In this document: piece after piece, positions 1 to 64,000 of the stretch
Layout of the letters: every line of letters starts with the position of its first letter
Position numbering within the stretch: position 1 is the first letter of the stretch
Assembly (NCBI RefSeq): GCF_025602895.1
Contig: NW_026516222.1
Span: 434,001 to 498,000 of the forward strand
Reading direction: 5' to 3'
DNA from: Polychytrium aggregatum
Taxonomy: Eukaryota; Chytridiomycota; Chytridiomycetes; Polychytriales
DNA length: 64,000 nucleotides
The notes under the pieces: model-generated
Seen by the model: only the letters and a program-made list of their open reading frames with translations
What the model was told of the DNA's origin: nothing
Database searches by the model: none
Made by a program: the position numbers and the translations under genes

Positions 1-254
1 AGTGACCACGGGCTTCGTACCATGTTGCGCGGGGGTTCTCGGGCCGACTGCCGTCGGTGGTGATTTAACCGATGCCGAGCAATCCTCGGGTCATCAAGTC
101 TGCAAGCCGTATATCGCGCTGACATTTGGGGGTCGCCTGTAGTGTCCGGCTCACCTCTCCAAACTCTCCGGGAGAATTCCCAAATCTCCAAAGATACCCC
201 ATTGGGTTCATCTCCGTGCTATACTTTCTCCTTCTCCGCGTTGGTGTTGGCCCC

Positions 255-2311
255 ATGTCGAACTGGTTCATCTCATACAATTCGACGCTCAATTCGACGC
301 TTCCCGTGTGCCAGAGCTCTGGCGGTTTGCCTTCGACCCTGGTCGCCCAGCTTGGCGACTTGGTCCAGCCTCTTGAGCGATGCGGCTCGGTCGATGGGGA
401 TCGAACATTCCACTACTATTCCCTCGATTCCTCCCAGTCCATCGTAACCAACCGGGCATGTTCCGATCCTGCCTGTACCATCGCCTGCCGGAACTCAACA
501 TCCACGTTGTCACCCACAGCATCGAAATGCTCCAGTGGTCAGTTGACTCTCGCTCCTTCCGGATTCAACTACCAGGCGCCGGGGTAAGCTGATCATTTGG
601 TATGCAAAACGGGGACGTCGCTGCAAGTGATGCGATGGTGACAGAGCCCTTCGGCCTCGAATCTCACCAACTCGATGCGATGCTTGTTTTCCGTCTTTTT
701 TTCCCCTCTTTCGTCGTTCGTCCACCATCCCATACCACCAACCCATGCCACCATCCCATGCCACCGCAACAAATCGGACTGGCCGTTGTTTTCTCTCTCA
801 GCACCATGGATCCGTCCTTCAACACCGACAGCCTCATGTACCAGCCTAACTACCTCGACGCCACCTGCACCACCGTCAGCTCGGTGTGTCGCAGTCCCGT
901 CTTCACCACCTGCACTATGATCGGCCCCGGCTTCTATGCGTACTCGATCCTTCTCCGGAACGGTAATAGCACCTTCATTCAGCCCTTTGGCTGTCTCGAT
1001 GCCAACTGCAACCAGTGCGAGCTCGATGCCAGCATTCTGCCCAATGCCTTGGCCAAGAGTCCGACCGACTGCTTTGCCGATACCGGCTCGACCTCCTACC
1101 AGCTCTATTTTCTGGCCAACAAGACCTCCGTCCCAACTGTCTTCCCGAACGGCAGTCTCCCCTTCGGCCCAAATCAGGTCGTTACTCCCAGTTCCGCTGC
1201 CTTGCCACCACTGCCGTCAGAAGCTCCCAGTAATTCCGGGTTTCCCCTTAATATCACGCTTATAATTGTTTCTGCCGTTGGCGCAGGTAGGTCATCAGTC
1301 CATCGTATTGCTCTTTCATGATCATTGCGTTGCATTGCCTTGCGCCGGTCAGAGTGATTGACCCATGTCTTTTCTCCTTGATTATATTCCTTCAGTGTGT
1401 TTTGCTTTGTGTGTGGTTGGCACTATGGCCTACCACAAGCGCAGGAAGCAACGCTCCGATACTCGTGTAATCGTGGATCGAGAGTCTCCACCTCTTGATC
1501 AATATCTTCCGCCACCCAGGACCCGTCTGTCCTCCTCGACTCTTGCTCAAATCCCGGAAGAGCGGGTGGAAGCTCCCTCCGCGAGCTCTCCAAAGACGTC
1601 CGCGACAAGACCCATATCGGTCAATATCCATACGTCGCCTGTTGTGCCCGCGGCCATGGCCTCGCCTTCATATGCGCTGTATCCCGATGGTGGGTCGATT
1701 ATCCCTGCTGCGATGCTGTCATCGTACTATTCGAAGAACATATCCGATTCCCCGCAAGTACCGTATGTTCTCCCGGATGGCACAGGCGCTTCCCAACAAA
1801 TCAAGCCCTCGTATAGCGGTGATCCTCACGCCAGCTATATAAGCTACCAAGGTCATCAAAGCCACAGCAGTAGCAGCAGTAGCGGCAAGGGCTACAGCGC
1901 CCAGAATAGTTCAATCTCATCCCGCGTAGGTCATGTTGCCGGAAGACCAGTGACTCCAACCACAGGACCGACAACTCAGTTCATCGCGATCCAGAACCAC
2001 GACGGCTACCCTGGCGCCGGAGAACTTTCATTCACGATTGGACAAGGTGTTACTGTGTTCCAAGTGCTACCAAGTGGATGGGCAATGGTGAGTGAGCTAT
2101 GCAGATCTATCGATACAGCGACGATTTGGCGTGCACATTCAGGGCCCTCTGACGCTTTGGCGGAACCTACATTATGATCTAGTCGCAAAACAACGAGACT
2201 CTGGCTTTCGGATTTGCTCCGGTGACCAAGCTTCGAGCCATAGAGGACACTCTCGGCAATATCGAACGTACTCAGTCGAGCGAAAGCCGCCCTCCTCGAT
2301 ATTCGATGTGA
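255..2311 (+). CDS. Single-pass membrane protein with C-terminal SH3 domain (TM-SH3 gene 1)
   Basis: Four exons fit canonical splice sites with consistent phase: 255-583, 802-1286, 1396-2087 and 2183-2311, giving 544 residues. The N-terminal half is Cys- and Asn-rich, with several N-glycosylation-type sites, and is probably extracellular. A hydrophobic stretch around residues 257-281 is followed by HKRRKQ, a stop-transfer charge cluster. The cytoplasmic part is Ser/Pro-rich and contains a short Ser run. An SH3-like fold is encoded across the last intron (about residues 466-520): it has the ELSF element and GWAM in place of the usual GWW. The start is uncertain. The ATG at 255 gives no signal peptide, but the frame stays open upstream and encodes a hydrophobic stretch just before it, so an upstream exon may supply the true start. 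The role is inferred from architecture only: a surface sensor coupling to SH3 partners. Confidence 0.72.
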
Positions 2312-3289
2312 TCAAAGATGCGCTGCTCAGCTTGCTTCTATGTCCTTATCTCTATCCGTGCGCATCTGCTTATCCGTTGCTGTCAATTGCGGACGCTTCA
2401 CCTGTTCATCTTGTGAGTTTGTTGGTTGTGGGAACCTATAGCGTTCCCAAAATGAAACGGGACACCCTGTCCTTAGCCAGGGCCGATGCTGCTTGCTGGA
2501 ACCTGAATACACACCCACCAACTGCTCCCATGGCCAAACAGCGTGCTCACCCGAGTACCTTGATATCGAGGAGCCATGGGGTTGTCAAGAGGGTTGAGTG
2601 AATACACGACACTCCCGCATCGGGTGAATGCACCACACTCCCACATCGACACAGGGGCTCGACCGAGTGTATTCAAGACTCCACTTTCCAAACCGACGAA
2701 AACAAAGAGATTGCCAACCAGGACGGGAAACAATCGCATGGCTTGCCCGCTGGGCCTACAGCCAGTCAGCGGGTTTCAGACATCTGAAGCCAGAAAGTGA
2801 CGGCCCCGTTTCTTTCTGGACCGATTGTATGATCGGTTGGCTGCATTGGTGTGGGGATCGATGGATTAATGTGCTTATCATCAACTCGCTGAGCTGCGCG
2901 GCGTGCTGAAAGCACAATGGGACACCGTATCTGTGAATCAAACTCGTAGTAATTGAATCGTATCATAGGATCAAGTACGTCAAATCCTCTCTGGGTGTCT
3001 GTCGCACGGGCTCCACTCATGATTCCAATATCTCTGTGGTCGGCGTCTCATCACGAGTCCGTCACAGCAATGAGGGGCCAATCGACACTATTCATAATGA
3101 CGGCTCGGAGCAAGAAGGATTCCTTGGATGCAAGCTGCAAGGCAGTGGTATGCAGATCGTCTCAAACACCCATCCTCCATCACGCGTTGTGCTGATCAAC
3201 GCCCAGGTATCAAAGACTGACAGGCCGCTTGCCGTCGTTGGTCTCATCGCCCTCGCCGCCCGTCCGGTCCGGCCAAGACAAACCTGCCA
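2312..3289. other. Intergenic DNA holding the MITE
   Basis: Apart from the small transposon at 2437-2829 I see no gene here. The first 125 bases are the 3' flank of TM-SH3 gene 1. The stretch 2830-3289 has only short unconvincing frames. Confidence 0.4.
2437..2829 (+). mobile_element. Non-autonomous Tc1/mariner-type element (MITE), copy A
   Basis: About 390 bp with TA at both ends. The left end begins TAGCGTTCCCAAAATGAAAC and continues GGGACACC; the right end, read inward, begins CAATCGGTCCAGAAAGAAAC and continues GGGG. It has no credible coding capacity. It aligns along its whole length with the reverse complement of 30671-31075. Shared internal blocks include the CTGGAACCTGAATACAC block, the ATGCACCACACTC block, the GTGTATTCAAGACT block and the GCCCGCTGGGCCTACAG block. 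The terminal repeats follow the same 26-position plan as those of the Fanzor transposon at 19163-22828 (CAG, then about 16 variable bases, then AAACGGGACA). Confidence 0.8.
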
Positions 3290-3764
3290 ATGCCCCGCAA
3301 CAGGGTTCCGACCAACCATCCGTCCGAATATGCATTCAGCACTCTAATCCGATCTCTTTCTGCAACGCCGACAGAGAGTTCGATGTCTCCTGGCTCTCAT
3401 GGCGATCACCCGTCGGCGACGACCGCCCCTGGCGAAGCGCCAGCAGCACAGCCAGCCCAGAGCGAAACAGACAAAAAGAGTGAGCGCCAGCACCGCATCC
3501 GAGCCGGGAGTTTGCAGTTGGGTAGAAATCGTCACGGATTTGCATTGTCGATGATCTCCCCCTGGCGCCCACTCCCCTCGGCTGTGCCGATCGCTATCCC
3601 GACACGGAGCTCCTACTCACACAGAGTTCATCCGCCCGCTGACAGAGAGCCATGAGGAGATCATGTCCGAGCTGCGGAAGCTTGTTCATTCGCTGGATGA
3701 TGAAGACTGGCAGTTTGAAAGCGAGTCTGCGATCACCCCGGCTCAGAGGCCATTTATCTACTAG
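3290..3764 (+). CDS. Small acidic hypothetical protein, two exons
   Basis: Exon 1 runs 3290-3479 (or starts at the internal ATG 3383). An intron with a gtgagc donor and a cacacag acceptor spans 3480-3624. Exon 2 runs 3625-3764. Phases match and give 109 residues (78 from the internal ATG). The first exon is Pro/Ala/Ser-rich and probably disordered. The second encodes an amphipathic acidic helix-like segment with the motif LVHSLDDEDWQFES. I do not recognise the family. The neat splice junction and the change from disordered to helical composition argue for a real gene, but no domain supports it. Confidence 0.4.
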
Positions 3765-4816
3765 GCGAACTGGATGACGATCGCTGCGACACAGGCTTTT
3801 GATTTGCAGGGTCTGTTGACTCATTCTCAAAGAATATACAGGACATTCCAACTTGAAACCGATATCTCCTTCATCTAGAGTTGGACGTCAGCGCCCCAGG
3901 AACGCCAGATTGACCGGATATATCCGTTTTGTGGAAGCTGGGCAAAGGCGGCAACTCGAGTTCGACAGCCCGTTCTTCGCTGGCTCTGACGGCCCGCCGC
4001 TATCAGAAAAGGCTGGCCTTTATGGTCCATTGCTTATGATCGATCGAAGTGTCTAATAAATCATAGGGAGTTTTCAACGCAAACGGAAGCAAATACGGAA
4101 TCGAACTCGCTCGACACGATGGCCACGACCAGCCTCTCGGCTGCCGTGACGTTGTGCATGTCGAAGGGCAAGGCATACTCTATCGTCGGTCCGATGGAGG
4201 CCATGCAGATCCGCAGCTGTGACATTGTTGGTGTTGCGAGGGAGGAGCCTGTTTGCAATTCGCCAGGTTGCCATTCGGGCGGCGTCATAACCACAGGATC
4301 TGCCGATCCATCGGTAAGCCGTTGATGACAGAGATGGCGCCGAGGAACTTGGATTCCTCAGTGATGAAAAGCGACGAGCTGTCTTCAGTGTTGTTCGCCA
4401 AGCATTTGCATGATGACAACTTGTATGAGCTGTCAAGGTGGATGCTGGCCTTGGAGCTGGCCCACATATGCACCTCGTCTGATCTGCGACGATAAAGTTG
4501 AATGGGTCATCGAAGCGGCGATGTCGAACGCGAACGCAACGCCGCCTCCAAGCCATTCCGACCATGTTGGATAGCCATCAAGAGAGCGCTGAAGTTGGTG
4601 CTGAGGCCGTGCATGACGACGTGGGGCAGCGTTTGGATGCGGCTATTGATCTCGGAGGATGCGGTGAGCACGATGATGACGAGCGAGCCGCTGTAAATCA
4701 GACCCTATCAATACCATCGAACCGACACCACCCATCCCCGTGTTGAGATCTCCCATTTCAGTCTCAACACCCCATATCAACGATCGTGGTCCATATTGTC
4801 CAGGGAAACTGGATAA
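3765..4816 (-). other. Possible remnant exons of a minus-strand membrane protein, cut at the inverted-repeat edge
   Basis: On the minus strand, 4700-4502 begins after a good acceptor (tgatttacag) and encodes a hydrophobic stretch (SGSLVIIVLTAS) followed by a helix-like segment, then a stop. Further 3' on the same strand, 4473-4285 and 4294-4061 hold more protein-like, separately open frames. No start or upstream exon is visible: the inverted-repeat arm begins about 70 bp further on at 4817. It may be the 3' part of a gene whose 5' part was removed by the rearrangement. I could not build a full gene model. Confidence 0.25.
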
Positions 4817-5568
4817 ACGGAGAGACGAGACGGCCGTGCGACATTTGGGCCGTGCGGCACTCAGGCCTTGGGACACTTGGACCGTGCGACTCTTGGACCG
4901 ATGCACGCACCCAAACGAGGATGGACAAGGCCGAGTGTCGCTGGGCAGAGCCGAACGGGCCGCTGTTTGCCCGAGGCCCATGGCAGAGCAAGGCCGTCTG
5001 CCTTGAGGCCCATGGCAGACCAGACACAGCCGGAAGGTTGTCGCATGCCATCCCAGCACACGAACGAGGAGGTCTTGTCCAAGACAGCAATACTCTGCTA
5101 GTGGTGTTGCGCACTGTGCTTTGGTCGATCTCGGGACCGTGGTGGGTTGGAGAGCAACAAGAAACAATCCCGTTGTCGCAATCCACGTCCCACACGGCCC
5201 GGCGCCACGGACAGCTCGTATCGCTGCCTTCGAGTCGACACTTGCCTCTGGATGTGCACTTGTCTCTGGGTGTACACTTGCCTGCTTGTCTGTGATCTGG
5301 CTGAGGACCCGCTTGTCTGTGATCTGCTTGTCGTTGATCTGCTTGTCTTTGATCTGCTTGCGGCTGTCGGATGTGCCTCCGTCTCGCCCCTCGCCCCGGT
5401 CCATACACCCCGACTCACTGTCACACCGTCTCGCCGGCGGCCACAGGAGCCAACGCATGGCCCCTCGGTCTGGGTTGGATATAATCCCGTTGTCCGCGTT
5501 TCGCCTTCGCCTTCACACCCGCCTCATCTCCACACCCGCCCCATCTCCACGCCCACCATCTGCTCACC
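4817..5568 (+). other. Upstream region of TM-SH3 gene 2 inside the left arm
   Basis: No gene is supported. The stretch 5240-5370 is built of degenerate repeats around CTTGTCTGTGATCTG. The 5' flank of the gene at 5569 lies here, and its mirror copy is 15373-16124. Confidence 0.4.
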
Positions 5569-7757
5569 ATGCTCGCGGGCTTCTCGACGTCAACGCTGCT
5601 GATCCTGGCTGCGACGACCGCTCTCGCGGGAGCCTCCACATGCACCCCGGATATAGCCATGTCTCGGATCTCGCTCCCGCTGCAAGACAACGCTTCTGTG
5701 ATGATCACGCCGTCGGTCGACAACAGCAACTTCACCGTCGTTGCGATGCCGTTCAACTCCAGCGCCTCCACGCACCCCGGCATGCCGCCCGTGGCCAACT
5801 ACTGGTATGTGTGCTGTCGTTCGCAGCGACGGCTGGCGACTCGTCTGATCGATCGATCGGCGCGGGGGTTTGCTGCCGACTCGTCTGACCGATCTGTCAA
5901 CTTGTCAATCTGTCGATTCGATCACTTCGTCCTCCAATCGGTCACATCCCATCGTCCATATCTCATCCTCCATCATCCATATCCATCGCCCATCCCGATC
6001 AGGTTCTTTTCGCTGGTAAGTCTGTGGCCCGACCCAGATCGCCCTCCAACGGCGCACCGGGAGTCGTTTCCGTCTCCGTCTCCGTCTCCGTCTCCGTCTC
6101 CGTCTCCGTCTCCACTTTCCGCCTGCGCTTGCGCTTGCGTGTCGCATTCCCGGTCTCCTCGGCCGCCGATTGAGCCTGCGAACCGGCATCCTCGTCCGGG
6201 ATGGGTGCGCGATTGTTGACGCTGCTCTGTCCGCTATGTTTCGCAGGGATGCCGAGACTTGTCCATGTACGACACCTTCCAGTCCGACGTCATCATCGAC
6301 CCTGGCGTCGACTTTACCATCGTCTTCACTCAAAACTCGGTCGATTGCAAATACCCACAGGGTGTCTCTGCCAGCGCAGGTGCGCAAGCCATGATGTTGT
6401 GATGTTGTGATGGTGGGATGGTGGGATGGTGGGATGGTGGGATGGTGGGATGGTGGGATGGTGGGATGGTGTGGTGCCGTTCATGGTGATTCGGCGGAGC
6501 TCCATGCCAGCCGCTTGGCCTGCAGTCTTCTGGCTGCGACTCGACAGCTGGTCTCTTGGCGGGCCACCGCCGTGCACTCATCCTTCTCTCGCTGACCCAC
6601 ATCATTCCTCGCGCTTCACCGTTCGTATCTCCCACTCTCCCGCCGCATCCGATGGTCGGCCTTCAGAGTCTCAATACCACTCCCTTTACGACTTTCTGGT
6701 CCCAAGCGGCCAGCGCCAAACATTGGTGATCCCTCTCAGCGCATTCTCCACCAACTGGCTCAACGGCAGCTTTGACTTTCAGCACACCGCCGGCATGACC
6801 TTCATCAACCAGGCCGTCGGCAGTCACGTCACCATGATCTCACCGACGCTGAAGGGCAAATGCACAAACGACACACCGACGCCGAGTCTTGCGCCTGGAC
6901 CTGGACCTGGACCTGCACCGCAGCCATCGTCTGGTCCCAACATCCCAGCGATTGTTGGCGGTGTCGTCGGTGCACTGGTCGTGGCTTTTGTGGCAGCGCT
7001 GTATGTCATCCATCGACGCCGCGAGGCTGGGAAGAACGCTGCAGGTGAATATTGGCTGCATCGCGGTGGCGGGTCAACAGGCCGCATGCACAAGCCATAA
7101 GCTGCTCCATGCCGTGGCGTGCTCTCAGCACCATGCCTTGCATCATATCCTGCATCGCTCCTTGCATCGCTCCTTGTGCTGACCCGACTGTTCATCGTTG
7201 CATCGTTGCTGTCGACAGAACGAGAAAGGCTGGCTGTGGCTCGTTCGCCGTCGCCCTCCCGGGACGCAACCGACGGACGCCGCGACCGCAATGGCGGCTT
7301 TGACGAAGGAAGACCCAACGTTGCCTCCACCGACAGCATCCTGTCATCAGGCATTGGCGCCGCCACCATTCAATCGACGACCCTGTCCACGACCACAGCC
7401 ACGACCGCAACCACACTGGCCCTCTCGGCACCGGACTTGGCCGCAGCATCGGGCACATACGTCGGCACCGCCCTGGACACCGGTCTCGCCCCGCCATCGT
7501 ACGACTCGATTGTCGACTTTAGTCAACCAGCGCCGGTCAGCTCCTCGAGAGTCAGCACGCCAACACAGAAGCAGTACCTCGTCGTGTCCTCGCACAAGTC
7601 GCTCGACGACAGCGAGCTGAGTGTCGGCGTGAAAGAAATCGTCGTGGTGCTGGCATCGATCGACAACAACTGGGCTCTGGCCGAGGCACTTGGCGGACGA
7701 CGAGGCCGCCTTCCATGGTCCTGCGTCCAAGAAATGGACACGGCGGACCTCGTGTGA
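5569..7757 (+). CDS. TM-SH3 membrane protein with a jelly-roll-like ectodomain (gene 2, left-arm copy)
   Basis: Four exons are phase-consistent: 5569-5808, 6247-6379, 6667-7044 and 7219-7757, giving 429 residues. Residues 1-23 form a signal peptide. The ectodomain (about 80-190) has the segments YDTFQSDVIID, LVIPLSAFSTNW and GMTFIN, which resemble the strand pattern of CBM11/CIA30-like carbohydrate-binding jelly rolls; this is inference. A Pro/Gly linker precedes a transmembrane helix at about 217-239 (IVGGVVGALVVAFVAALYVI) followed by HRRR. The cytoplasmic tail ends in an SH3 domain (about 368-425) with ELSV and RRGRLPWSCV. A mirror copy lies at 13178-15372, and a paralogue at 31363-33573 has the same intron phases and an exon 2 of the same 133 bp. 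Probable role: a cell-surface or wall-sensing adaptor. Confidence 0.85.
6069..6114 (+). repeat. (CTCCGT)n hexanucleotide array in intron 1 of TM-SH3 gene 2
   Basis: About seven to eight uninterrupted hexamers lie between exons 1 and 2. The mirror array at 14821-14872 is one hexamer longer, which is the main length difference between the two arms. Confidence 0.9.
6409..6472 (+). repeat. (ATGGTGGG)n octamer array in intron 2 of TM-SH3 gene 2
   Basis: Tandem 8-bp units sit just downstream of exon 2, preceded by GATGTTGT units. The mirror array at about 14463-14540 has a different mix of GATGTTGT and ATGGTGGG units, showing small changes since duplication or since the last sequence homogenisation. 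Confidence 0.85.
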
Positions 7758-8410
7758 TGGAGCCATCATCGCCGTGGTGCGACTGCATGCTGTGATAGAC
7801 GGGTTGAGCCATGCACATTGCATTGTGTGGTTGACTGGGCCGAGTCGACCGGGCCATGGCAACTGTGTCATACCGACTGCGTCATGCCAACTGCATGGTG
7901 CCATGAACTGACGGCGGCTTGCGGCATGATGGTCTGTGCAGTATTTTGACTCGCCTGATAGAAACAGACATTGACCCAGGACGTGCTGGGCAGGTCGCTC
8001 GGCAGGTCGCTCGGCAGGTCGCTCGGCAGGTCGCTCGGCAGGTCGTTCGAATACAGTTCCACTGTCGAACAATCTCTCACTCACTCCTGCTGTCTTTGGC
8101 TGCGTGTGAGTGTCTGGTGGCAGGTGGGAGAGTGCGGCATTGCAAGTGCAGGTCCATCGTGGTCGCTGTGTCGGGAGTATCAATCATTGCCATCTTGATA
8201 CAGCCGTTGTTGCCGATGGCTGTGCTGGTGGCATGCTCATGCTGCATTCCTTGAGGCTGCATTTCATCGATCGCACACTCCATCTTCACGAGCACCCTAA
8301 CGAGCACTTCACAAGCACCCTAACGAGCGTCTTTCGCACCATAACCATGGCAACGTTGCTGTCATCGGCATCTGGCGTTGTCATGGCTCCATCCGTGTCT
8401 GTTGGTAACC
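7758..8410 (+). other. 3' flank of TM-SH3 gene 2 with a 12-bp tandem repeat
   Basis: There is no gene. At 7986-8046 a 12-bp unit (GGCAGGTCGCTC) is repeated five times. A CGAGCACTTCACAAGCACC-like short repeat lies at 8289-8330. The arm ends at 8410. Confidence 0.6.
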
Positions 8411-8968
8411 TATTCATCGACGGATCACTCCAAACCCCAAGGGCCTCAGTCCGGGGGGCACATCAGTTTTGTTCCTCTCCTGCATGGCTCAGCGGGCGGC
8501 TCGCGACATATCAACCAGCGACTGTCGCTCATGTAGTCCCCTCATCCAATCTGGATTCTATTGATAGATGCCGTGCAAGGAGGACTCGATCGGCAGCTCC
8601 CCCGCTCTAACGGGGCTCGGTCGATCGCCACTGGCGGAACTATCGCTTCTGGATCGATCGGCCATATCTTCGTAACTTTGTCGATATCGATCCATCTCTA
8701 TCCGCTGCTTTGTCAGTGTTGGCAGCAGTGCTGCCGATATCGGTCGCACCCGTGTTGCAGCAAAGACCAGCGGCCCCATGTTCCCATTGCGCCTCGCCGA
8801 CGCCCCACCACTTGTATCTGTGGGACACACGGCCCGCTGATCCTCTGGTCGCTCCCTGCCTGGTCGATGCACTGCTTTTCCCCATCATCTCTTCAACCCC
8901 CTTTCTTCCGGAATCGTTCCCTTCCTGCACACTCCCTCTCGGCATCTGCCCCTCGCATCCATCCTGCG
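8411..8968. other. Spacer DNA upstream of TM-SH3 gene 3
   Basis: Unique sequence begins at the inner edge of the left arm. No coding feature is supported, and the last part is the 5' flank of the gene starting at 8969. Confidence 0.35.
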
Positions 8969-10601
8969 ATGTCCTCTCGGCTACCGCATCGCCCAGAGCT
9001 CGCCTCCCCACACACTCTGTTCGCAGCTGCCACCGCCGAACACTTTCTGGCCCGCCGGTCTACCAATGAGCTCGATGCGGACTTCTGGTTCACGTTGGCT
9101 GGTGTCATTATCGGCGGCCTCGTCCTTGGCGTGGGCATCTTTCTGCTGTCGGTGCATCTGTTCTTCCGAGAGCCTTCCAACAAACTCCCGGATGCTCAAG
9201 GTACGCACTCGCTATCGGTTTGCATCTTGCCCTGTTCTCCACCGCATCCCGATTTGCTTCACAGCCCACACCAGCGACCGCACATCGGCGGCCTTCATGT
9301 TTCACTTGTCACTCACTCGTTGCCCTCCTCGGTGTTTGCGTTGCTCATCCTGCCTTGACTGTCCAGGCCATGGTTCGCAACTCAACTTGACTCATCCAGC
9401 CAACAGCGCCCCATTCGATGCTCTCCCCACCAACTCCTCGCTCAGCCCAAGCGCATCATGCTCCTCGCGCCCTTCCATCATCGCCAACGCAGCAGCGCCC
9501 GCCGATATCCCCCTATATATCGATCCAAAAGCACCTTACAGCCACCTCATACCTTCGAGCAATGATAACACCGATGTCGGGCCCATTCCACTTCATACCA
9601 TCCAAGCCATCGCTCCCTCCTCTGGCATTCAGCCCAACTCCGGCCTAACCTCATCTTCTCAACCCGGCTTCTCGGCTGACTCTGCATCGAAAGAGCCGCA
9701 AGCAGGCACCTCCCTGGCCGAGGCGATATCGTCAGGTCGACCGCGGATGCGGGAGTCCATGAGGCACCCGACGTCGCCTGGCCTCCCTGCAGCGCTCGTC
9801 ATGGCTTCGCTCCATCAATGTCCCATCATCACCTTTCCGCCAGCTGCGTTTGCGCAAGTGCTCGACCCGAGTTCCAGAGTTGTCGATGCCGAGCCCATGC
9901 CGGCGCAGTCTCCTCCGAGCCCAGCAGCTCTGGCGGATCCGCTTGGTCTTTCAGTGCTCTCGATACACCCGAGTGGACCCGATATCGTCCCAGCCTCGGT
10001 CGCTGCCAACCTCTATGGGTCAAGGTTTACACCCGCAGTCAATTCCGGAGCCCCACCGCTGCCATACCACACACAAGCAACCCCGTCAGTGGGCGAGCCT
10101 GGCGTTGATCGCTTTAATTTCAGCTTTGCGAGGGATTCGGCCGACTCCAACTTACTTTCATCTCCTCGACCAAGTGACAGCAAGCAGTCGCACGATGAAA
10201 GCGCTCATGCTGCACTCACCGAGATCACTACTGCCTTGGATCGAGAGCGGGCTTGGCTGCCGCTGGACTTGCATGACCCACTCGCACCAACATCCCTGCA
10301 CCCACCCTCCAGTTTCGAGCCCTACCCTGCTGACGCCCAGATCGATGGGTGGCTTGGACACCAGAACATCTCCGAAGCAACCGCACCGCAGCGGGTCACA
10401 GCCTCCTCGCCGGTTGGCGTGCACGAGGAATTACTCGTCGCCAAGAAGGATTACAACCCCGCGCACGACTCGGAGGTCTCACTCAAGAAAGGCGACGTCG
10501 TGCGGGTAGCTTGCTCGATCGATGAACGGTGGGTGATGGTCGTCAAGGATCAAGTTCCAGGCCGAGTCCCATGGGAGTGCTTGGGTCCCATCGCGAGCTG
10601 A
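8969..10601 (+). CDS. TM-SH3 protein with long disordered cytoplasmic tail (gene 3, in the spacer)
   Basis: Two exons, 8969-9200 and 9367-10601, give 488 residues. An alternative in-frame acceptor lies at 9400. There is no clear signal peptide. One strong transmembrane helix spans about residues 40-66 (WFTLAGVIIGGLVLGVGIFL) after a short N-terminus. About 360 Ser/Pro-rich residues follow. The C-terminal 58 residues form an SH3 domain: ALYDY is replaced by AKKDYNPAHDSEVSLKKGDV, followed by RVPWECL. It shares the TM-plus-SH3 plan of genes 1, 2, 4 and 5 but lacks their ectodomain. It lies between the arms of the inverted repeat. Confidence 0.8.
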
Positions 10602-11165
10602 CGAGCAGCAGGCGCCTTGATGAAAGAAATGTGCTCGTAAAATGCAGCAGGATATCATGCTCTCGAAGCTGGTACTTGTCTGGTTCTGGAACCCATATAC
10701 ACCTTCGTCCATACCACGATCTGCTCCCTGCGCAAGGTCGACGATTTGCGAGAGAGACTCCATCCAGGCCGTCGACACTCTGGCTGGTATAGTTTGAGCA
10801 GACTGGATCCTGCATCGGTCTGGCTGGGAACTATGGTTGCTCGTTGCCGCTGGCCTGGTCTGCGGTGCGTGTGCATGTGCGTGTGCATGTGCATGTGCGG
10901 GTCCCAACGAGAGTCTATCGATGCCGACAAGGCCCATCTTCGATACATGACCGCCTTGGCTCCAGCTCGGGCGATCGGGCCATTCGGGCGGTATCCGTCG
11001 TATATCACGATGGAGGTGTTGGCATGGTGCTCGCTGATTCGGGCTGGCAATCCACGTGACGCTCCGCTCGAAAAAGGCGAGATCTGGGTGAAAGCAGGCG
11101 GCCAGAATCCCCAGCTTTCCGTCCGGCCTCGCCTCCAATCTGCCCTCACGCAACCAACGCCGAGC
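10602..11165. other. Intergenic region between TM-SH3 gene 3 and SmF
   Basis: No gene is visible. A GTGCATGTGCGTGTGCATGT-like dinucleotide-rich stretch is at 10866-10900. The right end is the SmF promoter region; no clear TATA box was recognised. Confidence 0.35.
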
Positions 11166-12032
11166 ATGTCGGTGAGTGCCCTATCCTCGCGCCGTGAGCG
11201 AGGCTGAAGTCTTCCCGGAGCTGTGCCTGTGGCCACCCAGGCTTGCCTCGAGACTGCCTTGATCACCCGCAAGCACCCCGAGCTTCGGTCACAGAGCCGA
11301 GCCACTGACCGATCTGTTGGACGCACACATCCGTGCATCGACCCGCTCGTTGATCTCTGCAGTTTGTCCCCGTCAACCCCAAGCCCTTTTTGATGGGCCT
11401 GACCGGAAAGCCCGTCATGATCAAGCTGAAATGGGGACAGGAATACAAGGGATACCTCGTATCCGTCGACTCATACATGAACATCCAGGTGCGGCAAGCA
11501 AGGGAGTCTTTGAAGCACCCGACGCTGCTGGTGCTGCCAAAGAGTTTATGCTGGCTTCACTCTGCTTATACCGGTGGCGATAAAATCAGCAGCGATGACG
11601 ATAGGGGCATTTGGCAGGAAAGGGGTGATCCCTCGGGTGCCTCTCTTGGGGTGTTGTACTAACTCTGGCTGGTATCTGCACCCATCGCCAGCTGGCCAAG
11701 TCTGAGGAATATGTCGACGGAGTCCAGACGGGCGTTTTGGGAGAAGTTTTGATCAGGTTTGTGTTTGCTGGTCCGATGGGGGGCTTGCTCTCGATCGCTG
11801 GATCGGACAGGCATGAAGTGGGCAAACCCAGCCGAGGGCATCGCAGCTCGGAATGATGACCTGGGTCGCCGCTGTCACTCTCGATCTGGAAAATGACTGT
11901 GTGCCAGTGGGATGCCAGCGCCGTGACCTCGGGTAAACCCTCAAACTGACCACCTTCCTGACTGCTTTTATTCGTCGTTCGCACAGATGCAACAACGTAC
12001 TATACATCCGTGCGATAGACGAAGAGGAATGA
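11166..12032 (+). CDS. Small nuclear ribonucleoprotein F (SmF)
   Basis: Four exons splice to exactly 80 residues: 11166-11171 (only Met-Ser), 11363-11488, 11692-11756 and 11987-12032. The product is a full Sm fold. Sm1 contains [14 protein letters not shown] and [20 protein letters not shown]; Sm2 contains [15 protein letters not shown], ending in an acidic tail. Length and motifs match SmF of animals and fungi. SmF is part of the heptameric Sm ring on U1, U2, U4 and U5 snRNAs and acts in splicing. Intron 2 has a perfect TACTAAC branch site at 11657-11663, about 28 bases before its acceptor. The two-codon first exon makes the gene easy to miss. It sits in the spacer of the inverted repeat as a single copy. 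Confidence 0.96.
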
Positions 12033-12524
12033 AAGCACTGATCCTGATATCGTTTTTTTGGCCCTTACCAATCCCATCCAATAAACGACCGCAATCCCAA
12101 CAACATCCTTGTGGCTCCTTGGCGTCGGAAGAGGGGCGGGTCACGGATATTGGTATGCCTAGGCATGAAGGGTGTTCGGAAGTGCTTCGAGGGAGCCATG
12201 GAATGGGTCCTCTGAGCAGCTAACAGAGGCAAGAGTAACTCGTCATGGTCCTCCGATTCGATAGCGTCGGCACAGCAGGCGGATGCTCACGAAATGGAAG
12301 ACAAAAGTGCTCACCCCGAGACTGGAGAAAGCAGGGAGCTGACGGAGGTATGTACCTCGGAGACGACCGCGTCAGGCCGGCAGGTCAAGCAGAGTCATGG
12401 GAATCGGGGTGCCATACCTCAATGGTGAGGTGACCATTTGGAGTATTGGCGAGACGCTCCCCCACACTTCTGGTCAGGCAGAGCCCATCCCGCAGCAATG
12501 GGAATCCCGATAGATAGGGAAGTG
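12033..12524. other. 3' flank of SmF up to the right arm
   Basis: No gene is supported. AATAAAC at about 12080 may serve as the SmF polyadenylation signal. Unique sequence ends at 12524. Confidence 0.35.
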
Positions 12525-13177
12525 GGTTACCGACAGACACGGATGGAGCCATGACAACGCCAGATGCCGATGACAGCAACGTTGCCATGGTTATGGTGCG
12601 AAAGACGCTCGTTAGGGTGCTTGTGAAGTGCTCGTTAGGGTGCTCGTGAAGATGGAGTGTGCGATCGATGAAATGCAGCCTCAAGGAATGCAACATGAGC
12701 ATGCCACCAGCACAGCCATCGGCAACAACGGCTGTATCAAGATGGCAATGATTGATACTCCCGACACAGCGACCACGATGGACCTGCACTTGCAATGCCG
12801 CACTCTCCCACCTGCCACCAGACACTCACACGCAGCCAAAGACAGCAGGAGTGAGTGAGAGATTGTTCGACAGTGGAACTGTATTCGAACGACCTGCCGA
12901 GCGACCTGCCGAGCGACCTGCCGAGCGACCTGCCGAGCGACCTGCCCAGCACGTCCTGGGTCAATGTCTGTTTCTATCAGGCGAGTCAAAATACTGCACA
13001 GACCATCATGCCGCAAGCCGCCGTCAGTTCATGGCACCATGCAGTTGGCATGACGCAGTCGGTATGACACAGTTGCCATGGCCCGGTCGACTCGGCCCAG
13101 TCAACCACACAATGCAATGTGCATGGCTCAACCCGTCTATCACAGCATGCAGTCGCACCACGGCGATGATGGCTCCA
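12525..13177 (-). other. 3' flank of TM-SH3 gene 4 (right arm)
   Basis: Mirror of 7758-8410, including the five-unit 12-bp repeat. There is no gene. Confidence 0.6.
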
Positions 13178-15372
13178 TCACACGAGGTCCGCCGTGTCCA
13201 TTTCTTGGACGCAGGACCATGGAAGGCGGCCTCGTCGTCCGCCAAGTGCCTCGGCCAGAGCCCAGTTGTTGTCGATCGATGCCAGCACCACGACGATTTC
13301 TTTCACGCCGACACTCAGCTCGCTGTCGTCGAGCGACTTGTGCGAGGACACGACGAGGTACTGCTTCTGTGTTGGCGTGCTGACTCTCGAGGAGCTGACC
13401 GGCGCTGGTTGACTAAAGTCGACAATCGAGTCGTACGATGGCGGGGCGAGACCGGTGTCCAGGGCGGTGCCGACGTATGTGCCCGATGCTGCGGCCAAGT
13501 CCGGTGCCGAGAGGGCCAGTGTGGTTGCGGTCGTGGCTGTGGTCGTGGACAGGGTCGTCGATTGAATGGTGGCGGCGCCAATGCCTGATGACAGGATGCT
13601 GTCGGTGGAGGCAACGTTGGGTCTTCCTTCGTCAAAGCCGCCATTGCGGTCGCGGCGTCCGTCGGTTGCGTCCCGGGAGGGCGACGGCGAACGAGCCACA
13701 GCCAGCCTTTCTCGTTCTGTCGACAGCAACGATGCAACGATGAACAGTCGGGTCAGCACAAGGAGCGATGCAAGGAGCGATGCAGGATATGATGCAAGGC
13801 ATGGTGCTGAGAGCACGCCACGGCATGGAGCAGCTTATGGCTTGTGCATGCGGCCTGTTGACCCGCCACCGCGATGCAGCCAATATTCACCTGCAGCGTT
13901 CTTCCCAGCCTCGCGGCGTCGATGGATGACATACAGCGCTGCCACAAAAGCCACGACCAGTGCACCGACGACACCGCCAACAATCGCTGGGATGTTGGGA
14001 CCAGACGATGGCTGCGGTGCAGGTCCAGGTCCAGGTCCAGGCGCAAGACTCGGCGTCGGTGTGTCGTTTGTGCATTTGCCCTTCAGCGTCGGTGAGATCA
14101 TGGTGACGTGACTGCCGACGGCCTGGTTGATGAAGGTCATGCCGGCGGTGTGCTGAAAGTCAAAGCTGCCGTTGAGCCAGTTGGTGGAGAATGCGCTGAG
14201 AGGGATCACCAATGTTTGGCGCTGGCCGCTTGGGACCAGAAAGTCGTAAAGGGAGTGGTATTGAGACTCTGAAGGCCGACCATCGGATGCGGCGGGAGAG
14301 TGGGAGATACGAACGGTGAAGCGCGAGGAATGATGTGGGTCAGCGAGAGAAGGATGAGTGCACGGCGGTGGCCCGCCAAGAGACCAGCTGTCGAGTCGCA
14401 GCCAGAAGACTGCAGGCCAAGCGGCTGGCATGGAGCTCCGCCGAATCACCATGAACGGCACCACACCATCCCACCATCCCACCATCCCACCATCCCACCA
14501 TCCCACCATCCCACCATCACAACATCACAACATCACAACATCATGGCTTGCGCACCTGCGCTGGCAGAGACACCCTGTGGGTATTTGCAATCGACCGAGT
14601 TTTGAGTGAAGACGATGGTAAAGTCGACGCCAGGGTCGATGATGACGTCGGACTGGAAGGTGTCGTACATGGACAAGTCTCGGCATCCCTGCGAAACATA
14701 GCGGACAGAGCAGCGTCAACAATCGCGCACCCGTCCCGGACGAGGATGCCGGTTCGCAGGCTCAATCGGCGGCCGAGGAGACCGGGAATGCGACACGCAA
14801 GCGCAAGCGCAGGCGGAAAGTGGAGACGGAGACGGAGACGGAGACGGAGACGGAGACGGAGACGGAGACGGAAACGACTCCCGGTGCGCCGTTGGAGGGC
14901 GATCTGGGTCGGGCCACAGACTTACCAGCGAAAAGAACCTGATCGGGATGGGCGATGGATATGGATGATGGAGGATGAGATATGGACGATGGGATGTGAC
15001 CGATTGGAGGACGAAGTGATCGAATCGACAGATTGACAAGTTGACAGATCGGTCAGACGAGTCGGCAGCAAACCCCCGCGCCGATCGATCGATCAGACGA
15101 GTCGCCAGCCGTCGCTGCGAACGACAGCACACATACCAGTAGTTGGCCACGGGCGGCATGCCGGGGTGCGTGGAGGCGCTGGAGTTGAACGGCATCGCAA
15201 CGACGGTGAAGTTGCTGTTGTCGACCGACGGCGTGATCATCACAGAAGCGTTGTCTTGCAGCGGGAGCGAGATCCGAGACATGGCTATATCCGGGGTGCA
15301 TGTGGAGGCTCCCGCGAGAGCGGTCGTCGCAGCCAGGATCAGCAGCGTTGACGTCGAGAAGCCCGCGAGCAT
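13178..15372 (-). CDS. TM-SH3 membrane protein (gene 4, right-arm mirror copy of gene 2)
   Basis: This gene has the same exon plan as the gene at 5569-7757, read on the minus strand from ATG at 15372 to stop at 13178. The predicted 429-residue protein appears identical: signal peptide, jelly-roll-like ectodomain, transmembrane helix and C-terminal SH3 domain. The exons show no length differences; the only visible length changes are in intron repeats. Either the duplication is recent, or the arms are kept alike by gene conversion, or one arm is an assembly artefact. If real, both copies have full promoters, because the arm extends about 750 bp upstream of the start. Confidence 0.85.
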
Positions 15373-16240
15373 GGTGAGCAGATGGTGGGCGTGGAGATGG
15401 GGCGGGTGTGGAGATGAGGCGGGTGTGAAGGCGAAGGCGAAACGCGGACAACGGGATTATATCCAACCCAGACCGAGGGGCCATGCGTTGGCTCCTGTGG
15501 CCGCCGGCGAGACGGTGTGACAGTGAGTCGGGGTGTATGGACCGGGGCGAGGGGCGAGACGGAGGCACATCCGACAGCCGCAAGCAGATCAAAGACAAGC
15601 AGATCAACGACAAGCAGATCACAGACAAGCGGGTCCTCAGCCAGATCACAGACAAGCAGGCAAGTGTACACCCAGAGACAAGTGCACATCCAGAGGCAAG
15701 TGTCGACTCGAAGGCAGCGATACGAGCTGTCCGTGGCGCCGGGCCGTGTGGGACGTGGATTGCGACAACGGGATTGTTTCTTGTTGCTCTCCAACCCACC
15801 ACGGTCCCGAGATCGACCAAAGCACAGTGCGCAACACCACTAGCAGAGTATTGCTGTCTTGGACAAGACCTCCTCGTTCGTGTGCTGGGATGGCATGCGA
15901 CAACCTTCCGGCTGTGTCTGGTCTGCCATGGGCCTCAAGGCAGACGGCCTTGCTCTGCCATGGGCCTCGGGCAAACAGCGGCCCGTTCGGCTCTGCCCAG
16001 CGACACTCGGCCTTGTCCATCCTCGTTTGGGTGCGTGCATCGGTCCAAGAGTCGCACGGTCCAAGTGTCCCAAGGCCTGAGTGCCGCACGGCCCAAATGT
16101 CGCACGGCCGTCTCGCCTCTCCGTTCTATTTGCGTTTATCCGATCTGTCGTGGCACAATTATATTCTATTTTGCCGACTCGGTACAGTTGACTCCCTGAC
16201 CACCGACACAACCAAAGCATAGTCCCAACAGTAATCCTGG
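15373..16240 (-). other. Upstream region of TM-SH3 gene 4 and arm boundary
   Basis: Mirror of 4817-5568 up to 16124, then 116 bp of unique sequence before the stop of the glycosyltransferase gene. No gene is supported. Confidence 0.4.
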
Positions 16241-18722
16241 TCAAACGGCGGTGTTCTCAGAACTTGCGTCGGACGTGGCAGAGCGAGCCTTCTGGAGCGT
16301 TCTCTGGACCAGTGCAACAGCATCGCCGATGGGGTTCTCCTTGGCCATCTCGTCGCCGATGCGGTCGCAGTTCTTCTTGAAATACTCGGCCCGGTCCACC
16401 AGGATGTCCTTCAGCGCTCCGACCAGCGTTGAGGTCGAAAAGTCGTCCAGATCGATCACATTGGCGATGCCTCGGTACTTGGCGACCGAGGCCATGAAGG
16501 GTTGGTCAACGACATGCGGCACGATGATAGCCGGGAGCCGGTACTTTGCTGCCGTCTGAGTTGTTCCGGCGCCGCCGTGGTGGACTGCCACATGGCACCT
16601 TGGGAACAGGTAGGTGTGCGGGAACGATCCGACGAGGCGGTAGACCTTCTTCTGTTGGATCATGGTATCCAGTTGCTCTCGGAGTGCATGGTACTTTGTG
16701 TTGGTCGGGTCGGCGGATACATCGTCGGGGCCCCATGAGAATGCAAAGACGGCTCTCAACTTCACACCCTGCGACTCCAGCTCTTGGATGGCCGTGAGCC
16801 AGATGGTCATGTGGTCGATCTCCTTGGTGGAGGTTGGGCCGAGCTTCTGGAGCGAGCCGTATCCAAAATAGACGATCTTTCCGGAGGCAAGGAACTCGTC
16901 CTGGAGATCGAGGGGTGTGTTGGATCAGTGACCGGCTGTGGTGGCAGACGACTTGGCATGTGTGGCCGCGTGTGCTCAAGACGGACAGGCTCAATGTGCT
17001 CGAGACGGACGAAGCCACCAAGCGACACCGAGGACGGATTGATCGAGGCGACTGCTTACCAGCTCAACGGGAGCGGAGAATGGTTCGGCGTACTGATCTG
17101 CTTCCAGCTGGAGAGGACCAGACTGGACGAAATCCATGGTGGGCTTGCTATTGATCGAAACACACAGCAGCGAGGGTGAGTATCATCGTTGGCGTGCCGT
17201 CACAACCACAACCACAACCACAACCACAACCACAACCACAACCACAACCACAACCACAACCACAACCACAACCACAACCACAACCACAACCACAACCACA
17301 ACCACAACCACAACCACAACCACAACCACTACCACAACCACAACCACAACCACAACCACAACCACAACCACAACCACAACCACAACCACAACCACAACCA
17401 CAACCACTACCACTACCACTACCACAACCACAACCACTATCGACATCGTGCTGCTGTCCCGGTACTCACAAATCGGAGGCGATGGGAACCAGTGCTGGGC
17501 TGAAAGTGCAAATAAACGGCATGGCAGCCCGCGCACGAGCCTCCCTGATCATCAGTTGAATGATATCATAGATGGCAGTGATGTACGAAGGCAAGAATCC
17601 GCGGCGGAGTCCCAGTGCTCGTCGTCTCTCTTGAAGGATCGGATTGAAGATCCAGAGGGAGCGGATCCCAAGGGACAACCACTGGTGCGGGCAGCCAGAG
17701 ATACAAAGCGTTACTTTGTGGGTCATCATTCGGCTCTGTGACAGTCGGCTCTGTGACAGGCGTCCCTGGCAGATGACAAGCATGCCGCGGCTCGGGTGTC
17801 AGACCGACTTACGGTCATGAGATTGCTGCGTCTCGCCTTGTCGTTGTCTGGCTGATACTCCAATCCAAGAACAGGGGGTGGGTAGTCCTTCGTGGCCTGG
17901 CTAGGCTGGAGGTAGCAAGCCACAGTCGGGATACCTCGCTTTTCGCACTGTATATGACATCAATGGACAGGGTCAGGGCTGGCAGGGCTGGCAGGGCTGG
18001 AGCAGCGACGCCGGTGCATTGCCATCGCTCGCATCACGAGAGCAGCGTGTGGCTGTTCTAATGGTGTTGGCAGCAACGATCACAGCCAGATGGCGCTGCC
18101 AAACTGAAACTCACGTCCTCTCGAAGCTGCAGAGCAACGTTTGTCAAAATAGCCAGATCGACTCCTTTGAGATGTTCGTCGGCGGTCTTGAAGAAGAACT
18201 TGAGAACAGGGACGCACATCTTTCCAGCCATCGTTGAGGACGGGATTGTGCGGTGTTGATTAGTTTGATGCAAGGTGCAAAATGCAAGACACAGGCTCAT
18301 GTCCCATTATGCGTGTGCCAGTGCATTGGCTCTTACCTGGATGAGAGGCATGATTCCCTTAGTGGTCCCACGGAGCTTGAGAAGCTGGTCGGCCCCCTCG
18401 ACACCGAACCCTTCACTGTTGAGCTTGACTGGGTCGTTCTGGGAGAGGAGGAAGTCGAACAACGACATCAGGAGCGAATCAACTGCGACTGCCGCGATTC
18501 CTTCGGCCTGACAACGATCAGACGAGACGAGCAGGCAATCGCACTCACCTTGAGGTCGAAGTACTCCAATCCTTCTTTGCACACCTTCTCCTCCCACTTG
18601 GCGGGGGCAACGATTCGCACACGGTAACCGCACTGGGTGTGCAGCGCACGGCCAAGAGCGAGCATCGGCATAACATCGCCGGCCGAGCCAAAGGCATAGA
18701 TGACAACGAGCGGAGTGGACAT
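16241..18722 (-). CDS. UDP-glycosyltransferase, sterol 3-beta-glucosyltransferase type
   Basis: Seven exons close in phase: 18722-18549, 18507-18337, 18219-18115, 17947-17813, 17681-17470, 17147-17060 and 16900-16241, giving 514 residues. The N-terminal domain starts with FGSAGDVMPMLALGRAL, the nucleotide-sugar transferase glycine loop of GT1/GT28-like enzymes. The C-terminal half has KIVYFGYGS and the donor-binding signature HHGGAGTTQTAAKYRLP followed by PHVVDQPF. This pattern is typical of sterol glucosyltransferases (ATG26/UGT80 relatives), but the PH and GRAM domains of ATG26 are absent. Expected reaction: transfer of a sugar from a UDP-sugar to a sterol or other lipid at a membrane face; the acceptor is inferred. 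Intron 1 is only 41 bp, while intron 5 is swollen by a CAACCA array. The stop lies close to the right inverted-repeat arm. Confidence 0.88.
17201..17439 (+). repeat. (CAACCA)n hexanucleotide array in glycosyltransferase intron 5
   Basis: About 240 bp of CAACCA units with a few CTACCA variants fill most of the 322-bp intron between the exons at 17470 and 17147. On the coding strand it reads TGGTTG. The array is open in several frames, but the flanking exons join in phase without it. Confidence 0.93.
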
Positions 18723-19162
18723 GCTTGATTGGCAGTGAAGGGGCGAAGGGTGGTGAAGGGCGAAGGGTGGTGAAGGGTGATGAAGGACGACCTGGTTCAG
18801 CTGCGGGCTTGGCTCGCTGAGACGGTTTTCGCTCGCAGGAGCGACTCGGTTCGACAGGAGAGGGTGGCTGGCATTGCCGCACGATGCTGGGACAGGTGGG
18901 GGCGGTGTGCGAATCTTTGTGCCACGATGGTGATACGCAAGGGCTAGCTGGATGCTGCGGTACAATCGTGGCTATCTCGAGTCACAGTCTCTGTTCTGCT
19001 TCCGAGTACTGTCATGAAAGATACGAGACAGAGCACCAGTGATTCGGTGGGCACTCGGGCGTCTGATGTGGAGATGCTGGGACACCGGCAGCAATCGGCA
19101 TTCTGGGCTCTGCGGCGCATTGGCGCCGAAGCAACAGCAACACCATCCCCAGGGACAAATAT
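18723..19162. other. Region between the glycosyltransferase start and the Fanzor transposon
   Basis: 5' flank of the glycosyltransferase gene. It contains GAAGGGTGGTGAAGGG-type imperfect repeats at 18735-18785. No gene is supported. Confidence 0.4.
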
Positions 19163-19164
19163 TA

Positions 19165-19193
19165 CAGGCAATCCAATAAAAAACGGGACACCC
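19165..19193 (+). repeat. Left terminal inverted repeat of the Fanzor transposon
   Basis: Begins CAGGCAATCC right after a TA and contains AAAAAACGGGACA. It pairs with 22798-22826 without gaps. Confidence 0.88.
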
Positions 19194-19248
19194 GAGTTTT
19201 TGACCATTCATCGAATATTTTGTTACCCAATGTTATCGCGCGCTGGCC

Positions 19249-20103
19249 ATGACCATTCGCCACACATCCGACTTTCGCACCGCCGCATTGCGATGCTACG
19301 CCCTCATCCATAGCCTGCGTAAGGTCGCCTCCATATTCAGTGTATCCAAGAGCACCATCCATCGATGGCACCGAGGATGCAAGCTGGATGACCCATCCCG
19401 GGTCCCAGCTCGCAGATCCACTTTCTTTGAGCAGGCATGTCCAGTCATTCGCACCCTGATTGAACAGGACCCGTTCCAGACTGGTCCTGTGTTGCGATGC
19501 AAGCTCGAGTCCATCCTCCAGAGGAAAGTATCACTCTCACTCTGCCACACTGCCATCCACCGAGCAGGTCTCTCACACAAGAGGGCAACACACCTCTACA
19601 AGTCCAAGCGACTGGATGAGCGAGTGGCACAGTTCAGGGACCAGGCCCGCTCCATTGACCCGCGGCGATTCGTTTTTGTCGACGAGACAGGGATCAGGAA
19701 ATCCATTTTCCCTCTCTACGGATACTCACCGAAGGGTGCTCCGCTTCGCCAGCGCAATCACATGAAACACAAGTCTGTCTCGGCTGCATTTGCCATCAAC
19801 CACTCTGGTGTGCTGCATCGCATGTACATCCCCACATCATTCAAGACACACTCGATGGTCGAGTTCTTTGAGCGAGCGGCCTTCCCAGATGACTCTGTGA
19901 TTGTAATGGACAATGTCAGCATGCACAAGACAATGGCTGTCCTGGACTGCATCGAGCGCCGAGGATGGTCAGTGGTCCTCGCCCACCTGCCTCACCCGAC
20001 ATTCAGGGTCGGGATGGTGACCCTGTTCGAGTCCGCCGTGCGGAGGGTGCTTCCAGATGTCTTCCCACGGCTGATTGAGCGAGCGATGCGCTTCTGGGGT
20101 TGA
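19249..20103 (+). CDS. IS630/Tc1-mariner family transposase, catalytic C-terminus apparently damaged
   Basis: 284 residues in one frame. The N-terminal part (about 10-45) is a helix-turn-helix of the IS630/Tc1 type with KVASIFSVSKSTIHRWHRG. Next come a second DNA-binding region and the DDE core: the first Asp in FVDETGI and the second in VIVMDNVSMHK. Family members then have a SPDxNPIE-like motif about 34 residues later that supplies the third acidic residue. Here that segment reads LPHPTFRVGMVTLFESAVRR and lacks the motif. The adjacent frame of the same DNA reads SPDIQ, so small paired indels probably removed the catalytic glutamate while keeping the frame open. The gene is likely inactive or in need of help in trans. 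It lies 84 bp inside the left end and is followed by the Fanzor gene. Confidence 0.85.
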   Translation: MTIRHTSDFRTAALRCYALIHSLRKVASIFSVSKSTIHRWHRGCKLDDPSRVPARRSTFFEQACPVIRTLIEQDPFQTGPVLRCKLESILQRKVSLSLCHTAIHRAGLSHKRATHLYKSKRLDERVAQFRDQARSIDPRRFVFVDETGIRKSIFPLYGYSPKGAPLRQRNHMKHKSVSAAFAINHSGVLHRMYIPTSFKTHSMVEFFERAAFPDDSVIVMDNVSMHKTMAVLDCIERRGWSVVLAHLPHPTFRVGMVTLFESAVRRVLPDVFPRLIERAMRFWG

Positions 20104-20220
20104 GTTCCCTCCAATCAAGCCGCCATTTTCACGCTCAAATCCCTGGCTTGAACCTCTCGGCGATTTTTGAACAGGGTCACTTCCCCAACCAGCCCGCGCA
20201 GACGGGTTCCTGCTCTCGGG

Positions 20221-20227
20221 TATAAAT
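20221..20227 (+). promoter_or_regulatory. Candidate TATA box of the Fanzor gene
   Basis: TATAAAT lies 129 bp before the Fanzor ATG, with a pyrimidine-rich stretch downstream. It falls between the transposase stop and the nuclease start, suggesting the Fanzor has its own promoter inside the transposon. Confidence 0.45.
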
Positions 20228-20355
20228 GCCACACCTTCGTCCTGCTGCTTTCTTCCCTCATCTCGCCTTGATCTGATCATTGCGCCATTGTACGATAAAG
20301 AGAAGTCTCTGTTCTGACCAGTACCACTGGCAGGCATCCAGCATCCTCTGCCCCC

Positions 20356-22728
20356 ATGCCTCCGAAGCGTAAGGGTACCGGTGATGGCCAGCCTCGGCCA
20401 CCCAGGCCCAAGAAAGCCAAGTCACAGTCGGAGCCTGTCTCTGGTTCGTATTCTGATCTCACGCATGCTTGGTCGTCTGTTGCTCCGTCGCTCACCACCA
20501 CTGCTTCTGCAGATCCAATGGATGTCGATCCCACCGAGCCTGGTCCATCTACTTCCTCGAGTACCGGCAAGCGATGTCGCCAGTGCGATGGCACCGATCA
20601 CGAGCGAAGCAACACTAGCAAGTGTCCCAAATACCGGCCCCTCAAGAGTTCTGTCGTCCCACTCGTGGATGGAAGGTCATCCGCCCCTCAATTCGGCTGC
20701 TTCAAGCAGACGATGGATGGCTGTTGTCTCAATCCCGCTCTCCGCGACAAGATCCAGGCCACCGTCGAGGCCATGACCCAGATCCAGTTCGAGGCATCCA
20801 GGCTGCTCAACCTGCACATCCTCCGGTGCATCGAGCAGGATATTCCCATCCCTGTCATCTCCAGGGCCACCCCTGCTTTCATCCGCCAATGCTTCAAGAT
20901 CGTCCAGGACGGTGCCCTCTCCCCGACCGGGGACATCGAGCAGTACAACGAGCATCTGGTCGCTTCTTTTCGCGACTACCAGACCACTCGGCACGCAGAC
21001 CTGCCTCCGGCCCCTCGTCTGCCTGATGGTGCTCACAGTCAGCTTCTCACACTGGCTGTCAATGCCTATGCCACCAACTGCACCACCCACCTCGACCTGG
21101 CCTACTGGCGACTCCTTCGCCGTTTCTGCGCTGCCGTCTTCCCAGCCAACAAGCACAAGCACGAAGCCATCGAGGCCTGTCTCGAGCTCTTCGAGAAACC
21201 AGGGCAGACTCCACCCAAGGCCGATCTCGAGTTCCTCTATCCAGACTTTGGCCACGTCCTGGACGAGTTTCGGTACAGCAACGACCAGGACCGCTTCCGG
21301 GCCCTCCATCGCCTCTCACACCATGTGGGAATCCTCGCCCGAGACAAGATGGTCGACAATGTCCACAAGTGGATCGACTGTGACATGCCCGCCCTCCGAG
21401 TCACCGAGCTGCAGCGCCAGGCCAAGCTGGACAGCCTCACTACCCAAGGCATTCCCTCCGACGACAAGAGGTTCACCACGGCCAAGTCTGAGCTCGGCAC
21501 CACCAAGGCCAAGATCAACAAGCTGGCATCCAGACTCAAGTGGGGCCTCAAGCAGCTCACTCTTGACACTCCTCCGGCCGTGTGCACGATGGTTCCTCTG
21601 TGCACCACCAAGGCCAAGTATGTCAAGATCGACACGGCCACTCTCTGGGATCTCCTTGACTCCGAACATCGTCTCGGCCTCACCCGGGACATGCTCAAGG
21701 AAGAAGGTGAGGACGGTATCAACAACCAGGATCGTCTCTGGCGCAGTTGCTTCAAGCTGCGTAGTTCCCTCTTCCAAGAGCGGGTCAGGGACAAGAAGCT
21801 GTTCAACTACGAGATCAGCACCGATGGCATTGGATGCACCATCGGCCTCGTCAAGTTTGTGCCTCGAACCGATCACACCGAGACCATCGAGCCTCCTCCG
21901 ACTGCCGAGCAGCGCATCCAGGCCCACATCGGCAACCCAGACCCCGACAAGACCACTTGGATTGGCATCGATCCTGGAGTCGGCTCCATCTTCACGGCGG
22001 TCATCCAAGCACCGGGCCACCAAGACGAGGTGGTCTCATTCTCCAATGGCCACTACCAGCACATGTGTGGCCATACGTCCAACACCAAGTGGCACAATAT
22101 CATGAAGTATCGACTCAGCATCGAGACCTGGATGTCGACCACCCCCTCGCCCAAGGTGTCGTCCTCGGAGGCCTTCAAGATCCATCTCACCCATGTCCTG
22201 CGACCGGAGCTGCGAGTGCAGCTCAATTTCCACCTTGGCAAGAAGGCCCGTCACCATCGCTTCACGGGCCACAAGAGGCGCCAAGTGGCGGTCGACAAGA
22301 TGTGCAAGGCCGTCCTGAAGCACGCCCCGATACGGACCGATGTGGTGATCGCCTTTGGCAATGCGTCATGGCGACAAGGCAAGGGCTATGCATCCAGCCC
22401 TCGGAGGCAGCGGTTTGCTCAGTACTTTGAGCAATTCGAGCACCACCGACGCCGTCCCAATCACCATCATGGAAGCGTCAGGGTGGCCTCGACGAACGAG
22501 TTCAACACCTCGCAAGTGTGCTCCAAGTGCCTGGAGCCAGTTCGGTTGGAAGGACTCGATGCGCCCAGTGTTGCGAATTCCCACTTTGTCAGGAGCTGCA
22601 AGAATCCCAGCTGCCGGACAGTGTGGAATCGCGACGTCAATGCGGCGCGCAACATGATCACAGTATGCAGGTCGATTGTGGAGATCGGAGAGCGACCGGC
22701 GGTCTTCACTCGGAGGCTGCCAAAGTGA
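20356..22728 (+). CDS. Fanzor RNA-guided nuclease (eukaryotic TnpB homologue)
   Basis: 790 residues, one exon. The N-terminus carries two basic nuclear-localisation-like clusters (PPKRK, RPKKAK). At about residues 74-90 is a Cys/His knuckle (CRQCDGTDHERSNTSKC). A long helical region follows. The RuvC nuclease lies in the C-terminal third: RuvC-I with WIGIDPGVGSIFTAVI (Asp); a RuvC-II region with VVIAFGNASW, where the canonical Glu is absent; a zinc ribbon CSKC...CKNPSC; and RuvC-III with NRDVNAARN (Asp). The Glu of TNEFNTSQVC lies 47 residues after the missing RuvC-II position, as in Fanzors whose active-site Glu is relocated. All key residues and the frame are intact, so the enzyme may be active. 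Expected role: DNA cleavage guided by an RNA from the element's right end. It is encoded in a Tc1-type transposon downstream of a decayed transposase. Confidence 0.93.
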   Translation: MPPKRKGTGDGQPRPPRPKKAKSQSEPVSGSYSDLTHAWSSVAPSLTTTASADPMDVDPTEPGPSTSSSTGKRCRQCDGTDHERSNTSKCPKYRPLKSSVVPLVDGRSSAPQFGCFKQTMDGCCLNPALRDKIQATVEAMTQIQFEASRLLNLHILRCIEQDIPIPVISRATPAFIRQCFKIVQDGALSPTGDIEQYNEHLVASFRDYQTTRHADLPPAPRLPDGAHSQLLTLAVNAYATNCTTHLDLAYWRLLRRFCAAVFPANKHKHEAIEACLELFEKPGQTPPKADLEFLYPDFGHVLDEFRYSNDQDRFRALHRLSHHVGILARDKMVDNVHKWIDCDMPALRVTELQRQAKLDSLTTQGIPSDDKRFTTAKSELGTTKAKINKLASRLKWGLKQLTLDTPPAVCTMVPLCTTKAKYVKIDTATLWDLLDSEHRLGLTRDMLKEEGEDGINNQDRLWRSCFKLRSSLFQERVRDKKLFNYEISTDGIGCTIGLVKFVPRTDHTETIEPPPTAEQRIQAHIGNPDPDKTTWIGIDPGVGSIFTAVIQAPGHQDEVVSFSNGHYQHMCGHTSNTKWHNIMKYRLSIETWMSTTPSPKVSSSEAFKIHLTHVLRPELRVQLNFHLGKKARHHRFTGHKRRQVAVDKMCKAVLKHAPIRTDVVIAFGNASWRQGKGYASSPRRQRFAQYFEQFEHHRRRPNHHHGSVRVASTNEFNTSQVCSKCLEPVRLEGLDAPSVANSHFVRSCKNPSCRTVWNRDVNAARNMITVCRSIVEIGERPAVFTRRLPK

Positions 22729-22797
22729 TCTGTTTTATTTCTTGTGGCTTTGCTTGACGCAAGCACAGCACATACTACATGTTCATGGAAACGTCTA

Positions 22798-22826
22798 TGT
22801 TGTCCCGTTTTTTTCTGAATAAAGTG
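22798..22826 (-). repeat. Right terminal inverted repeat of the Fanzor transposon
   Basis: Read inward on the minus strand it begins CACTTTATTCAGAAAAAAAC and continues GGGACAACA, followed outward by TA (22827-22828). It matches the left repeat at 20 of 29 positions without gaps. Confidence 0.85.
22818..22823 (+). terminator. AATAAA polyadenylation signal inside the right terminal repeat
   Basis: AATAAA lies on the coding strand 90 bp after the Fanzor stop, in the outer part of the right terminal repeat. The Fanzor transcript would therefore probably be cleaved at or just beyond the transposon end, into flanking DNA. Confidence 0.5.
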
Positions 22827-22828
22827 TA

Positions 22829-22856
22829 TAGCGAGCTCGTTTTGAAACGGGACACC
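22829..22856 (+). repeat. Solitary terminal repeat of a related element abutting the Fanzor transposon
   Basis: TAGCGAGCTCGTTTTGAAAC followed by GGGACACC starts immediately after the TA at the right end of the Fanzor element. It fits the same 26-position plan as the MITE ends (compare TAGCG...GAAACGGGACACC at 2439). It points away from the Fanzor element, and I found no matching opposite end within the next few hundred bases. Confidence 0.7.
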
Positions 22857-23496
22857 TTCACACACAGATGACTTGCGTGACTTGTTGAATCAGACGACTT
22901 TCGTCGGCCCGAACTCCATAAAATCCGCTCGCCGAGGTCCTCCCGGCAATATTGCTCTTTGCCCTGCGTCTTTCTCCCTCATCCCAGATATGTCGTCTTG
23001 CTCTGGCCTGCAGCGACTGTATCTGCAGTGACTCGCTGGTCCCCGTCGTGCCCACTCACTCCATGCATCTCCCTCACAGGGAAATGACTTGACCCACTTG
23101 AGCGAGTGTGCGATATGATCCGACTACGCCGTGTTTGTCCGAATGAGGCGATATTTCATTTTTTCTTCATCACACTGTATCACGGCCGATGGAGCAGCAC
23201 TGAGACATCCCAAAGGTTTCGTTCTATCGGGGGACAGCTCTCCGCCAATCAGACATGGCTCCGATTCCTCTACCTCCGAGGCCAGTGGGAGTCGATAGAA
23301 TTCACCCTGTCGTCATCCGCTGACCTCACCTCGCCCGATCGACACCAATCGGTCCTCTCATCGTGCTCAGCCGATCTCGTCCTCTCCCCGAGACTGAGCA
23401 CTTGCAGCCACCACTTCCCGTCAACTTCTTGACGAGCGTCGCGAGCTTGACAACATCGGCTTCTTCTCGAACTTGCATCGTGCTCTGCTTGCCTCG
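22857..23496. other. Intergenic DNA before the GPCR gene
   Basis: No coding feature is supported. It contains the 5' flank of the receptor gene; no clear TATA box was recognised. Confidence 0.35.
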
Positions 23497-26400
23497 ATGA
23501 AAGCAAGACCTTTGGTGTTCATAACAACAATCGCCCTGGTCCTTGGCCTGGGCGGTTGTCAACCGCCGGCTGGCGTCAATGTCCAGAGCCCGCTCAACTA
23601 CGCCTATCCCGCTGCCTATCCCGTCCATCCCAGCAAGGTCAATGCATCCCTTCTCCGAATCGGGGTCTTTGGCTGGTTCAGCGCGCCTTTGATGCCCGAT
23701 GATGGAGGCACATGGGCAGCCGGCCTCGAATCTGCTGTTCACCTGTGAGTCAAATCAGCCATAGATCTGTCCGGCAAATAGGCATCATGTTGCGACGTGA
23801 CCGAATGGCCCGCTGCAATTATCCTCGGAGCTGCGAGTGCCAGTGATGATGACCATCATTCTATCGGTTGCAAAGATACCTCTCGGTCCAGGCCGCCATC
23901 GACGAGACAAATGCCAAGTAAGACTCAGTGCTATTGCGGCGAGGATGGATACCCCGAGATTCCAGCCCGCTTCGCTTTCTCTCCGTTCGTTGGAGAGCCC
24001 TCGCGATTCCAAGCGCGTCAGTCCCAGTACTAAGACCTTTGCTTCACACCGCAACTTCTTCGACCAAATTTCGTCCTGCCAGCAATGCTCTCCTTCCCAA
24101 CGTGGTGAGTCTGCACTCCAATACAAAGACTTGTTGTAGACCAGCGTTTCTCACGCGCAGAATCGACATCCAGCGGCTCGCCCTCGAACCAATCGACATC
24201 TACGGCAGCAACGACCAACTCCGGATTGCCAACTCGGTGAGTCCCCAAACTATCTCAGTGGACGAAATGAAACAAAATCACTGTGCCGTCCCATGCGCCA
24301 TGCTAATTCCACAACCGCGTCCACCATCACTTGCAGTATCTAATGGCTCAGGCGGCCATTTCAAGACACCGATATGCTGCGTTTATAGGTATTGTCCTCC
24401 TGTTGATCCGCAGACCGAGTACGGATGCACTGGGTTTGTGAAACTAGCGTATTATGCCTGATCCGTCGGCTCATTTCCAGGCGACACCACCGATGTACTC
24501 TACGACAACACCAAGACAACATCTGCCCAGGCCATGATGGCGGGCGAATTTAACATCCCGGTACGCTTGTGAATCTGCATAGTAAAGGACCGCCGGCAAT
24601 GTATGATATTGGGAATGTCACACACCTCGCGATACCTCAAACTATATATCGAGCGATGCCCGTGTTTACTAAGCCCCGCTATCGCAGTACTGTTCACCAA
24701 TATCTGTGGATGACTCGGTATGTGATTGTCGGATGCATATTCACGGTGTTCAGTACCTTCGTTGCTGATGGGGTTTGGAGGAAGCAGGATCACGGATTGG
24801 CATGACTGGATATTAGTTGTGTTGAAGTTCCAGATGAAAGGATCGCCCAGTTAGTAGCCACGCAGTTGATCGAAAGCAGAACTACTAACCCATCCCGCAT
24901 GCTACATCGTCTGCGTCTTGGCTACAGTTCAACGACAAGAGCAAGTATCCAACACTCATCCGAACGGTCGGAACAGCTGTACCGGCAGGCGCCAGTAAGT
25001 GCCCGAATCTTGCTTTGGGCACATGCAGACCACTGTGGGCTGAAAACGAGTCGACCCGCATCTTAGGCACTGACTCAGTAGACACTTTTGCCCTCAGTCT
25101 AATCACTAAAATCACGATGATCTGTTCAGCTGTTGTTGACTGGGTGCTTGCGATGGGCTGGACCAAGGTCGTCCTGGCCGTCACAGTACGTATCAAAAGA
25201 ACCGCATGCCCCTGCCTTTGCGGACTGTATTGGTCTGCTAAAGCTCCATCCTGTTGTTCAGCAGTCGATGGGCACTGCTTTCGTTCCAATACGATCGTAA
25301 GCTGACATTCGCGTACTATCTCTGGCACCAGTGCAAAATCAACGACCAGTACGGATACCTTTTTCTCCAAGGATTCCTGGCGAGGGCCCAGTACACGGGT
25401 CTCACCATCCTCGACACCATCTACTACTACTGCAACGCTTCGCCAGACTTTTCTGCAAACGACTTTGTGACCCCGGTGCAGAGAATGAAGGCCACTAACG
25501 GGAAAATCATTATATCCCTCGGAAATATCGGCCCGTCGTCGGTACTATATGCACAAGTATGTGTGCACGCGCCGAGCATGTCACAACAATTGTCAACCGA
25601 TGGGTCATGAGGTTTCTGCTATCATTCGGCAGTCATATTGACCTGAATTGAGATGATCCAGATCATAAACTACCGTCTATGCTCACCACTATCGCCTCGT
25701 CTTTTCTCTGTAGGCCATGTATGGATACCTTTCGCAATGCATCTTTGCCTGTTGATATGCTGGATCAATCTTTACCTATCATAGAGTGTTCGAAAGCTGC
25801 CTTTCCGTGGCAAAGGATATTTGCCGATGATCATGAATTCGTAGTGAAGGACTAATGCCTTCCTGCCATTGGCACCTGCTTGGCATTTGCACTTGCCTGG
25901 CATTTGCACCTTCTTGCCATTTGTATCTCCTTGCAATTTGCACCTTCTTGGCATGCATTCGGTTGTCATTCTCTTGCTCACACTCGTGTTAACACTCACG
26001 CACCCTATCTGCCGTTACAGGCAAGCAGGTTTGACAACCTCGGACTATGTGTGGTTTATGGCTGGCGGACGGTGGGCTGCCTCGGACTATGCCAACTTTT
26101 TCCAAACTCCAAGCAATCTGGCCGCAAGCTACTATCCGGGCAGAGCCATCCAAAGCTCGGATTTGCCCACGTACGGTTGATCTGCAGCGTATCGGCCCGC
26201 TGCGTTGGACACACGCTCGTACGATTCTGGCTTGCCAAGCAAACTGCTCTGACACGACCAACTGTGCTGCCTTGTATCCCCGGACACTACACTCGTCCTC
26301 GAAATATTCCGACTCAAACGCGTTCAGATACTTTGGACTGTGGGTATTGGTTTAGAGCAGCAATCCTCTGTGAGGGATGTCGTGTACTGCCCCCCGTGTC

Positions 26401-29400
26401 CACGCATCATGTCTGAATCTCGTCAATCTTCATCCCCATTTGTCGACTCATCCTGTGCCATCCAATCATCGGCTTGCTCACTGTGACAATCTTCTCTGCG
26501 CATCTCATTTGTCTTTGCCACAGCGACGGCCCAGTCAGCTACTGGCCGAATAATCCACAGTGGCTCAAGTTCAACCAAACGTGGTCGACCTACAACCAGA
26601 GATCGCTCACATACGCACCTGGAGGAGCACACGTCGTTATGCCGTGAGTTAACAACCGACTGGGTATCCGCTTCACCTCACAGTCGGTGATACACTAATG
26701 AACGCACGACCCCTGTTCTCCCTCAAACACCGATAACCAGAATGACGTACGACTGCACATTGGCAATGATCTATGCCTTTGACAACGTATGTCTCAGCAC
26801 GCCTGGAATTTCGGCTGTTGTGTGGGGATCTTCGTGCGGAAGGAATCGAAAGCGGTATATGCACACCTCACTGAATCTCTCACATCTCCATGCAACACTG
26901 GTGTCACAAACAGCTCCTTCGGGTTTATCCAAACACCGTCACTCTGTCAGCCATTGCCCAAGGGGGACTGAGTCGGCAGTACACAACACCAGCCATGTTT
27001 TCGCTGGGCCAGCCTGGATCGTGCGGTCCCCTCTTGTTTGACAGTATGTATGAGTGAGGGTTGTGTGTGTGGCGGGTGGATCATTGAGCAAGTCAGCGAG
27101 ACGTCTATGACTATCGATTGATCAGCGGCACTCAAGGCGCTTGATATTCATATCTTGCGTCTTTCCATTTCGCAAAGATGAGGGCAACTTTGAGTCTGGG
27201 TAAGACGCTTTTCTGTCCATACAGCACAACCTAAATCCAGCATCACCGCCGAAAGGAGACCGACATGCACAACTCAGCACATGTCTAGGACATGCCACGC
27301 ATTCGTATTTGCAACTACGACCTGACTCAAATGTCTCTTCATTCGATACTCCGTGGATTCGCAGAGGCATATCCATCCAAATGATTGTAGGTTTTGTGTT
27401 TGCATTCGTTGGCACACCAACACTTGTGTACTATGTTTGGAACTGCAATTGACTACTGCCGGTCGACAGAGAAACGACAACACCTGGAATATGGCGACCA
27501 TCACGTTGATGGGGAACTTTTCATACGCCTCCACCAACGTCAAGATCGAGCAGGGTCTGACTCCGGCAGCCTGGTTCCAATTCTACTACAATGTCACGAG
27601 TAAGCGAGCATGATTGGATTGGCAATGATGAGGGGGGGGGAAGAAACTGGATTGGACAGAGATGCAAACTTGACGCACAGGCGGGGCGATTGTTTTGCTT
27701 GTGTTCGACTCACCACATGATTTTGCTGTCTCCGGCCCTTTGTTCATGGAATGATGACTGAATAACTGCCCAAACAGCAAACGTCACGGTCCCGGTCGAC
27801 TATCCGCCGATCATCCAGACAAACGAGACATTTTCGACTGCGGCTGCTCCAGTAGTGATTATCACACTGCTGATTGTTGCACTCCTGGGCGTCCTGTATT
27901 TCTCGTTTACGAACTACCGGCAGCCTGCCCATATCAACATCACGTTCTTCCGCTTTGGTAAGGAGCATGACGGCGCCGGCTGCACTTGTATGGCGGCATC
28001 GGTATTGACCATCCGGACATCTTGCTTCTTTCCGGACCTCATAACCGGCAATGTGACGGCTTCTGTGGTGCCATCATCTTCCCCAGCTGTTGCCTCGGCA
28101 ATCGTCGCATACTGCACCTACTTTTTCTTTGTTGGCATCCCAACGAACACCATCTGTACCGCACAGACGTATCTGCTGGCGTGGGTTTTCGCCATGTGCA
28201 ATGGGTGAGTAGCTCCAATCCTTTCCTGCAGGTCCTCGTACGCTGTGATTCACGGAAGTTCCCGTAGCAACCAACTTTGTTCCGAATTTCGGTCTGCTCT
28301 AATCCATGCCGATTTCTTATATCGCAGTGCATTCTTGGTCAACTCGTTTGGTAAGATGTAGCCGTCAAAGAGGGGTTTCATGAAGACAGTGTCCAGAGCA
28401 TTCAAAGACAGCTGGATGCGCCACCTTGAAGGCAGATGACCCGGGGCCATGGAGCTGACGATGCTCCACCGGATCGTTTCGCACTCAGGCCAGCGCCGCG
28501 TTACTCTGTGCAAGTCGTCGGACATGATCAAGAAGGCAGTCTCCTCGAGACCTATGATATTGGCGACGACGGGAAACGTGGTGCTAAGTTGGGTACGTGC
28601 TCGCCGAGCTTTCGGCAGCCCCAGACCGACATCCGTGCGTCGTATGAGTGGCTCGTTGGTTCGTCCGAATTCAAAGCTGGACAGGGTCATCGATGACTTT
28701 GATACTGATATCTGGTAAACATGCTCACCGCCGCTCATTTGCAGATCCTGTGCATAATCTCTGACCGCCGCGATCCTCGCGTCGCCGTGAACATCTCAGT
28801 CTCAAACCTCCACATCTATACTCTCTGCAAGAGCACAAGTGGCCAGGGATGGACAACAGAGCACACCATCTTGATCATCTTCCAGGGTATCCTCCTGATT
28901 GTGGCTATCTGGAACACATGGTCGTTTACCAAGTCGCCGCTGTTGAGGTAAAGGCGATGCTGGCAACGAAGGAGGATGGGGGGAGATGGATAGTCATTGG
29001 TGTTGATGGTTTCTATGCAGTAGCGGGGCGAGGTAAGCTCGCCACGGAGGCAGTCTCGATTCTCAGCTGAAATCTGTCGCTCCCTTCATCCAGAACTCAA
29101 GCACAGCTGCTTTTATTGGGAGTGGCGTAAGTACCGATACAGGCATACGAGCGCCGGAACGCTTGCTGTTGATGGGCCTCGTCGGAGATTCTGCGAGCTC
29201 ACGGAGAGCGGGCGTGTGACGTGAAGTGTTTGATACAGAGGCGACTTGAACTTGACACCATGCTGACTTTACTTGGCTCGATCACATGGGTTCGATCGTC
29301 TGGGCGTCAATGGTGTCTGCCAGCCATATGCTGGTGCTTACACTGGTCTTTGCCGGTCTGCTGTCAAGCCCTGTGATGGTTGGGTACATGTTTGTGCTTC

Positions 29401-30070
29401 ACTCTGTCGCCTTCACAGTCATACCGACGGCGGTGATCGGGCCAATCATTGCCGCCACGATCCTGGACTCGCTCAAGACCAACAAGGAGGCCAAGCTGGC
29501 GAGCTCCACGATGCTGCGCTCTCCGGCGCGGGAGCGAGAGATGTTGATGAAGAAAAAGACGATCGTCTTCACCTCTGTCTCGGTCGAGCTGACGATCCGC
29601 AACCGCAAAATCGATGCCCGCCACTGCGACATCTCGGTCATTGACGACAGTGTCGTCATCCAGGTCCGCCAGGGTCACCAGACAGAGTCGCTGGATCAGG
29701 ATTTGGTGAGTTCCGAGTGCAAATAGTCATACCTTGGCGGAATCGTGTGGATGCGTAGGCCGGTGCACTCGAAACACGAGCATAGCAAACTGCTCAACTC
29801 GAGTGAATCCAGCCCGCACGAGCGTGGAGATGCCGCGAGGCAGGGCCAAACCGAACCAAACACTAAAGGTGGCAAACTGGCACTCTGCGGACACAGCCGG
29901 CCATCATCCAAGTCGTGGGAGGAGGCATCGAGATCGTCCGAAGCACCCACCGAATCACAATCTCGGTCGGCCGAAAGGAGCCCCTGGTCATTTCCTTTGC
30001 CAACACTGAGCTGGCGACGGACTTTCAGGATGCCGTGGACGATTACTTTCTCTCAACGAGCCGCCAGTGA
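23497..30070 (+). CDS. Class C (GABA-B-type) G-protein-coupled receptor, many short exons
   Basis: A signal peptide (ATG 23497, MKARPLVFITTIALVLGLGG) leads into a periplasmic-binding-protein-like ligand domain spread over many small exons. Family-like segments include LRIGVFGWFSAPL, YPTLIRTVGTAVPAGA, VDWVLAMGWTKVVLAV (25138-25185), TTSDYVWFMAGGR and FNQTW. A seven-helix part follows: TM1 ends before NYRQPAHINIT (about 27840-27957), TM3 has TAQTYLLAWVFAMCNG (28160-28205), TM5 is near IIFQGILLIVAIWNTW (28870-28930), and TM6-7 with VIGPIIAATILDSLK at 29286-29480 is followed by a basic tail. The last exon ends at TGA 30068-30070 after VDDYFLSTSRQ. Such receptors signal through heterotrimeric G proteins, and GABA-B-like forms are known in early-diverging fungi and amoebae. 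The ligand is unknown. Exon borders in the middle were not all resolved. Confidence 0.78.
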
Positions 30071-30670
30071 GTCATAGGACCGCACGGCGTTCGCGGCAGC
30101 TGCGACCTGTGGCGCTTCCATCGGTTCGGACGATTGGCGGAACCCGGCATCCTGTGCAGATTCAGCAAGTTCCGGGGACTCGGCGGGGTTCTTAGCTTGA
30201 CAATCTCTATCAGTATCCCATGGCAAGCCATGACGCTGCCTCACGGCCCGGCAGCATCCAACAAACACCAGCTAGAACCAAAAGCTGCGGCCAAGCACAC
30301 ATGCATAGCCAAGCATGAGCACTTCTGAATATGGAGGCTCGATTTCAATCTTTTGTTCATCTCACGAGTGCGTGTGGTCTGTGCACAATGGAGCAAGGGG
30401 GGGGGTGGAAGACATGCAGAAGCTTGGGGAGTGGTGTGCAACACGGCCGCTTACGGATATAATACACACCCGCACTCGCTCGAACTGTTTATTGCACCGG
30501 ATCATTGTGAGGCTAGGAATAATCGAGTCCCATGTCCCATTTGCCAAGAACGGCCAACGGCAGTGCGATGGTGATAACGAATCAAGGAGATCACGTCCTC
30601 GGCATCCGTTTACGATACCAAAACGCGTGCGAGATGTCTCAAATCGAGTTTGTCTGTATTGGATGTAGTG
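30071..30670. other. 3' flank of the GPCR gene
   Basis: No gene is supported. A GGGGGGG run lies at 30401-30407. The MITE copy B starts at the right edge. Confidence 0.35.
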
Positions 30671-31075
30671 CAGTCTATCCCGAAAGAAACGGGACAGTTC
30701 CTTCCTGGCTTCAGATGTCTGAACCCCGCTGACTGACTGTAGGCCCAGCGGGCAAGCCATGGCATTGCACTCCTGTCTTCGTTGGCAATCGCTTTGTTTT
30801 GGTTGGTTTGGGAAGCACAGTCTTGAATACACCCGGTCGATCTCCATGGGCGATGATCGACTGGCATACCGAGATCATGTTCCTTGAGGCATTGATGTCT
30901 CGATGTGTGAGTGTGGTGCATCCACTCGACTCTCTGGACAGCTCAATGATATCTCGATATCAAGATGGTGCTGTGTTTGGCCATGAATGCGATGAGTGGT
31001 GGGTGTATTCAGGTTCCAGAAAAAATATATTTCCTGGTTAAAAACGGGGTGTCCCATTTCATTTTGGAAACGCTG
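30671..31075 (-). mobile_element. Non-autonomous Tc1/mariner-type element (MITE), copy B
   Basis: About 405 bp in the opposite orientation to copy A at 2437-2829 and clearly homologous along its length. One end reads CAGTCTATCCCGAAAGAAAC then GGGACAG from 30671. The other, on the minus strand from 31075, reads CAGCGTTTCCAAAATGAAAT then GGGACACC, followed by TA. The TA expected at the 30671 side is not intact (GTG precedes it). There is no coding capacity. The ends share the plan of the Fanzor transposon ends. Confidence 0.82.
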
Positions 31076-31362
31076 TATACACTAAAATACTAAGACACTA
31101 AGACACTAAGTCGGACAGCGGAGCGCACCGCGAAATAGACACTGCGGCGACATGTGGATTGGCGATGACAGGGTAAGCGGATAGCTAGCGAAGGGGAAAA
31201 GCGGAGGCTCCGCAATCTATGGCAATGACACGAACGGCTTGACTGAAGTGACTAACGCTCGGGACTGAGTCGGTGATACTGGCAGCTTGGTAGCTCCAAG
31301 GCCAGGCGAAAAAGGTCGGCGATGGGCTGGGGGCGACGACACCAAAGCAAAGGTACGATAGG
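31076..31362. other. Short intergenic stretch
   Basis: Holds an ACTAAAATACTAAGACACTAAGACACTAAG short tandem motif at about 31080-31110 and the 3' flank of the gene ending at 31363. Confidence 0.35.
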
Positions 31363-33573
31363 TTATAGCGGCTTTGATCCGTCCAGTGCATCGAGTGCCG
31401 ACCAGGGAATACGACCGCGTCGGCCCTTGTCGCCTTGGATCAAGACCCAGGATTGATCGATTGGAACGAGAACCTGGACCACATCTCCGGCGCTGACAGA
31501 GAGTTCGGCGTCGCTCTCAGCAGTGTAGGATGTTGTAACGACCCGCATTCCGTTGGGGAGCGTGCTCAGTGGATCGGCCATCGCCAGTTCATAGGAAGGA
31601 AGATGGCCGGTGGCGGCGTGGCGGCTCTGAGGTTCGTTCGGGGCCATATACGTTTCGTAAGGCTCGGTTTGTTGCGGGGACGGGTTGGCCGAGGGAGTGC
31701 TGAAGCTGTACGAGAACTCGAAGTGGTCGTTTTCGGATGGCGTGGGGGTGAACTCGGGAGGACGATACGTCGCCAGCACCAAGGGGATGCTTTGGGGGTG
31801 ATCATCCTGTGTCGGATCTGGGCCACAGTAACCGGGACGATGGACGATGAGCGATCAATGATGAGCGATGGACGATGGATGATTGCAGCATAGATTGAGC
31901 CGTGCGATTGGAACGCATCATGGGATATCAGCGTGAAGAACGAAATACATGGGAAGATGTCGGTGGGCGAGGTTAGAGAAGGCACCATTGACAGAACAAA
32001 GCAGCACGCTGCGACGCAAACCCATCGTACTTATTGAGGAGCTTGGATTTGCCTTTGTTTGGCGTCGCCGGTACAGGATGAAAGCAACCATGAGCCCGAG
32101 GCCGATGGCGCCGATCAAACTGCCGATGATGATGGGCGTGTTGCTGTTGAATTGATTGCTGGGGCTGGGCGAGCCGGTGGATGTTGGCAGAGGCGGGGCG
32201 ACACCGCCGGAGGTTGAAGTAGAGCCACCGGGATTGGGAATAGAAGGATTGACTGATGCGCTGCCGCTACCACTGGGTCCGGATGCGCTCGTGCTGGAAC
32301 CAGAGGGGCCGGTGGTGGCAGTACCCGACGGGGCAAGCGGGGAAGTACCAGAGGGGACCGTTGATGAGGTCAAAGGCTGGGAGGACGAAGGAGGGGGCGG
32401 TGGCGGAGGTGGAGGTGGAGGCGGTCCAACGCATTTTCCCTTGAAGAAGGCGTTGTTCATCGTTACCCGGCTGCCGCTGGGAAGCTGATTGACAAAGGTC
32501 ATGCCACCAACATGGGTGAAATCAAAGGCCGTGCCTGCCCAGTTCGTCGCAAAGGCACTCAGCGGAATGACAAGCGACTGCGCCTGTCCGTTCGGCACGA
32601 TGAAGTCGGAGAGGTCGTGATACACGCTCTCTGTAAACCGTCCGAGGTCCGCAATTGAAGGTTGGAAGACGATTGGTTGAAGATGCGGGATCGGATATGG
32701 ATGTATGGATGCGTTCAGGCAGCACGGACATTGTCGACAAAATGTGGCAGAAGCGCGGCGAGAATACGTGAGTGATGAGTGTGCGAGGCAAGGAGGTTGG
32801 CCGAGCCAAGACCGCAGCAACAAGTAGGCAGACGGGACGAGACAGTACCGGCGCTGGTCGAGACGCCTTGTGGGTTCTGGCAGTTGTTCGAGTTTTGAGT
32901 GAGGTATACATAGAGTTTGGTACCAGAGTCGATGATCACGTCGGCCTGGAAGGTGTCATAGAGGCTGAGGTCGGCGCACGGCTGTGAGGAGGCAAGAGAT
33001 GGGAGAGACACGGCGATGCAGACCGATGAGCGAAAGCGGTCAAACAAGAGGCAGAGGAGATGGCAGCGGGATAGCCGAATCAGAGCGGGCGGGCGAATAC
33101 TTGGCGGTGGGCACCGGGTGTGCCAGGCAATCATGGTCACTCACAAAACTCAGATACCTGGAGAGGGAAGGCAGCATGAGCATCCCAAGAAGCAGGCAAT
33201 GAGAGCAGGGAATCGATGTTGCCCCTAGCCTCGATCTGGGCGAGACCGACCCGAAACCAACACCGGGGCCGATGCAGACAGCCTCTCCCGATCCATACAG
33301 GCACGGACAGCTCGGCGCAACATACCAGAAATCAACGACGTTGGGCAGCCCGGCGTGGCTCGGGGGATTGGGAGGCCCGGGCTGGGCAGTGACGGTGAAG
33401 CCGCTGGGACTGGAGCCTGGGCTGTACGAGATGTACGAGTTCCAGTCGGCGCCTATCGAGGCAATCTGGCCAAGAGGGGCATTTGGGAAGCACTGCTGGG
33501 CAGCAGAGGCAGTCATAACGAAAGCTAGACCCAGTGCCGCAAGCGATAAGCGGCGGTCGACGGAGACAAGCAT
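31363..33573 (-). CDS. TM-SH3 membrane protein with a jelly-roll-like ectodomain (gene 5)
   Basis: Exons 33573-33322, 32981-32849, 32630-32031 and 31817-31363 join in phase to 479 residues. Residues 1-24 form a signal peptide. The ectodomain repeats the strand motifs of genes 2 and 4 (DLSLYDTFQADVIID, LVIPLSAFATNW, GMTFVNQ). A run of ten or more prolines and a Ser/Thr/Gly-rich linker lead to a transmembrane helix at about 293-315, followed by YRRRQ. An SH3 domain closes the protein (about 418-475, with ELSVSAGDVVQVL and RRGRIPWSAL). Intron phases (0, 1, 1) and the 133-bp length of exon 2 equal those of gene 2, proving common descent. Its linker is much longer than in gene 2. Probable role: surface sensor or adaptor. 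Confidence 0.85.
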
Positions 33574-34282
33574 GGTCAGGGAGGACCGACCAGCGTTTAG
33601 GAGAGATGGGGGCCGATGCGCAACAGGGTCGACGGCTGACGAAGACGGGGCTGAGGTTGGAGCAGACGAGGAGAGAACCGAAGATGAAGACGAAGCGATG
33701 AAAGCCAGACAGAGGACACGATCGGCACGACGGCGATGCAACGCAAATGCAACGCAAATGCAAGGCAGGCACAACAGCAACAGCAATAGCAACAACAGCA
33801 GCAGCAATAGCAACAACAGCGAATATGCAGGATGAGTACAAAGGTAGCACAGACAGCCAGGGCGGATACAACCAGGGCCGACAAAGGGGGGGTCGGGACA
33901 CAGACAAGAGCAAGGGGCCTGTCGCGTGGCAGTGTCACCACACGGCACTGTGGGGAGAGGGACAGCGGTACAGCCGGCGCGGGGGCGTGCGCGTGGCACA
34001 AGCCCGTGAGCGGGTGGTGGGTGTACAAGAGAGTGCACACCGACGTCGCACAGTCCTGTTCAGGGTGCGTGTACCGGAGCACAGAACGCGGAAAGCAAAG
34101 GCACAGTGCGCGGGCACATGGGCTGCGGCGAGCCCGCGACACAGAGACAGCCCCCGTGCCACACCTCGCACAGCGCGCGTGCGCGCCGAGCAAGCCATCG
34201 GGAAAACAGGGCGCGGCGCACAACGAGCAAGCGAGTGAAAAACGTGCAAACGGAAGGATGAGCAAAACAACGGTGTGCAAAA
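33574..34282. other. Region between TM-SH3 gene 5 and the tRNA pair
   Basis: A CAGCAA/CAACAG-rich tract lies at 33772-33825. A long frame on the minus strand across 33040-34038 is composed of low-complexity Leu runs from this tract and is not taken as a gene. The 5' flank of TM-SH3 gene 5 lies here. Confidence 0.4.
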
Positions 34283-34353
34283 TGCCATGACCTGGAATCG
34301 AACCAGGGTCGGTGCGGCCACAACGCAATGTACTACCACTATACTATCATGGC
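34283..34353 (-). tRNA. tRNA-His (GTG anticodon)
   Basis: On the minus strand the acceptor stem GCCATGA pairs with TCATGGC, followed by discriminator A. The D arm contains AGTGGTAGTAC. The anticodon loop TTGTGGC gives anticodon GTG. The T arm is CCTGG-TTCGATT-CCAGG. No intron is needed to close the cloverleaf. The next tRNA starts 9 bp away on the same strand. Confidence 0.9.
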
Positions 34354-34362
34354 TGGTGTGAT

Positions 34363-34445
34363 TGGTGACAGTGGGATTCGAACCCACGCCTCTTGCGAGA
34401 TCCGAACTTGAGTCGGACGCCTTAGACCGACTCGGCCATATCACC
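34363..34445 (-). tRNA. tRNA-Leu (CAA anticodon)
   Basis: 83 bases on the minus strand: acceptor GGTGATA/TGTCACC-A, D arm with GCCGAGTCGGTCTAAGGC, anticodon loop CTCAAGT (anticodon CAA, reading TTG), a long variable arm CTCGCAAGAG typical of class II tRNAs, and T arm GTGGG-TTCGAAT-CCCAC. No intron. Confidence 0.93.
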
Positions 34446-34739
34446 CTGTTTCGATACATCGATACTGGGACTATAAGCAAATCAGTTCATCACTCATTCA
34501 CCAAACACACGTGACACCCCACACCACATGACACACCACATCACTCACACCACATCACTCACAGCACATTGCTCACTCCATTTTGCTCACCCTACCCACA
34601 ACCCACCCATCACACGAACAACATTCACTGTGTGTGGGCTACGCCGCCGCATGTGGTATTGAGGCTGTCTATTGCTCCATCAGCCCCCGTTGACATCGCC
34701 GTCCGCCTCGCCCCCTCTTGGCCCTCCGTTGTGTCTCGC
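34446..34739. other. Intergenic CA-rich tandem repeats
   Basis: ACACCACATCACTC-type units are repeated between 34505 and 34590. No gene. Confidence 0.5.
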
Positions 34740-37700
34740 TCACAGCCGCCTCAGGCGCTTCTGCTCCTCGAGCTGGATAAGCAGGTCGTGAAGCTGCTCG
34801 CGGTATGCCGCTTTCATATCCTCGATATCCGCCTCGAGCTCCTCGACCTTCTCTGTCTTCTCGCCCAGCATCTCGAGTGCCGAGTCATATCTGCGTCCGG
34901 TTGTGTCTGCCATCAGCACCTGAGGTACGGCAGTGTTCCTTCAATGCATGAACGCTCGTACCGACATGTTCTTACCGTTCCGTCAAGCTGCGGTACTCGG
35001 TCTCCAATCGGGCTAGTTTCTGCACATCCCGCTTCCTGTTTGCATCAGCAACCAAGATCAGCCTCCATAACACGCGCGATGAACCTCGCCCTGACATAAC
35101 CGGCAGCTCGACTGGCTCTGGTCACACTCACATGATATCAAGATCGTGTGTGACTTTGACAAGCTCCTCGGCCAACTCATCTGTCGAGAGATCCGAGACA
35201 TGTTTCGTTAGTATCGCCAGGGCAAGACAGTCGCCTCTGAACACAGCGCATGGTGCCCTCCTCCATTTCCCGGCACGCAGCCGCTGTTGTCGAGTGCCAA
35301 GTTGGCGGGCTAGCGTGATGGCACATGGGCCAATTGCAAGCCACATAAGCCCCCTTGCCCAAGCGTGGCACCTTACCCCGTGTCTGCGTCGTTATCTTGA
35401 GCTGGGCTTGCAGTGCTGAGACTTGCGACTGACTCTGGCGCAAGGCAGACACCAGTTTGTCGATCGTAATTGCAGGGCTTGTGCCCGATGTGATGCTCTC
35501 ACCGAGTCCGAAAGCCCCATCGCCTCCCTGCGGCGTCTGACGTTGGAGTTTAGTATTATAGGCCGATTCTAACGCTCTCGACTCCACAAGACAGACACGA
35601 ATGTGCTTTGGGCGTGCCGAACAACAAACCTTGACTGAATAGCTTGATGCAGCTGTGTATTCTGACGGTCGGGGCGATCTCGCTGCGGGCGAGAGCACGG
35701 GGCTTCCTGTTAGCCCAATGTTCAGATCGAGTTTCAAGTCTGATCGGTCCCGCTGTCGCTTGCGTTCTTGGAGGAGCCTGTCCTCATGTAACCGGCGCTC
35801 TTCACTGAGCAACCGATCGAGCTTCCTCTATTATGCAGTGGCCAAAGACACAGTGAGTCATAGTCCATGATCGACAAAGTGCCCGAGGAATGCGTCGCAC
35901 ACGGCGCCTTACGTCATAGTCGTCGCTAGCTTCGCGCATTGCCCGCTGGTGCTCGGCTCGGAGCTTATCCTTTTCATCGCGAAGGGCTCCGATCGTCTGC
36001 TCCGCTTGCTCAAGCCTTTGGCGCTCGGACTGGTCGATGCCATTGGGTGGTAAGAAGGACATGTTCATTGTGGCGTCATAATGTCTCGCCGGTTGTACCA
36101 GTCGCTCGTGTCCGTCACGTTGTTCTACGCTTGCTTAGGTATCGCACAAGGCTTCAGGTTTGGCAAAGCTGCAATATGCCCGCCATCTCAAAATCGAGAA
36201 TGGCTCGGTCACTGCACATACCTGCAGCGCTTTTTCAAGCTCCTCTCGCTGTGCTTGCTCGTGTTTGGCTGCGGATTCGATGGCCTTGTTGCTCGCCAGC
36301 TGGGATGTCGTGGATTCGGCGTCAGTGCCAATCGACACCTCGAGGAGAGCAACGAGCACCAGTGTCTGTGTCCTGCGTTCGTGGCGCCCTTACCAGCTTC
36401 TCGTACTTGTTCGACCACTCCGTCTCCGCTTGCAACGATGCGTTGAGTTTGGCCTCGCATTCACGAATCCGAAGAGTCAGACTGGCTTTGAGTCAGCAAA
36501 TTGTCCGTCATCCAGGTATCCCTCCCGTCGCTCCCGGTGTCTAACGGATGAGGGAATTACTCACGAGCCCTCTACTTCCTGCCACCCGCTGTTTGACTTT
36601 GCCAATTGTGCCTGTAGAATCTCGATTTGGCGCAGCAATGGCTTTTCTCGCATTTCTTGCGAAACAAAGGTGAGATCTTCGCTCTTGGCCTCGGCTGCTT
36701 GTAACTTGGCATGCAGTGACTGTGATGTCCAGTGGCGACGATGAGCCCGCGCAAAGTCCGACCGCGTACATGCTTGGAGCACAGTCGCATGCATACGATC
36801 TCAAGTGCACAGATACGTCGGTATGACACTTACAGCAACTTCGTGTCGGAGAGCGTCTGAACAAAGCCACCACAGCGAGATGCAGTCAGATTTACGAGGA
36901 GTCACAGTACTGAATGTATCGCCCATCAGCCGATCTGAATGCGGGATGAAGCAGCCCCGCAATGCGATCAGCGATACCTTCTCGGAGTCCAGATTCCTCC
37001 TCGACTGCCGACAGCGACAGACGAAGCTCATAGATCTGCAGACACACAATGTTAAACAGCAGCGCCATGTATCAGTGACTGCGACGGAAGCAGTGCGCGC
37101 TTGGTTGACCCACTGATCGATGCACCTGCGATCTTGCAGCCCACCCACGGTGCGTCCACAAAGCAATCCATACTTCTCGGCGCAGACTCTGATCCGTGAT
37201 GTCGGACGAGATCTTGAGTTCGGCAAGTTGCTTCTCAAGCTCTGTGTTCTCGTGGGCCTGCACTCCATCGGTAGTCCAATCCAGCAGACGGGATCAAAGT
37301 GGTGCTTTGCTATCAGTACGCTGCTGCGAGCATTCACCAAGACTCTGTATCACAGATAAATGGAGCTGCCGACCAACCATAGCTTCGAGTGCTTGTGTCT
37401 GGGCTGCTGCGACTGCCTCTGCGTTCTGCTGCCTGAGTTCGCTGATTTCTTTCCAAGACCTATCGAGTGCGCTCTGCAGACGGAAGTAAGCGCAATGATC
37501 GGTTGGGGGCTGAATCAGTCATCTCCCATCGATCAATCTTGACGATGGCCAGGAAAGCGCATACCTGGGTGTCCGCCTGTAGCTCGCGCAGCACACCCAT
37601 GTCACTCTCGAGCTTGATGTTCTGCGCGTGCTGCTTATCGTTCAGATCGGTGATGTTTCGAATATGATCTGATGTCGAGGCAAGATGCACAAAGTACCAG

Positions 37701-39928
37701 GGAGGTCAGCCCATCCAAGTTGCCTTCAGAGAAGCATGGCTCACCGCGATCACACAGGCCGAGTCGAGCTCCTACTCACCGATCTGACGCTTTTCGGACT
37801 CGGCCATCCGAACGAGCTTCTCCTTCATCTCAGCCACCTCAACCGACGTCGATGTCTTGTACTTGATCAGCTCTTTGAGCTCCTTTTCTGTCTCGGATTC
37901 TTTGGCCCGAAGCTTCTTGATAATGTTGTTGTTCTTGAGCTCTTTCTTGGAAAGTGTCTCACCTGTCCGTCGACCAAGACAGACATCAGAGATACATTTG
38001 CGCATCCTCCATCGACCCAGTGAGCTATCGTCTGTGGGATTGCCTCAGACTGCATGACATGGCCGCTGGACTCGGTGGTGCTGAATTGACACCCCTTGCC
38101 AACGACAAACAGTCATCGTCGACATGGTACCTTCCCGCAAGAGCCCTCGAATAGTTTCCTCTTTTTCCTGCAGGCGCTTGATCAGCCCATCGACAGTCTC
38201 CTGGCTGACGCCTTTGTTCTGGGTCGACTTTTTGGTCTCGGCTCGTTCCTAGACATCGAGAAGAGCCCAAGCACAATGAGGCCGCCGTATCCATAGCTCG
38301 ACCATCGTCCATAGGTCCACCATTGCCCGTGGTCACTCTAAGAGCGCAAGCATTCAGGCATGTCGTGCAGAACCGATGAGCTGTTGCGGCCACATACCCT
38401 CTCGGCCTGGGCAAGTCTGGCTTCCGCCAAAGCCGCCCTCTCTTCACAGACTCGAAGTGACTCGCGGAGTTGGTGAAGATGATCCATATCCAGACAATTC
38501 TCGGGCGGCTCGGAGATCTTGGTCGTTTCCAGAGTGCTCGCGGCTGTCGTGTGTACATTCTCTGGCTTCGTTTCGTCAGGAGGGCGTGGAGGCTGGCTCG
38601 CCCAAGTGGAATGCTTGCCATCGTTGGGATGTACCGGCATGGAGGGACATGAAAAGTAGAGGTCGGTGTCCTTGGACAGCGACAGTGCCTCGGCCTCTTC
38701 CAGCACAGTCTCGCCTGTGGACGTGGTATCTTGTGGCTCGGGCGACGGCGATAGAGACAACGACGGTGTTGGATCGCCTGGATGGCGAGCGGCATATTTG
38801 CTGGCACCGACCACTGCGTCAATCGGGGCCATGTCTTCCCTGTCTGTCCCAGTCTGTGTATCGGACGGATCAGCTTCAATTTCGTGTATCGTCGTCGGCA
38901 CCGGCGAATTCTGGCCGGGCGGAGGCTCGTGCGGTAAATCGTTGCTGGTCGCCGGTGCTTGATCAGCAGCGAAGTGCTCCGCTGGCTTGGGAAATCCGCC
39001 TGGGAGGTCGCCCTCAGGAACAACCGGAACGAAACCGTCCGAGACCGACTCGGGTACTTTTGAAGGACTGGGGCTCTCGACATGACTCTCGGTGTGAATC
39101 GCGAGCTCAGCTTCTGTCTGTTTGGCTGGCTCTATGGCTTGCACGATCGGTAGCTCCTCCGAGTTTGCATGCTCCGCTTGTTGGATGCATGGTGCAGTCT
39201 CTTCGACCCGGTCCTTCTGGGCCGATCGCGAGCCGCCCGTGATGCTTTTCAGACGAGACTCGAGGCTGGGTCGCGGTGAGTTGGCGAGTCGGGCTCGATC
39301 GATGGCAGGACTCGCCGGCCCAGAAGCAGCAGCGGCGGCACCAACAGCGGCAGCAGCAGCAGCACTGTCTGCTCGTGGCTGAGGCGACCCGAGCTTCGGG
39401 CTGGAGGAGTCGAGGTCTGCAAACATTGTCGAGAAAAAATCGTCTGTGTCGTGAGGGCCTGTCGAGCCGTGCGATCCGATTTGAGGCTGGAGCGTTGGGC
39501 CTGAAGCAGCGATACGATTCAACGGATCGGTGTGCCGTGGTTTGGCGGTAGCATTGGCAATGGGCTTGCCTTGATCATCTATATGCCGGGTTCAGGGGAT
39601 CGTTTTTCCAGGACATTTATGGAGAACGAAACCATGAGCCACGAGATCGGGAACCGACTAGATGAAGCGATGCTCACTGCAATTGCAAGATCCCGGTCGA
39701 TTGGTTTGCCGTTCATGCATCTCCCTGGATGCTCGCGCATCCGCCAGAGATCCTCTCCCTCTATCAGTGCCCGGCCCAGTGTGAAGATCGCGACTCGGAC
39801 GTACCGACGGTCGCAGGCCGAATCTCAAGAACCTTATCAAAGTTGGATTCCACCGTCATGATGGTGTTTTTGATCCAGGAACCAGCATCCTGCGACTGCG
39901 ACGCGATATTGGAGAGCCAGTTGTTCAT
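34740..39928 (-). CDS. TMF1/Sgm1-like golgin coiled-coil protein
   Basis: Exon 1 (39928-39805) encodes an amphipathic N-terminus, MNNWLSNIASQSQDAGSWIK followed by NTIMTVESNFDKVLEI, the hallmark of TMF/Sgm1 proteins. Exon 2 (39578-38398, phase-matched) is a long disordered, acidic, Ser/Pro-rich region ending in coiled coil. At least a dozen short exons of coiled coil follow, including a segment PLLRQIEILQAQLAKSNSGWQEVE at about 36640-36570 like the TMF DNA-binding-homology region. The last exons contain RYDSALEMLGEKTEKVEELEADI and MKAAYREQL, the conserved TMF_TATA_bd end, with stop at 34740-34742. These proteins sit on the Golgi, bind Rab6/Ypt6 and tether vesicles. Inner exon borders are only roughly placed. 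Confidence 0.87.
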
Positions 39929-40563
39929 GGTTGGGCACGGCCGGAGGCCAGAGTCGATGCCGCGGCTTCAAGGCAGACCGATGCAGGGCCGATGCAGAGC
40001 CGATACGGGTAAGAGATCAGGACAAGCCGGGCCAGTCGGGCAGAGATCGGCACAGGCAGGATGATTGAAGACAGAGGTCAACCGGAGAAGGCGCGCTCAT
40101 GAAAGGCGGCTCTCGGCAGCGACAGTCGAATCCAAACACCGATCGTCCGATATAGAGTGTGAGGCATCACCGCTCCTAGGCCATTCGTGAGGAGTGCTTC
40201 AAATTCTGGTGGATATCTATATTGAAGGCATCAATACCACCATGGATTCCCGATCATGTATTGAGAACGGATGATGCCAACTGGAGGCGCCAAATCGGAA
40301 TGGCAAGCATAAAGTGTTCAAATCGTGAATGTTGCAAATGCCAACTTCCATGCAGATATCAGGAAGCAGCACCCTGTTCGGCCGGGTGGGGAATCAAATG
40401 GAAAGCTCACGCAGTCTTTGATTCGTTTTGACAGGTCGTGCACTTGAGCTGCCTTGGTGGCGTTTCTACATTGGCTGACAAATTGATACCCTCCTCGGTT
40501 GCGTCCTTGGCGACGGGTCCGCCGCCGGCCTGGATCGGGGTTCGTTTGATACCCTGCCCTGAG
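39929..40563. other. Intergenic region between the golgin and the ART-like gene
   Basis: A CAGGGCCGATGCAGAGCCGAT-type short repeat lies at 39970-40060. No gene is supported; the right end is the promoter region of the ART-like gene. Confidence 0.4.
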
Positions 40564-40571
40564 CTATAAAA
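40564..40571 (+). promoter_or_regulatory. TATA box and 5'-UTR intron of the ART-like gene
   Basis: CTATAAAA lies about 60 bp before a perfect donor (AAAG|gtaagc, intron from 40626). The intron ends at the acceptor cag at 40735-40737, with a CTAAC branch-like site 18 bp upstream. The leader is thus probably spliced, placing the start at 40740. The intron is filled by copies of a TGTCCTGCCTGACTCG unit. Confidence 0.55.
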
Positions 40572-40739
40572 GTGGCCACCCGCACTCTGTCTGGACGCCC
40601 TCAAAGCAGACTCCGGCTTCCAAAGGTAAGCTGTCCTGTCCTGCCTGACTCGTCCTGTCCTGCCTGACTCGTCCTGTCCTGTCCTGCTCTCCTGCTTTGC
40701 GGTGTGGGAAGAGAGGCGTCTAACACCTTCATGGCAGAT

Positions 40740-41330
40740 ATGACCATTTATTACAGGGCACTTCATCCGGACGAGTACTTGTCTGATGAGGAAGAGGGTT
40801 ATCAGTACCTTCTCATCTCAAACTTCAACGAATCGATCAGTCTCAGTCAACATCTCCTCGTGTGGGACCACGATTTCATGTCTCCGACTCCATTCATTTC
40901 GACGACAACCGATCCCCAATGGGTTGTGTTCCACGCAACCCGCCAGGCCAATTTTGAAGGGGCCGTGCGAAGAATATTGGTTTTCGCAACCAATACCGAG
41001 CCCGTGTTTGATTTCACGAAGAAATCGAAGCCAGAATTGATCAGGGCTTTCCAAGGTATAACCGAATCCAGTGATGAAGAGTCTGAAAGGGCCGTTAACT
41101 TCGGTAGAAGTGCGCATGAAGTCGTTTTTCGCAGAGACTTGAGAGTCAGATATGCGCATATCGTTGAATTGGATGATAGTTTCGAATTGTTTGCCCCCAA
41201 AACAACCTTTAATGCTTGGAAGAAGGATGAGTTGAATTCCGATATGCAGGATAAAATAGCCAGTTTGTTTGCCGCCGCAGAAGATGATATTCTTTCTCAA
41301 CTCTTGGGCGAGGTGCATATTGAAGAATAG
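40740..41330 (+). CDS. Protein resembling an R-S-E ADP-ribosyltransferase fold (DUF7587-like)
   Basis: 196 residues from ATG 40740, the first codon after a predicted leader intron; in-frame ATG 40731 lies inside that intron. The order of motifs suggests an ADP-ribosyltransferase-like fold: an Arg in the first strand (MTIYYRAL), an STT motif (SPTPFISTTTDPQWVVFHAT), and a late Glu in SAHEVVFRRDL. The residue two before that Glu is Ala, so the protein would not be Arg-specific, and it may be inactive. The FISTTTD block also resembles fungal DUF7587 proteins. Nothing shows a secretion signal. The gene is single-exon in its coding part and visibly richer in A and T than its neighbours, which may indicate horizontal origin. 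Substrate and role unknown. Confidence 0.6.
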   Translation: MTIYYRALHPDEYLSDEEEGYQYLLISNFNESISLSQHLLVWDHDFMSPTPFISTTTDPQWVVFHATRQANFEGAVRRILVFATNTEPVFDFTKKSKPELIRAFQGITESSDEESERAVNFGRSAHEVVFRRDLRVRYAHIVELDDSFELFAPKTTFNAWKKDELNSDMQDKIASLFAAAEDDILSQLLGEVHIEE

Positions 41331-41607
41331 GAGTGCTTTTTCTTTCAAACGTGAATCATCCCCATTGTGATGACCAAGTCATCCCGACTCTTGTATTTTG
41401 TCAAGTGCAACAAGGATTTTGAATATATTATGCAATAGTCAACCGGACCCTCCGCCATATCCGGGGACCAAGTGCAACCGACGAGTACGGCCCCAGAGAG
41501 CAAGGGGATGGTGGGGGTAATATCCGCGTCGACATTCGATATCCAGCATTGGCCTGGTGCTGTTTCTCACTCCACGGAGATGAGAGTGCCGATTGACGAC
41601 GAGCGAG

Positions 41608-42403
41608 TCACTTGGAGCTTTGCTTGTACATTTTCGTATCGAGGATTTGCACACCGCACATGGCACAGATGCCTGCAGATCGCCAGAGAGGCAGTGAGCG
41701 CAGGCATCTCAGGCAATCAGCTCCCATCCGTTGCTGCATCGCATCGAAGCGCTGGCGTTTCGGACATCCACCCCCCTTCGCCAGTCCTCGAACTCTTGGC
41801 TTTTCAATGGCCTCGCCGCGGTCGACTGAGAGAGTGCCGGTCGAACGCACAGCACCGCTTACCGTTCTTGTAGGCACACCCCTGGCAGTAAAACGAGCCC
41901 CGCTGGTGGACGTTCTGCTTGCAGATCCGGCACTTGGCCTCGTACGGGGAGAATTTTTGGCGGCTTCGGCCCGAAAGCAGCTTGTTCTCGTTGAGCTTGC
42001 GCCCGGACGAACCCACCTTGGCGTTCGAGGATCCTTCTTTCCAGGTGTCGGGCGCCGCCAGCGTCCCAAGCTTCCGTTCACCTGCATCGATAGGGCCGCT
42101 TGAGGGTTAAACTGTGTGGCGCTGCCAGGACGTTTGCTGCTCGCTGCCGATCACCCTCAGCGGGCTGCCTCTTGCGCAGATGCCCAAGCAGGAGTTTGTG
42201 TATTGGAGGGCATCGGCATCGGCATCGGCATCGGCATCGGCATCGGCATCGGCATCGGCATCGGCATCGGCATCGGCATCGGCATCGGCATCGGCATCGG
42301 CATCGGCATCGGCATCGGCATCGGCATCGGCATCGGCATCGGCATGCCCACCGAGCGGCCTTGCATCCATGCACAGCCGCAACTCACATTTAGCGCAGAC
42401 CAT
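41608..42403 (-). CDS. CRIPT: CRIPT, cysteine-rich zinc-binding protein
   Basis: Exons 42403-42388 (16 bases), 42081-41863 and 41672-41608 splice in phase to 99 residues. The product has the full CRIPT pattern: MVCAKCERKLGT at the start, [21 protein letters not shown], then paired Cys motifs [13 protein letters not shown] and CAMCG, ending [12 protein letters not shown]. Animal CRIPT is about the same length and binds PDZ domains through its C-terminus. The protein is broadly conserved in eukaryotes and associates with the minor spliceosome. The first exon holds only five full codons and is separated by a 306-bp intron, much of it a GGCATC array. It is divergent in neither length nor Cys spacing. 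Confidence 0.95.
42209..42344 (+). repeat. (GGCATC)n hexanucleotide array in CRIPT intron 1
   Basis: About 22 perfect GGCATC units. It is open in all frames, giving Ala-Ser, Gly-Ile and His-Arg dipeptides, but the flanking CRIPT exons join without it. Confidence 0.95.
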
Positions 42404-42622
42404 CGCGGGCCGGGGCGATCTGACGAAGGCGAAGCGGGACAGAGCAGGCGAGGGCGAATCATGCCAGTTTGTGTCACGCTGCCGATTCTGGAGGCGAGAT
42501 GCTGTTGACGGACACAACACATGCACTCCATTCTGTCTCCAGGCAGCCAGCGTACTTTGGAGGGGGGAATACACATGCGACAAGGGGGGGGGTGCCTATT
42601 GGGGTTGCTGCGACACAACAGT

Positions 42623-45514
42623 CTATTGCTCGATTTTGGTAGAGAGGGAGACCCCGCTGTCTTGGGGCCTCCTGCGTTTGCGCTGGCATGCACGGCACCG
42701 GCAGTTGCCCTCCTCATCGGAGCTTTCGCTCTCAGTACTGCCGCTGTCGCTGCTCGAGCTGCTGCTGGAGGAGGAGCTCGATGGCTGCAGAGCCGGCACT
42801 GTCGCAAGCAAGTCGATTCGCTGAAGCAGTGCCGCATAGTACTTCGGCTCTCGCTTGAGATCGTCTGACTCGCGAAAGTTGCCTTGGGAATACTCTTTCA
42901 GTCGCTGATAAAGCCGGTCGGCGAGCTTTGGCCGTGTGAAGCGGGTCTTGAGCCAGACGTACTCCAGATTGCCCCGCGAGCAGTAGTTCTGAGTGACCGC
43001 CAGCGCAAAGTCTGGGCACCGACGCATGATGGATTTATGAGCCACAGCACAGCAGGGTGAGGAGAGTTAGATCTGGCTGTCCGACAACGCTCGAGAACCA
43101 GCCACGCCTTCGCACCTTCTGTCTTGACACTCTGCCATCTCGGGTGCTGGATGTGATGCGGCGCGCTCACCGAGATTGATGACGACATGCCACCATCCTC
43201 CAGGCACGAATACGGTTTCTCCTGGGCGCTGCAGGATTTCGACAACGCCGAGCCGGTCCAGCAGCGTTTGCCCATTTTCGTCCCGGGTGCTCTCGGCAGC
43301 GAGCTGGGAATAAACACAGGCAAACCAGGTGGCGGCTTCGTGGTCGGGCAGACCGCGGGGTTCGATGATTTTGCGATCGACCTGAGGAGGGAAAAGTGCC
43401 CATCTGTGTGTTTGGGGTGATAGGGAAGCAAGTCGATGTCAGCAACATAAGAGTCTGTTGGCCATCGGTCGCTTGAGCACAGGAGCCCCAAGTTGGGGTA
43501 GCGAGAGATAATGGACGGTCGAGAACCATGGAGTACTCGGGATGCATGGACACCATTGGCTCAATGCATGGGATGCACGGGAATTGCAAGAAAGATGACA
43601 ACCACAGGAAGCGCGAGAGGCACGAGGATCGCGAGACACAGCATATCGCAGAGTGTACCGAAACCTACCTTTTGCTGCCAACCAGCAATGCATTCCACGC
43701 ACTCGTGCCAAGCGGGTCCTGTTGTGGAAGCGTTGCGTGAGGATGGGCATCCAACTGGGTCAGAATGATCAAGATCGATTACCCACTACAAGTGGTGAAA
43801 CACCGACCAGCCGTGAGCCACTATCGTCCGGCTTCGAGCAGGGCAGCGATATCGGGTCGAGGCAAAGTCCTCCATGGCAAGGACTGCTGCGTGTGAAAAC
43901 CATACCACATGGATGCCCGTTCCCGAGCGGGCAGGTCCCCAGACGACCCAGCGATGCGGCGGCCGCTTGCGTCCCGTCAGTCGAAACAAATCGTCCTCAA
44001 AGTACTTTGGAATTTTGTAGTCGCTCAAGAGCGACGCGGTCGGTGTCGACTCGGCCCAGGACGGATCGCCGCCGGTCGAGTCTGTTGGCTTTGGCCAGTC
44101 CTTCTGGGGCACTTGGCTCGGGCGGAGCTTGTTTTCTGAGTCCGGGTTCGCTGGTTGGCTGATCGTGCGACTGCTTGGTTCGCCCAGGATATCCAGACGA
44201 CTAGGGTTGGCCATATCGACAGCCACAAGCACTTTTTCTCGATCGATGCCGTTGCTGCGACTGGTTTCGCTCGTGTCTTGAGATGCGATTCCGGTTTCTT
44301 TACCGCTCGCCCAGTCGCCGATGCTTCCATCGATTCTGCTGCCGCCGTTCGTGTCTTGGTCGTCGAGCTTGGGCCGCTTCCGGGACTTGCCGGTGTTGTT
44401 GCGGCGTCGCTCGCCAAAGTTGGCATCGAATATGTACAGAGGCGAGTCGTCGGTGACGCCGTCGTGGTTGAGGGCATAGTGCAGGTAGTACTTCAGAGGC
44501 ATGTAGACGGGATCGCCGTCGTCGTCCTCGCCGACCTTGAACTTTTCAGAGTGGTATCGGTTGAACAGTTTCTTGAAGAGGCAGATCGCATCCCGCAGAA
44601 GTAACGCAGAAGTAACGCAGAAGCGCATATATACATGGGGTGAGCGAAGCCAGAGCGATCGATTGGCGCCAGCAATGTACCGCAGGCCGATATGCACCAG
44701 GGCACATTGCTACAGCGCCGGGTTGAATGGAAGGGGGAGGGGGCTTTACCTCGGCTGTCCATTCGGATTTTGCCGCCCAGTCGTCGACGGCGCCGGTGAT
44801 GACGACGGGCGTCGCCTGACTCTCGAAGCGTTCGACAAAGTCGTCCTCTGAGACGGCCGAGTAGTCGATCCGCTGGACGGTGTCGCGGCTGCTGTCGATT
44901 CCAAAGTCCATGTTACGGAGGTGCATCTTTTGCCACTCAAAGATGTCGAGTTCTGCGCAAGAAGGAGAGGTGGTCGTGACGGAGAGAGGGAGGAGTTGGG
45001 TTGAGTGGGAGGAAAGATGGAGGAAGGCACAAAGTATTGGTGGCGAATGACGCCGTTTTGCAAAATAGAGTCAGCGTCTGTATCATCGGAGGCAGGACGG
45101 CGTAGTTTTGGATGCCGTGAGCAACGGCGATTTGGTCCGCCATTGGAGCCGGCTGCGATCGGCGGGCAGATGAACCTGCGATTAGGCAGCAGGCACAGAC
45201 CGGTGCTGTTCCGTCATCGAGCCAGGCCGGCACGATCGCAGGCCCATTGTTCGTTCGTCCAGAGATGGCGATCGATGTGGGGGGGGGGCTTTCGCTGTCC
45301 TCGGGTTGCAGCGGAGGGCGAGGATGGAGGGAAGATTGAAGCCAAGGACAAGCCGTAGGAGCTAGGATGGGCTTGTGCAGTGACAGGGCGATGGACAGAA
45401 CGCACCAGATCGGGCGGCCAGCTTGGCCTTCTTGATCTTTTTCTCGAGGCGTTCTGGATTGACATCGGGCAACGAGATCCGCCGGATCGGAGCGCCGGCG
45501 TCGGTTCCGGCCAT
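42623..45514 (-). CDS. JMJD6-type JmjC oxygenase with a large insertion
   Basis: Six exons close in phase: 45514-45406, 44952-44750, 44571-43906, 43718-43669, 43403-43171 and 43011-42623 (549 residues). The basic N-terminus LEKKIKKAKLAARSG matches JMJD6. The JmjC core has FKVGEDDDGDPVYMPLKYYL, DDSPLYIFDANFGE, DYKIPKYFEDDLFRL, WVVWGPARSGTGIHVD (Fe ligands His and Asp), ALFPP, and PGETVFVPGGWWHVVINL (third Fe-ligand His). The tail has a Ser run and a basic segment. JMJD6 enzymes use Fe(II) and 2-oxoglutarate to hydroxylate lysines of splicing and chromatin proteins. An insertion of about 120 low-complexity residues sits between IFDANFGE and LLSDYKIPKYF, where animal JMJD6 has only a few residues. 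An upstream in-frame ATG at 45586 is possible. Confidence 0.94.
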
Positions 45515-46240
45515 CGGGGAGCGAGGATCTGGAAGGGATGGAGACGGAGGCGGGGGCAGACGGAGATGGTATCGAAGCCGAGGCAAACAGCGTGCGAGAG
45601 GGAAGGGTTGGCTCCGGTGGCTCTGGAGGGGGCAAGCGCAGACTGGGCCGTGGTGATGACTCGCCGAACATCATGGAAACAAAGGCGCGACGAGGGAAAT
45701 CGACGACCAGCCGGCGGACTGCGACGAAGCGATCACCGGACGCTTTCGAGCCAGCGGTGGTGCTGGCGCTGGGGTTCATGCATGAGTTCCTGAATACCCT
45801 ATATTCCGTATGAGGCTGACAGCAGAGGCAAACACAAACAGCTGCGAGGAAAACCGAAAATGAAGAAAATAGAAGCGAAGAGAACCAAGGGAGAGGACGA
45901 AAGGGCAAATAGAGCAGTGATAGAGAGGAGAGGAGAGAGAAGGCTGAGTGGTAGAGACATGCAACAATCGGTGATACGGAATCGGGTGGACCAAAAGGGT
46001 TTGACAGCAGCCGGCCTCTCCGCAAAATGGATGATGCTTTCGCTGGAAGGGAAGATCAACAAGAGATAATACAGGCCGCTGCTGTGACGCTTTTGGGTAG
46101 GAGAGGAGTGGAGCTGCACTACTTGATGGTCGAGCTCAGGGGGCGGCAGTCCAGACGAGGAGGGGAGGGTGCAAAATTACAGAGACGACATCGACGCCCT
46201 TGATCCTGGCACTGCAAAGAGATCGTCAAAGCAGCCGGGA
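45515..46240. other. Region between JMJD6 and the large disordered protein
   Basis: A long minus-strand frame crosses it (to 46025), but its content is low-complexity and overlaps JMJD6 exon 1 in a different frame. I do not call it a gene. It includes the JMJD6 5' flank. Confidence 0.35.
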
Positions 46241-49200
46241 TTACTTGCGCCGCAGCGTCCACCACTTGCGCTTGTCGTTCGAAGGCGTGTCGTTGAGGGA
46301 GGGCATGCTCTGCTTGCGCGAAACGCCCGACTGAGCCTCTGAGGCCCCGCTTCGGTCGCTCGCCTTGGAGAGGTTGCGGGGGAGAGTCGAGATCTCGGTT
46401 GGGGCCTGGTCCGAGAGCATAAAGGGCCGTCGGGCCGACTCGGAGAGCCCACCGTCGCCTCCATCGGCAGGGATGGATGGAAGCGGGTGGTGGCCCTTGG
46501 AGATCTTGCGTCCGTTCGAGGACATGTTCACCGCCATGGACGACATCGAGGTCGAGTGCATCAGCTGGCTCAGATGCGACAGACTTTGCTTGCGAGGCTG
46601 GCCCAAGCCCTTGCGTCCCCAGTTCTCGAACAGCGAAATGAGATCATCGACCTTGGTCGACTCTGGCTCGGGCAGCTCAGCTGTAGTCGTGCCACTGAGC
46701 GTGGACGAGGCCGAGCGCTGGCTGATCCAGCTGTGGTCACCATGGATTTGCTGTCGGTGCTGCTGCTGTTGCTGTTGCGGCGGGTGGGGCGAGCTCGGCG
46801 ACGACTTGACTCGGCTTGGGGGCACTGGGGCAATGGGCGATGGTGGAGTCGGAAGCGAAGTCGTCGATGCGGAAAAGTGAAAGACTCCATCGCCGCTCTT
46901 GAGACGGGCGACCTTGAGCCGCTTTAGGGTGCCAAAGAGCCCGCCTCGGGACTCGGGCCGTTCGGGCGAGTCGCTCGGTGACGGATCGCTCTTGGGCGTC
47001 CTTCCCAGTGTGCCGGGGGCAGAGACCGTGGTCATGACCTGCTCGGACATGGTGCGCTCGACATTGGGCACGGCGGGAGGCTCCTCCGGGTCGTTGGCTG
47101 CCATGGGCAGGGGCGTCGACGCTCGGTTGGGCCGCGCTGGAGGGGTGGCCGGCCGCTCGATTTCGGCGCTGAATCGCTTGTATCCAGAGCGCAGCGATGA
47201 CTGGGATGCCTTGACAAGGACCAAGTGAGTGGGGTCCACGGGGAGCACCGGCGTTGAGGCGTTCGATCGCTCGATAAAGGTGAGGTTGGATCCTCGGCGG
47301 GAATGCTGCCGGCCGAGGTTGGGTTCTTCGCCGATGATCTCAAAGAGCGCCTCGGGGACGACCGGGCGCTTGGTGTCGACCGACATCGCAGCCGGCGAGG
47401 CGGGAGTCCGCGGAAGAGAGGCGGCGAATATCGCAGTTGCCGCTGAAGCCGTGGAATCGGTGCGAAGCGGGGCCACAGGAGTTCCATCACCCCGGAATGC
47501 ACCGTCACGGATATCAAGCTTGGCAAGGGCAGGGCCAACGCTCGCGACAGGGGCTGGGAGATCCTGCAGAGGATCCGAAAGTTGGCCGGAGGCATCGGCG
47601 ATTTCGTCCTCTTCTTCTTCTCTTCCTCGCCCTTCTTCCGCTTCTTCTTCTTCTTCTTCTCTTCCTCGCCCTTCTTCCGCTTCTTCTTCTTCTTCTTCAT
47701 GGAGCACAGGTTGGACCTCAACGATGTACTGAGAAAGCACGGGACGGCTGGTGCTCTGGGGGGACTCGATGTCGATCCAGCCCTCGTCGTCGGCATCGTT
47801 GGGCGATGCGGGCGGTGGAGCTTCGCCCACGCTGCCGACGCTGCTGGCATTCTCGAGAATCATGCCGCTCTGGGACAAATGGTCGTCGTGGTTTGCGGGA
47901 GTGATGTCGTTGTCCTCGACGATGCGCGGCACGCCCAGGAGCGAATTAAGGTGTACCGAGGTGTTCTCGTCGATCCGGATGATGCGCTCGACCCCTTCAT
48001 CAACCGAGGTGATCTTGATGTCGATGGGCTTGGTGACGGGAATCATGGTGTTGGCCTTGATCATCTCGGCAGTGCTAGGGTCCTCGCCATTGGCGACCAA
48101 GGCCAGTCGGTCCAGATGTAACGACGAGCGATATACGCGGAAGGATGTGCTGATGCGATGAGGGCGGGCTGGCAGGTTGGCGACGGGGCTTTCTTCGCTT
48201 GGACCCTCCTCGATCGTGTCGATCTTGTGGTGATCGGACGGCACGAAGGGGATCGAGGCGCGGTTGAGACGCTGGGCTGGAACTGTAAGATTGGACGGCC
48301 GCCTGCCGCTCGCAGACGAGACCTTCCGCATGGGCACCGGGCTGAAGGTCTCGCCGACGATGCTCTTGCGATTCGGGCTGTTGTTGGCAACCACGGCGAC
48401 GAGCTGGTCGGCCAAAACATCGTAGACCGACGCTCGCTTGGGCTCCAGGCTGTCTCCGTACCGCGACGTCCTCTTGGGCTCCAGAGTGTCTCCGTACCGT
48501 GACACCCTTCGCGCCGACATGCGGCTCTTGCGGCGATCACCTTGGCTGCCTTGCGAGTAGGAGCGTGACTTGCGGTTCTCGGCGCCGAGACCGAGCCCGT
48601 GCGGCGGCACGGCATAAAAGTCCTCGTCCACAATCTCGCTAAGAGCAGCTGCATAGGCGCGACTGATTCGCTTGGCATAGCGCGAGGTGCGCTTGGCAGA
48701 GTTGGCGGTGCCGGACTTGTCCCGGCTCTGGACAATTGGGCGCTTCCGGCGGCTGATGGTGCCGGGCATGGCAAAGGGGTTGGACTCGCCGTGGGATCGT
48801 ACGCTGTCGCTGCCGGGCGTCTGGCTTCGCTGGGTGACCTTGCGGGTGATGGTCGGGGTGCGCGAGAGGTTGGTTGATGAGTCGCCAATGCCGAACGGGT
48901 TGGATTCGTTCACAGTGTTCGGGCCAGCGGCCAAATCGGTGCCATTGGGGGCCCGCTTCTGGCGCACGCGCTTGAGCGTCTCGGCGAGATAGCGCTCGTC
49001 CGGCTCGGGCGTGTTGGAGGTCTGGGTGTCGGCAGCAGGGACAGCGGCGGCCTGAGGCTGGGATATCGAACTGGCGATCGACGAGACACGCTCCATCGCA
49101 ACGGACTCTTGGGAAGGACGGACGTCATGCACAGCCAGGCGCGGGGTGGGAGCGGCAATCTCGGCTTGGGGCTGGGTGGCGACGACCGACGGAGGAATGT

Positions 49201-50724
49201 CGGGGACTTCGCTAGGAAGGCCGGCGCGGGTGTCATCGTCCAGCTTGGAGGCCGTGTTGGTGCGGCCCAGCACGATGTCTCGGAGCGCCTTCATGGTCGT
49301 CAGGGGCTGGAGGACCCAGTTGTCCAAGACAGGCTTCTCCATGCCAACGTCTTCCCACTGCGAGTCCTCCGATGTGTCCGAGGGAACGCGCTGCCCAGCA
49401 TCGGCCTCTGCACCAGCAGCGCCATTGCCAGCTTGCAGCTCGTCCTTGTGGGCCTCCTGCAGCTCGTGCTCCCTCATAAACTCGGCCTGCTCAAGCTCGT
49501 AGAGGCGTTGCTGTTCGAGGAAGAGCCGGGTCTGTCGCTCAAGCTTCTTCTTGAGCAGCTTGGCTCGCCCGTGCGAGTTGTCGATGATCTGGGCTGGAAA
49601 GCTTTCGTACTGGTACTCGCCCGACTCACGCACCGGCTTCCGCGCGCGACCCACAGGGGGATAGCTACGCGAATCGGTGGTGAGGGTCGAGACACGCCTG
49701 CCGTCGCGAGCACGCTCGTCCTCGTCGTCAGAGGGAGGATATGGGTTGAAGTGGCTGAACACGGAGCTGAACGAGTCGATCCGGCGCAGACCTGGAGCGT
49801 GGTAAACAAGGGTTCTTCGGCGACGGCCACTCGAGTTGTGGCTCTTGCGCCGCTGTTTCTGGTTGTCCGAGTATGCCTGGAGCTGCTGGGCGAGAGTCGA
49901 TGAGACTTCGAAGGCCTGGGGCCGTGGGACACCTGTGGAGGGGAGGGCAGAGGGAACCGTCAAGAACCGAGGCGAGATCGAAGCAGTTGGATGGGATGCA
50001 CGGCAACGGAGACACTGGGAGATTGAGGGTGTGGCTCCTGCGATACACCGCGTGCTCCCAAAGAGCATGGAAGCATGGATGGGCGGCTGATACAAGGGAT
50101 ATCGAAAGGGAGACCCAAGGGACACAGCGACACGATAGTCGAGCCAACGAGTGTCGCGATGCTTGAGCGGGCACTGCGGGAGACGGTGGGACACGGATAC
50201 TTACGCTTGTTGCTCCAGTCGCGAGCCATGGCGGGGACGTCGGGCACAGGCGGGGCATCAAAGAACTTGTCTTCCTCATGGTCGGTATGGAGCGAGGGCT
50301 CATATGTCCAGGACGTGGCACCGGTCTGCGACGGAATGCGAGCCATGGGTGTCGTGGGGACCGAGGGCTCGGGCAGCGGCTTGCTGCTCCAGCCGGGCGA
50401 GTCGTGGTGCTGATCGGCGTAGATGCGGACTTGTGCGGGGATCTGCGAGGCCGATACGCCCGAGGAGGTTCGGCTTCGTCCGCCATGGTTGTAGACAATG
50501 GATTTTCGATGTGCAGAGTGACTGCTGAAGGATTTTCTATGGTGTGAAGAAGCAGCGGAGCGTCTATGTGGGTTGCTTTGGCTGGAGACTGCTTTGGGGG
50601 GCTGCGAGAGGTCTAGGCGGGAGGTGGAGCGGCCATTCTGCTGTTGGTCGTCCTTGGACTGTCGCTTGGACGATATCTTTTGTTTTAAGGAGGAGACGAG
50701 TCTGCCGAATTTTGATGAGGACAT
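46241..50724 (-). CDS. Large Ser/Arg/Pro-rich disordered protein of unknown function
   Basis: Two exons, 50724-50205 and 49932-46241, join in phase to 1403 residues. I recognise no catalytic domain. The N-terminus MSSSKFGRLVSSLKQKISSK is basic and amphipathic. A predicted coiled coil rich in Lys, Glu and Gln (LLKKKLERQTRLFLEQQRLY) lies near residues 290-340. Further on are short repeats of KRTSRYGDSLEPKR type, an acidic tandem repeat, many Ser/Thr-Pro sites, and a basic C-terminus ending KRKWWTLRRK. This composition fits a phosphorylated scaffold or cytoskeleton-linked protein; that is inference. The frame stays open upstream of ATG 50724, so a longer start cannot be excluded. It is divergently placed from the WDR7-like gene. 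Confidence 0.75.
47600..47700 (-). repeat. Tandem Glu-rich coding repeat in the large disordered protein
   Basis: A block of about 54 bp is present twice in tandem, encoding E-runs interrupted by AEEGRGR. It keeps the reading frame. Confidence 0.8.
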
Positions 50725-52482
50725 TCTAGTGTTGGGTTGCTGTTCTGGAGCCGCAGGTGGATCCACGACTGCGGACGATTGAGATAACAGAGGCGGATGG
50801 GATGGAGGGCACACAGCAGGTGGGGATGATTGGGTCGTGACGGTTGATTGGACCGAAGGTACCAAGCGCAGCGAGGGCGAGGAAAGCGTGGGGTGAAGAG
50901 GTGTTGGCGAGCGACCGCCGACGGGAGGGCGCAGATGGGGAGGTGATTGTCGCACGGCAGAGGTATGGCGATATGGCGGGGGTTGGGGACGGGAGGGAAG
51001 TTGGGTGGAAGGAAATGGAAGCGCAAGCGGGGGTTGGCAGACGGGAGGGGGTTGCGAGCCAGGACGATATCGATGCGAGGATAGAAAGAAGGATGCATTT
51101 GATGGTTGGCGAGAGCAAGCGAGTTGAAGTGCGTCCACGGGCGGATGCGGATGAAGGACAGCGTGTTGGTGAAAGTCGGGTCGTTGGCGGGACGTTGATC
51201 GTTGCCGTTGGCGGCGACGGCGACCAGAGCGGCGTTGTTGGTGAGGGTGAGGTTGTGGTTGTTGATGAGAGTGAGGTTGTGGTTGCGGTTGTGGGCGAGG
51301 TGAGTCCAGCACACCCGCGATAGGATAAGCAGACATGTCCGACGCCGGCCAGGATTGTTGGTTTCCCATGGTTGCGGTTGATGCAAGGTGCCGGGGAGTA
51401 TCGGAATTGCCAGAGGACCGAGTTGGGAAGAAAGGACACAGAAGTCCAGGCAAAAGGGAACAGATGGACGGCAGAGGGAGACGGATTCGGTGAGCAGACA
51501 GAACAAATCAGATGAGCCGAGCGACGGGCCGGGTGACGAGCCAGGCGATATACCGGGCGATATACCGAGCGATGCGCCGGGGCGGGGGGGGGCACATTGC
51601 GAGACAGACGATGCGGTGGGTGAGCCAGGCGGCGTGCAAGATGGGTGCAAGGCCGGACATTTGCCACGAGGAGTCCTCTGTGGGAGCGGCAAACCATGTC
51701 CGGGGGCAAGGATGTTCGGGCAACAAGACATACCGAGGAGGGGATGGAGATGGGGGTTGAGGGATCGCCCGGTAGTTGTTAAGTTGCGATTGGTAGGCTG
51801 TGATGGGTGGGCTGTGATGGGTAGGTTGTGATTGGTAGATTGTGATTTATCGATTGAATCGGCGACGGCGTTGGATAAGCACTCGAATCGACGGCGTTGA
51901 ATGAACAGTCGGATCGACGGTGTTGAGTGAACAGTTGAATCGATGGATTCAACCACGTTCCGCAGCAGCTGTGGAGCAGCAGCAGCTCTATGTGGAGGAT
52001 GCCCGCGGAAGGCGATGAGGACTTCTGGAGGGAGGCGAGCAGGATCGATGAGGGCAAAGGAGACGAACGACGGCGGGGGGACCAACAGCTATTTCGGGCA
52101 GCAGCGACTGTGCACTGTCACTGTGGCGCTGTCGCTGTGCACTGTCACTGTGCTGCTGCCACTGTGCTGCTGTCACTGTGATTGCTGTACTGTGATTGCT
52201 GTCACTGTGCCCCATTGTGCTGCTGACCCTGCTTGCACTGCGCCGTCGCACAGCCTCTCTCGCCGCGCACCATGTCGCACACGCTTCCCGTGTCCATCGC
52301 ACGTGACATTGCACGTGACTATGCCAGGGTTGGCTCTCAAATCCCGTCCTCCACAACCACAACCGTCACAACCACAACCACAATCACAACCACAACCTCA
52401 ACACCCAACACCAGCACCGGCACCGGCCCAACGCTATCACCAACACCATCGCCAACACCGGCCAACACTGGTCCGTCCCGCC
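50725..52482. other. Divergent promoter region of about 1.76 kb
   Basis: It separates two divergently transcribed genes (start 50724 minus, start 52483 plus). It has GGTGATGAG-like and GCGATATACCGGGCGATATACC repeats (51540-51580), a GATTGGTAGGCTGTGATGG repeat at 51785-51840, CTGTCACTGTG repeats at 52113-52180 and CAACCACAA repeats at 52353-52400. Open frames across it are Pro/His/Asn-rich low complexity. No gene is supported. Confidence 0.45.
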
Positions 52483-55400
52483 ATGTCCTCGTCGCTGGCC
52501 GTGCCCCTGGCCATCTGGAACAGCATTCCAAACTCGCTCGTCACCCGTGCCCTGGCCTCCGACGATGGCCAGACCGTGCTCGCTGCTCTCGAGTCGGGCT
52601 ATCTGTGGCTCTATACCTTCCACGCAATCGACTCGTCCAATACCCCGCAAGTGCGTCTCATTATTGCGCTCCCTGCTGAGTCCGCCATGCTCGTGCTCCG
52701 TGAGCTTCAAGGACGGGCCTGGGGGCCATCGCGCTCACCGTCTCCATTCTTCCGGCTTTTCCAGCTACGTCCCCGCATCATGCTGATGGGCCACAGATCC
52801 GCCATCGCCGCCATGACCCTCATTCGGTTCGAGATTGACTGCGTCCCCACCCGCGAAAACGTCGCCATCACAGCTTCAGAAGACGGGTAAATATCGTGTG
52901 CCGTGTTGCATATCCGGATATTGCCTCTGGGCATGCGCTCGATGCTGGATTCGAGCTCTCCATCCACCCACCCACACCAACAAGCGACAAGCGACAAGCG
53001 CATGTGCCGGTCATCAGGAACCGCATCAACCTCGAGCCCGGCACCTCGGTTGCAACTGCGGCCACATATGCGATTCGAGTTATTGGGCGCCACATCGGCT
53101 TCTCCGCAATCTCTTGCTGATGGTCCACATTTGGGTTTCACAGCGAAGCAGCAATGTGGGATCTGGAGGACGGCCGCTGTCTCGCCGTCAACACCAACGC
53201 GTTCCCGGGCATCCCAACTGCTCTCAAAGTACGTTCCCTGTCCGCAGTGCATCGTGGACGACTGGGAGATGACGGGGATGGTGTTTCTCATAGCAGCCCA
53301 GCATGGACCGGACAATGCATCGCAGCAGGCTCTCGGCTCTGTCGTTGTATCCAACATCTGCTGGATAGATTCGATCGACTCGGCCGGCCTTGGACGCTGG
53401 TTTCCCGCATTATGTGCACTCTCCCGTCGCGGCATCCAGGACGGCGCTAATTCCAATTCCAATTCCAACTGACTCAATAACTCGCCTGTGGACTTGTCGA
53501 TTCGCAGCTGTCTTCGTCCGGCAAGGTCGTATTCTGCGGGGGCTGCTCCAACGACATTACCGTGCTCGGCACGGATACCCTCGAGGTAAGCACCCAGCGC
53601 CGCTGTCGTCACTGTCCGCACGGCATCGATGGATGCGCTGTTGGCAGGCATAGATTGCATCCGTGACCCTGCATTGGCTTCCAGATTATCAAAACATCCA
53701 ATCTCTACGACAACTGGACCAGCTCCATTTGCTCATGCTACACAGGTTGGTCCGTTGCTGTTGACTTTGGTGGCTTCTCCGCATTTGCTTGCCACATATT
53801 CGCTGGTGCAACCACATTATCTCGAATCCAATCGCCAGCCACTAACGGCACATTGCTTGAAACGGCTGGGTGCTCGCTATTGAATGTCTGGCCACTGGAT
53901 CAACGTCCGCGATGCAACAATCACATCGCCCCCCCCCATTCGACTATCCCCTCGCCGATTCATCCACATTCCACAGAGACAAAGGGAGTCGAGCGGGTGT
54001 TCTCGATCACGTTCGACGGCTGGCTGTGCACCATTCTGTTCGACGAGAACAAGGGCGAATTCCAGACCGATTCCATCAACAAGGTCAAGATCGAGTATGC
54101 CTCGGCAGTAGCCCCCGCCTTCTCCATCGAAATCAATCCGTTCGACCGGAACATTCTCTTTTGTCTGCAGAGAAAATCGTGCTGTGTAAGTGGTCGCGAG
54201 CGCTGCCGTCGCCGTGTTTGCCCAAGGAGCGGCCATCAGACCCCGGCCGCCATCGCCGATCAGATTCAGCGGCTGTTTCTGTGAGCTTACTCCAGGTTCG
54301 GCACCAACCAGGTCTATGGAATCAAGCAGAATGCCCTCTCGTTCATCGATAACTTTGAGTGTCCACAGCCAGGACAGTTTTGGATGGGCGCTCGTTTCCT
54401 GTCTGCACGGACGATCCTGCTCTGGACCAAGAACTCGAAGGCCTTTGTGTATTACCTTGGCAACGAAAAGGACATTCACCGAACGACCTCCAACCTGATT
54501 CCTCCCAATGCCATCGTCCTGGTCTCGGACGGCAGCACCACCATCTACGTCAATAGAGACAGCTTGCTGGACTATCTCGAGACACCGACAAAGTAGGTTG
54601 GCTCGGCCGCGAGCTCCCTGGTGCTTGGCGTCCACTGTTGGAACCGGTTCAAAGACGCAGTGTACCACATCGGTGGGCGTTTCTACGAACGACGCGAACG
54701 GTGCTTGCCGATGGAACCCTGAGTCCCGTGTGGACAACAGTCATGCTGCTCTCGCCCGGCGCTTGCTTGCATGTTTCTGGTGCACCCTCCCGCAATCTGA
54801 CACCGTGCATTGCGCACGAGCCACACGTTGTCCATGAGTCTATCGACTCGCATCCGCTGACTCGAATCCTCCATCCAATGCCTGTCGACAGCACCAAGGT
54901 CCTGGTGGCAGCCTTTGAAGGCACTTCCGACGAGTACAATTCGGTCATGTGTCTCGTTCCGTCGGACCCGCACCACCCCAACTCGTGCCATTATCTTTTG
55001 TCGTTCCGCAACACCCGATCCAAGTGCGACGACATTGACGTGTGGCCGTTTTGGGCGAGCAACATTGGGTCGAGAGTGGCTTTGGGCATCCAGGAGGCCC
55101 CCTATCTCGCGGCCGTCGGAAAAGCTGGACTCGAGCGCATCATTCAGTTTCGAGGTCCCAGAAGTAAGGCCCTCTCTTCCTAACTCGTGTGTTTGGACAG
55201 GCATTGTGTCGGGTTTGCAGGGACGACACATGCGATCCGAGCAGCGCCGGTGGCTGATTTGGATCACCGAGATTGTCCAACTGATCTCGTGCGGGGCTAT
55301 TATCCGTGCCCTCAGCCGTTCGATTTTCGGCCATATGGCCCATCAAGCGCATTTCGCTGCTGGAGATCACCTCCATCACGCTCGTCATGGAAAAATACGT

Positions 55401-58400
55401 CGCCGTTGGACTGAGTAAGCCGAGAGTGGGCCTTGCGACGACGGTGGTTGTTGGGCTTTGGCCAGGAAGGAGAATGCAATATTCTGCATCTCTTCCAACA
55501 TCGGATATCGTCGTGGCCTCTGATCGATGAACTTGTTGATTTTGCTCGGCTCTGGTCCCCGCCGGTAGACAACGGAAACATCCATATCTGTCTGGTCTCT
55601 GCGCCGTTCTTCCACAGCGTCGAAGATCTGGTCGAGCATCACAGCATCCGTATGCTCAAGGCACACACGGGATCCATCACCTGCCTGCACACTCCAAGTC
55701 TGAGCCTGACCCGAGGCAAGCACATCCTGTTCAGCGGCAGCGAGGACTCGACTGTCAAGGCATGGGACATCGAGTAAGTAGAGCCGAGGCGATGTTGCAC
55801 ATGGCCATTGCAGTTTTGCGTCAGTGGCATAGCCACGGAGAAAACTCGTGTGTTTGTCTACTGTACATGTTCTTGTGAATGTGAAGAAAGCGTCTCTTCC
55901 CATCCTCATGCTTTGGCTGACGCTGGTTTTGGTCGCATGCCAACCAGGACGGGACGATTGCTGGGCGACTTTATGAACCACACGCAGAGTGTCTTGACGC
56001 TGCTGGCGGTCCCGGAAGAGACGAAGCATCATATCCACCACAGCATTATCTCGATATCTGAAGACCACTCCGTCGCCGTGATTGACATTGAGGAGATGTA
56101 TTGGTACGCATCGATCTGGCTGGCGAAGGGATGAAGCGGCTAGATGGCGGGCTTGTTTTACTGAGCCACCAGCGACCACTGCTCCTGTCCGTGTGTCTGA
56201 GACTGGGCGCTCATCTGCCCAACCCGGGCTGGCTCGCATGGACGCCCTGTCGCTCTTGCTGTGTCGCGGCTCAGGCTGATCAGCTAACTCTCCCGTTTCG
56301 TGCGCCTCTGCTGTCCGGCCAGCCTCTATCGCTTCTCGGGACATCCCTATCCGATCATGAACATTTACTTTCGCACTGCCGATGACTTTTTCATTGTTCA
56401 GTGCACCGACGGCTCGATACATGTGTGGCAGGTGCGTTTATGTGTGCGTGCACGTCTGGTGTTGTGGGTGCATGGCCCTGCCCTATCGAAATATCGACTG
56501 ACGTCTGCCCGTGTGCGTGCGTGCGTGCGTACGTGGCAGCTGAAAACTGGGCACTTGGATCGTATCGAGAGCGGTCCCGTTGTCGATGATATTCTCGACG
56601 GCTGTGACAGCTCCATCAGGTAAGCTTATGTGATATAATCGCAACGGCTCAGCCTCGATGCGCAACACTTCTTCACTTGTGAGAGACAAATATGCTTGCG
56701 AGCGGAATCCTGTCCATGGTTTCGTGCTGCTTCAATGCTGGCCATGTTGCCGTTGAATCCTGGTGCTTTCCAACGCCTTTCGCTCGCCGTTGCAGTTGTC
56801 GCAAATATGGTCGTGACTACCAACTCGCCAGCATCAAACAAACCATATCCGCGTTCCCGATTCACAGCACCGATAAGGGTGAGTTGTCGGATGCCGCTGC
56901 GGCTGGATGTGTGAGCAACGGCGTACGCCAGGATGCTGATCGTAGCGCATCTTTATGGCCATTGGCGCCGGCTTTCAGCACCGCCCCCGGTCCTGGTGTT
57001 CCTCGTGAACGTCAAGCGCCTTGCCAACGACATCTACAGCAGCCAATGCACTCTCAGCCCGCCAAGCTCCCCGATCCATCGACACAACCGATCGAGGACT
57101 GCCACGGCGCGATCCGGGAGCGAGGATCTGGGCCAAAAGTTGCCCAACCGCGCAGCCTCTCCAAACAAACAAATCACGGAAATGTTCAAGCCCATGATCG
57201 ACAAGGTCAAGATCATGGTCGAGAGTGTCGCCTCGTCCGCGGCTACACCCACGGGCGCACGCACCCCCGTCGAAGACACATCCAACTCTCTGCCGCAAAA
57301 GGAAGCCGAAGTCACGATCAGCGAGCCCGTCAGTCAGACGACGCTGGACTGGGGTATTCTTCAGGCCGTGTTTTCCTCGCTGCTGTCCTGGGGGTTTGAG
57401 GGCGGCGTCGACGGCATTTGCGTGAGCAAGTTTGGCCTCTTGCCACCCCAACCCTCGGTCGCGTTTGGGTTCAGAGGGTAAGACGAACGACCGACTGGCC
57501 GACCGACTGGCCGACCGACTGGCCGACCGACTGACCGACTGGCCAACTCACCGGGGCAACGCCAGTCTCTATCGCGATGGTGGAGAATCTGCTGTCACTG
57601 ACGCTGCCTCTCCCTCTCCGATTCTCAATTGGCTAGGACGAACGGATTCCTGTCCATCTTGGCCCCAAACTCTGGTATTCCGTCGCAGGACTGGAGGGTC
57701 TCACCGACAATCAGCGCATCGCGGCTGCTGATGATCCTATCTTTGGTTCGCACGGTCTTGTCGATGAAGGGTGAGTCTCGATCAAGCTCGCTCGTCCGAC
57801 ACAACAGCAGCGGTCTCTCGTTGCGTGCGCGCTGGAAGGCTGTCGTGCCAGACATTTGCCTCTCTCCATAATTAATTATGAAGAGCCCCAAGAAGAGGGA
57901 ATGGGGCGGTGATGGGATCGTTCCTTGAAGCGCATCTTGCTTCGATCCGGCAGTGTCCACGACTGACATGCCCCCCGTTCCTCGTCGCTCAGGTCTGGAA
58001 GAAGATGCCATTGCCGTTATTACCTACTATGGCGCAACCCTTCCCCACAGCATCGGATCTCGGTTCAAGTTTCCTTCATTCTCATACCTCGCTCGGTTCT
58101 GGCAGGACCCCGTGGGTGAGGACTCGGTCATTCCGTCGATCATCGCACCGAATCCACGATCCGTCTGGCTATGATGGGCCATCATGCCTCTGCGCCATCC
58201 GACACCGTCTCTGAAATGGATCAGAGGTCGTCGAATGTCTAATCTCTCGCCTTACTCACTCTTCGGATCGCACCAGCCGACATTCAGCAGGCCGCTCGGA
58301 GTCTTTTCAATATGGCCCTCAGCAAAATGCCCGAGGAAGAGCGCCAGTCCGTCATCAACTACTGGAAGTCGTATCGTAAGTCTAACCTCGGGTTCTCAGA

Positions 58401-60476
58401 GACGAATGTGAAACATATACGCTGGGTGCTGCGACGAGAGCGGGAGGAGCGGCCCTCTCCCCTTTGCATGGAAAGAAACGAGATTCTATTGTACTTGACG
58501 TATCCGACATACACCTTGTCGCTGTTTTTCTGACCTGATCCTGCCCTGCATCCTGGCATCGACCGCCTTTGTCCAGTCCCAGTGTCGTATACGCCCCCCA
58601 GGAAGGAAAAGACAAACATGCGATGCGCAATCATCATGGGGATCCTTGGCGTTCATTTCCCCAACGCATTTACCCAGAGGTTTGTGCAGTCTCTGCAGTT
58701 CGTCCGGCTGTCTCGTCTACCAATATTGTAACCGCCACTCCTAACCCCACGATATCAGAAACAGTTTCACTAATAATCGCAGCACAACTGTGCATATGTC
58801 GCCGATTGCACAACTCTCACGAGATATCTCTACTGCATTTGCGTATCGGACAGGATCTGCAAGGATGTTGCCGAGTCGCTCGACATTGCCCTCCGAGACG
58901 ACCAGAAGAGCCACATTGCGTACCGCATTGCCGCCGTCGAGATCATTGGCCACGGCTTCACGACGTGGGAGCCCCATATCAACGGGTCGGCGGTCCTCCG
59001 AGGCATCATAGCACTGACGGGGCTCGGGATCGCTCCTGCCCCGAGCCCCGTGTCTAGTGGCGCTGTCCAGAGCACGCTTGTGGTGCCGGGCGGGTCGATA
59101 GTTCGAAGTGGCTCCTCCAAGTCCCTGAGCGCCTCGACCAGCCTCAAAACAACCCTCGCCGGCGGCAACAGTAGCTCAACGAATATTCCATCGCCATCAG
59201 GGCCGTCGTCTCAGCCACAGCCTCAGCCTCAGCAACAACAGCAACAGTCACAGCCGCAAGCTCAATTGCAATCGCAACCGCAATCGCAACCACAACCGCA
59301 GGCTCCACCTACACCGCTCATGGTGATTGCGAGACAGGCCATAATCCAGATTGCCTCGGCAAACACGCCACTGTTTATATCGACAGTCACCTTTGATTTG
59401 GTCCACTCCAAGAGCATCGAAGAGCGATCGGCTGGCCTGAAACTGCTTGGAATGTTTATCGCAAGGGTAAGCGTGTTTGCGGAAAGGAGGGAGCAAGGAA
59501 GGTTGCTTTGTGAGCACCAGTCATAGGCAATGTCGGACGCTGCCCTCTGAATTTGATCTGTGGGTCTGGGCAGTTCGACATTCACACACGACCTCGCTCA
59601 ACCCTGTAGAAACCGTCGATCCTCTATGCTCACTTGACTCGAATCGCCGAAGCCATGGTCAAGTCTCTGGATCCGAACCAGCCAGTGATGCGTGACGCTC
59701 TGCAGCCCATCGTGACCTTCAACTTTGCAGAATTGGTCAGGACCTATCCAAACGTCTCTTTTCACGCTGGAACTCAGCGACTGGCCGTGGGCACCACCGA
59801 GGGCGTCAGCGTTGTGTACGACTTTAAAACGGCCACCAAGGTTCAAATTCTGGAGGTACGGCGGATGCCATGGATGCGCAGAGCCAGCAAGCGGTGTGGT
59901 GATGGGCAAACGGAGGACGAGAACTCGATCGCATCCAGCCACCAACTTGCATAGCCCCGCCACTTGCATATCCATCGACGGCAAGCACAAAGCTGACCCG
60001 TTGTGCGTGGAGGGGGGCCGACAACGGCACTAACTCCAATGTCCTCGTCTGACTTTATCTGGTCCTTAGGGACACGCTCGCCCCGTGACCGCTGTTTCGT
60101 ATTCGCCCGACGGCAAGATGATTGCAACGTTCTCGATCGAAGAAGGTTCTGTGAGGATATGGCAGCCCTCGTCCGGATTCTTGGGCATCTCGGCGGCACT
60201 GGCTTCTGTTGGTGCCGTCAGCCAAATGAAGAGTTTCCGGACTTTTAATGTGGGATCCCCAGAGGGTGAGTGCCGTTACTTTGAGTGCCCGGGGTGCAGG
60301 AGGAAAGGCTCTTTTCGCCGATACTGATCTGTTGCTTTATCGTGTGGCTAAATCGTCCTCATCCAGGGGCGGCGTTGCTGACCGATGTCCTCCACGAAGT
60401 CAAGCTCGACTGGGTCTCTGACCGAACGGTCAAGCTGAGGAGTATCAAGGAGCTGGAACTGTCGTTTACAGTCTAG
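52483..60476 (+). CDS. WDR7/rabconnectin-3-beta-like WD40 protein
   Basis: Many exons. Exon 1 is 52483-52650, starting MSSSLAVPLAIWN. The next three exons join in phase to give RIMLMGHRSAIAAM, VAITASEDG and EAAMWDLEDGRCLAV, the N-terminal WD40 repeats typical of WDR7. Later exons include HILFSGSEDSTVKAWDIE (55725-55776), a long helical middle region (58300-59100) with YRIAAVEIIGHGFTTWEPHI, and a Gln/Pro-rich insert at 59210-59310. The C-terminal WD40 pair has QRLAVGTTEGVSVVYDF and HARPVTAVSYSPDGKMIATF. The end is FLGISAALASVGAVSQMKSF ... SIKELELSFTV and stop at 60474-60476. In animals WDR7 pairs with DMXL proteins to regulate V-ATPase assembly and acidification. Several mid-gene exon borders are unresolved. 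Confidence 0.87.
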
Positions 60477-60938
60477 GCTGCACGTTTGAGATGTGCGAAC
60501 GAGGTGTGCATCTTTGAGTCGTGGCGATCCGCAAGTGCAGAGCGCAAACACAGAAACAATAAATCAAACAGAACGAAGATGCCAGAGAGGCCTGGACTCT
60601 TCAGATCCATTCTTTATAGAATATCCCGGCCGCATGTCGTCGATGGCGATCGTGAGATTGTGATGCTCGCTAAGCCTCCCACAACAATCGACTGCATACT
60701 GCCTCGCACAGAGACTCCTTCCATCCGAGCTCGCTGGCATGCATGTCTGGCAGACCATGGAATCGGCGCGGCTTGTTGGCCACCCGATTCGAACCAGACA
60801 CGACATTCTCCACAACAACGGCGCCTTCAGCTTTCGCCCCTTTGCCCCTCGCCCCTTGGCTCCTTGCCATCTGCCTGTGCCTGTTCCTCGCCGACAGCAT
60901 CCCGCTGCCGTTGTCTCCCCTGCCGACTTGGCTCCGAC
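60477..60938. other. Intergenic region between the WDR7-like gene and the reductase
   Basis: AATAAA at about 60558 may end the WDR7-like transcript. The rest is the 5' flank of the reductase gene. No gene. Confidence 0.4.
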
Positions 60939-63900
60939 ATGGTCGTCAGCACCCACGACTCGGACGACATACTCGGCATCGAGGTCCAGCCCATCGAGTC
61001 GATGGAGGAGGATGCCGAGATGGTCGAGGTGTCCACAGTCGAGCCCGAACCTGTTCAGCCCGAACCAGCTCTGCCCGCCGACCCCTTCGACCCTTGGGCG
61101 CACCCTGTCGAATGTCTCATCCGGATGGCCCGCGACGAGCCCGATGCCCTCTGCATCAACACCTACGAGAGCGGCGAGTCCGTGCGCTACTCATACCGCG
61201 ATGTGTGGAAACATGCATACTCAATCGCCCAGGCTCTCAAGGCGCTTCCTGGCTGGAACGACGACGGCCACGATGCCGTCGGCACCTTCTGCGAAGGCGA
61301 GGCGCACTGGGTGTTCTTCTCGCTCGCCGTGTGGATGCTGGGCAAGTGAGTATCGGCCCAGATGCTGTGATTCGATCTGTCTGTTGCATGGTCCTGGCTG
61401 TGGATGTCGCTGCCACCAGTCCAGGGTCAGAAGGATTGGCTGTGGAATGTGCTGTGAGTGAGTCTCCCTCCAGGGATGACAGGCAATAGCCGTGGCTGGC
61501 TCACCCACGTATCCATCGACAGGAAAACCCTCAACTTTGGTCTCAACTGGCCATCGGCTGTCCGCAAGGCCATCTGTGCGAGGTATAGCATCAGCAGCGA
61601 TGAGTCAAGGAGGCAGTCCGATTGTGGGTGGAGTCGACAGAGTGGGAGACTGGCCCACGATCGACAAAGCCGGGACTGACACACTCTCGACCACCATGGC
61701 ACCCAACAGACACTCGGTCAAGTACATCCTTCACCACTACACCAAGCCTGGCCGCACCATAGGAGTGACGTTGGTGGACGGCGGCACTTTCCCGATGCTC
61801 AGCGAGGTCCCTGCTCCATCGCTCGAACTCTGCGAGCCACTCGATGATATCGTGGCAATCCAGTGTACCTCGGGAACAACTGGTACGTGGAATAGTCAGG
61901 AAGAACGGCAGAGCATGATGCCGGATGGTGGACAGCTTGGGGCATGACATGAAGCAAGAGGTTGTGCTGACGATGCATGTACAATCAATAACTCTGCTTC
62001 CTGCATCCCCGTCGCTCACACAGGCATCCCCAAATCGTGAGTTATCCTGTGGATTCTGATGTTGTGGATTCTGTTTCTGTGTCTACCTGATGCTTGTTCA
62101 CAGTCACAATTGACCGCATCAACACTCGTGGACTGAATCCTTCTGTGTTTGATGTTGATGGTTGCAGTTTCAAGTTTGCACACACTGGAATGATCACAGG
62201 TCGAGCCTCTATTGGAATGCTGAAGAGTAGCGTTGGGCTTTTGCAGGTAACTATGCTTGACATCGAATATCGCATTAATACGTGGGCAATACTGGGTATA
62301 CTGACAATTGATTATTTTTAGGCTCCATCCTTTGTGGCCACATTCGGCTCACTTCCTTGCGTTCTGAATCTTGGAGGATCTGTGTGGATTCCAAAGCCAA
62401 CATTCCACGCAGTTGAGAGAGCCAACAACGTCGCCCAACTACTGATTGAAGATGTTTCCTTTATATACCTGGTAAGTAGCAGGAGAATGAGCCGGATATT
62501 TAGTATCTCGTTCCTAGCCTCAAGTTACTCATCGTCCCACAGACCCCCACATTCATGAAGTTGGTCATCAGCACCGCCGCTTCCCAGAGCCCGACCGTCA
62601 AATGGATGAAAACAAAGTGTATTGCGTTGGGGTCCGAGCATATTCCCATGAGTGTCATGCACATGACGAGGGAGAGATTCCCAAATGCCGAGATCCAGTC
62701 GGGATATGGATCGAGTGAGGTACAGTTCATCCGTTCACATTTCATCGCAATGTATTGCACGATCACTAAACAACACACCTCGCCAGGCAGCAGTTGTTGG
62801 TGCAATTTCATATATGCGGATCCCGAACAACAGCCCCATCCCAGAGAAGTTGGTCTACAAGCTGGCCAAGCCTGGGGTGCGCTGTCTCCTCTTTGACGAG
62901 GAGGGCAATATCGTTGATCAAAATGTCTCCAAGAGCGGGATCCTGGTCTTTGCCGTCGACCCCGACCATCCCGTCCGCAACCACCCCGACTTTGTCAACG
63001 CCGATCCCAACGACAGACTGGCCTCCTTTGGCTTCCTCAGCGACGGCTCGCCTCGTGTCTGCACCATGGACTGGGTCGAGATGATCAGCGAGAACGAGTT
63101 TACGGTCGTTGGAAGGTGAGTGCAATATCCCTGTGCCCACCGAGTGGTCTGTGCCCTCCTTCCACTGGTCCTCCGCCAATCCATCCCACACTCTGCTTCA
63201 ACATGTCTCTCACACCTCCAGATTCGACCAGAAGATCAAGGTCAACGGTGTCTATGTCGACCTGAACCATCTCGAGGCCCTGGTCGTGCAGCACCTGAGC
63301 CACACCATCGCCGACTGTGCGTTTGTCCAGACCTCCGAGAAGAAGATCGTGATGCTGTATGTTCTCCAGGCCCGCCCCACGACCCGCACCGAGCCCAGCG
63401 ACATCATCCGGATGACCCAGGATCTGCTTGCACTCGTCAACGTCTCCAAGGTGCCGATCCACAACTGCTTCCAGCTCGACGAGATCCCCATGACCGAGAT
63501 TGGCAAGCGCGACCTCAAGAAGATCAAGTGGATCGCCGAGAACAACGATCTGCACCAAGGATCCGTTGTGTATCCCCGTCTCGCCCCCAGCGAGGCCCCG
63601 CTGTTTTGCATCGCGGCTGCAATCTCTAGCCTCGGCAGCCAGCTCCTCGGGATTCCCTCTCTCGACGGCCGCAACTACAGCATCAGCGGAGCTGGGTTTG
63701 ACTCGCTGAGTGTCGGCCGCCTGGCCCTGGCAATCAAGGAAGAGTACGATGTCGAGATCTCGCCGATGATGCTGCTCTCGAACGGCCTGACGCCCCTCGA
63801 TGTCGCCCAGCTGGTGATTGATCTCCAAGGCAACCACCCGCTGATGCCACCGACAGTCGACCTCGACCAGGAGGCCGCCCAGCTCGACGATGCGAGTGTG

Positions 63901-64000
63901 ACGGCCGAGGGTCTCCCTCCACTTGTCTTTCCCGAGTCGCCTCGCGGCATCGTCCTGACGGGGGCCACTGGCTTCCTCGGATCGTTCCTGCTGTACGAGC
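60939..64000 (+). CDS. Adenylate-forming reductase (A-carrier-reductase, NRPS-like), 3' end missing
   Basis: Starts at ATG 60939 with an acidic leader. It then has an AMP-binding adenylation domain: the core motif CTSGTTG then IPKS (61868-62038), later segments SGYGSSE, GILVF, and the hinge FDQKIKVNGVYVDLNHLE, with the catalytic-Lys region MTEIGKRDLKK. A carrier domain with the phosphopantetheine Ser in GAGFDSLSVGRLAL follows (about 63690). The last bases start an NAD-binding thioester reductase (VLTGATGFLGSFLLYE), which runs out of the window. Such enzymes activate a carboxylic acid with ATP, load it as a thioester and reduce it to an aldehyde or alcohol. No condensation domain is seen, so it is more like fungal carboxylate/aryl-acid reductases than a peptide synthetase. 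Most introns fit GT-AG in phase; the junction near 62039-62101 does not. Confidence 0.88.

Follow-up and report, generated by a model that had tools for sequence, protein, structure and literature searches.

A Fanzor1-bearing Tc1/mariner-type transposon family in Polychytrium aggregatum, with insertion-site marks suggesting that Fanzor helps the element recopy into empty sites

The window, a stretch of 64,000 nucleotides of the Polychytrium aggregatum genome (contig NW_026516222.1), contains at positions 19163-22828 a TA-flanked Tc1/mariner-type element carrying a Fanzor1 nuclease. The flanking dinucleotides are present at 19163-19164 and, directly after the right end, at 22827-22828, and they enclose a left terminal inverted repeat at 19165-19193 (plus strand, canonical CAGGC start, kept in copies) and a right one at 22798-22826 (minus strand). 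The two 29-bp ends proposed in an earlier note on this DNA, CAGGCAATCCAATAAAAAACGGGACACCC and CACTTTATTCAGAAAAAAACGGGACAACA, agree at 20 of their 29 positions and share a 13-bp core; of 300,000 pairs taken at random from window positions 15,001-27,000, none reaches 20 matches. Terminal inverted repeats and TA insertion are features of Tc1/mariner (IS630-Tc1) elements. Alignment of copies places the boundaries where they had been drawn: matches run from about 19162 to 22828, and beyond these positions only unrelated flank repeats are found. Of 36 distinct loci, 35 have GTG before the final dinucleotide at the right end, and in 35 this dinucleotide is TA (CA in L126). As for nuclease-gene copies without these ends, which the earlier note had named as counterevidence, 29 of the 30 fetched copies (picked by Fanzor match, out of 57 scored) have both ends, and one, L027, is without the standard left end.

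The left part of the element contains a Tc1/IS630-type transposase ORF on the plus strand (19249-20103, 284 aa; PF13358, E 2.8e-12, compared with E 9.5e-20 for the 310-aa transposase of copy L007). The claim of a DDE transposase holds for the family, in whose copies D, D and the NPIE motif follow in the usual order (with 34 residues from the second D to E in L014, counted by eye), but not for the window copy itself. Here, 77 bp are absent near 20002-20005 (3667 bp, versus 3744 bp in the longest copies), and because this gap removes the NPIE motif, and with it the third catalytic residue, the transposase in the window is defective.

The downstream ORF (20356-22728, plus strand; PF07282, E 7.4e-9) is intact and encodes a Fanzor1 nuclease of 790 aa, full length as had been claimed. 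In a search with a profile of alignment A1, the closest solved structures are Fanzor1 proteins, SpuFz1 (8gkh, E 8e-4) and GtFz1 (9cer, E 0.04); a search with the single Fanzor sequence alone matched neither of them. The Fanzor1 motif, D-X(125,275)-[TS][TS]XX-C4 zinc finger-X(5,50)-RD (PMC3627910), is present as D539, T718-S719-Q-V followed by the zinc-finger cysteines C722, C725, C748, and C753, and R759-D760, and the DPG signature named for Fanzor1 in the available text of PMC10711439 is found as GIDPGVGS at D539. The candidate catalytic residues D539 (21970), E692 (22429), and D760 (22633), all on the plus strand, and the four cysteines are invariant in A1. With FGN at the presumed usual site of the glutamate (FDN in L003), we regard E692, assigned by position only, as the candidate relocated catalytic glutamate. 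One scan of viral contigs with this Fanzor gave a single pattern match and zero confirmed relatives.

Further copies, which the earlier note proposed to seek in the host genome, are abundant: 462 left ends were counted (both haplotypes, ghosts, and hybrids included), versus 0 for a reversed-pattern control, and the copies lie in unrelated flanks, as in a mobile multi-copy family. Short ghosts account for 5 of 30 sampled left ends. The 11 distinct ghosts read (eight of 308-314 bp and three of about 1.1 kb) all retain at least the last ~168 bases of the right end. The module kept by the ghosts (22613-22828, at minimum 22661-22828, plus strand) overlaps the 3' end of the Fanzor gene, and we predict that it serves as the guide-RNA scaffold; scaffolds of Fanzor1 guide RNAs include the target-site duplication, according to the available text of PMC10711439. 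A guide-RNA region was expected to be predictable from the defined ends, and by comparison with Fanzor1 guide RNAs the copies place the predicted guide right after the right TA, at 22829-22848 (plus strand) in the window. Folding of three right-end stretches, compared with shuffles, gave z values of -1.2, -2.0, and +0.3.

The genome also contains hybrids, in which the left end and transposase of this element (96% identity across roughly 1,000 bases in L037) are joined to a 39%-identical Fanzor with a different right end. Their left ends deviate slightly, reading CAGCC or CAGTC and not CAGGC. The element consists of two exchangeable modules, one with the transposase and the other with the Fanzor and the right end. 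The copies support the earlier reading of a Fanzor1-bearing Tc1/mariner-type element with the claimed ends, to which the broken transposase of the window, a large family with ghosts and hybrids, and the exchangeability of its modules have to be added. A sister family is represented in the window by two short elements, one at 2437-2829 (plus strand) with a CAGCG-type left end and a GACTGTA-type right end, and a second at 30669-31077 (minus strand).

The insertion target and flanking motif had likewise been expected to follow from a defined element, and the copies give TTA, i.e., the target TA (19163-19164) and a near-invariant preceding T (19162-19164, plus strand), which is our predicted Fanzor target-adjacent motif. 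T precedes TA in 190 of 198 standard (CAGGC-type) left ends genome-wide and in 33 of 36 distinct loci. The rule is one-sided, since A follows the right TA in 8 of 36 loci, without a matching preference, and in this it resembles a Fanzor target motif. Of the 13 CAGCC left ends, the hybrid type, eight were verified as hybrids; T precedes TA in seven of the 13 (Fisher p 3.6e-5 versus CAGGC). When the count is restricted to distinct hybrids confirmed by their right end or Fanzor gene, it is 4 of 8, versus the 33 of 36 above (p 0.014). Because the hybrids also differ at one left-end base, the TTA rule is not attributable to Fanzor alone. The slight left-end differences of the hybrids count for an alternative in which Fanzor is a passenger, the TTA preference belongs to the transposase or the left end, and the left-end scars described below arise by either of two other routes; so does the fact that Tc1 elements can move without a Fanzor. 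However, the Fanzor is under purifying selection (pN/pS = 0.29) and is intact in 26 of 27 distinct Fanzor-bearing copies, a sample biased by picking copies through their Fanzor match, and the right-end stretch retained by ghosts extends far beyond what the repeat would need, all of which makes a mere passenger very improbable. A search with DDE_3 for a Tc1 family without Fanzor, to serve as control, gave none that was obviously different among the 150 listed of 335 candidates, as judged by frame lengths and places and not by individual reading.

Among variant left ends, the element starts with 1-9 bases of its own right flank in 16 of 18 loci, and the shared-prefix sum of 76 exceeds every one of 20,000 shuffles (mean 8.6, maximum 32); the two remaining loci (C386/C400 and C124a) are unlike their own flank, and the test excludes eight further variant left ends without a right end in the stretches fetched. 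For L044, the left tract TCCCGC was read first, and the flank fetched later reads tcccgc. The register with the normal left end is restored in 13 of the 16 scarred loci (the exceptions being L003 and L044, which fall outside it, and L046, which requires one additional change). In the 15 loci sharing a prefix of at least two bases, the likeness of the target to CAGGC peaks at offset 0 (2.4 of 5, versus 1.2 in standard loci; permutation p 0.0007), the values at offsets 1-5 being 0.7-1.8 in scarred and 0.8-1.6 in standard loci. No scar was found among 36 right ends, and the single one without GTG (L013) has no match to its left flank. In the sister family, the same test covered 22 loci, with the right end recognised in six and a variant left end in four, which share 1, 0, 1, and 1 bases with the flank. 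Since the scar tract stands directly after TA, as it does in the right flank, the TA and its preceding base derive from the target, and the idea that the extra T is part of the element was dropped. The TA duplication is read from the scars because no empty site turned up when joined flanks were searched for at 31 loci, with 40 of the 104 candidates scored and 10 of the 31 loci having no listed match. CGGGC left ends were considered as general scars and dropped; in L002 and L012 CGGGC looks inherited, as it does not match the flanks. We found no report of such left-end scars in the literature, in which Fanzor-bearing mariners are already known.

Such tracts could also arise from aberrant transposition without Fanzor, in which the transposase joins the right end only and the chromosome end on the left is first elongated along the intact strand and then attached by microhomology to the left end of the element, duplicating a few target bases. 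This nuclease-free route would likewise leave one end exact and place target-derived bases at the opposite one, and it is favored by an excess of non-T sites among scars (3 of 12 among the 36 loci, namely L003 CTA, L029 ATA, and L128 ATA, versus 0 of 21 standard; p 0.04), which is unexpected under a strict TTA motif. However, aberrant transposition predicts scars at either end, whereas all 36 right ends are free of them; it sets no register, and it leaves unexplained why the T-before-TA preference shifts with the Fanzor/right-end module. We consider it rather unlikely. Without any role for Fanzor, random breaks could also start ordinary gene conversion, mitotic or meiotic, between chromosomes with and without the element and leave short conversion boundaries at the left end. 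This would account for both register and microhomology, and conversion between copies seems common, as 3 of 15 two-contig loci (L004/C156, L019/C246, and C79/C9) have a full-length element on one contig and a shortened one on the paired contig. Yet random breaks should produce boundaries at right ends too, and would rarely be expected within ten bases of TA, so that we hold this explanation to be improbable.

The insertion-site marks suggest that Fanzor helps the element recopy into empty sites. In the cycle that we propose, transposase from intact copies would act in trans, inserting elements and ghosts at TA, and the right end of each copy would yield a guide RNA whose guide is the flank just past the right TA. 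Fanzor would target TTA followed by this flank, a junction that only the other chromosome or chromatid, if unoccupied, should offer, and would cut this empty site downstream of TA. With the occupied partner as repair template, the element would be copied into the empty site; the left broken end, retaining target bases after TTA, could pair in register with the left end of the element (e.g., through GGC), and this short-match pairing would prime synthesis, so that a tract from the target would remain at the left end and not at the right. GtFz1 cuts 14-17 bases past its motif (available text of PMC10432273), which lies beyond the longest scar tract of nine bases and, by analogy, would fit a Fanzor cut. 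We lean modestly towards a Tc1/mariner-type DDE transposon with Fanzor1 and a predicted right-end guide RNA that spreads by cut-and-repair homing. The broader proposal of a natural eukaryotic RNA-guided gene drive, in which Fanzor cuts the unoccupied chromosome beside TTA, homologous repair inserts the element, scars are fossils of homing, and ghosts are guide-only riders, appears to us evenly balanced between true and false.

The biological role of Fanzors was called unknown in the paper demonstrating their activity (available text of PMC10432273), and the present genome has much to contribute here: hundreds of copies, the intact ones with their own transposase, a natural exchange of Fanzor modules on a common transposase chassis, a predicted TTA motif with predicted guides, and junction scars that can be counted as traces of past repair. 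Among known systems, SPu-1 with SpuFz1 of Spizellomyces punctatus (Bao and Jurka 2013; Saito et al. 2023) is similar, in the available text, in its Fanzor1, inverted repeats, putative TA duplications, many copies, and ghosts retaining the guide-RNA end (42 Fanzor loci and 134 ghosts, versus 462 left ends here, with both haplotypes, ghosts, and hybrids counted), and in an additional conserved motif preceding the left repeat, where CA and TA form a CATA target motif there and T precedes TA here. Unlike in our family, whose intact copies encode a transposase, the text on SPu-1 available to us reports none found inside its repeats, and we found no left-end scars described there. PUl-1, PGv-1, and related Mariners (Bao and Jurka 2013) likewise unite Fanzor1 with a Mariner-type transposase inside a single TA-flanked element, and this group comprises four related Mariners with a common 5' transposase part and differing 3' parts; here, in contrast, several copies within one genome show a swap between two Fanzors, each with its own right end, and the target rule shifts along with the module. 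The proposed logic, by which the empty site would be cut beside the target motif and recombination would restore the element, is shared with bacterial TnpB homing (ISDra2, Karvelis et al. 2021), although ISDra2 is a single-strand TnpA bacterial transposon and ours a eukaryotic DDE element, for which the evidence consists of genomic scars and not of experiment. KolobokP with its His-Me homing endonuclease (Kojima and Bao 2022, available text) similarly pairs a DDE transposon with a second nuclease proposed to promote spread, but differs in belonging to another superfamily, with long terminal direct repeats and a homing endonuclease derived from a group I intron.

The window element is exactly the TA-to-TA unit described in the earlier note, at 19163-22828. 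Its 29-bp ends are identical at 20 of 29 positions with a 13-bp core, as claimed, a match reached by none of 300,000 random pairs drawn from window positions 15,001-27,000. Its ORF at 20356-22728 encodes the claimed full-length Fanzor, here 790 aa, with a Cas12f1-like zinc-finger domain (PF07282, E 7.4e-9) and the published Fanzor motif as defined in PMC3627910 (D539, T718-S719, C722, C725, C748, C753 and R759-D760). A profile of this protein and its same-genome relatives retrieves the solved Fanzor1 structures (SpuFz1, E 8e-4; GtFz1, E 0.04), neither of which was retrieved with the window Fanzor as a single-sequence query. The proposed DDE transposase stands in its identity, through NPIE and DDE_3 in other copies (E 9.5e-20 for copy L007), but is broken in the window copy: at 3667 bp, against 3744 bp for the longest copies, this lacks 77 bp near 20002-20005, a stretch carrying the NPIE motif, and therefore could probably move only in trans. 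A 310-aa transposase with NPIE is found in 5 of 27 distinct Fanzor-bearing copies (L007, L015, L020, L021, L023), that of the other 22 being extended, shortened, shifted or missed by the script; the genome holds at least 150 DDE_3 matches, out of 335 candidates. About 300 bases at window positions 17189-17500 consist of a short repeat with several open frames, which read as runs of HN, QP and V.

Across 64.7 Mb in 418 contigs, at least 57 Fanzor copies were scored from 1,272 candidates, the window's own included, and the other 56 are 93-95% identical to it across essentially the whole protein. The left-end core occurs 462 times genome-wide (two mismatches or fewer), compared with 0 for the reversed pattern. 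In the 30 scored copies that were read, the claimed boundaries recur, with unrelated flanks outside TTA...GTGTA apart from repeats in some flanks; they fail only in L027, which is without the standard left end. Many contig pairs have identical flanks; the assembly therefore probably includes both haplotypes, with fewer loci than copies, and distinct-locus counts omit L027 and the second copies L006 and L017. In a search with the joined flanks of 31 loci, 21 matched (14 of them on two contigs), essentially one half at a time, the match breaking off where the element is inserted; no match fully spanned a joint, i.e., no empty site was found for these 31 loci (40 of 104 candidates scored; 10 loci without a listed match). 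pN/pS is 0.29 across 26 copies of the Fanzor and 0.19 across 27 copies of transposase codons 1-190. In codons 721-760 the synonymous diversity of the Fanzor drops to about 0.01, against a mean of 0.09, as would suit an RNA function overlapping the end of the gene; because a block at codons 41-60 is equally low, conversion or chance explains it just as well.

On the left, insertion sites obey a TTA rule: T precedes TA in 33/36 distinct loci and in 190 CAGGC left ends genome-wide, with another base in 8. A follows the right TA in only 8 of the 36, showing no matching preference, and the rule is therefore one-sided, like a Fanzor target motif; that of SpuFz1 is CATA, with a conserved CA ahead of its left repeat (PMC10432273). 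Natural hybrids join the window family's left end and transposase to a different Fanzor, 39% identical to the window's, and a right end ...TTGACTGTA. In L037, the one hybrid in which transposase-half identity was measured, 96% identity to the window family over about 1,000 bases ends in an abrupt break. Hybrid left ends begin CAGCC, or CAGTC in one verified case, and T precedes TA in 7/13 CAGCC ends (p 3.6e-5 against CAGGC) and 8/12 CAGTC ends. Hybrid status was verified in 8/13 CAGCC ends (seven through the right end, one of these probably duplicating another, and the eighth through its Fanzor gene) and in 1/12 CAGTC ends; the window family's right end was found on none of the 13 CAGCC ends, module type being read in 8. 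Among verified distinct hybrids, T is present in 4/8 versus the 33/36 of the window family (p 0.014), and the rule therefore tracks the Fanzor/right-end module better than the transposase, though hybrids also differ by one left-end base. In the sister family itself, T precedes TA at 11/22 left ends. A second Fanzor type, which shares about 39% identity with that of the window and has open frames of 850-932 aa, occurs in L153 (C2:39400-42400), L154 and L155, in L153 on the window family's left end and transposase.

Among 42 loci with both ends read, 21 begin with the standard CAGGC, 18 have variant first bases and 3 (L002, L012, L028) differ in other ways, apparently by inheritance; ten of the 42 (L126, L127, L128, L132, C2, C102, C168b, C386, C124a, L044) were picked for a variant left end, their flanks then unseen. 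At 16 of the 18 variant loci, the first 1-9 bases after TA are those following the same copy's right TA, for example GTGGC (L004, L025), AGAGC (L015), TCCCGC (L044) and TAGTCAATC (C102, flank tagtcaatc). The summed shared prefix is 76, compared with a mean of 8.6 and a maximum of 32 in 20,000 trials with shuffled flanks, while the 21 standard loci sum to 6, about 7 being expected by chance. Of these scars, 13/16 rejoin the standard left end in register, and in the 15 sharing at least two bases the target's likeness to CAGGC peaks at offset 0 (2.4/5 versus 1.2 at standard loci, p 0.0007; 0.7-1.8 versus 0.8-1.6 at offsets 1-5). No right-end scar occurs in 36, the sole right end without GTG (L013) not matching its left flank. 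Against this pattern, the variant left ends of C386/C400 and C124a do not match their flank, the L003 and L044 scars are out of register, L046 requires a further change, and non-T sites occur in 3/12 scars among the first 36 loci versus 0/21 standard loci (p 0.04). For eight more variant left ends, the stretches read contained no right end.

A target-derived tract right of TTA at the left junction would mean that the site was once unoccupied, was broken right of TA and was then repaired from an element. Homology-directed repair off an occupied partner would leave just these features: a register fixed by the left flank, a few matching bases at the switch point and an exact junction on the right. 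One-ended transposition yields similar tracts but leaves unexplained why they are one-sided, why they keep register and why they are linked to the Fanzor module. We lean, with modest confidence, towards Fanzor homing, in which the nuclease would cut an empty site and repair would copy the element in.

Of 30 left ends sampled in contig order from the pattern search, 5 belong to short elements (ghosts) of which both ends were read: three of about 313 bp (L033, L040, L042) and two of 1.1 kb (L046, L050). Among all distinct ghosts read, 8 measure 308-314 bp and fall into two deletion classes, and 3 are about 1.1 kb long. They retain at least roughly the final 168 bases of the element, a stretch that takes in the end of the Fanzor gene and far exceeds the needs of an inverted repeat. 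At 3/15 loci seen on two contigs, one contig has a full-length element where the other has a shortened one (L004 on C223 with C156; L019 on C398 with C246; C79 with C9), and in two of these pairs both members share an unusual left end. Several right-end positions differ between the C156 ghost and L004, ruling out a simple deletion of L004, which points to copying between dispersed elements.

Several elements lie at the edge of another related-looking repeat with a AAACGGGACACC-type end (window 22829-23180; right flanks of L008, L024 and L029; left flank of L134), and in L134 a sister element directly follows the window family's right end; the edges of such elements may serve as targets for their relatives. 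Sister-family left ends are also paired face to face, about 270 bases or less apart, and resemble small elements that have a left end on each side (C223:320673-320945; C223:766219-766488; C325:15531-15800). L156 (C124:405200-407300), whose matches lie 5 kb apart on C124, oppositely oriented, and recur on C379, joins in one 476-aa frame a MerR-like start, a resolvase-like stretch (judged by eye) and a TnpB/Fanzor2-like nuclease, the first two arranged as in IS607 TnpA.

Mariner elements carrying Fanzor1 have been on record since 2013, among them related ones that differ by exchanged 3' parts (PMC3627910), and Saito et al. detected no transposase within the SPu-1 repeats and call the role of Fanzor cleavage unknown (PMC10432273). 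A search of open-licence papers, by listed entries and abstract openings, turned up neither left-end scars, nor a TTA preference that moves with an exchanged Fanzor module, nor a demonstration of Fanzor homing in a eukaryote. Elements of this kind are therefore known; what is new is the scars and the natural module swap. The direction of the proposed break is that of known Fanzor1 cleavage, GtFz1 cutting after base 14-17 (PMC10432273), and the Fanzor1 guide begins after the target-site duplication, which is part of the scaffold (PMC10711439). Homing of the same kind has been proposed for bacterial TnpB (PMC8612924).
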